Source: Candidatus Kaiserbacteria bacterium (GTDB lineage: Bacteria > Patescibacteriota > Minisyncoccia > Phycocordibacterales > UBA2100). Taken from it: a stretch of DNA of 42,559 bases. Shown here piece by piece: positions 1-42,559 of the stretch. The DNA is taken from assembly GCA_016186765.1 (NCBI GenBank), contig JACPLD010000001.1, forward strand, positions 1-42,559. Direction: 5' to 3'. Under the pieces are notes generated by a model. It saw only the letters and a program-made list of their open reading frames with translations, had not been told where the DNA came from and made no database searches. How positions within the stretch are numbered: the first letter of the stretch is position 1; each line of letters starts with the position of its first letter. The position numbers and the translations under genes were made by a program.

Positions 1-85
1 GTGCCGGGAGAGAGACTCGAACTCTCATGACCTTGCGATCTCACGATTTTGAGTCGTGTGCGTCTACCAGTTCCGCCATCCCGGC
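1..85 (-). tRNA. tRNA-Leu (CAA), 3' end at window edge
   Basis: Reverse complement gccggga...actcaaaatc...ggttcgagtc-type T arm...tcccggc; anticodon loop CTCAAAA gives CAA; long variable arm (agatcgcaaggtcat) as in class II tRNAs. Confidence 0.9.
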
Positions 86-132
86 GCGATTCAATACTAT
101 ATACGAAATACGATATACGGTATACTTTGCGC

Positions 133-1080
133 ATGACCGCGTACTTCAACAACTCCATTTTTTGGGTCGAAGTCGACAGGATAAAGCCGAATCCGTTTCA
201 GCCGCGCAAGAGCTTCGACGAAGCTTCACTTGCGTCGCTTGCCGAGTCGATCCGAAGCTATGGTGTCCTTCAGCCGCTCACGGTTACGCGCAATGAGATC
301 GAAAAGCCTGGAGAGGGAATCTCTGTCGAGTACGAGCTCATTGCCGGAGAGCGACGACTTCGTGCGGCAAAATTGGCGGGTATTCAGCAAGTACCGGTCG
401 TCATCAGAAGTGGCGAGGACGACGATCGCCTCAAGCTTGAGCTCGCGATTATTGAGAATCTACAGCGTGAGGACCTGAATCCAGTTGATCGCGCGCAGGC
501 GTTCAAGCGACTCGTTGAAGAGTTTGGCTTGAAGCACATTGAGATAGGCAAGCGGGTAGGCAAGAGCCGCGAGTACGTGTCGAATTCACTGCGTATTCTC
601 CTTCTGCCGCAAGACATGCTCGGTGCTCTCTCGAAAAGCGAAATCAGCGAAGGGCACACACGCCCCCTACTCATGCTTATGGACAGACCTCAAGAACAAC
701 GGGCGCTCTTCGTCGAGATCATAACGCGCAAGCTCAACGTCCGTGATGCCGAGCAGCTCGCACGGCGTGTGACGCCCGAGAAGACCCGCAAGTCCGACCT
801 CACTCCCGAACTTCTTTTGCTTGAGCGCGAGCTCACCGAAAGACTCGGCACTCGCGTGCGCATAGAGAAAAAACAAGAGGGAGGGAAAGTTACAATTGAT
901 TTCTTCTCAGTTGACGATCTTGCGCACATTAGGAAAGTGCTCACGCCCCAAGAGCCGGCCTCGCAACGTGTGTCGTTGCAGCCAGAAACGCCGGAAGAAG
1001 TCAGAGCAGCGGAAGGAGTTCCAGAGAAGGCAGGTGAGCAGCAGGATGATCTCTACTCAATAAGAAATTTTACGGTTTAA
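133..1080 (+). CDS. parB: ParB/RepB/Spo0J family partition protein
   Basis: Protein has NPFQPRKSFDE, GVLQPLTVTR, YELIAGERRLRAAKLAG, ENLQREDLNPVDRAQAFKRL motifs. ATG 133 preferred over ATG 49 (inside tRNA); TATACT at 121-126. Confidence 0.93.
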   Translation: MTAYFNNSIFWVEVDRIKPNPFQPRKSFDEASLASLAESIRSYGVLQPLTVTRNEIEKPGEGISVEYELIAGERRLRAAKLAGIQQVPVVIRSGEDDDRLKLELAIIENLQREDLNPVDRAQAFKRLVEEFGLKHIEIGKRVGKSREYVSNSLRILLLPQDMLGALSKSEISEGHTRPLLMLMDRPQEQRALFVEIITRKLNVRDAEQLARRVTPEKTRKSDLTPELLLLERELTERLGTRVRIEKKQEGGKVTIDFFSVDDLAHIRKVLTPQEPASQRVSLQPETPEEVRAAEGVPEKAGEQQDDLYSIRNFTV

Positions 1081-2621
1081 GGCGCGGTTTCTTTCCTTGC
1101 GAGCGCGGCACGAATGTGTTTTTTTGCCATGCTCGTTTTGGCGATATCGTGCCATTTGCGCGTGGGATGCGAAGAGGGTTTCGTAATTATTTCCACGAGA
1201 TCTCCATTCCGCAGAGGCGTGTCGATGGAGACCATTTTGCCGTTCACCCTCGCGCCCGACATGTGGTTTCCGAGATCGGAGTGCACGGCATAGGCAAAGT
1301 CGATCGGGGTGGCGGCGACAGGTAGATCGATAACGTCCCCTTTTGGCGTGAAGACGAAAACCCGGTGGCTGAAGAAGTCGGTTTTCAGGGTGTCGAGGTA
1401 CTCTTCGGATGCACTTCCTTCTGCGTGCGCGTGCGCGAGCTCCTTTACCCATTCAGGGACTGTGCCAGTGATACTTTCTACGGCGGGTGCCGATTTCTGT
1501 GAACTCCTGCGCCACAGCGGAACGAATTGGCGTATCCATTCAAGACTGCCCCGGGAGCTCTCGATGCCGCTTTGCACTTCTTTATAGGTGAGGTGTGAGG
1601 CGATACCATACTGTGCCTCGCGATGTTGTGACTCGGTGCGGACCTGTATCTCGAGAGCACCGCCGTCGCCGGTGTAGACGGTCGTGTGGATGGATTGGTA
1701 GCCGTTCGGCTTCGGGAATGCGATGTAGTCCTTTATCTTTCCGGGCACGGGTCGCCAGTGCGCGTGGATGATGCCGAGGGCTGTGTAGCAATCGGCGAGC
1801 GAGGGGAAAATGATCCGAAGGGCGAGGACGTCGTGGATCTTGCTGATATCCCAAGCTTTTCGTTCGAGCTTGCGGAAGAGGCTATAGGTGCCCTTGATGC
1901 GCGCCTCGGTGCGAAATGTCCGGAGCCCTGCCTCGGCGAGTTCTCGCTTGAGATCCCGTTCCGTTTTCTCGAGGCGTTTCTCGTTCTCGTTCCTGCGTTG
2001 CTTGAAGAATTCTCGGGTCTTTTCGTATTCCTTAGGGTAGGCGAAAGAGAACGCAGCATCTTCGAGTTGCTGTTTTGTGACACTCATACCGAGTCTGTCC
2101 GCGATCGGCGCGTAGATCTCAAGTGTTTCTTGAGCGATACGACGGCGCTTCTCTTCGCGGGGCACGTGCTCAAGCGTCTGCGCGTTGTGCAGGCGGTCCA
2201 TGAGTTTGATGATGAGTACGCGGATGTCCTTGGCGGTCGCTGCGAAAAGCTTCCGCAAACTTTCGGTGTGTCGCTCTAAGCCACGGTAGCGGAGTGTACC
2301 GAGCTTCGTCACGCCTTGCACGAGCGAGAGTACCTCGGCGCCAAATGTCTCCTCAATGATTTTCGGTTTTATACCGGCGTCCTCGATCGTATCGTGCAAA
2401 AGTCCGGCGGCTATCGCCCGCACGTCCATTCCTGCGACGGCGAGCAAGTAGCCTACCTCAGCGGGGTGCACAAAGTAGGGGTCTCCAGAATACCGCTGTT
2501 GCGCTTTGTGCGCGTCTCTCGCGAATTCGTAGGCCTTTGTCACGAATTCGACATCTGCGTCGCTTTTTCCCGCCATCGCGGCAAGGATCTCAGACAGAGG
2601 ACGAATGGTAGCGGGAAGCAT
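1077..2621 (-). CDS. RelA/SpoT family bifunctional (p)ppGpp synthetase/hydrolase (HD + synthetase + TGS, no ACT)
   Basis: HD motif LLHDTIEDAG, synthetase region RIKGTYSLFRKLERK...KIKDYIAFPKPNGYQSIHTTVY, TGS region VFVFTPKGDVIDLPVAATPIDFAYAVHSDLG; 514 aa, ends after TGS. Confidence 0.93.
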   Translation of the reverse strand: MLPATIRPLSEILAAMAGKSDADVEFVTKAYEFARDAHKAQQRYSGDPYFVHPAEVGYLLAVAGMDVRAIAAGLLHDTIEDAGIKPKIIEETFGAEVLSLVQGVTKLGTLRYRGLERHTESLRKLFAATAKDIRVLIIKLMDRLHNAQTLEHVPREEKRRRIAQETLEIYAPIADRLGMSVTKQQLEDAAFSFAYPKEYEKTREFFKQRRNENEKRLEKTERDLKRELAEAGLRTFRTEARIKGTYSLFRKLERKAWDISKIHDVLALRIIFPSLADCYTALGIIHAHWRPVPGKIKDYIAFPKPNGYQSIHTTVYTGDGGALEIQVRTESQHREAQYGIASHLTYKEVQSGIESSRGSLEWIRQFVPLWRRSSQKSAPAVESITGTVPEWVKELAHAHAEGSASEEYLDTLKTDFFSHRVFVFTPKGDVIDLPVAATPIDFAYAVHSDLGNHMSGARVNGKMVSIDTPLRNGDLVEIITKPSSHPTRKWHDIAKTSMAKKHIRAALARKETAP

Positions 2622-2670
2622 GAAAAAATAGTACTATCAGGACCCCGAAGGTCAAATGAAGGAGAATTCC

Positions 2671-2859
2671 ATGAGCGATTTGTTCCCGCGGGAGAGTGAG
2701 ACAAGCGAAGCCGACGGATTTGATGCTCCTTCTGGCGAGGGCACCGACGTATCGTCACTGAAGTGTCTGAAGCCCCTCCAATGCGGTGGCGTTGTGGAAC
2801 AACGTTCCCCGCTGGAGGCAGGGACGCCGTGTCCCGTTTGCGGTGGCCCGACAGCGTAA
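2671..2859 (+). CDS. small Cys-containing hypothetical protein (CPVCGG motif)
   Basis: Strong SD aaggag 7-8 nt before ATG 2671; 62 aa; hairpin terminator follows at 2884-2914. Confidence 0.6.
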   Translation: MSDLFPRESETSEADGFDAPSGEGTDVSSLKCLKPLQCGGVVEQRSPLEAGTPCPVCGGPTA

Positions 2860-2883
2860 AAGCTCGCTTCTCTCCCCACCCCT

Positions 2884-2916
2884 TGTCGCCGGTCGGCATC
2901 CGCTTGGCCGGCGACT
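2884..2916 (+). terminator. rho-independent-like hairpin between small ORF and convergent topA
   Basis: gtcgccggtc-ggcatccgctt-ggccggcgac followed by tctatttcttctt. Confidence 0.6.
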
Positions 2917-5112
2917 CTATTTCTTCTTGTGCGGATGGTGGTTGGGACAACTCTTATTTGAGCATCGCTCCGGTATCGTCTTTGTGCCCTCCATCATGAG
3001 TGAGCCGCACTCAGGGCACGTGCGCCCCGTGGGACGGGCCTTGATTGCATATTTGCACTCGGGGTAATTGGAGCATGAGTAAAAGACGCCGAAGCGACCC
3101 TTGCGCTCGACCATTTCGCCTTTTTTACACACGGGGCAGGCAACACCCGTTTTGGCCAGCTCTTCCTCCGCGGGATCTTTTTTGACGAACTTGCATTTGG
3201 GATAGTTGGAGCAGGCGATAAATCGGCCAAAGCGCCCCTCGCGTTCTATCAACTGTCCCGGCTTTCCGTTCTTTGCCTGCGGTGAGCTTGTCGAACCGCA
3301 TTGTGGACATGGCTCGCCGATCTCTTTTGGAGGAGCTATCTCGCTTCCGTCCTCCTTGCGGGCGCCGAGGCACTCCGGAAAGCGCTTGCAGCTCATGAAG
3401 CGGCCGCTCCGAGAGAGCTTGTAGACCATAGGACCACCGCACAGCGGGCAGGGAAATTCTTCCGGGGCATCGCCCATGTTGGTGAGCTTCTCGATCGTGC
3501 TCTTGCTTTTTACAGCCTTCGTGAACGGCGTATAGAAATCTTTGAGTGTTTTTTTGTACTCTCGCTTCCCTTCCGCTATCTCGTCGAGCTCGTCCTCCAT
3601 TTCTGCGGTGAACGTATCACTGATGTAGTCTTTGAAGTGCTCTTCGAGGAAGGTGGAGACTACGTCGCCCGTGTGCGTGGGAACGAGCGTACGGCCTTGC
3701 TTTTCCACATAGCCGCGGTCCTCCAAAGTCTTGATGATGCTCGCGTAGGTGGATGGCCGGCCGATGCCCCGCTTTTCGAGCTCTTTCACGAGGCCCGCCT
3801 CCGAGTAGCGCGGCGGCGGCTCGGTTTCTTTCTCATCCACATGCGCTTGTATGAGCGTGAGCGGATCGTGTGCCGCCACTTTCGGCAGCTCTATTTCTTC
3901 GCCGCGCGCAGCTGGATCGCACGCAAGCCAGCCATCGAAGATGATGCGCGAACCGTTCGCGGTGAAATCGGGGATCGTCCGGCTCTCCACATTCCCGACG
4001 ATCTTCGTTCGGAGGATCCGTGCATCTGCCATTTGGCTTGCGAGCGTACGTGCGCGGATAAGCGCATACAATTTTTTTTGATCGTCGGTCGAACCCGCTG
4101 TCCGCTTTCCTGCGTCGGTCGGTCTGATCGCTTCATGCGCTTCCTGTGCGAGCTTGCTTTTCGTTTTGTACGTGCGTGCCTGATGGTATTTCTCGCCGAA
4201 TTCTTTCGTGACGACAGCCGCCAAGTGTCCGAGTGCTTCCTTTGCAAGATTCGTCGAGTCGGTGCGCATGTAGGTAATGAAGCCGCTCTCGTAGAGTTTT
4301 TGCGCCGCGCGCATCGTGCGTGAGGGAGAGAAACCGAGACGTGTCGAGGCGGCCTGCTGCATGGTGGAAGTGGTGAACGGGGCGCGCGGCGCACGCGCGG
4401 CCTCGGACTCGGCGACGTCCACAACGCCCCACTTCTCCGACTCTGCCGTCTTGAGGATACGTCCTGCTTCTTTTTGGTCGGTCGGCTCTTCGGTGCAGGT
4501 AGCGGTAAAGCGTTCTTTCTTCTTGGTCTCAAGTTCCGCGCTTATGACCCAGAATTTCTCTGGTACAAAGGCGCGGATTTCGCGCTCGCGTTCCATGAGA
4601 ATGCGAAGCGCGGGGGATTGCACGCGGCCTGCAGAGAGGCCATAGCGAACCTTTTTCCACACCAAGCCCGAGAGATCGTAGCCAAAGAGGCGGTCCAAGA
4701 CACGCCGCGCTTCCTGGGCTTTCACGAGCTCGTCGTCGATACCACGGGGGTGTGTGAGTGCTTCCTGCACTGCATGCTCGGTGATTTCGTTGAAGACGAT
4801 GCGCTTCGGATCCTTGAGGCCGATGGTTTCCGAAAGGTGCCACGCGATCGCCTCCCCCTCACGATCGGGGTCTGTTGCGAGGATCACTTCGTCCGCCTTT
4901 TTAGCTTCTTTGTGTAAGGCGTCGATGACATGCTGTTTCTCTTTCACCACTTGGTAGCGCGGCACAAATCCGCTTTCGATGTCTACAGCGTCCTTGTTTG
5001 ACTTCGGCAAGTCGCGAATGTGTCCGACGCTCGCGCGCACCGTAAAACCCTCGCCGAGGTACTTTTCAATTGTCTTCGCCTTCGCGGGCGACTCAACTAT
5101 GACAAGCTTCAT
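2917..5112 (-). CDS. topA: DNA topoisomerase I with C-terminal zinc fingers
   Basis: MKLVIVESPAKAKTIEKYLG..., TDPDREGEAIAWHL, GFITYMRTDSTNL, three Cys4 zinc ribbons at C terminus. Confidence 0.97.
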   Translation of the reverse strand: MKLVIVESPAKAKTIEKYLGEGFTVRASVGHIRDLPKSNKDAVDIESGFVPRYQVVKEKQHVIDALHKEAKKADEVILATDPDREGEAIAWHLSETIGLKDPKRIVFNEITEHAVQEALTHPRGIDDELVKAQEARRVLDRLFGYDLSGLVWKKVRYGLSAGRVQSPALRILMEREREIRAFVPEKFWVISAELETKKKERFTATCTEEPTDQKEAGRILKTAESEKWGVVDVAESEAARAPRAPFTTSTMQQAASTRLGFSPSRTMRAAQKLYESGFITYMRTDSTNLAKEALGHLAAVVTKEFGEKYHQARTYKTKSKLAQEAHEAIRPTDAGKRTAGSTDDQKKLYALIRARTLASQMADARILRTKIVGNVESRTIPDFTANGSRIIFDGWLACDPAARGEEIELPKVAAHDPLTLIQAHVDEKETEPPPRYSEAGLVKELEKRGIGRPSTYASIIKTLEDRGYVEKQGRTLVPTHTGDVVSTFLEEHFKDYISDTFTAEMEDELDEIAEGKREYKKTLKDFYTPFTKAVKSKSTIEKLTNMGDAPEEFPCPLCGGPMVYKLSRSGRFMSCKRFPECLGARKEDGSEIAPPKEIGEPCPQCGSTSSPQAKNGKPGQLIEREGRFGRFIACSNYPKCKFVKKDPAEEELAKTGVACPVCKKGEMVERKGRFGVFYSCSNYPECKYAIKARPTGRTCPECGSLMMEGTKTIPERCSNKSCPNHHPHKKK
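3274..3299. repeat. family A repeat inside topA zinc-finger region
   Basis: gcctgcggtgagcttgtcgaaccgca; minus strand TTCGACAAGCTCACCGCAGGCAAAG. Confidence 0.65.
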
Positions 5113-5171
5113 GGCGGCTAGTGATACTTCAGAAGCGTATCACGTGTCAAATGAAGCGATGTTGTAACTGT

Positions 5172-5993
5172 TCAGTTTGTATATACCTCTGCGAGCTGTC
5201 TGCTTTCAATCGGAATGCTCTCAAGATCGAGCTCCACGTGAATCGGATAGTGATCGGAACCGTGGCGCTCTGCTACAACGCGCGACGATTCTACAGAAAG
5301 ATGCTTCGAAATGAGTATATGGTCTAGCTGTCTGCTGATGAGGTGCGTTCGCTGGCCGCTTAGCGGATTTACGAGACCGAGTGCTGCAATGCGCTTCTCA
5401 AACTCGATGCGTTCGCGCTGGTAGCGAAGCGCATCGCTCACGCGTCCACCGAGGAGCCAGTTGAAGGGCGCGACAAACGGCGTGTCGAGAATGTTGAAGT
5501 CGCCACATACCAGGGTCGGCAGATGCGGGTTGTACTCACGCATTGCGGTCTCGAATTCGCGGCGTCGCGCTTCTGGGTGCGCGAGCGTGAGGTGGAGACA
5601 AAACACGCGCACAGGATTCGAGAAGCCGTCGATCTCGATATCTGCAAAAAAGCCATGACGGTTTCTCACACGCGACCAATGAATGGGTCGCATCGCTTGC
5701 ACAAAAAACCGCGTGCGAAGAGGCTGGTACGGCATCTCAAGCGCAAACTTACTGTGCGAGACGATTGGGTGACGACCTAAAATAACGAGATAGTTTCTTT
5801 CGATCCTGTCCGGATACACGCGATCAACATCGGGCGCGAACGCAATGTTCACGGGCAGTTTCTGAAGTCGGTACAGGAATTCGTCTGGCACTTCTTGCAA
5901 ACAGAGCACGTCGAAATCGAGGTTCTTGATGAACTCGAATGCCCGCTCGAGCTTTCCGTTGCGGAAAAATATGTTCCACGAGTAGATTTTCAT
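5172..5993 (-). CDS. endonuclease/exonuclease/phosphatase family protein
   Basis: MKIYSWNIFFRNGK...VLCLQEVPDE, VCGDFNILDTP, LDHILIS, SDHYPIHVEL motifs. Confidence 0.88.
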   Translation of the reverse strand: MKIYSWNIFFRNGKLERAFEFIKNLDFDVLCLQEVPDEFLYRLQKLPVNIAFAPDVDRVYPDRIERNYLVILGRHPIVSHSKFALEMPYQPLRTRFFVQAMRPIHWSRVRNRHGFFADIEIDGFSNPVRVFCLHLTLAHPEARRREFETAMREYNPHLPTLVCGDFNILDTPFVAPFNWLLGGRVSDALRYQRERIEFEKRIAALGLVNPLSGQRTHLISRQLDHILISKHLSVESSRVVAERHGSDHYPIHVELDLESIPIESRQLAEVYTN

Positions 5994-5994
5994 T

Positions 5995-6861
5995 TCATCG
6001 GATTCGAATGACCCCCAACTCCTCTATGATAAGGCCTTTGATCTCCATGGTCGAGAGCAAGATGTTGGCATCTGTGACTGGTAGCCCGAGTGCCTCGATG
6101 AGCTCGCTGCGAGAAAGGGGAGAGCTGATGATTTCAATTACCCGCCTCTCCTCCTCCGACAAGTCCTCGCGCAGTGAGGTAAGGGTCTCGGATGCCTCGC
6201 GCTTCGCGATGCCAAGCGCAACCAAAATATCCTCCGCGCTTGTCACCGCGGTCGCGCCGAGACGCAAGAATTGATGCGTTCCCTTACTCTCCTCCGAGAA
6301 GATGGAGCCGGGTACGACGAGCAGCTCGCGATTATACTCCACGGTGAGCCGCGCGGTGATGAGAGAGCCGGAGAGCTCTTTCGCCTCGACGATCAAGGTG
6401 GCGCGGCTCAAGCCCGCCATGATCCTGTTGCGCTTCGGGAACGTCCAGTCTGCCGCTTTCGTTTCGGGCTCTTCCTCGGAGAGAAGCGCACCGCCTGCTT
6501 TGAGGATCTCGCGCGCGAGGCCGACGTTTGCGCGCGGGTAGAGCGTGTCCCAATCCAATCCGCTTCCTGGCACTGCAACGGCGGGAAGCCCGACTTCAAG
6601 AGCGGCTCGATGGGCTGCCGCGTCCGCTCCGTACGCGAGCCCACTCACGATGACTATTGGATAGCCTCGAAGGCCTTCGATAAGGTGTTTGCACGCAGCG
6701 ATACCGTACGGTGTGAGAGCGCGGCTGCCGACGACGCACAGCCAGGAAAGGTCCTCGCTCGGAAACGTGCCGCGGAGGTACAGCTGCTTCGGGGCGTCGG
6801 GAATTTGGCGCAGGAGCGTCGGGAATTCGCCAGGGGAGAGCAGTTTGAGTTCATCGCTCAT
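5995..6861 (-). CDS. dprA: DNA-processing protein DprA/Smf
   Basis: VGSRALTPYGI, IVSGLAYGADAAAHRAAL, AVPGSGLDWDTLYPRANVGLA, FPKRNRIMAGLS, PGSIFSEESKGTHQFLRLGA. Confidence 0.95.
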   Translation of the reverse strand: MSDELKLLSPGEFPTLLRQIPDAPKQLYLRGTFPSEDLSWLCVVGSRALTPYGIAACKHLIEGLRGYPIVIVSGLAYGADAAAHRAALEVGLPAVAVPGSGLDWDTLYPRANVGLAREILKAGGALLSEEEPETKAADWTFPKRNRIMAGLSRATLIVEAKELSGSLITARLTVEYNRELLVVPGSIFSEESKGTHQFLRLGATAVTSAEDILVALGIAKREASETLTSLREDLSEEERRVIEIISSPLSRSELIEALGLPVTDANILLSTMEIKGLIIEELGVIRIR

Positions 6862-6959
6862 ATGGTGCTATCATCATAGGCACAGAAAGGAGAAAGCAGA
6901 AGACAGTATGCAGTGAATTTCACGCGTTCTGCTTACTGCTTACGGCCTACTGCATTCTC

Positions 6960-8249
6960 ATGTTGGATATCAAGTTTATCCGAGAAAATAAGGACATTGT
7001 CGCTGCTGGGGCGAAGAAGAAACGTATTCAGATAGACCTCGACAAGCTTATCACGCTCGATGACAAGCGCCGGGAGCTCCAGAACAAAATCGATGAGAAG
7101 CGCGCGGAGCAAAATGCGGCCTCAAGCGCGATCGCGGCAGCAAAAGATCCTGCCGAGAAACAAACAATTGTCGCGCGCATGCAGGAGGTGAAAGAGACAC
7201 TTCGCCTTGAAGAGGAATCCCTGCAGGAAATCCTCAAAGAGTGGCGGATTCTGATGGTGCAGGTGCCGAATGTTCCCGACGTGTCGGTTCCGGAAGGTGA
7301 TTCTGACGCAGATAACAAAGAAGTGCGTCAATGGTCTCCCGCCTCCGGCTTTGGGGGCGAGAAGCCACAGTTCGATTTCGAGCCGAAAAGCCACACGGAG
7401 CTTCTTCTCATGCACGACATGGCCGATTACGAGCGAGGCGCAAAGGTTGCAGGATTTCGCGGGTACTTTCTCAAGAACGATGGCGCACGCATGGTGTGGG
7501 CTTTGGAGCGGTTCGTGCAGGACAGGTTCGCCGATAAGGGCTTTGTGCCGATGATCGTGCCATCGCTCGTGCGCCGTGAGAGCTTCGTCGGCACGGGCTA
7601 CCTTCCGCAGAGCGAAGAGGATCTCTACAAAACGCAAGACGGCGAGTACCTCGCGGGCACGGCGGAAGTCGCGACGATGGGTTATCTCCAGGACGAGATT
7701 TTGGAGAAGAAAGATTTGCCGCTCAAGTTCTTTTCTTTCTCACCGTGTTTTCGTCGCGAAGCGGGGAGCCATGGCAAGGACACGAAGGGCATATTTCGTA
7801 TTCACGAATTCGTGAAATATGAGCAGGTTGTTTTGTGCGAGGCAAAGCATGAGGAGTCCATTCGCTTGCATGAGGAAATTACTGAAAACGCGGAGCGTCT
7901 TTTGCAGGAGCTTGAGCTTCCGTACCATGTTGTCATCAACTGCGGAGCCGACCTTGGCTTAGGGCAAGTAAAAAAGTATGACATTGAGACATGGATGCCG
8001 AGCGAGAAGAAGTATCGGGAGACGCACTCTTCCTCATACTTTCATGATTTCCAGACGCGCCGCCTCAACATACGGTATCGCGATGAGGGCACCTTGCGCT
8101 ATGTGCACTCCCTGAACAACACCGCGCTCGCGACACCGCGCATCCTTACGCAGATCGTCGAGAACAATCAGCGTGCCGATGGCTCGATCTCGATTCCGGA
8201 GGCTCTCCGGAACTACATGGGGAAAGATGAGATCAGGCAGAATCGTTGA
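6960..8249 (+). CDS. serS: seryl-tRNA synthetase
   Basis: MLDIKFIRENKDIV..., class II motifs FRREAGSHGKDTKGIFRIHEFVKYEQ and LNNTALATPRILTQIVENNQ. Confidence 0.97.
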   Translation: MLDIKFIRENKDIVAAGAKKKRIQIDLDKLITLDDKRRELQNKIDEKRAEQNAASSAIAAAKDPAEKQTIVARMQEVKETLRLEEESLQEILKEWRILMVQVPNVPDVSVPEGDSDADNKEVRQWSPASGFGGEKPQFDFEPKSHTELLLMHDMADYERGAKVAGFRGYFLKNDGARMVWALERFVQDRFADKGFVPMIVPSLVRRESFVGTGYLPQSEEDLYKTQDGEYLAGTAEVATMGYLQDEILEKKDLPLKFFSFSPCFRREAGSHGKDTKGIFRIHEFVKYEQVVLCEAKHEESIRLHEEITENAERLLQELELPYHVVINCGADLGLGQVKKYDIETWMPSEKKYRETHSSSYFHDFQTRRLNIRYRDEGTLRYVHSLNNTALATPRILTQIVENNQRADGSISIPEALRNYMGKDEIRQNR

Positions 8250-9159
8250 TCTAAGGAGGCGGAAACCCGGCATTTCGATGCATCCGCTCAGATTCCGAGA
8301 CGCGCCAAAGCGCGAGACTCTCCGCGTGCGCCGAAGGAGAGTACGCGCGATCCTCTTACTTGCGCTTGCAGCTTTTTTCGCACTCGCCGCGTACGGTGTG
8401 AGCGCGCTTTCATATCTGCCGCGTTTTTCCGTTGACCACATAGAGGTGAGCGGAGCAAACGACATTCGGGGGGAACTCGTGCGCGCGTACGTCGCAACGA
8501 AGCTTTGGGACGGCTCGCTCTCTTTCCTCTCGAAGAGCAACATTTTTCTCTATCCCCGGGCTGAAATAGAAACGGCGCTCAAGGAATTCTTTCCTCGTGT
8601 TGAGCGTGCAAAGATCTCGCGTCAAACGCTCCTTGGAAACGCCATCACCGTTTCGATAGAGGAGCGGAAGCCTTTCGGCAAGTGGTGCCCCTCGACTTCG
8701 CTCGGGGCAAGTCCGGAATCGTGTTATACGATGGACGGTGGGGGATTCATATTTGCGTTTGCCTCGACAACCCCCCGATTCGACACGATGTATGAATTCG
8801 AAGGCTCGCTTTCTTCCACAAGCCCTTCTCTAGGGCAGACCTACCTGCCGGGGCGATTCTCCGGAGTGCTCGCGCTTCTTGAGCGACTCGGCCAGGCGGG
8901 ATTTTCTCCGCAGAGAATTTCTGCCGAGAGCTCCCCTACGCAGGGAGGCGATCAGGATTTCTCGGTCGCGCTCGCAGAAGGTTTTCGGCTACGTGTTTCG
9001 TTCGGAGCGGACGTTGGTGCGATAGTGAAAAATCTTGAGCTCGTACTTTCGTCAGAGACGCTGCGAGGCAGGGAAGACGAGCTCGAGTACGTCGATCTGC
9101 GATTCGGCAATCGGGTGTATTACAAATTGAAAGGGGAAGAACAGCACAGTGTCGAATAG
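8227..9159 (+). CDS. FtsQ/DivIB-like cell division protein (single TM + POTRA)
   Basis: N-terminal basic region, one TM (ILLLALAAFFALAAYGVSAL), POTRA-like RFSVDHIEVSGANDIRGELVRAYV; overlaps serS end. Confidence 0.75.
   Translation: MRSGRIVDLRRRKPGISMHPLRFRDAPKRETLRVRRRRVRAILLLALAAFFALAAYGVSALSYLPRFSVDHIEVSGANDIRGELVRAYVATKLWDGSLSFLSKSNIFLYPRAEIETALKEFFPRVERAKISRQTLLGNAITVSIEERKPFGKWCPSTSLGASPESCYTMDGGGFIFAFASTTPRFDTMYEFEGSLSSTSPSLGQTYLPGRFSGVLALLERLGQAGFSPQRISAESSPTQGGDQDFSVALAEGFRLRVSFGADVGAIVKNLELVLSSETLRGREDELEYVDLRFGNRVYYKLKGEEQHSVE
8688..8708. repeat. family A-like palindrome inside ftsQ-like gene
   Basis: cccctcgacttcgctcggggc. Confidence 0.65.
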
Positions 9160-9163
9160 AAAA

Positions 9164-9197
9164 GAGGGGGCAGGCCAACGCGGCCGCCCCCTTCTTC
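9164..9197. terminator. bidirectional hairpin terminator between convergent genes
   Basis: aagagggggc-aggcc-aacgc-ggcc-gcccccttctt; A-rich left and T-rich right flank. Confidence 0.7.
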
Positions 9198-9199
9198 GT

Positions 9200-9400
9200 T
9201 CATGTCTTGACGACCTCCTCGGAGGTCAGACCGAGCACTTGCTCGGCTCTCGCCCGGACTTGAGGAGAAACCTGCTCCTTGCGCTCCCGAAGGATCGCTG
9301 CAATTTGCTCGTTCGCTCCCTCGCAATAAGGTTGAAACGCGATCAGAAGCATCAGCGCTCCATCAGCCGGAATCAAGACTTTCCCGTTTTTCCCCACCAC
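9200..9400 (-). CDS. small hypothetical protein (66 aa), GTG start
   Basis: Minus-strand AGGAGG 6 nt upstream of GTG; promoter TTGACA-17-TATGAT upstream (9447-9475); terminator directly downstream. Confidence 0.65.
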   Translation of the reverse strand: MVGKNGKVLIPADGALMLLIAFQPYCEGANEQIAAILRERKEQVSPQVRARAEQVLGLTSEEVVKT

Positions 9401-9446
9401 CTGGGTCCTCCTCTAGAGTACGGAGACGGAAATTACCTCCATTGAA

Positions 9447-9475
9447 ATCATACCTTGCGCTCACCGAAGTGTCAA
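9447..9475 (-). promoter_or_regulatory. sigma70-type promoter of the 9200-9400 gene
   Basis: Minus-strand TTGACA cttcggtgagcgcaagg TATGAT (17 bp spacer). Confidence 0.7.
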
Positions 9476-9523
9476 AAGTCAGTATCCGACTGTTCCTACA
9501 TGTATATATGTATAATGCGCCGT

Positions 9524-10576
9524 ATGGCAAAAAAAGGCTCGAGCTACGCGACGCTCTATCGTAAGTATCGGCCGCAAAGCTTTACAGAAGTGCGCGGGCA
9601 GCCGCAGGTGACAGAGACGCTCGAGAAGGCGATCAAGAACAAAAAGATCGCGCATGCGTATCTCTTTTCGGGCTCGCGCGGGACGGGGAAAACCTCTGTC
9701 GCGCGCATTCTCGCCAAAGAGCTTGGTGTCTCGGAGAAAGACCTCTACGAAATAGATGCAGCCTCCAATCGTGGCATCGACGATATCAGACTTTTGCGTG
9801 AGGGCGTCTATGCAATGCCCTTCGAATCGCCGTATAAGTTTTACATCATCGACGAGGCGCACATGCTCACGAAAGATGCTTGGAACGCATTTTTAAAAAC
9901 GCTCGAGGAACCGCCCGCGCACGCCATCTTCGTCTTGGCAACCACGGAGCGCGACAAAATACCGGAGACTATTCAGTCGCGCTGCGAGATATATTCTTTC
10001 AAACAGCCGACGCGTGAGATGCTTGCCGAGATTGTCGAGGGTGTCGCGAAAAAGGAGGGATTCACACTCGAGCGCTCTGCTTCCGAACTTATCGCGCTCC
10101 TCGCCGAAGGCTCCTTTCGCGATGCGCTTGGGATTCTCCAGAAAGTGCTTGCGGTATCGGAGAATAAGAACGTTGAGGTCGCAGAGGTCGAAGCGGTAAC
10201 GGGCGCTCCGCGAGGAGAGCTCGTGCGAGCGTTGTTAGAGGGCATTGCCAAGAAGGACGCGAGCGCAGCATTGAAAGCCATACAAACCGCAGTTTCCGAG
10301 AACATGGACGCACGCACGCTTGCAAAACTTCTCATCCATCGCATGCGTGTCGTGCTCTTGATGCGCTATGCACCAGATCTTGGTGATTCACTCGCGCGAG
10401 AGCTCAGCGATTCCGACGTGGCGCTCGCCCGCTCGCTCGTCAAAGAATCCGGCGTCAACTCAGATACTCTGCGCGCGCTCCTCGCAGCATACGGGACGAT
10501 GGCCTATGCCGCGCTGCCGCACTTGCCGCTCGAGCTTGCGATAGTTGAGATTTGCAGCTCTAAGGGATCGGTATGA
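9524..10576 (+). CDS. dnaX: DNA polymerase III subunit gamma/tau, short form
   Basis: ATLYRKYRPQSFTEVRGQ, GSRGTGKTSVARILAKEL, YIIDEAHMLTKDAWNAFLKTLEEPPAHAIFVLATT, SRCEIYSFKQ; ATG 9524 preceded by TATAAT 9511-9516. Confidence 0.95.
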   Translation: MAKKGSSYATLYRKYRPQSFTEVRGQPQVTETLEKAIKNKKIAHAYLFSGSRGTGKTSVARILAKELGVSEKDLYEIDAASNRGIDDIRLLREGVYAMPFESPYKFYIIDEAHMLTKDAWNAFLKTLEEPPAHAIFVLATTERDKIPETIQSRCEIYSFKQPTREMLAEIVEGVAKKEGFTLERSASELIALLAEGSFRDALGILQKVLAVSENKNVEVAEVEAVTGAPRGELVRALLEGIAKKDASAALKAIQTAVSENMDARTLAKLLIHRMRVVLLMRYAPDLGDSLARELSDSDVALARSLVKESGVNSDTLRALLAAYGTMAYAALPHLPLELAIVEICSSKGSV

Positions 10577-11115
10577 AAGCAATTGCGGGCATCTTTGTTC
10601 TCCTCATCGTGGTGATAGGAGCGTACCTATTGTTTGGAACACGATCTCCGAGCGTCGAAGGCGCTAGATATGCTAATGCAACATATGGCATTTCGTTCGA
10701 ATATCCGAGTGCGCACGCTTTGCAGGAAAGGGAAGTTGGCGACGCTCATCGGTATCACTACTCGATAACGCTTATCGACAAAGAAGCGCTTGCTACATTG
10801 CCGCAAAACGGTGAAGGGCCTCCGACCATCAGTGTCGATATATTCCAGAATAATTTGGACCAACTCTCGATCGAGCAGTGGGTGCGCGGAACGAACTTCT
10901 CGAACTTTAAACTTTCACCGGATGGTCTGCTCGCCTCAACGACTGTCGCGGGCGTTCCCGCACTCTCCTACACGTGGGATGGTCTTTATCGCGGCGAAAG
11001 CACGGTATTTACGCACAAAGACAACGTCATCATGCTGTCCGTTACCTACCTCTCGCGCGACGACCAGATTCGCGCAGACTTCGCCCGCGTACTTTCAAGC
11101 TTGACCTTGTTCTAG
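10573..11115 (+). CDS. membrane-anchored hypothetical protein (N-terminal TM, PsbP-like extracytoplasmic domain)
   Basis: ATG overlaps dnaX TGA; N-terminal hydrophobic segment; YANATYGISFEYPSAHALQE typical of this domain type. Confidence 0.65.
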   Translation: MKAIAGIFVLLIVVIGAYLLFGTRSPSVEGARYANATYGISFEYPSAHALQEREVGDAHRYHYSITLIDKEALATLPQNGEGPPTISVDIFQNNLDQLSIEQWVRGTNFSNFKLSPDGLLASTTVAGVPALSYTWDGLYRGESTVFTHKDNVIMLSVTYLSRDDQIRADFARVLSSLTLF

Positions 11116-11233
11116 CTGGGGGACAAGGATGTCTGGGAAACCCACGGTTTTCCCATTCCTTCCTCCACGGAGAACTCCCGTTCCCCGACCCCTTCCCAAT
11201 CCAAGCCCCGCAAAATTCACGGAGCTCATTTTG

Positions 11234-11304
11234 CTGGGGGACATGGATTCGAACCATGATTAACGGCTCCAAAGGCCGCTGTCCTACCGTTAGACGATCC
11301 CCCA
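11234..11304 (-). tRNA. tRNA-Gln (UUG)
   Basis: Reverse complement tgggggatcgtctaacggtaggacagcggcctttggagccgttaatcatggttcgaatccatgtccccca; anticodon loop ctttgga. Confidence 0.93.
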
Positions 11305-11382
11305 AACTCCCTAACGATAGCAGCAGATAGTCAAAGAATGAAGTCGCTCGTTTATCAGAGACTAAATGATAAGATTGTCTCC

Positions 11383-11487
11383 ATGTCTGAGCGGCCACCT
11401 CAAACGGCGCGACCGCTTTATCTTTTCAAGTTCAACATGAAGAGGTTTGACATCGCGGGCTTGAAGAAAGCGTACGAGCAAGGATGA
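11383..11487 (+). CDS. putative 34-aa small protein MSERPPQTARPLYLFKFNMKRFDIAGLKKAYEQG
   Basis: ORF preceded by TAAGAT (11370-11375) with the 7-nt gap seen for the other leaderless genes here. Confidence 0.35.
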   Translation: MSERPPQTARPLYLFKFNMKRFDIAGLKKAYEQG

Positions 11488-11507
11488 GCAGTTTCGAATT
11501 CGCGCGG

Positions 11508-11536
11508 TTGACAAGGACTTCTCTTTCTGGTACCTT
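11508..11536 (+). promoter_or_regulatory. candidate promoter for DEAD-box helicase with long 5' leader
   Basis: TTGACA aggacttctctttctgg TACCTT (17 bp spacer); start codon about 140 nt downstream. Confidence 0.5.
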
Positions 11537-11678
11537 TGCATGGTCTGACATTCTCTATTGGTTTTTTGTCTTGGGAGATCCAAGGCCGCCGCAAAGCTTA
11601 GGCGTGAACCTATCCCGAGATCGTTCGACAATATTTTAGGGGCCAATCAGGCCCAAAGCCCGTACATCGGGCATACAT

Positions 11679-12938
<1,260 letters not shown>

Positions 12939-12945
12939 TTCGACG

Positions 12946-12980
12946 ATTCGATAAACTCACCGCAAGCAAGCTCACTACAA
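12946..12980. repeat. family A-like repeat, intergenic copy
   Basis: ttcgataaactcaccgcaagcaagctcactacaa, close to the topA copy ttcgacaagctcaccgcaggcaaag. Confidence 0.55.
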
Positions 12981-12982
12981 CT

Positions 12983-13132
12983 ATGTCGAAGAATTTCTAC
13001 AAGGACGGCAAATGGATAGACAACCCGAACGAGGTGGTAGTGGTCGTGTGCGAATGCGGCAACAAGTACATCAAAACGCGCGAGGAGCAGACTGCGTGCC
13101 TCCGCTGCTTCGTCAAAAGAAAGCATGAGTAG
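12983..13132 (+). CDS. 49-aa zinc-ribbon protein
   Basis: MSKNFYKDGKWIDNPNEVVVVVCECGNKYIKTREEQTACLRCFVKRKHE; CxC...CxxC; stop overlaps next ATG. Confidence 0.6.
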   Translation: MSKNFYKDGKWIDNPNEVVVVVCECGNKYIKTREEQTACLRCFVKRKHE

Positions 13133-13406
13133 GCCTGCGCGCATTCGCGATGACGCGCCGAAGCGGGAAAAATTCGATTTCCAGAAAATGAAGGCTGCCG
13201 CCGCCAACAAGGATCCTGCTGTGCGGAAGCAGGCGTTCATCGAATATTTTGAGCGGTTCGCGGAATTTCCCTCGTACCTCTTCGACAACGAGCAAAAAAT
13301 TGATGACCGTCTCCTCGAAACAATGCAGGACCTTCTCAAGGATCCGGAGACGAGCAAGGAGATGCACAAGGGCATTACCGATCTCTTGGAGAGGCTTGCG
13401 TCCTGA
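13125..13406 (+). CDS. hypothetical protein (93 aa, charged, helical)
   Basis: ATGAGTAG overlap with the preceding zinc-ribbon gene. Confidence 0.65.
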   Translation: MSRPARIRDDAPKREKFDFQKMKAAAANKDPAVRKQAFIEYFERFAEFPSYLFDNEQKIDDRLLETMQDLLKDPETSKEMHKGITDLLERLAS

Positions 13407-13427
13407 AATCTCCGGTATATTTATCCT

Positions 13428-13541
13428 ATGACAAAACGTGCGAGTGTCGACATCAGGAGAAAGAAATCGCGTTCAAAGAAGACAGCGAAGCGCTTGGCGG
13501 CCAAGAAGGCCATGCTTGAGGCCAAGGGCTACAAGTGGTAA
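13428..13541 (+). CDS. 37-aa highly basic protein
   Basis: MTKRASVDIRRKKSRSKKTAKRLAAKKAMLEAKGYKW; TATATT 13416-13421 six nt before ATG. Confidence 0.6.
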   Translation: MTKRASVDIRRKKSRSKKTAKRLAAKKAMLEAKGYKW

Positions 13542-13651
13542 GCGGTGCTGGAAACGGCCGACGCTACGACGATGCTGGGAACACAGGCTGATAATCAGAT
13601 TGCTCTGTCGATTGTAGACGATAGAGCACACCAGTTTGCTACACTTTCAGA

Positions 13652-14509
13652 ATGGCAGTGTCGCAGCTATTCATCTATTTCCTTTTTTTCTCTGCGGGAT
13701 TTGTTCTGGTGTCGCTCTGGAGTTTTTGGCTTTCGGTCCGGCCGCCGCAGATAACGCTGGGATTTACGCCGGATGAGTTCGGTCTTTCTGCCGAGGATGT
13801 GGTGCTCACGGCTGACGACGGCGCGAAGCTCGCAGCGTGGTTTATTGGAGAAGGAGCGGGAGAGAGCAAACGTGCAATCATACTTCTGCATGGCTACCCG
13901 GCGGAGAAATCTGACATGCTCAGTGTGGCTCGCGCGCTTCACCCCGAGTTCGCCGTCCTTCTCATGGATTTGCGCTCGTTCGGAGAGAGCGAGGGCGCCT
14001 ACACGACGCTGGGACTTAAGGAGTCTCGCGATGTCGCCAAGGCACTCGATTTTCTTACCGAGAGAGGTTACGGGCATATCGGGATATTTGGCTTCTCGCT
14101 TGGCGGCTCAACGGCGCTCCTCGCGGCGGCAGAGGATTCGCGTCCTCTCGCAGTCGCGAGCTATGGGGCGTTCGCCGATCTGCGGATGCTTGGTCACGAG
14201 ACATACCGCTCTCTTCTGGTTCTTAAGTATCCATTGGTGGCTCTCATGGAGCTGTGGGCGCGCCTCCTCTTTGGCGAATGGGCAGACCCCGCGGCGCCCG
14301 TCGGCGCCGCAGAGCGGCTCACGATCCCCGTTCTCATCATTCACAACAGGGAGGACGAGCAAATATCGTTCACCCATGCGGAGCGTCTCCGCGAAGCGCT
14401 CTCGAATAACGAAGCGGCCGAGTTCTACGATGTAAAAGAAGGGCGGCACGGAGTGCTCCCTGCCGATTTTGAGCAGCGGGTGAAAGCGTTCTTTGTGAAG
14501 TCGCTCTGA
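13652..14509 (+). CDS. alpha/beta hydrolase, membrane-anchored
   Basis: N-terminal TM; IILLHGYPAEKSD, GIFGFSLGGSTALLAA (GxSxG), IPVLIIHNREDEQISF, GRHGVLPADF. Confidence 0.9.
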   Translation: MAVSQLFIYFLFFSAGFVLVSLWSFWLSVRPPQITLGFTPDEFGLSAEDVVLTADDGAKLAAWFIGEGAGESKRAIILLHGYPAEKSDMLSVARALHPEFAVLLMDLRSFGESEGAYTTLGLKESRDVAKALDFLTERGYGHIGIFGFSLGGSTALLAAAEDSRPLAVASYGAFADLRMLGHETYRSLLVLKYPLVALMELWARLLFGEWADPAAPVGAAERLTIPVLIIHNREDEQISFTHAERLREALSNNEAAEFYDVKEGRHGVLPADFEQRVKAFFVKSL

Positions 14510-14558
14510 ATGTTCATGCGACTCAGCATTTTGTATACTGCGGTATTATTCTCATTGA

Positions 14559-14936
14559 ATGCATATGATCGCACACACGACGCTTCCAGTTTCTGATTAT
14601 AAAAGATCTAAGCAATTTTACGTCAGCGCGCTCGAGCCGCTCGGGTACACGAACAACATGGAGTATGGCGAGGCAGCCGGCTTCAACGACGGCAAGAATA
14701 CCGACTTTTGGATTTCGGGGCAAAAGAAAGTTGTTCCGACGCATATTGCGTTTGAAGCGAAAAGCAAGGACGAAGTGGAGCATTTCTTTAAGGCGGCGCT
14801 TGCTGCGGGCGCAAAGGATAATGGCGCGCCTGGATATCGCAGGGACTACTGGCCGGGATACTACGCAGCGTTCGTTCGAGACGTCGATGGTCACAACATC
14901 GAAGCGGTCTGGTATGATTACAGTCAGGCGAAGTAG
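14559..14936 (+). CDS. VOC (glyoxalase/bleomycin resistance) family protein
   Basis: HTTLPVSDYKRSKQFYVSALEPLGYT...GYYAAFVRDVDGHNIEAVWY. Confidence 0.9.
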   Translation: MHMIAHTTLPVSDYKRSKQFYVSALEPLGYTNNMEYGEAAGFNDGKNTDFWISGQKKVVPTHIAFEAKSKDEVEHFFKAALAAGAKDNGAPGYRRDYWPGYYAAFVRDVDGHNIEAVWYDYSQAK

Positions 14937-14970
14937 AAGGACGAGAAAGAAGATTTGATACACTGTAACA

Positions 14971-15147
14971 ATGGCAAAGACAGAGTCGCGGGTACAGCTA
15001 AGAGAAAGTGATCCGGCCCCAGCATTTGAGCTACAGGGCACGCGGGCAGACACTCTGAATTTCAGCGTCAACAAATTGACGCCCGAGGAGCTTGAGCTCA
15101 CCTACATGGATCGTGGCGGAGTCCTTCGATTCACGAAAGTCCAGTAA
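14971..15147 (+). CDS. 58-aa hypothetical protein
   Basis: ORF MAKTESRVQLRESDPAPAFELQGTRADTLNFSVNKLTPEELELTYMDRGGVLRFTKVQ; TACACT 14959-14964 six nt before ATG. Confidence 0.55.
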   Translation: MAKTESRVQLRESDPAPAFELQGTRADTLNFSVNKLTPEELELTYMDRGGVLRFTKVQ

Positions 15148-15173
15148 TTGTAGACTCGATACGAGTTTTGTTG

Positions 15174-15213
15174 TATAGTGCAGGTCGGCCTTAGGCGCGA
15201 TAGGCGCTTAAGT
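15174..15213 (+). promoter_or_regulatory. -10 element (TATAGT) and leader hairpin upstream of secreted protein gene
   Basis: TATAGT 15174-15179; cttaggcgc-gatag-gcgcttaag hairpin (one G-U) just 5' of aaggagg SD. Confidence 0.45.
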
Positions 15214-15231
15214 GCGAAGAAGGAGGATGCC

Positions 15232-15786
15232 ATGAAAAGCCTTTTGTTTCGCTGCGTCGTTGCAGCGATTGCGCTCACATGCGTGGGCGCACCCTACAGT
15301 GCTCGCGCAGGAGACCCGGTAGAAGTCTACCGGCAAGGCGAGCAGCTCGATTTCGGTCTGGCCGAGAAGCGTTTTGCCTGCCGCAACTTCCAGCTTGTCA
15401 CCGACTTCGTCACGTCCGTCCGCGACAAGTTTGGTGGTGACAAGGGCCTCGAAATGCTTTGGAGCCCGGTCCAGCGTGTCTCAAATGACGGCACGCTTGT
15501 GCTTAGTCCCGAACTCGAAGCGAAGCTGCCAGACCTGGCTGAGGCGGTGCATAATTTTTGCATCACGGCGCCGCCAAAAGTTATCGTTCTGGGAGCGTTC
15601 GACTACATCAAAGTCGGCAAGACCGATGAGGCAGTCGTAACGTTGGTACTTGATTCCCATGGTCAAGCATGGGCTCTCTACTACCTGAACATCAGGGTTG
15701 TGACGCCGCTTCCTGGGAGTGAGGATGCCAAGCGTTACGGGGCGATACTGGATTTCCTGGCTGCCCCATCGGCTCAGGAACACTAA
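15232..15786 (+). CDS. secreted hypothetical protein with Sec signal peptide
   Basis: SD aaggagg before ATG 15232; MKSLLFRCVVAAIALTCVGAPYSARA signal peptide; followed by strong terminator. Confidence 0.7.
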   Translation: MKSLLFRCVVAAIALTCVGAPYSARAGDPVEVYRQGEQLDFGLAEKRFACRNFQLVTDFVTSVRDKFGGDKGLEMLWSPVQRVSNDGTLVLSPELEAKLPDLAEAVHNFCITAPPKVIVLGAFDYIKVGKTDEAVVTLVLDSHGQAWALYYLNIRVVTPLPGSEDAKRYGAILDFLAAPSAQEH

Positions 15787-15802
15787 AGCATCTCTTCGAG
15801 GA

Positions 15803-15835
15803 GCCGGCGCGCAGCGCGCCGGCCCTTGTTTTTTT
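15803..15835 (+). terminator. rho-independent terminator
   Basis: gccggcgcg-cag-cgcgccggc then ccttgttttttt. Confidence 0.9.
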
Positions 15836-15876
15836 AAAAGTCTACCACTTATTTCGATGTGTGCGATGATGAGAAT

Positions 15877-16473
15877 ATGGTAAAAACGGCATCATTCAGC
15901 AGGATGCAACAGGGAGACGCAGCGCCGGCATTTTCGCTCGCTGGCATCGACGGGCGGACGTACTCGCTTGAGGACTTTCGCGGCAAGAAAGGTATCTTTG
16001 TGCTTTTCATGTGCAATCACTGTCCGTACGTGAAGGCGCGAATGGACGAGGTTGTATCACTCCACCAAGAGTTTGGCGAGCGAATCGCGTTTGTCAGCAT
16101 CAACGCGAGCGATCCGGATTATTCCGGAGAGGGGTTGGAGAACATGAAAGCGTTTGCGAAGGAACGAGAGATGACCTTTCCATACCTGATGGACGAGGAC
16201 GGTGCTGTTGCAAAAGCATACGGTGCCACGTGCACGCCCGATCCGTTCCTTTTCGAGGCTTCGACAAGCTCAGCCTCGACCCTGAGCGGAGTCGAATGGG
16301 TCAATGCGGAAGGGAAGCTCGTGTTCCATGGGAAGCTCGTGGACGCTCTCGAGCCGCAAGACGTGGTCCATGAGCACACGATGCACGAGAACATGCGAAA
16401 GCTTCTCGCAGGCGAGCCGATCGAGCCGTGGTTCGACCCGAGCGTAGGCTGCTCCATCAAATTCAAATCATAG
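15877..16473 (+). CDS. thioredoxin/AhpC-TSA family redoxin (CNHCP)
   Basis: QGDAAPAFSLAGIDGRTYSLEDFRGKKGIFVLFMCNHCPYVKA...VGCSIKFK; contains a repeat-derived insertion. Confidence 0.88.
   Translation: MVKTASFSRMQQGDAAPAFSLAGIDGRTYSLEDFRGKKGIFVLFMCNHCPYVKARMDEVVSLHQEFGERIAFVSINASDPDYSGEGLENMKAFAKEREMTFPYLMDEDGAVAKAYGATCTPDPFLFEASTSSASTLSGVEWVNAEGKLVFHGKLVDALEPQDVVHEHTMHENMRKLLAGEPIEPWFDPSVGCSIKFKS
16258..16296. repeat. family A inverted repeat inside redoxin gene
   Basis: gcttcgacaagctcagcctcgaccctgagcggagtcgaa. Confidence 0.8.
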
Positions 16474-16500
16474 GAAAGGGTGAGGAGCAGGGGGCACGCT

Positions 16501-16529
16501 TTGACACTGCACTACCTGCTTGCTAGCGT
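16501..16529 (+). promoter_or_regulatory. lysC promoter
   Basis: TTGACA (16501-16506), 17-nt spacer, TAGCGT (16524-16529), ATG 7 nt later. Confidence 0.65.
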
Positions 16530-16536
16530 GCCTTGA

Positions 16537-17916
16537 ATGGCGCGCGATGTAAAAGTTTTGAAATTTGGGGGGACTTCGTTGGGTTCTCCAGAAGCGGTAG
16601 AGCGAGTCGTTTCGATCATCCAACAAGCTGCCGCCTTCGCTAAAAGCTCCGGCGTGCCGAGGGCCGTCGTTGTCTCCGCGATGGGTGATGTCACCGATAC
16701 ACTCATAAAAATTGCAAACGTGGCTTCGCGCGAAGACCAGTCGTACAAAAAACTACTCGCGAGGCTCGAGCGAAGTCACATCAAGACGGTAAGGAAACTT
16801 GTGAGCGCTCGTAATCAGCAGAGCGCGGAGGAAGTTATTCATCGCATGTTTCGATACTTGAACGAAGCAGTGACGGGAGTTGCGCTTGTGCGCGATCTTT
16901 CGCCGCAGGCGATCGACTACGTCATGAGCTACGGTGAAAGACTCTCCGCGCACCTGCTCACCGAAGTGCTTAATGATAGAGGTATTGTCTGTGAGTATTT
17001 GAATGCACGCAAAATCATTACAACGGACGATCACTTCGGTGCGGCATCGGTTGACTTCAAAACGACCAACGCGAACATCAGGAAATATTTTCGCGTCCGA
17101 AGGAAGATCCAAATCGTAACGGGCTACATCGGCGCGACACGCGATGGGAAAACAACCACACTCGGACGCGGCGGAAGCGATTACAGCGCGGCCATTCTCG
17201 GGGCTGCGCTTCACGCGAAGGTCTTGGAGATTTGGACGGACGTCTCTGGGCTCTTCTCTGCCGATCCACGTCTCGTGAGAGGCGCCAAGGTTGTGCATGA
17301 GCTCGCGTTTGAAGAGGCGGGGGAGCTTGCCTATTTTGGCGCGAAGGTCCTGCACCCCAAAATGATTCTCCCCGCGATGCGAGAAAAAATCCCAGTCCGC
17401 ATTCTCAATACATTTCGGCCTTCCGATAAAGGCACGACAATCGTTTCAGGTTTTGCACAGCGGCGAAGCAAAAGTCGCACCGTGGAGGCTCTCACATTCA
17501 AGCGGCCGGTCATCGCCATTCATGTACATTCTCCTGAATTCTTTGACTCGAATGGTCTCATGACGCGCATATTTGAGGTGTTCGATAAGCACCGCACGAG
17601 CATCGACCTCGTGGCTACCTCAGTCGCTGGCGTTTCGCTCACCATCGACAACGACAAATACCTCAGCAACATCATTGCCGGTCTCAGTAAATACGGCGAA
17701 GTCAGAGTGGAACGCGGCAAAGCTATAGTCTGTGCCGTAGGGGGCAGCGTAAAGGCCGCCGGTGTCGCAGGCAGGATGTTCACCGTGCTCGGCAAGCGCA
17801 GTATTCCCGTCGAACTCATTTCGCAGGCCGCTTCCGGTGTCTCCATCACGTTCGTCGTGCGAGAGCGCGACGCCAAAAAAGCTCTTAAAGTTCTTCACAA
17901 GGAATATATAGAGTGA
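16537..17916 (+). CDS. lysC: aspartate kinase
   Basis: VLKFGGTSLGSPEAVERV, GYIGATRDGKTTTLGRGGSDYSAAILGAAL, ACT-type C terminus. Confidence 0.95.
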   Translation: MARDVKVLKFGGTSLGSPEAVERVVSIIQQAAAFAKSSGVPRAVVVSAMGDVTDTLIKIANVASREDQSYKKLLARLERSHIKTVRKLVSARNQQSAEEVIHRMFRYLNEAVTGVALVRDLSPQAIDYVMSYGERLSAHLLTEVLNDRGIVCEYLNARKIITTDDHFGAASVDFKTTNANIRKYFRVRRKIQIVTGYIGATRDGKTTTLGRGGSDYSAAILGAALHAKVLEIWTDVSGLFSADPRLVRGAKVVHELAFEEAGELAYFGAKVLHPKMILPAMREKIPVRILNTFRPSDKGTTIVSGFAQRRSKSRTVEALTFKRPVIAIHVHSPEFFDSNGLMTRIFEVFDKHRTSIDLVATSVAGVSLTIDNDKYLSNIIAGLSKYGEVRVERGKAIVCAVGGSVKAAGVAGRMFTVLGKRSIPVELISQAASGVSITFVVRERDAKKALKVLHKEYIE

Positions 17917-17946
17917 CGCTCGCGGGCATAAGCATTTTGGAGTCGC

Positions 17947-17965
17947 ATATCCGCCTGCTGGCGGA
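17947..17965. repeat. short palindrome between lysC and asd
   Basis: atatccgcc-tgct-ggcggat. Confidence 0.55.
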
Positions 17966-18010
17966 TTGCTCCCGCTCGCTTAGAGTTGCGAATGAAGGTA
18001 TAAATCAAGT

Positions 18011-19102
18011 ATGAAAAAAATTTCTGTCGGTATACTCGGCGCGACCGGCATGGTCGGCCAGAAATACATTCAACTCCTCGAAAACCATCCGTGGTTCGAG
18101 GTCGTCCACGCGGCAGCATCGCCGCAGTCGGCGGGGAAGAAATATAAAGATGTGCTCAAGAACGGATGGATTGTCGGTGGAAACGTTCCCGCACATGTCG
18201 CACAGCTCACCGTCGAAGATGTGGGCGACGTTTCGAAGGCCGCAAAGAAGTGCGCTTTTGTGTTCTCGGCATTTGAAATGCCGGAGAAGGATCTCATCAG
18301 GAAATACGAGAACGAGTATGCGGCCGCCGGAATGCCCGTTTTTTCAAACGCTTCTGCGCATCGCGGTACCGAGAACGTGCCAATACTCATCGCAGAGATC
18401 AATCCGCATCACCTCGAGATCATTCCCGCGCAGCAAAAGGCATATGGCTGGAAGAAAGGCTTCGTTGTGGTGAAGCCCAACTGTTCTCTCCAGAGCTACC
18501 TCACACCGATCTACGCGCTGATTGCCGCTGGCCACAAGGTAGAAAAACTCATCATTACAAGCATGCAGGCGGTTTCTGGGGCGGGGTATCCAGGCGTTGC
18601 GAGCTGGGATGTTATCGATAACGTTGTCCCGTTTATTTCCGGAGAAGAAGAGAAGACAGAGCAAGAGCCCTTGAAGATTCTGGGCGAGGCGAAGGAAGGG
18701 AAGTTTGTTCCATTTAAAGGTCTTACCATTTCCGCGCACTGCAACCGTGTCCCTGTTTCCGATGGCCATCTCGCGTGCGTGAATATTCTCTTCGGCAAGA
18801 AAAAGCCGGCGCGCGAGAAGGTTCTCGATATCTGGAAGAAGTTCCGTGGCGAGCCGCAGAAACTCAAGCTACCCTTTGCTCCGGAGCAGCCGATCATCTA
18901 CCGCGAGGAGCCGAATCGTCCGCAGCCGAAGACGGATCGCGATGCCGACAAGGGAATGGCCGTAACCGTGGGTCGCCTCCGGCTAGACAGCGTCTTCGAT
19001 TTCAAGTTCGTCGCGCTCTCCCACAACACAATCCGCGGCGCTGCCGGCGGCGGCATTTTGAACGCGGAGTTGGCGTTGAAGAAAGGCTACGTAGAGCCAT
19101 AA
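18011..19102 (+). CDS. asd: aspartate-semialdehyde dehydrogenase (archaeal/fungal-type)
   Basis: ISVGILGATGMVGQKYIQLLENHPWFEV, VVKPNCSLQSYLTPIYAL, MQAVSGAGYPGVASWDVIDNVVPFISGEEEKTEQE. Confidence 0.93.
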   Translation: MKKISVGILGATGMVGQKYIQLLENHPWFEVVHAAASPQSAGKKYKDVLKNGWIVGGNVPAHVAQLTVEDVGDVSKAAKKCAFVFSAFEMPEKDLIRKYENEYAAAGMPVFSNASAHRGTENVPILIAEINPHHLEIIPAQQKAYGWKKGFVVVKPNCSLQSYLTPIYALIAAGHKVEKLIITSMQAVSGAGYPGVASWDVIDNVVPFISGEEEKTEQEPLKILGEAKEGKFVPFKGLTISAHCNRVPVSDGHLACVNILFGKKKPAREKVLDIWKKFRGEPQKLKLPFAPEQPIIYREEPNRPQPKTDRDADKGMAVTVGRLRLDSVFDFKFVALSHNTIRGAAGGGILNAELALKKGYVEP

Positions 19103-19115
19103 AGTGGCGTAAATC

Positions 19116-19144
19116 TTGCGATTCAGTGATAGCCATGGTATAGT
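19116..19144 (+). promoter_or_regulatory. promoter of BTLCP gene
   Basis: TTGCGA, 17-nt spacer, TATAGT (19139-19144). Confidence 0.6.
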
Positions 19145-19194
19145 TTCCGCAGTGCCGTCCAATCCCGGATCGCACAGCAATCGGGAGGTAACCG

Positions 19195-19842
19195 ATGCGT
19201 GTACGCATTATTGTTGCTCTCGTGATTGCGCTGTGCGCACTTGCGGGAGAAGTGTCCGCGGATGCTCCGCGAATGACGATCGGCGCCACAGCTAGTGCGC
19301 CGGCAGGATGGGTCCAGTTTTGCAAGAGTTTTGAACATGAGTGGGATTGCGATGTTCGGTCAAAAGTTCCACACGTAGTCACACTTACGCAAAATAAGTG
19401 GGATAGCCTCGTGCTGGTAAATTCATCGGTCAATGGCTCGATTAAGCCGAAGACTGATGAAGAACACTGGGGTTTCGACGATCCCACGTATGTTTTCAGG
19501 GATCGCGAAACCGGTATAAAGAGCGTGGACAGGTGGTCGTATCCGGATGACGGATACGGCGACTGCGAGGATTACGTCCTGCTTAAGCGCTGGAAGCTGG
19601 CGCAGGCAGGCTGGCCGCTCGATGCGCTTCTCATCACTGTCGTGCTCGACAAGGAGAATACGGGCCACGCCGTGCTCACGGTTGTCACCGACATGGGCGA
19701 GTTCATTCTCGACATCAAGGAGCCGGACATCCGGCTCTGGTCGGAGACCGGCTATCGCTTCAAAAAGCGACAGTCGCAGACAGATCCGAACGTCTGGGTC
19801 GCGATTAGCGACCCATCGAACGTCGGATCGGTCCTACCTTGA
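19195..19842 (+). CDS. secreted transglutaminase-like cysteine proteinase (BTLCP/DUF920 type)
   Basis: Signal peptide MRVRIIVALVIALCALAGEVSA; catalytic-like GYGDCEDYVLLKRWKLAQAGWP, TGHAVLTVVTDMGEFILDIKEPDIRLWSETGYRFKKRQSQTDPNVW; SD gggagg. Confidence 0.85.
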   Translation: MRVRIIVALVIALCALAGEVSADAPRMTIGATASAPAGWVQFCKSFEHEWDCDVRSKVPHVVTLTQNKWDSLVLVNSSVNGSIKPKTDEEHWGFDDPTYVFRDRETGIKSVDRWSYPDDGYGDCEDYVLLKRWKLAQAGWPLDALLITVVLDKENTGHAVLTVVTDMGEFILDIKEPDIRLWSETGYRFKKRQSQTDPNVWVAISDPSNVGSVLP

Positions 19843-19876
19843 TAGTCCTTGGACACTCCAGGGACTATTTCTTTTT
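19842..19876 (+). terminator. rho-independent terminator
   Basis: atagtccttgga-cac-tccagggactat followed by ttcttttt. Confidence 0.85.
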
Positions 19877-19915
19877 AGCGGGCATGATGTCAGAAAATAG
19901 GCTACAATACCGCCC

Positions 19916-21454
19916 ATGCTATCGGAGCCCGTACGGGAGCTGGTCGCTAAAGTCCATGCCGCCGAGGAGCTCTCTTCGGCTCCCCGGGGCGAGGTTCTCG
20001 AGCTCTCGACCATCGTGGGCAAGGCGGCCTCGCTCTACGAAAAGCTCCGCTACCTCATCGACTATCGCGAGGAGCACACGATCCGCCGCGCCGCGCTTGA
20101 GCGCATTCTCAAGCGTCGCGTTTTTATCGAGCAAAAAGCCGAGAGCGGCCTTGTGCTCTTGCAGGAATTGGTGGACGGCAAATACATTCTGAAGGAACTC
20201 GCGACCGAGGAGATCGCGCAAGACATCGATCGGATCATCGCACGCTACCTCGAGCTCTCGCACCTCGCGAAGGCAAACGGCTCGGTAGGCAGGCGTCTCG
20301 TCAGCTTCGCGGCGACAGAGATTGACGCGCACATCTCGCCGATCGAGTACGCGATAGATCACGAGAGTGCCGAGGCTCTCTACAAGAGTCTCAAGGGCCG
20401 CGCGAGCGCCTATGGGTATTCCGAAGAAGAAACGAATGCGCAACTCTACTGCGCGTGTTGGAGGGCGCTTCTGGGTGCGGACGATGACCGTCTCTCCTAC
20501 GCGCTATGGCTTCTCTACGTGCCGGGGTGGAATAATGGTGCTGACATTCGGGAAGTCGCGCAGAAGCTGTTCTCGATCATCGGAAACATTCGCCTCTCAG
20601 TGAAAGGCAATCTGCAGTGGCGCATGGCGCCCAAGATCAAGAACGAGGCCATCTACTTCCGCATTATACGCCGTGTGCTCGAGCTGCATCGCGGTAGCGC
20701 ACTGCACATACTCGAGAATCCAACGCAGCTTGATCAATTCACATGCGATTTTCTCGAGGAGACGTACGAGCATGAGAACGAGCGCATCCAAAAGAGTGGC
20801 ATTCGCGCCGTTATGTACCTTTTCGTTACGAAGATGGCGGTGGCGATCATCGCAGAGCTCCCGTACGAGATTTTTGTGCTCGGTGGGATCCACTACTTCC
20901 CGCTCGCGGTGAACGTGCTTTTTCATCCACTTCTGCTGTTTGCGCTTACCCGCCACGCGGGCGCATTGGATGAGGCGAACACGAACGCGATAATCGAAGG
21001 TTTGCATGCCGTTTTGTATGAGGGGAGGGTGCGTTCGGTGCGGGTGAAAAGTGCATACACGGGCTTCACCGTTGCCTTCAGTTTTGCCTACCTTGTACTC
21101 TTCATCATGGTTTTTGGGGGCGTTATCGGCGTGTTGCAACTGTTGAAGTTCAATCCCGTTTCGATCAGCCTCTTTCTCTTTTTCCTCGCACTCGTTTCGT
21201 ATTTCGCCTTCCGCATCCGCTACCGCGCCCGCCGCTGGAAGCTCGTGCGCGAGCAAGGAACGATCGCGATCATCCTCGGAGTATTCGCTGTGCCAATAGT
21301 GCGAGCAGGCGAGTGGCTCTCGCGGACGTTTTCCTCCATCAACGTCTTTGTGATCATCCTCGACTTCATCATCGAGACGCCTTTCAAGCGCCTGCTCCAT
21401 TTTGCTAATCAGTTTCTTATCTACCTACGTGAAAAGGGGGAGGAAATCAGGTAA
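19916..21454 (+). CDS. polytopic membrane protein of unknown function (512 aa, about 280-aa soluble N-terminal region)
   Basis: Long ORF; several C-terminal hydrophobic segments; TACAAT 19903-19908 seven nt before ATG; no recognised family. Confidence 0.8.
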   Translation: MLSEPVRELVAKVHAAEELSSAPRGEVLELSTIVGKAASLYEKLRYLIDYREEHTIRRAALERILKRRVFIEQKAESGLVLLQELVDGKYILKELATEEIAQDIDRIIARYLELSHLAKANGSVGRRLVSFAATEIDAHISPIEYAIDHESAEALYKSLKGRASAYGYSEEETNAQLYCACWRALLGADDDRLSYALWLLYVPGWNNGADIREVAQKLFSIIGNIRLSVKGNLQWRMAPKIKNEAIYFRIIRRVLELHRGSALHILENPTQLDQFTCDFLEETYEHENERIQKSGIRAVMYLFVTKMAVAIIAELPYEIFVLGGIHYFPLAVNVLFHPLLLFALTRHAGALDEANTNAIIEGLHAVLYEGRVRSVRVKSAYTGFTVAFSFAYLVLFIMVFGGVIGVLQLLKFNPVSISLFLFFLALVSYFAFRIRYRARRWKLVREQGTIAIILGVFAVPIVRAGEWLSRTFSSINVFVIILDFIIETPFKRLLHFANQFLIYLREKGEEIR

Positions 21455-21522
21455 TCACTCGCGGCAGTGTTTTCATTGGGTCATGTGGAAAAAATCATGC
21501 GAACCGATACAATCCCGTGATC

Positions 21523-22854
21523 ATGACGAACAATCCGTGGGAGCAGGCGCTTGCGGAGCTTGAGAAGGCTGCGGCACACGCGAAGGTTCCGCGCTCGCTC
21601 GTGGAGCGCCTCCGGAAGCCCGATCGGGTTATCGAGGTTTCGGTTCCCGTCATGATGGATGATGGCCGAAGGGAAGAATTTCATGGCTACCGCGTGCAGC
21701 ACAACAACGTGCGTGGCCCGTATAAAGGGGGATTGCGCTTTCATCCAAAGGTGAATATGGACGAGGTGAAAGCGCTTTCGTTCTGGATGACGATCAAAAA
21801 CGCCATCGTAGATGTCCCGTTCGGGGGTGGAAAGGGAGGCATCACGGTCGATCCGAAGGGGCTTTCGGAAGCAGAACTGGAGCGTCTCACTAGGGGCTTT
21901 ACCCGAAAGCTCGCGCCGTACATCGGACCCGAGCAAGACGTGCCGGCGCCAGACGTGAACACGAACGCGAAGATCATGGGGTGGATCCGCGATGAGTACG
22001 AGCGAGAAGTCAAAAGTCAAAAGGTAAAAGGCCTGCCTGCCGGTAGGCAGGGCAAAAGTGATATGCCGAAGGGTTGGTTCGATGCGGTAGTGACAGGAAA
22101 GCCAATGGAGAGAGGTGGGTCGCAAGGCCGTGCCGAGGCGACGGGCCTCGGCGGCTTTTACGTGCTCTCGGAGATCATGCGACAAACAGGCCGCGCGCAT
22201 CGAGGTGCTTCCGTCGCGATCCAAGGTTTCGGCAATGTTGGCAGCCACCTTGCACAGAGCCTTAAGGATGCTGGTTTCTCGATCGTCGCGCTTTCCGATT
22301 CGAAGGGTGGCATCTACATCTCGAAAGGAATTCCTGATCTGAAGGCAGTTACGGAGTGCAAGGAAGGAAGTGGGAGACTCGCGGGGTGCTACTGTGTGGG
22401 AAGCGTCTGCGACCTCTCCAATGTGGAAGTCTTGGGCGGCCGCGACATCACCTCCGAGGAAGCGCTCACGCTTCCTGCCGACATCGTCGTTCCGGCTGCT
22501 CTCGAAAATGCCATCACGAAAGAAAACGCTGCCGACATTCAGGCGGGCATTGTTCTCGAGATGGCCAACGGCCCGACGACCCGAGAGGCGGATGAAATAC
22601 TCGGTAAGAAAGGCATCCTTGTAATTCCGGATGTGCTCGCCAACTCTGGCGGTGTCGCCGTCTCGTACTACGAATGGCACCAAAACATGCGCGGAGAAAC
22701 GTGGAAGAGAGAAGAGGTACTTCGGAAGCTCAAGGAAAAGATGCAGAGTGCGACACGCGCTGTGTATGCTACGTCGAAAGAGCACAACGTTTCGCTTCGC
22801 GATGCGGCATACATTGTCGCTCTCGAGCGTCTTGCCGAATCCACATCTATCTGA
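21523..22854 (+). CDS. gdhA: Glu/Leu/Phe/Val dehydrogenase (glutamate dehydrogenase)
   Basis: GPYKGGLRFHPKVNMDEVKALSFWMTIKNAIVDVPFGGGKGGI, GPEQDVPAPDVNTNAKIMGWI, QGFGNVGSHLAQSL, ANGPTTREAD, VIPDVLANSGGVAVSYYEWHQN. Confidence 0.96.
   Translation: MTNNPWEQALAELEKAAAHAKVPRSLVERLRKPDRVIEVSVPVMMDDGRREEFHGYRVQHNNVRGPYKGGLRFHPKVNMDEVKALSFWMTIKNAIVDVPFGGGKGGITVDPKGLSEAELERLTRGFTRKLAPYIGPEQDVPAPDVNTNAKIMGWIRDEYEREVKSQKVKGLPAGRQGKSDMPKGWFDAVVTGKPMERGGSQGRAEATGLGGFYVLSEIMRQTGRAHRGASVAIQGFGNVGSHLAQSLKDAGFSIVALSDSKGGIYISKGIPDLKAVTECKEGSGRLAGCYCVGSVCDLSNVEVLGGRDITSEEALTLPADIVVPAALENAITKENAADIQAGIVLEMANGPTTREADEILGKKGILVIPDVLANSGGVAVSYYEWHQNMRGETWKREEVLRKLKEKMQSATRAVYATSKEHNVSLRDAAYIVALERLAESTSI
22032..22051. 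repeat. palindromic repeat (family B) inside gdhA
   Basis: cctgcctgccggtaggcagg, flanked by agtcaaaagtcaaaaggtaaaag and gcaaaagtga. Confidence 0.85.
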
Positions 22855-22948
22855 TGTTTCGATGGAACAGACATTGTCATCGTGATATTATCAAGCAAGT
22901 TGACGTATTTTCGAATATTACTCGCTTTTAGTAACTCCCTTTGATTTT

Positions 22949-24637
22949 ATGCGAACGATGAAGATTCTTGCTCCCGTTATTGGCATACTTTTACTTGCCT
23001 TGCCTGCCTTTGGGCAGAGCATCGACGTAGAAGCTCAGATCGCATCCCTTCGCGCACAAATCAAACAGCTACAAGCATTGATCGCACAGTTGCAAGGGCA
23101 GTCCGGAAGTTCTCCTGCATGCATCAGTCTCTCGTACAATCTTTATGCTGATCAGACTGACGCAATGACAAATGGGGAAGTATCGAAACTCCAGCAATTT
23201 TTGGCGCAGGACTCTTCCGTTTATCCCTCCGGCTTTGTCACGGGCTACTTCGGTCCCATGACAGAAGCAGCAGTACAGCGTTGGCAAGCAGCACATGGCA
23301 TTGTGTCGTCTGGCTCGGCGGACACAACAGGATACGGATATGTCGGCCCAAAAACCCGCGCAGCGTTAGCGTGTGGCGGCATTCCTTCTTCGAATCAGCC
23401 ACCAGTCGTTCCATTACCGGTCACAAACAGTACCACCCCGGCGTGCAGTATCGTTGCGACGCCCAATCCAGCAAGTTTCGGGCAGACGGTGACGCTCACA
23501 TGGACTTCACAAAATGCTGTGAGTGCTCAATGGCAATCAGACACGTCAGGCAAAGATAACATCGCGGTTCCATCAAACACCCCAGGCACGAGCGGCGCAG
23601 CATATGTGATCGCCAACGTTCTTGGCAACCCCTACATCACACTTAAGGTCTTTGCGGCGAACGGTACTTCAAATATGTGCACGGCAACATTCGGTGTCCC
23701 GTCTCAATATCCCTCAATAGACGGACATGCCAATTCGTATGCGACGATCGATTCAGGTTCACTTACCACATCGTCACAAAATCCGACGATCACCGGTACA
23801 GCAAATATGAATGGCGTCGCAGTGCAAATTTATGATTCCTACAACGTGATAGTGTCTGGCAATGGTTTCGTGCCTGTTGTGAATGGACGCTGGTCAGTGA
23901 CTATTCCGCAAACGCTGCAACCAGGCGTATACAAGGTCGAGGTATTGGGAGCACCGATTCCTACAAATGCAACTCTTACGATCGTCGCGCAATCTCCTCC
24001 AACACCCACAGTAAATTTCCAAACTTCTCCTAATTCAATTTTGGTGGGGCAAGTCGCAACACTTTCATGGAGCTCAAGCAATGCTAATCGTTGCTACCTT
24101 CAAAGTAACTCAATCTACGAGCCGTGGCAGGAAACAGTTGCTGTAAACGGATCAAAGACGGTCATGCCGAACCAGACGACCTCGTACCGACTGATCTGCA
24201 CGAATGATCCAGGAACAGGGAAGGATGGACCATCAACTGAGAAAACCATCACGGTCAACCTTACTAATCCCACGCATGTGTTCAACGGATCCGGAGTCCA
24301 AATCAACTCTGGTCCGAATGCTGCTGCATACTTGGCAGCTGTAAACGTTGTACCGGGCAGTTCATTCACAATGTCTGGCACTGCATCCGTAAACGGGCCT
24401 CTCACGGTAGTGCTCGTTGAGATAAAGTATGCGGGTGGTACCGATTGGAATTCGGTCGGGAACTTGGTGAAAGATGGAAATGGCTATCTCGCCGTATCGA
24501 ACTCAGCTTCTATATCTGGAGGAGGCTGGTCAGCGGCGTTTGGGGGGCTTCCAGAAGGGTACTACCACATCCTTATATATGACGCGTCATACAATCTGAA
24601 AGGAAGCGGCTTTCTTGTCTCAACTTGGAAAGGTTGA
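22949..24637 (+). CDS. exported peptidoglycan-binding-domain protein with Ig-like repeats
   Basis: Signal peptide; coiled coil AQIASLRAQIKQLQALIAQLQ; PG_binding_1-like LQQFLAQDSSVYPSGFVTGYFGPMTEAAVQRWQAAHGIV...GYVGPKTRAAL; two VTLTWTSQNA/ATLSWSSSNA Ig-like units. Confidence 0.88.
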   Translation: MRTMKILAPVIGILLLALPAFGQSIDVEAQIASLRAQIKQLQALIAQLQGQSGSSPACISLSYNLYADQTDAMTNGEVSKLQQFLAQDSSVYPSGFVTGYFGPMTEAAVQRWQAAHGIVSSGSADTTGYGYVGPKTRAALACGGIPSSNQPPVVPLPVTNSTTPACSIVATPNPASFGQTVTLTWTSQNAVSAQWQSDTSGKDNIAVPSNTPGTSGAAYVIANVLGNPYITLKVFAANGTSNMCTATFGVPSQYPSIDGHANSYATIDSGSLTTSSQNPTITGTANMNGVAVQIYDSYNVIVSGNGFVPVVNGRWSVTIPQTLQPGVYKVEVLGAPIPTNATLTIVAQSPPTPTVNFQTSPNSILVGQVATLSWSSSNANRCYLQSNSIYEPWQETVAVNGSKTVMPNQTTSYRLICTNDPGTGKDGPSTEKTITVNLTNPTHVFNGSGVQINSGPNAAAYLAAVNVVPGSSFTMSGTASVNGPLTVVLVEIKYAGGTDWNSVGNLVKDGNGYLAVSNSASISGGGWSAAFGGLPEGYYHILIYDASYNLKGSGFLVSTWKG

Positions 24638-24642
24638 CCCGA

Positions 24643-25042
24643 CCGTGGCTTCGCTTTCCTCATATGCTCCGGTTGTTCTTCGCTTTGGGCTCGTCGCGCT
24701 CTTTTGTGGTTTGGCGTCTCACAAGTGGACGATCCGAATGCGTGGGTCTCGTGGGTGCCGGAGTGGCCGACTGCGCTTTTCAAGATCGACGCGTACTCGG
24801 TTGTTCTTCTCAATGGCATCTTCGAATCGATTCTCGGCATGATGCTCTTGCTCGGTCTTTGGACGCGGTGGGTCGCTCTTTTTCTTTCTTTGCACCTCTT
24901 TTTCATTGCGTACGAGATTGGTTACAACGATATCGGGGTGCGGGATTTCACCCTTGCGGTTGCGACGCTTTCGCTCGCGCTCTGGGGAGACGATTGTTTC
25001 AGCATACTGAGTCTTTTTAGAAAGCGAGAGCAAAACTTTTAA
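24643..25042 (+). pseudogene. DoxX-like membrane protein, single-base frameshift
   Basis: SYAPVVLRFGLVALF in one frame continues as LWFGVSQVDDPNAWVSWVPEWPTALFKIDAYSVVLLNGIFE in the -1 frame; break at ctcttttgtgg, consistent with loss of one T. Confidence 0.7.
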
Positions 25043-25072
25043 ATTCTGCTCCGTTAGGGTAGAGTCCTACCA

Positions 25073-25837
25073 ATGGATCGTTTCATCCAAAAAATCGCGA
25101 AAGACGCTGGCCGGGCGGTCTTAAAGCGCTTCGGCAAAGAGGGTGTGCATCGTACGAAATCTCACGCGCGGTGGGATGTTGTAACGAAAGCCGATCTCCT
25201 CTCCGAAAAAATAATGATCTCGGCGATCCGAGGGACATACCCTCACCATGGGATAATTTCTGAAGAAAGCGGAGCGATCAATGAGAGTGCCGAATACGTC
25301 TGGATCCTGGATCCCATCGACGGCACCTTGAATTACTCGTTAGGTGTTCCTGCGTTTGGCGTCATGGTGTGTCTTGTGCATAAGGGGCATGTTCTCTTGT
25401 CTGCTATCAACATGCCGGCGACCAAGGAATTCTTTTTTGCAAAGGCGGGCCGTGGCGCCTATCTCAATGGCAAAAGAATACATTGCACAAAACCCAAGCG
25501 GCTTCGGACGACATTCGGCATGCACGGCACAACACTGAATCCGAGAACAACCCGCTTTCTCCAGCGTGTACTGCGTTTTAGCGTCCGCGGTCATATCTTA
25601 CTCGGCTCATTTTCGGGTCCTGCCAATGCATGTTATGTAGCGGCTGGCCGCAGGGATTGGGTTGTGTCCTTGAGCGGCAAAATCTGGGATTTTGCTCCTG
25701 TGTATCTTCTCCTTAAAGAGGCGGGGTGCACAGTGACCGACACGAAGGGTAAGCCATGGACGATGAAAAAGCTGGAATTGGTTGCTGCGAATCCTGTTCT
25801 TCACAAGCAACTTTTGAAATTGACCAAGGGTGTGTAA
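25073..25837 (+). CDS. inositol monophosphatase family protein
   Basis: DVVTKADLLSEKIM, ISEESG, VWILDPIDGTLNYSLGVPAFGVMV, SGKIWDFAPVYLLLKEAGCTVTD. Confidence 0.94.
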   Translation: MDRFIQKIAKDAGRAVLKRFGKEGVHRTKSHARWDVVTKADLLSEKIMISAIRGTYPHHGIISEESGAINESAEYVWILDPIDGTLNYSLGVPAFGVMVCLVHKGHVLLSAINMPATKEFFFAKAGRGAYLNGKRIHCTKPKRLRTTFGMHGTTLNPRTTRFLQRVLRFSVRGHILLGSFSGPANACYVAAGRRDWVVSLSGKIWDFAPVYLLLKEAGCTVTDTKGKPWTMKKLELVAANPVLHKQLLKLTKGV

Positions 25838-25844
25838 AGGCTAC

Positions 25845-26156
25845 ATGTATAAAGTCGTCGTGTATGTGCCAGTTTCTGATGCGGAGAACGTCCGAAAGGC
25901 GATAGGAGACGCAGGCGGCGGGAAGATAGGCGCGTACACACACTGCAGCTTTTCGACGCGAGGGACGGGCAGGTTTGTACCGTCCGCGGAGGCGAAGCCC
26001 GCAATCGGAGAAGTAGGGAGGCCGCAAGAAGTCGAGGAGGAGCGCATCGAGTTTGTGTGCGAGACACACTGTATTGATGAAGTTATCGCCGCGATACGAA
26101 AGGCCCATCCCTACGAAGAGCCAGCGATTGAAGTGTGGAAGGTTGAAATGCGCTGA
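25845..26156 (+). CDS. standalone CutA1/NIF3-insert-like (YqfO type) domain protein
   Basis: MYKVVVYVPVSDAENVRKAIGDAGGGKIGAYTHCSFSTRGTGRFVPSAEAKPAIGEVGRPQEVEEERIEFVC...AHPYEEPAIEVWKVE. Confidence 0.8.
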   Translation: MYKVVVYVPVSDAENVRKAIGDAGGGKIGAYTHCSFSTRGTGRFVPSAEAKPAIGEVGRPQEVEEERIEFVCETHCIDEVIAAIRKAHPYEEPAIEVWKVEMR

Positions 26157-26176
26157 AAGAAGCAGTATCATGCGAT

Positions 26177-27646
26177 ATGAAAAATCTGGGCGAGAAGTGC
26201 GCGGTATTCGGGGTTTACGGAAAAGGTCTCGACGTCGCACGGCTCTCCTTCTTCGGACTCTTTTCGCTCCAGCATCGCGGACAAGAAAGCTCCGGGATCG
26301 CGACCTCTAATGGCGACACACTCACGCTGCATAAGGCCATGGGGCTTGTCTCGCAGGTTTTCACTGACGAGCTCATCAAGAGTCTGAAGGGGCATATCGC
26401 CGTCGGACATAATCGCTATTCGACGACCGGCGGCTCGAAGGTAAAGCACGCGCAGCCCATGCTCGCTGCAGGTTCTTCGTCCATTCAAAAAGTGCTCTAC
26501 GAAGATCCCCACCCGAGTCTCCACGATTCGGTCTCACTCTCCTCGATGCCAGATGATGGCGCGATCGCGCTTGTGCACAACGGCAATCTTCCGAGCACGA
26601 ACGCGCTAGAACACTTCTTACGTAAAAAGGATATTGATCCTTCGGATTTCTCCGATTCGCGGATGATGGTGGAAGCGATCGCAGCTTGCATGCGCGACGG
26701 AGTTGAGCTCACGAAAGCGGTCAAAGAGATCTTGCCGCTCTTTACCGGCGCATACTCGATTCTCATCATGTCGCGGGACAAGCTCGTAGCGCTCCGCGAC
26801 CAGTGCGGCATACGACCTCTCGCACTTGCGCGTTTGAACGGCGGTTACATCATTGCCTCGGAAACCTGTGCTTTCGCTCCCATCGGCGCGGAGTTCGTTC
26901 GCGAGATCAACGCGGGAGAAATGCTTGTCATCGACGAGAGAGGGATCCACAGCGAGCAAGTATTGCCGCCAAATCCGAAGCTCGACATTTTCGAGTTCGT
27001 CTACTTCGCGCGCCCAGATAGCGAGCTTCTGGGCAAGTCGGTCTACGAAATGCGTAAGGCATGCGGGATTCAGCTCGCAGCGGAATACGGAATAGAGGCT
27101 GACGTTGTCATTCCGGTGCCCGAGACGGCGGTTCCTGCCGCGATCGGCTATTCCCAGGCGACGGGCATTCCGATGGAAGCGGGGCTTACGAAGAATCGAT
27201 ACATCCACCGTACCTTTATCACCCCAGAGCAGCACGTGCGCGAGCAGGGTGTGAAAGCAAAGCTCACACCGCTTCCGGCGATTATCCGTGGCAAGCGGGT
27301 GGTTGTTATGGACGATTCCATCGTTCGTGGGACGACGTCGCGGCAAATCGTCGCGATGCTCTTTGAGGCGGGCGCCAAAGAAGTCCACTTTCTCGTTTCC
27401 TCGCCACCGGTAAAGTTCCCAGATTTCTACGGCATTGATACCCCGCGGCAAGGCGAGCTCATCGCGGCGACCAAATCAGTCGAGGAAATAGAGCAGTATC
27501 TCCGCGCCACCTCGCTCCACTACCTTTCGTATGAGGGGATGATCAAGGCAACCGGTCTTCCCGAAAACGTATTTTCTACCTCCTGCTTTACCGGCGTCTA
27601 TCCAATAGATATCTGCGAGCGCGCGAAAGAGATTCGTTACTCCTAA
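26177..27646 (+). CDS. purF: amidophosphoribosyltransferase
   Basis: KCAVFGVYGKG...LQHRGQESSGIA, GHNRYSTTGGS, VVVMDDSIVRGTTSRQIVAMLFEAGAKEVHFLVSSPPVKFPDFYGIDTP. Confidence 0.96.
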   Translation: MKNLGEKCAVFGVYGKGLDVARLSFFGLFSLQHRGQESSGIATSNGDTLTLHKAMGLVSQVFTDELIKSLKGHIAVGHNRYSTTGGSKVKHAQPMLAAGSSSIQKVLYEDPHPSLHDSVSLSSMPDDGAIALVHNGNLPSTNALEHFLRKKDIDPSDFSDSRMMVEAIAACMRDGVELTKAVKEILPLFTGAYSILIMSRDKLVALRDQCGIRPLALARLNGGYIIASETCAFAPIGAEFVREINAGEMLVIDERGIHSEQVLPPNPKLDIFEFVYFARPDSELLGKSVYEMRKACGIQLAAEYGIEADVVIPVPETAVPAAIGYSQATGIPMEAGLTKNRYIHRTFITPEQHVREQGVKAKLTPLPAIIRGKRVVVMDDSIVRGTTSRQIVAMLFEAGAKEVHFLVSSPPVKFPDFYGIDTPRQGELIAATKSVEEIEQYLRATSLHYLSYEGMIKATGLPENVFSTSCFTGVYPIDICERAKEIRYS

Positions 27647-27715
27647 ACCGCGTCCAGCTGATTTTTCCGTCGGACTAGCATACTGCAGCGATCATGGTCT
27701 AATGTGGTTCTTCAC

Positions 27716-27744
27716 TTGACCCCCATTCCCCACATCCCTATACT
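27716..27744 (+). promoter_or_regulatory. arsR-type gene promoter
   Basis: TTGACC (27716-27721), 17-nt spacer, TATACT (27739-27744), ATG 27752. Confidence 0.75.
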
Positions 27745-27773
27745 TTACTTTATGGTAAAGTATCGGGATGGGG
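27730..27773. promoter_or_regulatory. large operator-like palindrome over -10 and start codon
   Basis: ccacatccctatactttac-tttatg-gtaaagtatcgggatgggg: 19-bp arms with two mismatches. Confidence 0.75.
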
Positions 27774-28084
27774 AGAAAATGCTTGATGCGCTCGGCTTGC
27801 CGCTGCGTCGGAGCATGGTGCGTCGTCTATGGCACGGAGGTGCGATGTCTCTTTCGAAGCTCGCTGCGCCCTACGAACTCACGCTTCCGGCCGCTCTGAA
27901 GCATCTTCGTGTCCTCGAAGACTCTGGCATCGTCAAATCGCATAAACGCGGACGCGTACGCGTGTGCATATACAACCCTTCTGCCCTCAAAGAGCTCGGC
28001 GGCTGGCTTGCATCGCACAGCGCATTCTGGGAGTCGAGCTTCGATCGCTTTGAGGCAATTATTAATAAAAAGAAAAAGAACTAA
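27752..28084 (+). CDS. ArsR-family HTH transcriptional regulator
   Basis: MLDALGLPLRRSMVRRLWHGGAMSLSKLAAPYELTLPAALKHLRVLEDSGIVKSHKRGRVRVCIYNP. Confidence 0.92.
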   Translation: MVKYRDGEKMLDALGLPLRRSMVRRLWHGGAMSLSKLAAPYELTLPAALKHLRVLEDSGIVKSHKRGRVRVCIYNPSALKELGGWLASHSAFWESSFDRFEAIINKKKKN

Positions 28085-28086
28085 CT

Positions 28087-28518
28087 ATGGCAGATGTAAG
28101 ACTGACCATTACCCGCACCTTTGACGCAAAGCCTGAGGAGGTCTTTGAGGCGTGGATCGATCCGAAGATGGTCGCGCAATGGTATGGACCGGAAGGATTT
28201 ACGAACGAGATCCACGAGTTCGACGCTCGTGAGGGTGGCGTGTACCACCTCACCATGAAAGGCCCGAATGGCGAGACGCATCCGCTCCGTGGCGTTTTCA
28301 AGACGATTCAGCGGCCGACGAAGCTCGTGCTCACGTGGCAATGGCAAAACGGGGAAGCATGGGGCACGGAAACGATAGTAACGGTCGAGTTCAAAGCGAT
28401 GGGGAACAAAACGGAGATGACGATGATGCACAGCGGATTTGCCGACGAAAAGCAAAAGGAGATGCACGATCAAGGTTGGTCATCGAGTTTTGGTAAGCTC
28501 GACAAGGTAGTTGGATAG
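28087..28518 (+). CDS. SRPBCC/AHSA1-family protein
   Basis: LTITRTFDAKPEEVFEAWIDPKMVAQWYGPEGFTN...QGWSSSFGKLDKVV; adjacent to ArsR as commonly seen. Confidence 0.92.
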   Translation: MADVRLTITRTFDAKPEEVFEAWIDPKMVAQWYGPEGFTNEIHEFDAREGGVYHLTMKGPNGETHPLRGVFKTIQRPTKLVLTWQWQNGEAWGTETIVTVEFKAMGNKTEMTMMHSGFADEKQKEMHDQGWSSSFGKLDKVVG

Positions 28519-28563
28519 CCACTCCTACTGGACGAAGAGACGGTCGTCTTGTAGTGTAGGCCG

Positions 28564-29802
28564 ATGTCATACACGCCGAGTGAGACGATTCTTAAAAAAT
28601 ACGCTGATGTTTTAGTGAACTTTGCGCTCGGTGGAGGAAAGGGGATCAAGAAAGGTGACGTCGTACGCGTTTCCGCGAGCGAATCCTGCAAGCCTCTCTA
28701 TATCGCGGTGTGCAATGCTGTGGTGGACGCGGGAGGTCATGTGCTCTCGCACTACGGTCCCGACGACGAACACGGCGACAAGCGCCGCAACATCAGCGTC
28801 TCCCGCTATTTCTACGAACACGCGAGCGACGAGCAGATCAGATTTTTCCCAGAGAAGTACCTCAAAGGTCTCGTCGAGCAAATGGATCACTCGGTCTTTC
28901 TGCTTGCGGAAAAAGACCCGCATGCCCTGAAGGGTGTGGACCCAAAGAAGATCATGGCGCGGGGCGTCGCGCTGAAGCCTTTCATGGACTGGAGGCACGA
29001 AAAGGAGTGGAAGGGAAAATTCACCTGGACAATAGCGCTCTATGGCACTCCTGCGATGGCGAAAGAAGCGGGCCTTTCCGAAAAGGAATACTGGGATCAA
29101 ATAATCAAAGCGTGTTTCCTCGACCAGAAAAATCCCATTGCGAAGTGGAAGAGAGTCTACCGTGACATCGAAAAGTATCGCAGCCGACTGAACAAGCTCT
29201 CGCCGCGGATCGATCGGTTGCATGCAAAGGGCCCCGATATGGACCTCTGGATAAAACTTGGTGACAAACGTCACTGGCACGCCGGAAGCGGTCGCAACAT
29301 CCCGAGCTTCGAGATTTTCACATCGCCTGATTGGCGCGGTACGGAAGGGTGGATTCGGTTCAATCAGCCGCTCTATCGCTATAGTAACAAGATTACAGGC
29401 ATACAGCTGTGGTTCAAAAGGGGCCGCGTTGTCAGATCTTCGGCGAAGACGAATGAGAAGCTCCTTAAGGAGATGATCGCAACGAAAGGCGCAGATAAGA
29501 TCGGAGAGTACTCGCTTACCGATTCCCGTCACTCGCGCATTACGAAGTTCATGGCGGAGACCTTGTTCGACGAGAACATGGGCGGACGGTTCGGCAACAC
29601 GCATCTCGCGCTTGGGATGAGCTACCGCGATACCTATGCGGGCGACGTCGGCAAGCTCACCGACAAGGAGGCGAAGCGTCTCGGCTTCAACGATTCATCG
29701 GTGCATACCGACATGATTTCGACTACCCGCCGCACCGTGACCGCGCATCTTAAGAACGGCAGGAAAAAAGTAATCTACAAAGACGGCAAATTCGTGCTGT
29801 AG
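28564..29802 (+). CDS. M29-family (thermophilic-type) aminopeptidase
   Basis: YADVLVNFALGGGKGIKKGDVVRVSAS, NIPSFEIFTSPDWRGTEGWIRFNQPL, ALGMSYRDTYAGD, SSVHTDMIS. Confidence 0.88.
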   Translation: MSYTPSETILKKYADVLVNFALGGGKGIKKGDVVRVSASESCKPLYIAVCNAVVDAGGHVLSHYGPDDEHGDKRRNISVSRYFYEHASDEQIRFFPEKYLKGLVEQMDHSVFLLAEKDPHALKGVDPKKIMARGVALKPFMDWRHEKEWKGKFTWTIALYGTPAMAKEAGLSEKEYWDQIIKACFLDQKNPIAKWKRVYRDIEKYRSRLNKLSPRIDRLHAKGPDMDLWIKLGDKRHWHAGSGRNIPSFEIFTSPDWRGTEGWIRFNQPLYRYSNKITGIQLWFKRGRVVRSSAKTNEKLLKEMIATKGADKIGEYSLTDSRHSRITKFMAETLFDENMGGRFGNTHLALGMSYRDTYAGDVGKLTDKEAKRLGFNDSSVHTDMISTTRRTVTAHLKNGRKKVIYKDGKFVL

Positions 29803-29811
29803 AATTCGGTG

Positions 29812-30471
29812 ATGAAGACCGTCTACTTTGTCCGGCATGGAGAGAGCACGGCGAATGCCGGCTTTCCGACCTATCAGGGCGAAGCAAGCAAGCTCAGCGA
29901 AAAAGGCATTGAACAGGCGCACTTCATCGCAAAACGCTGCAAAAAGCTCCACGTCGATGTGCTTATCGCAAGCACGGCAACACGCGCGAAGCAAACTGCG
30001 GACTACATAGCTAGCGAAATTAGCAGAGACGTTGAGGTCAATGAACTTTTTACCGAACGGAAACTGCCAAGCGAGCTTGTCGGACGCTCACGTTCGGATC
30101 CCGATGCGCAAGCAATGGAAGAGGCATGGCTACAATCGTTCTTTCAAGAGGATGTTCGTGTCGGGAGCGGAGAGAACTTCTCCTTGCTGAAGGCCCGCGT
30201 CATGTCTGCGCTCGACTACCTACGTGATCGGCCTGAAGAACACATCCTCGTTGTGACGCACGGCTTTTTTCTCCACATGACTGCAGCCCTCGTCATGCTC
30301 GGGGAGGCGGTGTCGGCCGAGGAATTCGGAAAAGTCGCCCCTGCTATGTGGATGGATAATACCGGCCTCACGCGCATTGACCATCGGGATGAAGTCTTGA
30401 GACGCATCGATCGGAAGCGCCATCGAGGGTGGGTTTTGAGGGTGTGGAACGATCACGCGCACTTAGGGTAA
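29812..30471 (+). CDS. histidine phosphatase (phosphoglycerate mutase-like) family protein
   Basis: VYFVRHGESTANAGFPTYQGEASKLSEKGIEQA, STATRAKQTADYI, HILVVTHGFFLHM. Confidence 0.92.
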   Translation: MKTVYFVRHGESTANAGFPTYQGEASKLSEKGIEQAHFIAKRCKKLHVDVLIASTATRAKQTADYIASEISRDVEVNELFTERKLPSELVGRSRSDPDAQAMEEAWLQSFFQEDVRVGSGENFSLLKARVMSALDYLRDRPEEHILVVTHGFFLHMTAALVMLGEAVSAEEFGKVAPAMWMDNTGLTRIDHRDEVLRRIDRKRHRGWVLRVWNDHAHLG

Positions 30472-30479
30472 GGCAAAAG

Positions 30480-30499
30480 CCTGCCTGCCGGCAGGCAGG
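30480..30499. repeat. palindromic repeat (family B), intergenic copy
   Basis: gcctgcctgccggcaggcagg flanked by ggcaaaa and ataaagggcaaaagtga. Confidence 0.85.
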
Positions 30500-30534
30500 A
30501 TAAAGGGCAAAAGTGAAGCTCTGAAATGTGTGAA

Positions 30535-30560
30535 AGAAGACGGCTGTAAGGCCGTCTTCT
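30535..30560. terminator. hairpin, possible terminator
   Basis: agaagacggc-tgtaag-gccgtcttct. Confidence 0.55.
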
Positions 30561-30642
30561 TGCATTGAGGCATGCACATTCCCGCTGTCTTCAATGGTCG
30601 AATTCACCTCGGTTACATAATTATAAGAAACGATTGAAATCT

Positions 30643-31029
30643 ATGGCAAAAATTGAACACATTGACGAAGTGCCCTCCCGACGCGCGATCTATCTGGGTG
30701 CAGGAGTCATTGTCGCGCTTGCAATCGCGCTTGCGACCGTTACCCATGCTGATGAGCGTGGCGAGCGGCCGGAAAGACCGGAGCGTCCCGAGCGCGAAGG
30801 CGGCACAGCACTCTCTGGCACAACGACCTCAACGTGGACAGTTCACGCGATTCATGTCGAGGATAAGACTCGTCACCCGAAACCGCCTAAGCCACCGAAG
30901 GTTCTCGCGATGTCGACCGTGCAGACGAGCGCTACGACGACGGCTCAACTGCGGATCGACGCATTGCTGCGTGTCATTGAAAGGCTGCAGGCGATTGTCG
31001 ATCAGTGGAAGGTTAGGTTCAGCCTCTAG
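30643..31029 (+). CDS. membrane-anchored Pro/Glu/Arg-rich hypothetical protein
   Basis: TM AIYLGAGVIVALAIALATVTHA followed by ERGERPERPERPEREGG and KTRHPKPPKPPK. Confidence 0.6.
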   Translation: MAKIEHIDEVPSRRAIYLGAGVIVALAIALATVTHADERGERPERPERPEREGGTALSGTTTSTWTVHAIHVEDKTRHPKPPKPPKVLAMSTVQTSATTTAQLRIDALLRVIERLQAIVDQWKVRFSL

Positions 31030-31037
31030 GCCCCTCT

Positions 31038-31074
31038 TAACACTATCCCCGCCAGAAAAGCGGGGGTAGTGTTA
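31038..31074. terminator. 15-bp stem hairpin downstream of 30643-31029
   Basis: taacactatccccgc-cagaaaa-gcgggggtagtgtta. Confidence 0.6.
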
Positions 31075-31128
31075 TGCACGCTTCGGCCAAACTCACCACA
31101 AGTGTGTCCATGATATAGTCATACTCCC

Positions 31129-31650
31129 ATGAGTGGAGCGTTGAAGTTCATCATAGGCTGGATGGCGGTTTTTCTTTTCCGCCTCATTCCCTTCCGTCCG
31201 CCCAATTTCGAGCCGATGCTTAGCGTTGTGATGCCTTTCTCGAAGCACTATGGTGTCACGGGCAGTTTTCTTTTTGGGTTCCTCGGCATCGTTCTCTACG
31301 ACGCGGTAACGAGCGGATGGGGGACGTGGACATGGGTAACGGCAATCTGCTACGGTCTTTTGGGGGTCGGCGCACACTATTTTTTCAAGAACCGCGACGC
31401 CTCGGTAAAAAACTTCCTCGTGTTCGGTGTTCCGGGAACGATAGCTTACGACACGGTAACGATGATGATCGGTCCAATTTTTAACGGCCAATCACTTGCC
31501 GTTGCCTTCGTCGGGCAAATTCCTTTTACCTTGATGCACGTCTTGGGCACTGTCGTCTTCGCGACACTCCTCAGTCCCGCACTCTATCGCTGGGTCGTTT
31601 CTAACGAGGCGATGGAATTTTCTGGAGTGCGACGTTCTATTGCGCAGTAG
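31129..31650 (+). CDS. integral membrane protein, ECF-transporter S-component-like
   Basis: Multiple TMs; RPPNFEPMLSVVMPFSKHYGVTGSFLFGFLGIVLYDAVTSGWGTWTWVTAICYGLLG. Confidence 0.6.
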   Translation: MSGALKFIIGWMAVFLFRLIPFRPPNFEPMLSVVMPFSKHYGVTGSFLFGFLGIVLYDAVTSGWGTWTWVTAICYGLLGVGAHYFFKNRDASVKNFLVFGVPGTIAYDTVTMMIGPIFNGQSLAVAFVGQIPFTLMHVLGTVVFATLLSPALYRWVVSNEAMEFSGVRRSIAQ

Positions 31651-31658
31651 ACCCAGGT

Positions 31659-31701
31659 GTATACCCCGTGAGATAGAACCCCGGTATCTCATGGGGTATA
31701 C
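31659..31701. promoter_or_regulatory. 17-bp inverted repeat overlapping pyrB -10
   Basis: gtataccccgtgagata-gaaccccgg-tatctcatggggtatac (one G-T); TATACT 31697-31702, ATG 31710. Confidence 0.7.
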
Positions 31702-31709
31702 TCACTCCG

Positions 31710-32621
31710 ATGAAGCTGCACCATCTCATTGAGACCCAACAATTCGACCGGAGCTCGCTCAAGCAACTTTTTGATCTCGCCACCTCGCTCGAAGGCAAGC
31801 GCGAGCGCTCGCTCGAGGGCAAGATACTCGCCTCGCTCTTTTATGAGCCTTCGACGCGTACGCGGTTCTCGTTCGAGTCAGCGATGCTCCGGCTTGGCGG
31901 TGACGTTCTGACCATGGAGAGCGTGCGCGACTCCTCTTCCGACAAGAAAGGGGAGACGCTCGAAGACGCCATAAAGGTCATCAATCACTACGCCGACGCC
32001 ATCGTACTCCGGCATTCGGAGACCGGCTCGGCTGCCCGCGCAGCGGCGGTTTCCAAGGTTCCTATCATCAATGGTGGTGATGGCAATCTCGGGCAGCATC
32101 CCACGCAAGCCCTTCTCGATCTCTACACGGTGCAGCGCGAGCTTGGCCGCCAGGATGACATCCACATTGCATTTGTCGGTAATCTTAAATATTACCGCTC
32201 TGCTCGGTCGCTCTCCTATCTCCTCAGCAAGTACAAGAACATCCGCATCACGTTCGTCTCAGTGCCGGAGCTGCAGATGGGTGATGATGTCAAACAGCAT
32301 TTGCGCGAGAACAATGTGCGTTTCCAAGAGACGGATGATATGCAAAGCATCATCAGAGATGTGGATGTTCTCTATCAGACGCGGATAGCCAAGGAATGGA
32401 TAACAACGGGTGATTACGAATCGCTCAAGGGCCGATATGTCATCACGCGCCCTATAGCAGATTCTATGAAAAAGGGCGCCATCATCATTCATCCGCTACC
32501 GCGTGTGGACGAGATAGCGATAGAGGTGGACGATTCCCCACATGCCGTGTATTTCAAGCAGGTTGGCTACGGACTCATCGTCCGCATGGCCATACTCAAG
32601 ACCATTCTCAACGGAAAATAA
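31710..32621 (+). CDS. pyrB: aspartate carbamoyltransferase catalytic subunit
   Basis: SLFYEPSTRTRFSFESAMLRLGG, IVLRHSETGSA, INGGDGNLGQHPTQALLDLYT, HPLPRVDEIA. Confidence 0.96.
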   Translation: MKLHHLIETQQFDRSSLKQLFDLATSLEGKRERSLEGKILASLFYEPSTRTRFSFESAMLRLGGDVLTMESVRDSSSDKKGETLEDAIKVINHYADAIVLRHSETGSAARAAAVSKVPIINGGDGNLGQHPTQALLDLYTVQRELGRQDDIHIAFVGNLKYYRSARSLSYLLSKYKNIRITFVSVPELQMGDDVKQHLRENNVRFQETDDMQSIIRDVDVLYQTRIAKEWITTGDYESLKGRYVITRPIADSMKKGAIIIHPLPRVDEIAIEVDDSPHAVYFKQVGYGLIVRMAILKTILNGK

Positions 32622-33375
32622 AGAAAAAGAAGAGAGCTGCTACGAATATCCGGTAGATGCCGAATGGAATGAACGAGCGGGTCCGGACGAATGCGAGAAA
32701 CAGCTTGATGGTAAGCAGCGCGATCACGAACGATGTTACAAATCCGATTGCGAGTGAGAGAACATTGGCGCTCGAGAGGGAGCCGGCATTCTTGAGGAGA
32801 TCGTATCCCGTTGCGGCGAGCATCGTCGGGACGGCAAGGAGGAACGAGAACTCAACTATCGCTACGCGTCGTATACCCAATGCTAATCCTCCCACTATCG
32901 TTGCTGCGGAACGCGAGACGCCGGGTACGATAGCGATAGCTTGGAAGAGCCCGATGAGGAACGATTGCGTATAGGAGATCTCCGAAGGAGACGCTGCGCC
33001 ATCAGATTCTTTGTGGATTAGCTCGAAGACGATAAGTGCGATGCCCCCGAGGAGAAGTGCCCATAGCACGATCACCTCACTTCCCAGAAGGTACGATTTC
33101 ACGAATGGATATGCAGCAAAACCGATGATGCCTGTGGGAATGAAGCCGAGCACAAGACGTTTCAAAACTTCGAGTTCTAGGAAGGATTTCCAGTAGAGCA
33201 CGGCAACAGAAAGAATGGCACCGAGCTGAATCGCGATTTCGAATGTCTTGAGAAAATCGGATTCGGGAATGCGCAAAAGTTCGCTCACGAGAATGAGATG
33301 CCCCGTGGAAGAAACGGGCAGGAATTCGGTTGCTCCCTCGACGATGCCGAGAACAAAGCTTTCAAGGATGCCCAT
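32608..33375 (-). CDS. uppP: undecaprenyl-diphosphate phosphatase
   Basis: VLGIVEGATEFLPVSSTGHLILV, IVPGVSRSAATIVGGLALG. Confidence 0.95.
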   Translation of the reverse strand: MGILESFVLGIVEGATEFLPVSSTGHLILVSELLRIPESDFLKTFEIAIQLGAILSVAVLYWKSFLELEVLKRLVLGFIPTGIIGFAAYPFVKSYLLGSEVIVLWALLLGGIALIVFELIHKESDGAASPSEISYTQSFLIGLFQAIAIVPGVSRSAATIVGGLALGIRRVAIVEFSFLLAVPTMLAATGYDLLKNAGSLSSANVLSLAIGFVTSFVIALLTIKLFLAFVRTRSFIPFGIYRIFVAALFFFFIFR

Positions 33376-33916
33376 TGCGGACTATTTTCGCATACTTCCA
33401 TCCCAGCCACACGCAAAACGAGCCCAAGAGTACTCCTCCAAGGACGTCACTTGGATAGTGAACTCCAAGGTAAATACGACTCAACGATACGAGAATGATA
33501 GTGAGTGCCATTCCTACAATGCCGACATATCGCCATATCTGTCGGTCGATACGTCGCCACGCGAGGAGTAAGAGAAAACCGTACAGCGCAACGGCAAGCG
33601 CAGCGTGAGCGCTTGGAAATGAATACCAGGTCTCGAGATAGGCTTGAAATTCGCCCGGTGGCCTCGCACGCTCGACGAGTCCCTTTAAGATAAGTATCAG
33701 TATTCCTGCCGACGCTACAGAAATCGAAAGGCCGAACGCATATGCGTATTTTCGCTTCGAAACGAGTATGAGCACTACGCATACAGCGACTGCGTAGATT
33801 AGCCATGCGCGCCCAAGCATGCTTATCCATATGAACATTGCTATGAGATTTGAATCTCGCACCGTAAAAAGCGCCTCAAGTATTCGCATGTCGAAGGCGG
33901 ACAGAGCCGCCATCAT
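33362..33916 (-). CDS. PAP2-family phosphatase
   Basis: KGLVERARPP, WYSFPSAHAALAVALYG, SRIYLGVHYPSDVLGGVLLG. Confidence 0.94.
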   Translation of the reverse strand: MMAALSAFDMRILEALFTVRDSNLIAMFIWISMLGRAWLIYAVAVCVVLILVSKRKYAYAFGLSISVASAGILILILKGLVERARPPGEFQAYLETWYSFPSAHAALAVALYGFLLLLAWRRIDRQIWRYVGIVGMALTIILVSLSRIYLGVHYPSDVLGGVLLGSFCVWLGWKYAKIVRNGHP

Positions 33917-34275
33917 ATGAGCGCAAAGAGGCGAGGCACAAAAATGATGGTGCCAATGATGAAGGCTGCGGCGGACGCAATGAGGACCGCTGCTGCGGCG
34001 AGATCTTTGATCTTCCTAATGTGAGGATCTGGGTCGCCCTTCACCATGTCGCAAAACTCCTCGAGTGCAGTATTAAAAGCTTCAGCCGCGAGCACGAAGC
34101 CGATGATGAGAATGACCAGAGCCCATTCGATGGGGGATATCGCAAGAAACCATCCGAGGAAGAGCACGAGAATCGCGACTGCTATTTGCAGCTTGAAACT
34201 GAATTCTTCCCGCCACGCGATCTGTATGCCATTCAATGCATACCGAACGTTGTGTACCTTTTTCTCGAGCGCCAT
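33913..34275 (-). CDS. diacylglycerol kinase family (undecaprenol kinase-like) protein
   Basis: VRYALNGIQIAWREEFSFKLQIA, EAFNTALEEFCDMV; ATG 34275 with TATAAT seven nt upstream on the minus strand. Confidence 0.9.
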   Translation of the reverse strand: MALEKKVHNVRYALNGIQIAWREEFSFKLQIAVAILVLFLGWFLAISPIEWALVILIIGFVLAAEAFNTALEEFCDMVKGDPDPHIRKIKDLAAAAVLIASAAAFIIGTIIFVPRLFALI

Positions 34276-34351
34276 CCTCCGTATTATACGCTGCCTTTTT
34301 TGCTGACGGACATCTTGCCGAAGAGAGAAGGGTAGATGCCGTTGTCCCCAT

Positions 34352-34380
34352 CCAAATTTGCAAGAAACTTGCAAATTTGG
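34352..34380. promoter_or_regulatory. perfect 13-bp-arm palindrome upstream of Fur-family gene
   Basis: ccaaatttgcaag-aaa-cttgcaaatttgg followed by TAGGGT (34381-34386). Confidence 0.8.
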
Positions 34381-34396
34381 TAGGGTGGGTGGGTTC

Positions 34397-34846
34397 ATGG
34401 GGCACGGTTATAAATATTACAAAGGAAGCGACAGAAAAGTCTTACAGGCCGTTTTACGCGACAAGGATTTTTATTCCACTGAGGGGCGCCTGCAACTGCT
34501 CTCGTTTCTAAAAAAGGCCTCGGCACCAGTATCTGTTCCCGAAGTCACCAAGCAGATCGGCAAAAATCTTGTCGAAGCCAATGTCTACCGCGCGCTTGAA
34601 GCGCTTGCCGACGCCGGAGTTCTTGCTCGTTCCGACATCCGACGCGGCGGCGCACACTATGAATATCCTCATTCGCACCATCACCATATCGTCTGCAGCA
34701 ATTGTGGCCATACTGAGGAGGTCGAAGATTGTGGTGGTAAGTCGATGGAGAGACGCGCATTTCGTAACTCAGAGTCATTTGCGGAAGTTCGGACGCATGC
34801 GCTCGAATTTTTTGGCTTGTGCAGAGCCTGCGCGCACGCGCGATGA
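34397..34846 (+). CDS. Fur-family (Zur-like) metal-responsive regulator
   Basis: RLQLLSFLKKASAPVSVPEVTKQIGKNLVEANVYRALEALADAGVLARSDIRRGGAHYEYPHSHHHHIVCSNCGHTEEVEDC...CRAC. Confidence 0.93.
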   Translation: MGHGYKYYKGSDRKVLQAVLRDKDFYSTEGRLQLLSFLKKASAPVSVPEVTKQIGKNLVEANVYRALEALADAGVLARSDIRRGGAHYEYPHSHHHHIVCSNCGHTEEVEDCGGKSMERRAFRNSESFAEVRTHALEFFGLCRACAHAR

Positions 34847-35598
34847 TTATGCTCGAAGTACTTGCTGCCTCGCTTCTCGTCATGCTCGTCTCGCTGTCGG
34901 GAAAGCTCATCACATGGCACGGCGTAGGACCTCTCATCGAGCGCAATCTGCACTTTTTTGTAAGTTTTGCAGCAGGCGTTCTCCTTATCATCGCCTATAG
35001 TCTTTCGACAGAGCTTGTCGAGCATGCGGGTTCGCTTTCGACAGGACTGCCGTGGATCGCGATAGGTGCAGTCGTCGTGCTTGTCGCCTTTCGCTACATT
35101 CCGCAGTTCCATCATCACCACGACAAAGAAGACCACCCTCATTCGATGATCGATGTCAATCGCCTCTTCGCGAGCGATGCTGTACACAATATTGGCGATG
35201 GTATCGTGATCGTTGTGTCGTTTGCCGCCTCGCCCGTGCTTGGTATCGCGAGCACCATAAGCATCATGGTGCACGAAATGCTCCAAGAGATCTCGGAATT
35301 CTTCGTGTATCGGGAAGCCGGCCTACCGGTTCGCCTCGCACTCACCTTAAATTTCATTACCTCAGGCACCATTCTCATTGGTACATTTGGTGCATTCTTT
35401 CTCTTGGAGAGATTCGAGGCGCTCGAAGTGCCGCTGCTTGGTCTGTCAGCAGGTTCTTACCTCGTGGTAGTCTTTCATGATCTCATTCCGCACTCGATCT
35501 CGAAGGGTAACGGCCGCGCTCATCTCGCAAAACACGCAGCGTTTTTTGTGGCAGGTCTCGCCCTCATGGCGGTTCTCGTCACGTTTCTCCCGGCATAG
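34843..35598 (+). CDS. ZIP-family metal transporter
   Basis: FFVSFAAGVLLIIAYSLSTEL, HHHHDKEDHPHS, SDAVHNIGDGIVIVVSF, MVHEMLQEISEFFVY; ATGA overlap with Fur gene. Confidence 0.92.
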   Translation: MIMLEVLAASLLVMLVSLSGKLITWHGVGPLIERNLHFFVSFAAGVLLIIAYSLSTELVEHAGSLSTGLPWIAIGAVVVLVAFRYIPQFHHHHDKEDHPHSMIDVNRLFASDAVHNIGDGIVIVVSFAASPVLGIASTISIMVHEMLQEISEFFVYREAGLPVRLALTLNFITSGTILIGTFGAFFLLERFEALEVPLLGLSAGSYLVVVFHDLIPHSISKGNGRAHLAKHAAFFVAGLALMAVLVTFLPA

Positions 35599-35630
35599 CG
35601 CGTCGAAATTCTAGTGCTAGGATAGCGGGC

Positions 35631-36050
35631 ATGCAGCCAGTGTGGCATGGGGCTATCGGACTCGGGCTGATCGTAGCCTTTTTTTGCGTCCTCGGAGTGA
35701 TTGCATATCAGCTCTACGGACCGGGTATCGATTTCGATGTTCCGGATTATTTGCTTCCAGCCGGCTGGGCGACCACGACCGGGCAGGCGGTTGTAGGAGA
35801 CCCGCTCGCAGACTATGCGGGAGCGCTGTTCGAATGTGCTGATGAAAAAGCCCTCAAAGCAGAATTTCTCGATGGGAGCATTCGCCTCGTACTTTCTGAC
35901 GGTCGACAGCTGAGCCTTCCGCAAACGGTTTCGGCAAGTGGCGTGCGATACGCGAATACGGATGAAAGCTTCGTATTTTGGAACAAAGGGATTACGGCAT
36001 ATATTGAGGAGAGCGGAACGCAAACATACTCATCCTGTCTGCAGCAATAA
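35631..36050 (+). CDS. MliC-family (C-type lysozyme inhibitor-like) membrane-anchored protein
   Basis: TM anchor then FECADEKALKAEFLDGSIRLVLSDGRQLSLPQTVSASGVRYANTDESFVFWNKGITAYIEESGTQTYSSC. Confidence 0.8.
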   Translation: MQPVWHGAIGLGLIVAFFCVLGVIAYQLYGPGIDFDVPDYLLPAGWATTTGQAVVGDPLADYAGALFECADEKALKAEFLDGSIRLVLSDGRQLSLPQTVSASGVRYANTDESFVFWNKGITAYIEESGTQTYSSCLQQ

Positions 36051-36079
36051 GAAGGAGCTGCGTGGTATGATGATTTTTC

Positions 36080-37528
36080 ATGGGTGAAGCTGATATCCGC
36101 GCCGAACGTCTCAAAAAGCTCGAGATACTCAAAAAGGCCGGCATGGATCCGTATCCTGCCGAAAGTGAGCGCGACACGTCTATCGCTGAGTTTCTTGCTG
36201 ACTTTGGAGCGCTCATGAAGAAAAGCCGCACTATCAGGCTTGCGGGCCGCATTATGGCGCGCCGCGGGCAAGGCGGAATAATATTTGCTGACGTCTCAGA
36301 TGGGACCGGCCGCGCACAGATTGTTCTGCAAGCAGACAGTAAAGTGGATATCAAACTTTTCGATCAGGCGGTTGACGTGGGAGATTTTGTCCAGTTCTCC
36401 GGTACTGCATTTCAGACAAAACGCGGCGAGAAATCGCTGAAAGTTGGAAGTTGGAAAGTGCTTGCGAAATCTCTCCTTCCTATTCCCGATGAGTGGTATG
36501 GCCTCAAAGATGAAGAATTAGTCTTACGGCAGCGGTATCTCGATATCCTTCTCAACGACGACGTGCGAGCAATGTTCGAGCGCCGCGCGAAATTCTGGCA
36601 GGTAATTCGGGATTTCTACCTTAAGCGTGGGTTTCTCGAAGTTGAATCTCCTGTGCTGGAAAATACGCCGGGAGGCGCCGATGCGCGGCCGTTCATTACG
36701 CATCACAATGCTTTGGGCATCGACGTCTATCTGCGCATCTCGCTCGAGCTATGGCACAAGCGGCTTCTCGTTGCGGGGCTCCCGAAGGTCTTCGAGATAG
36801 GTCGCGTATTTCGCAATGAAGGGCAGTCACGAGAGCATCTGCAGGATTTTACCTTTCTGGAATCGTATGAGGCCTACAGCGATATGCAAAAGGGAATGCA
36901 ATTTGCACAAGAGCTCTACCGGTATGTCGCAAAGGAAGTCTATGGCAAGTATACGTTCGAGATCGGCGATCATACTATCGATCTTGCCGAAGATTGGCCG
37001 CTCGTTGATTTCAGTGACGTCGTGCGAAAGGAATTCGGCATCAGTCCGCTGACAGCAGACGAATCGGAAATTATGCACGCGGCTTCGAGGGCGGGAGCAG
37101 AAGCCCATGCTCTTGCGAACAAAGAGCGTGCTGTTGACTACCTCTGGAAGAAGACTCGTAAGAGAATTTCTGGTCCTGCGTTTCTGGTAGGGATTCCTGT
37201 GTACCTTGAGCCTCTTGCGAAGCGCTCTACAGAGAATCCCGGGACCGTCGAGCGGCTGCAAGTCATCATCGCTGGCACCGAGATGGGCAAGGGCTTCAGC
37301 GAGCTCAACGATCCTCTCGATCAGCGCGCCCGCTTCGAGGAGCAGCAGAAGTTGCGCGACCAAGGCGATGAAGAGGCGCAACGCTTGGATCTCGACTACA
37401 TCCGCGCAATGGAGTATGGCATGCCGCCTGCCTTCGGCTTTGGCGTTTCGGAGCGACTCTTTGCTTTCCTCGAAAATAAACCTGCTTACCTCGCGCAGTT
37501 ATTCCCCCTCCTGCGCCCGAAGCAATGA
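36080..37528 (+). CDS. lysS: lysyl-tRNA synthetase (class II)
   Basis: RLKKLEILKKAGMDPYP, RGGIIFADVSDGTGRAQIV, FLEVESPVLENTPGGADARPFITHHNAL, FEIGRVFRNEGQSREHLQDFTFLE, YGMPPAFGFGVSERL. Confidence 0.95.
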   Translation: MGEADIRAERLKKLEILKKAGMDPYPAESERDTSIAEFLADFGALMKKSRTIRLAGRIMARRGQGGIIFADVSDGTGRAQIVLQADSKVDIKLFDQAVDVGDFVQFSGTAFQTKRGEKSLKVGSWKVLAKSLLPIPDEWYGLKDEELVLRQRYLDILLNDDVRAMFERRAKFWQVIRDFYLKRGFLEVESPVLENTPGGADARPFITHHNALGIDVYLRISLELWHKRLLVAGLPKVFEIGRVFRNEGQSREHLQDFTFLESYEAYSDMQKGMQFAQELYRYVAKEVYGKYTFEIGDHTIDLAEDWPLVDFSDVVRKEFGISPLTADESEIMHAASRAGAEAHALANKERAVDYLWKKTRKRISGPAFLVGIPVYLEPLAKRSTENPGTVERLQVIIAGTEMGKGFSELNDPLDQRARFEEQQKLRDQGDEEAQRLDLDYIRAMEYGMPPAFGFGVSERLFAFLENKPAYLAQLFPLLRPKQ

Positions 37529-38091
37529 AGACCGTTTACGGTGAGCGAAGTCGAACCGCTGTTTTTGGAGGCGGATGTTTTTGGTGCACAGAGGCAGTAT
37601 TTCAAATGCTGAAGGGGGTTACAAAGGTCGAGCCTGGTTATTCCGGGGGGAAAATGGACGATCCGACTTATGAGGCTGTCTCAAGCGGGACGACAGGACA
37701 CGCAGAGGTCATTCGTGTGACATACGATCCTGTCCTCATCTCATATGACGATTTGCTCACTGTTTTCTTCGGCTCTCACGATCCGACGAGCATGAATCGG
37801 CAAGGCGGAGATGTGGGAGAGCAGTACCGCTCGATAATCTTTTATCAGACCGATGACGAGCAACGTGTCGCCGAGAAGAAGATTGCAGAGATAAATGAAA
37901 GCCTCAAGGATGGTACACGCATCGTCACAGAGCTCGCGCCATTCAGAAATTTCTACAAAGCAGAGGATTACCATCAGAATTACTACAAGACCAATACGAG
38001 CGCTCCCTACTGCCAGCTCGTTATCGAGCCCAAGATCGAAAAAGTTCGCAAGCGCTTTGCTGAGCTGCTCAACGACAATGCAAAGAAGTGA
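37525..38091 (+). CDS. msrA: peptide-methionine (S)-S-oxide reductase
   Basis: AVFGGGCFWCTEAVFQMLKGVTKVEPGYSGG, GHAEVIRVTYDP, FYKAEDYHQNYY; ATGA overlap with lysS. Confidence 0.96.
   Translation: MKTVYGERSRTAVFGGGCFWCTEAVFQMLKGVTKVEPGYSGGKMDDPTYEAVSSGTTGHAEVIRVTYDPVLISYDDLLTVFFGSHDPTSMNRQGGDVGEQYRSIIFYQTDDEQRVAEKKIAEINESLKDGTRIVTELAPFRNFYKAEDYHQNYYKTNTSAPYCQLVIEPKIEKVRKRFAELLNDNAKK
37538..37559. repeat. family A-like repeat at msrA 5' end
   Basis: acggtgagcgaagtcgaaccgc. Confidence 0.6.
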
Positions 38092-38509
38092 ATTCGAAAA
38101 ATTGGTGGCCGAAGGATATGAGCGTCTGCCGAAATGGGTCCAGCAGAAAATAAAAAATGTTGGTCTCCTCGTTGAGGATGAGCCGTCAGAGGAAGACCGA
38201 AAAGCGCAAGGACTCTCCGACGACGAGACGCTTCTTGGCCTCTACAAGGGCATTCCTCTCTCCGAACGTGGGGAGCACTACGGTGTGGGCCCAACTATGC
38301 CCGACACGATTACGCTCTATCAGATTCCGATCGAAGATGCCGCCGAAGAATTAAGGACTTACGATGTCGTTAATAACGACTTACGAAGTCGTTATTTGGA
38401 AAACGTCAGGAAAGTTGTGGCAGAAACCATTTGGCATGAGTTTGCACACCATTTTGGGATGGATGAGGGAGAGGTGCAGGCTCGGGAGCATCGACGGAAA
38501 GATTTTTAG
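38078..38509 (+). CDS. metallopeptidase family protein (HExxH, minimal zincin)
   Basis: LVEDEPSEED, LLGLYKGIPLSERG, DTITLYQIPIEDAA, VAETIWHEFAHHFGMDE; contains repeat-derived insertion. Confidence 0.85.
   Translation: MQRSEFEKLVAEGYERLPKWVQQKIKNVGLLVEDEPSEEDRKAQGLSDDETLLGLYKGIPLSERGEHYGVGPTMPDTITLYQIPIEDAAEELRTYDVVNNDLRSRYLENVRKVVAETIWHEFAHHFGMDEGEVQAREHRRKDF
38355..38395. repeat. two tandem palindromic units inside metallopeptidase gene
   Basis: gacttacgatgtcgtta / gacttacgaagtcgtta; each near-palindromic (acgactt-acg-aagtcgt). Confidence 0.75.
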
Positions 38510-38556
38510 AGCACAGATATTTTTCTGCTGAGAAATTTCTCTCCTTAGCTGGGGTA

Positions 38557-38640
38557 GGAACCTCCGCCATGCAATTTTCCGCCTGCGAAACTCGCTACGC
38601 TCAAACAGTCCTCGTCGAAAAATTGCATGGCGGAGGTTCC
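38557..38640. repeat. 84-nt inverted-repeat element, 22-bp perfect arms
   Basis: ggaacctccgccatgcaatttt ... aaaattgcatggcggaggttcc with 40-nt loop. Confidence 0.9.
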
Positions 38641-38714
38641 AGAACGACGCGCTCCGCGAGTCTCTAAAAACCTTCCCGCCGCCACTCCCTTCGCATGGTA
38701 TAGTGGTGGCAAAT

Positions 38715-39968
38715 ATGGCGAAACTTTCGGCAATTCTCAAAGAGCGCGGCTATGTGTATCAGTTTTCTTCCGAAAAACTCGAAGAGATTACCGACGGCCC
38801 CAAGCGCACGCTCTACCTTGGCATTGACCCCTCCGCTGATTCGCTTCAAGTTGGTCAGCTCCAAGCGTTCCTCGTTCTTCGGTATTTTCTCGAGGACGGG
38901 CACAAAGTAATCCTCGTCATCGGCCGCGGCACGGGAATGATAGGTGATCCTGGTGGCAAAGCGGCAGAGCGAGCGTTACTCGACGCCGAGACGGTCGCTC
39001 GGAATGCCGAGAAAATTTCGGAACAGGTGAAACGATTGTTTGGCTCCGAGGATTTCACGCTTGTCGATAACGCCGAATGGCTAGGGAAGCTGCATCTGAT
39101 CGAATTCCTCCGAGAAGTCGGGAAGCATTTCACGGTAAATGCGATGCTCCAGCGCGACTTCATCAGGGACCGCGTCAAGGATCCGGAGAAAGGCATTTCG
39201 TACACGGAATTTTCATACGCGCTCCTGCAGGCCTATGACTACCTTTACCTGCACGAGAAACATGGTTGCGACCTTCAGGTTGGTGGCTCGGATCAGTGGG
39301 GCAACATTATCTCTGGTGTCGATTTTATCCGTCGCAGGACGGGTGAGGTTGTGTATGCGTTTACGTGGCCACTCTTGGTCGACAAAACCACTGGCCGGAA
39401 ATTCGGCAAGAGCGAAGCTGGCACCATATGGCTCGAAGCGGCAAAAACCTCGCCGTACCAGTTTTACCAATTTTGGATCAATGCGGAGGATGAGAATCTT
39501 CGAGAATATCTCTTAAAAATGACCATGCTCTCGAAGACAGAGATCGACGCGGCACTCGAGCTGCACAAGCGTGATCCGAAGGAGCGGCACGGCCAGCAGA
39601 TCCTCGCGCTCGAGGTGACGAAGCTCGTACATGGAGAGGAGGAAGCAATGAAAGCGGAGCGTATCTCGCAGGTCCTGTTTGGCGACGGAAATGTGCGAGG
39701 GCTCGAGCGCGATTCACTTGAGATGCTGAAGAGCACTGCGCCTTCACAACAAGTTCAGACGGGATTCCCTATCATAGACGCGCTGGTGGCCGCCGGGCTA
39801 TGCCACTCTAAAAGGGAGGCGCGCCAATTCCTTGCGGACGAGGCTGTCATGCTGAACGGCCAAACGATCACCGACCCGAAGCGGAAGCTCGGGCCGGATG
39901 ATTTTTATGAGGGGATTGCTCTGCTTGCGCGAGGCAAGAAGAATGTGTGCGTGCTAATGCTTTCTTGA
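38715..39968 (+). CDS. tyrS: tyrosyl-tRNA synthetase
   Basis: LYLGIDPSADSLQVGQLQAFLVLRYF, IGDPGGKAAER, QVGGSDQWGNI, GRKFGKSEAGTIWL, S4-like C terminus. Confidence 0.96.
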   Translation: MAKLSAILKERGYVYQFSSEKLEEITDGPKRTLYLGIDPSADSLQVGQLQAFLVLRYFLEDGHKVILVIGRGTGMIGDPGGKAAERALLDAETVARNAEKISEQVKRLFGSEDFTLVDNAEWLGKLHLIEFLREVGKHFTVNAMLQRDFIRDRVKDPEKGISYTEFSYALLQAYDYLYLHEKHGCDLQVGGSDQWGNIISGVDFIRRRTGEVVYAFTWPLLVDKTTGRKFGKSEAGTIWLEAAKTSPYQFYQFWINAEDENLREYLLKMTMLSKTEIDAALELHKRDPKERHGQQILALEVTKLVHGEEEAMKAERISQVLFGDGNVRGLERDSLEMLKSTAPSQQVQTGFPIIDALVAAGLCHSKREARQFLADEAVMLNGQTITDPKRKLGPDDFYEGIALLARGKKNVCVLMLS

Positions 39969-39980
39969 TAGAGTAGCCGG

Positions 39981-42050
39981 ATGGCGGGCTTTAAACTCAA
40001 ATCCGACTACAAGCCGGCAGGGGATCAGCCGAAAGCGATTACTGCACTCGTCGCAGGTCTTAAGGAAGGGGAGCGAGATCAGACGCTGCTTGGTGTCACT
40101 GGCTCGGGTAAAACCTTCACGATCGCAAATGTCATCCACGCGTGGCAAAAGCCGACACTTGTCATTGCGCACAACAAGACGCTCGCTGCGCAGCTTGCGG
40201 CAGAGTATCGTGATTTTTTCCCAAAGAACGCCGTGCATTACTTTGTTTCGTACTATGACTTCTATCAACCGGAAGCCTACGTACCGATCACCGACACCTA
40301 CATCGAGAAGGAAGCCGACATCAACGAAGATATTGAACGCTTGAGGCATGCGGCGACACAAGCGCTCCTCACGCGCAGAGACGTCATCATTGTTGCCTCG
40401 GTTTCTTGTATCTATGGCCTCGGCTCTCCGGTGGAGTACGAAAAGGTCAATCTTAAGCTTAAAAAGGGCGAGATGATGACGCGCGCGATGCTTACGCGCA
40501 TGCTTACCTCCATATACTTCGAGCGCACGACAGGTGATCTCTCTCCGGGAACGTTCCGCGCGGTCGGGAGTCGCGTCGAGCTGATGAGAGCGAGCGAGCG
40601 GGTGATATATCGGCTTGACCTCGAGGGAGGGAGCATCGGGAAGATAGAAGAAATTGATGCAACGACACGAGAAATCGGCGCGAAGCACGATGCGGTATTC
40701 GTCTTTCCCGCACGCCAGTACGTGACGCCGAAAGAGGTTCAGGACGCGGCACTTGCCGATATTGAAGTCGAGTTGGCCGAGCGCCTCAAGGTTCTCCAAG
40801 CTGCCGGAAAGATTCTTGAGGCAGAGCGTCTCAAGCGTCGCACCCGCCAAGATATCGCTATGATCGGCGAATTTGGATTTTGCAGCGGGATCGAAAACTA
40901 CTCGCGTCACTTCGATCGCCGAAAAGCAGGCGAACCCCCGTATACGCTTCTGGACTACTTTCCTCATGACAAAAATGGAAAGCCCGAGTTTCTCACGGTC
41001 ATCGATGAATCACACGTGACCGTACCGCAGATCGGCGGCATGTATGCAGGTGATCGCTCGCGTAAGGAAACGCTCGTCGAGCACGGATTTCGCTTGCCGA
41101 GCGCAGTGGACAATCGACCGCTCACGTTCGAAGAATTCGAGAAGCGAGTTGGGCCGGTGGTCTACACATCAGCGACGCCTGCTGAGTATGAGCTGCAGCG
41201 CAGTAGCAAACCTATCGAGCAAGTCATTCGTCCGACAGGTCTGGTGGATCCTGAGATCATTGTTCGTCCGATTGTCGCAAGTGGCGGGTTCGCGGGGCAG
41301 GTCAAGGATTTTATCGTGGAAGCTGAAGCCGTGACGAAGCGGGATGCTCGCTCGATGGTCACCGTACTTACGAAGAAAATGGCAGAAGACCTCTCTCAGT
41401 TCCTCGTCGAGCGAGGAGTGAAGGCGCGCTACGTTCACAGCGACGTAAAGACGATCGAGCGCATCGAGATACTCCGGGATTTCCGGAAGGGAGATTTCGA
41501 TGTGCTGGTCGGCGTCAATCTCTTGCGCGAAGGACTCGACCTTCCGGAAGTCGAGCTTGTGGGCATTCTTGACGCCGACAAGGAGGGCTTTCTGCGCAGC
41601 GAGACGTCGCTCATCCAAACGATCGGCCGTGCGGCGCGTAATGTGCGAGGCCGCGTCATACTCTATGCCGACACGGCCACGGGCTCGATGGAGCGCGCGA
41701 TCGGAGAGACGAACCGACGTCGCGAATTGCAAATGGCGTACAACAAGGCGCATAAGATAACGCCGAAGACCATTGAGAAACGAATCCACGATATCACAGG
41801 CGATATCGAGCGTTCGCGCAAGCGAGCCATCAAAGAACTTACGGAGATGGATACACACGCGTTCACGGGCGATACAGAGAGGATGGTCAAGGAAAAGCGT
41901 CGGCAGATGCACGAAGCGGCCGACCGGCTCGATTTCGAGACAGCAGCTATACTGCGCGATGAGATTAGAGCACTGGAAGAAGAGGCCCCAAAGAGCGGCA
42001 AGCCGGGAACGGGGCAGGCAGGAGGCAAAGTGCAAAAGGCAAAAATATGA
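39981..42050 (+). CDS. uvrB: excinuclease ABC subunit B
   Basis: GVTGSGKTFTIANVI, HNKTLAAQLAAEYRDFFPKNAVHYFVSYYDFYQPEAYVP, VGVNLLREGLDLPEV, UVR domain MHEAADRLDFETAAILRDEIRALEE. Confidence 0.97.
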   Translation: MAGFKLKSDYKPAGDQPKAITALVAGLKEGERDQTLLGVTGSGKTFTIANVIHAWQKPTLVIAHNKTLAAQLAAEYRDFFPKNAVHYFVSYYDFYQPEAYVPITDTYIEKEADINEDIERLRHAATQALLTRRDVIIVASVSCIYGLGSPVEYEKVNLKLKKGEMMTRAMLTRMLTSIYFERTTGDLSPGTFRAVGSRVELMRASERVIYRLDLEGGSIGKIEEIDATTREIGAKHDAVFVFPARQYVTPKEVQDAALADIEVELAERLKVLQAAGKILEAERLKRRTRQDIAMIGEFGFCSGIENYSRHFDRRKAGEPPYTLLDYFPHDKNGKPEFLTVIDESHVTVPQIGGMYAGDRSRKETLVEHGFRLPSAVDNRPLTFEEFEKRVGPVVYTSATPAEYELQRSSKPIEQVIRPTGLVDPEIIVRPIVASGGFAGQVKDFIVEAEAVTKRDARSMVTVLTKKMAEDLSQFLVERGVKARYVHSDVKTIERIEILRDFRKGDFDVLVGVNLLREGLDLPEVELVGILDADKEGFLRSETSLIQTIGRAARNVRGRVILYADTATGSMERAIGETNRRRELQMAYNKAHKITPKTIEKRIHDITGDIERSRKRAIKELTEMDTHAFTGDTERMVKEKRRQMHEAADRLDFETAAILRDEIRALEEEAPKSGKPGTGQAGGKVQKAKI

Positions 42051-42559
42051 ATATACAAATTCAGGAAAACGTGCCGCTTGCGCCGATGACAACCTTTGGC
42101 ATCGGTGGGCCTGCGCGCTTTTTTGCCGAGGTGCAGGTGGAAGAAGAGATACGAGAGGCAATTGCGTGGGCGAAAACGAGGAATGTCCGCCTGCTTCTTC
42201 TCTCCGGTGGCAGCAACATTCTCGTTCCCGACGAAGGACTCGACGCTCTCGTTGTTCGGCTTACGTCCAACGAATTTTCATTTGCCGGCTCGGAGCTCGA
42301 AGCTGATGCGGGGTGCGACCTATTTCAGCTCATCAAAGCGGCGGCGGAGCGTAAACTCGGCGGATGGGAGAAGTTGGCCGGAATTCCAGGCACGATAGGC
42401 GGCGCAGTGCGCGGAAACGCGGGTGCCTTCGGCCCGGAGATCAAGGATTTCGTGACGCGTGTGCGGGCGTTTGATACCGAACTGTGCGATGCGCGACAGT
42501 TTGACAACAACGCCTGCGACTTCTCCTACCGCCACAGCTTTTTTAAGGATCATCCTGAG
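42047..42559 (+). CDS. murB: UDP-N-acetylenolpyruvoylglucosamine reductase (partial, runs off window)
   Basis: NVPLAPMTTFGIGGPARFFAEV, LLLLSGGSNILVPDEGLDALVV, GIPGTIGGAVRGNAGAFG; ATGA overlap with uvrB. Confidence 0.93.
   Translation, partial: MNIQIQENVPLAPMTTFGIGGPARFFAEVQVEEEIREAIAWAKTRNVRLLLLSGGSNILVPDEGLDALVVRLTSNEFSFAGSELEADAGCDLFQLIKAAAERKLGGWEKLAGIPGTIGGAVRGNAGAFGPEIKDFVTRVRAFDTELCDARQFDNNACDFSYRHSFFKDHPE

Follow-up and report, generated by a model that had tools for sequence, protein, structure and literature searches.

Autoregulated operons that combine a zur gene with an importer gene are already known (PMC6103462). Among the closest described counterparts of the locus analyzed here are the actinobacterial Zur systems, S. 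coelicolor Zur, M. tuberculosis FurB, and C. glutamicum Zur, in which the regulator likewise belongs to the Fur family and likewise has zinc-importer targets; several target operons are controlled there, and apparently one here. The actinobacterial Zur operator, TGAAAATGATTTTCA in S. coelicolor, is likewise a palindromic 7-1-7 core located inside a longer inverted repeat and overlapping the -35 element, and leaderless transcripts have been reported in C. glutamicum (PMC2823685). The box described below is not this known Zur box: in relatives of our locus it has the form TGCAAATNATTTGCA, which differs from TGAAAATGATTTTCA by one base per half-site, a mismatch that does not define the family because operators vary by phylum. 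In S. coelicolor the Streptomyces Nur box is tTGCaa-N5-ttGCAA (PMC3919588), the core sequence and spacing of which are identical to those of the box presented here; Nur is a nickel sensor with sodF and nickel genes under its control, whereas the genes linked to our box are zinc importers. The Fur box of Mycoplasma genitalium, gcTTATTTtgAA-N3-TTcaAAATAAgc (PMC6968530), likewise comes from a reduced genome and is likewise a divergent operator beside the -10 element with an N3-centred dyad, but its half-site sequence and its targets are unrelated to those found here. With classical Fur, which has the box GATAATGATAATCATTATC, our system shares the fold, the Cys4 structural site, and the operator dyad. 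The sequence-only reading of this DNA had set the palindrome apart from the classical Fur box; this stands as far as the half-site is concerned, which does differ, but the box is less alien than was suggested, its form in relatives being that of a 7-1-7 Fur-family operator. The mechanism proposed below is thus ordinary, and what appears not to have been described in the literature searched is the operator in Patescibacteria: a literature search, made without most subscription papers, found no published Zur operator for this group. To our knowledge, almost nothing is known about how genes are regulated in the Patescibacteria, or candidate phyla radiation, a group whose members mostly cannot be cultured.

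The locus lies in the window, i.e., the whole stretch of 42,559 nucleotides that was analyzed, which is part of a genome of 754,943 bases that is 96% complete. The gene of a Fur-family regulator of 149 aa occupies positions 34397–34846 of the forward strand, with its ATG at 34397 and its TGA at 34844–34846. The product matches PF01475 with full-length coverage over residues 27–138 (E = 1.5e-16; score 61 bits, curated threshold 23.1), which assigns it to the Fur superfamily, and it is the sole PF01475 protein in this 96% complete genome. Downstream, on the same strand, a ZIP metal transporter of the 250-aa class is encoded at 34843–35598 (PF02535, E = 2.4e-14; 53.7 bits against a cut-off of 35.1). 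Its ATG (34843–34845) runs into the TGA of the regulator gene, so that the coordinates confirm the ATGA overlap noticed earlier, and the His-rich loop HHHHDKEDHPHS, also noticed then, is found within the transporter. The ZIP metal motifs HNIGDG (TM4-type) and HEMLQE (TM5-type) both align with the metal helices of BbZIP, entries of which are the closest solved relatives of the protein. Among named relatives, the closest is a genome of Candidatus Kaiserbacteria, its Fur being 62% and its ZIP 71% identical, which makes the organism a Kaiserbacteria-like patescibacterium. The divergent neighbor on the reverse strand is dgkA, encoding diacylglycerol kinase (33913–34275; PF01219, E = 4.7e-33), the start of which is most likely at 34275.

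The predicted operator lies, as the sequence-only reading had it, between dgkA and the fur-ZIP operon. It is a perfect palindrome at 34352–34380, CCAAATTTGCAAG-AAA-CTTGCAAATTTGG, with 13-bp arms free of mismatches and a 3-bp center; it is not assigned to a strand, its core TTGCAAGAAACTTGCAA spans 34358–34374, and 16 bp separate its end from the ATG of the regulator gene. No 13-3-13 palindrome is expected in shuffled sequences, and the inverted-repeat search reported this one as the longest perfect short-loop inverted repeat in the window, extending it imperfectly to 34347–34385. It had been asked whether the palindrome might be a dispersed repeat; TTGCAAGNNNCTTGCAA occurs exactly once in the genome (754,943 bases, 96% complete), so it is not. 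Other strong inverted repeats in the window are located at 27726–27777 (23-nt arms, 87%) and 31659–31701 (17-nt arms, 94%), the latter just 5' of an ORF at 31710 that is aspartate carbamoyltransferase-like.

The palindrome is directly followed by TAGGGT (34381–34386, forward strand), the hexamer that it was said to abut. This is a weak -10-like element with three of six positions matching the consensus, and a consensus promoter scan neither called it nor found a consensus promoter. A TTGCAA half-site (34358–34363, forward strand) stands in the -35 position, with a 17-bp spacer to the hexamer, the usual distance for a -35 element. The nearest relative has TATTCT at the place of TAGGGT; the position matches that of TATTCT in locus L011, the geometry of which, TTGCAA-17-TATTCT, is the same as in the window. 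Most relatives have a -10-like hexamer close to the box; across loci it begins no more than about 6 bp away, and the distance from the box to the ATG is mostly 17–21 nt. Judged by this geometry, the first TTGCAA half-site would double as the -35 element of the promoter, and transcription of fur-ZIP probably starts at the ATG or a few bases before it, giving a leaderless or nearly leaderless mRNA.

Conservation of the box with the regulator, on which the earlier proposal of an operator depended, was found both in the family and across the phylum. A Fur homologue is present in 22 of 70 family genomes, and a TTGCAA-N5-TTGCAA-like box is located in the promoter of nearly all of them. Outside the family, 53 loci drawn from the wider order and phylum were searched in the 110 bp upstream of the Fur homologue; 1344 other windows of equal size from these loci served as the control. 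The core TTGCAA-N5-TTGCAA, set before the outside loci were read, was found with at most two mismatches in 37 of the 53 loci and in 17 of the 1344 control windows. The refined pattern WTGCRA-N5-TYGCAW, written after all loci had been seen, was found with at most one mismatch in 44 of 53 loci and 9 of 1344 control windows, a contrast to be read as an effect size and not through literal p-values, because the consensus is post hoc and related loci are not independent. The reversed pattern was present in none of the 53 loci, and the box was missing upstream of the Fur homologue in nine. Four genomes (G023, G034, G037, and G043) carry a single box between divergent fur and ZIP, and in G045 it is located directly 5' of ZIP, about 2.2 kb from fur. 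In G021 (locus L018, 1442–1473) the space between divergent fur and ZIP is occupied by a perfect palindrome with 15-bp arms, ATTCACTAACGCAACTTGTTGCGTTAGTGAAT, apparently a variant of the box, ACGCAA-N4-TTGCGT, with a spacer shorter by one base.

The extent of the regulon was assessed by pattern searches of the whole genome, as the sequence-only reading had proposed, and they gave no further convincing site. Only one more exact degenerate site exists, TTGCGAGCGTTTTGCAT at C5:156982, which is 13 bp 5' of the rplC start; it was rejected as a chance match, given that eight relatives do not have it in front of rplC and that the reversed control pattern yielded one match as well. Two one-mismatch TTGCAA-N5-TTGCAA sites, C1:80947 and C1:89760, were rejected as operators since they are located inside long ORFs. 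In other genomes, TTGCAAATCATTTGCAA in G009 and on contig C4 of G021 was not counted, lying inside pilus-assembly-like and TatD genes, and neither was TTGCAAATAATTTACAA in G018 and G053, two genomes that gave no Fur match, where it is found beside aroE-like genes. The regulon appears to consist of the fur-ZIP operon alone in the 96% of the genome at hand; 4% may be missing.

As for the regulator itself, its AlphaFold model, of good local confidence (mean pLDDT 85), has the winged-helix plus dimerisation fold of the Fur family, with an uncertain domain arrangement (pTM 0.64). A fold search with this model returned from the PDB only Fur, PerR, or Zur proteins (probability 1.00), the best matches being PerR and Fur, with no preference for Zur. 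By sequence, its relatives in the PDB are M. tuberculosis FurB/Zur and Fur, with the zinc regulator FurB as the best match; Nur (3eyy) ranks below both, and the comparison shows no specific relation to it. None of the NCBIfam subfamily models reaches its cut-off. The two CxxC pairs of the Cys4 structural zinc site (C100, C103, C142, and C145) are invariant in 17 homologues, as are H134 and E89, while C112 is present in 16 of the 17. The alignment with FurB pairs the HHHH-stretch histidines and also H118, the counterpart of which is H134. We take the ligands of actinobacterial Zur to be D62, C76, H81, and H83 in site 2, and H80, H82, E101, and H118 in site 3; D62 and C76 as well as E101 have no clear counterpart in this alignment, a further difference from actinobacterial Zur, and E89 and C112 could replace the missing ligands.

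The genes found beside box-bearing Fur-family regulators say more about the metal. ZIP or ZnuA is encoded within the fetched stretch in 54 of 78 such loci, and the importers are of several types: the ZIP of the window, another type of ZIP, and ZnuA, which in many loci has ZnuC behind it (ZnuA was confirmed at E = 1e-86). ZnuA was not found in the window's own genome, 96% complete. The ZnuA-type binding proteins at the linked loci contain His-rich stretches. The common substrate of the ZIP and ZnuA/ZnuC importers is zinc, and for this reason the regulator is called Zur by inferred function. A YibE/F-like membrane protein (PF07907) accompanies the box-bearing regulator within the fetched stretch at 36 of the 78 loci, including L020, L026, L029, L030, L031, and many of L080–L138, and the window has none; the function of PF07907 is poorly known, and these proteins may belong to zinc homeostasis. 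It is also worth adding that in two loci (L027, 1367–1480, and L028, 1361–1490) two boxes lie between fur-znuA-znuC and a divergent gene whose product is a surface-type protein, peptidoglycan-binding-like at its N terminus. Just 5' of this gene stands the second box (ATGCAACTGACTTGCAT and ATGCAATATATTTGCAT, respectively), and the product is possibly a zinc-regulated surface protein.

A strong inverted repeat between divergent genes might, instead of being the operator of the regulator, be an RNA hairpin or terminator, or else serve dgkA. A search for a T-run terminator found none, and with the promoter placed as above the box would lie upstream of the fur-ZIP transcription start, outside the mRNA, where a role as an RNA hairpin would be excluded. 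In six sister genomes (G013, G014, G017, G020, G032, and G058) the divergent dgkA and ZIP are 32–64 bp apart, and these genomes lack the box and have no Fur-family gene, while in the window's genome (G000), G015, and G036 both the box and fur lie between the two genes; box and fur are also kept together in loci that do not have dgkA as a neighbor. That dgkA and ZIP stay while box and fur come and go together argues against the box serving dgkA, which is probably not its target, and we regard the hairpin and dgkA explanation as very improbable. A box bound by some other regulator, with the nearness to fur being incidental, would account for G022 (locus L039), which keeps the box TTGCAAGAAATTTGCGT about 50 bp before ZIP and in which no Fur-family gene was found. 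This genome is, however, 72% complete, box and fur are jointly absent from six other sister genomes, and the association of the box with Fur-family genes holds phylum-wide, all of which leaves that explanation next to no probability. The palindrome at 34352–34380 is very probably the regulator's own binding site.

The metal is a separate matter, since the same architecture could sense and import nickel, manganese, or iron in place of zinc. The core TTGCAA-N5-TTGCAA being that of the published Streptomyces Nur box, the box sequence alone cannot tell the metal; neither the sequence matches nor the fold matches tell Zur apart from Fur, PerR, or Mur, and divalent metals other than zinc can also be transported by ZIP proteins. 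Against a metal other than zinc stands the linkage of box-bearing regulators to two kinds of ZIP and to ZnuA/ZnuC, importers with zinc as their common substrate, together with the His-rich ZnuA-type proteins and the rank of FurB as the best PDB sequence match. No nickel-gene targets of the Nur type (NiSOD/FeSOD or nickel transport) were found, the linked genes being those of ZIP, ZnuA, ZnuC, and YibE/F, and no iron genes are linked to the box-bearing regulators. A non-zinc metal therefore seems unlikely, and zinc is the likeliest ligand. The names "Zur" and "zinc" given to this module from the sequence are supported by the linked ZIP, ZnuA, and ZnuC, but are not settled by the metal-site residues.

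The reading we prefer, and consider likely, is that the fur-ZIP operon is an autoregulated zinc-uptake homeostat whose Fur-family protein is a Zur by function. Comparison among loci ties the box to the regulator and the regulator to zinc-type importers, and on this comparative ground the idea of an autoregulated fur-ZIP module holds. We infer that the protein binds the DNA and represses rather than activates. A metal-loaded dimer would bind the palindrome, cover the -35 element, touch the -10 element, and block RNA polymerase, given that a half-site occupies the -35 position and that the palindrome reaches as far as the -10-like hexamer. A fall in cytoplasmic zinc would release the repressor and allow the fur-ZIP mRNA to be made, the ATGA overlap would couple translation of the regulator and of ZIP, and the zinc imported by ZIP, together with fresh repressor, would shut the operon again.

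A broader proposal, which we hold to be about evenly balanced, is that a Zur lineage of the Patescibacteria extends through the whole phylum and has an operator code peculiar to it, WTGCRA-N5-TYGCAW, the 5' half-site of which would be the -35 element of a nearly leaderless promoter; its regulatory zinc site would be rearranged (E89/C112 instead of Asp62/Cys76), and in the present genome it would act as a homeostat of one operator and one operon. With one repressor, one importer, and apparently one operator, the module in the window would make a complete homeostat of very small size. Its interest is moderate and lies in a readable, phylum-wide operator in uncultured bacteria. An operator that can be read from sequence over many families would make zinc regulons predictable directly from metagenomes, and the same would apply to new zinc genes, for example those of the YibE/F proteins that recur beside the regulator. 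In the window, the ZIP gene is followed at 35631–36050 by a gene of an MliC-like protein (lysozyme-inhibitor domain), and a small protein resembling it seems to follow YibE/F in L026.
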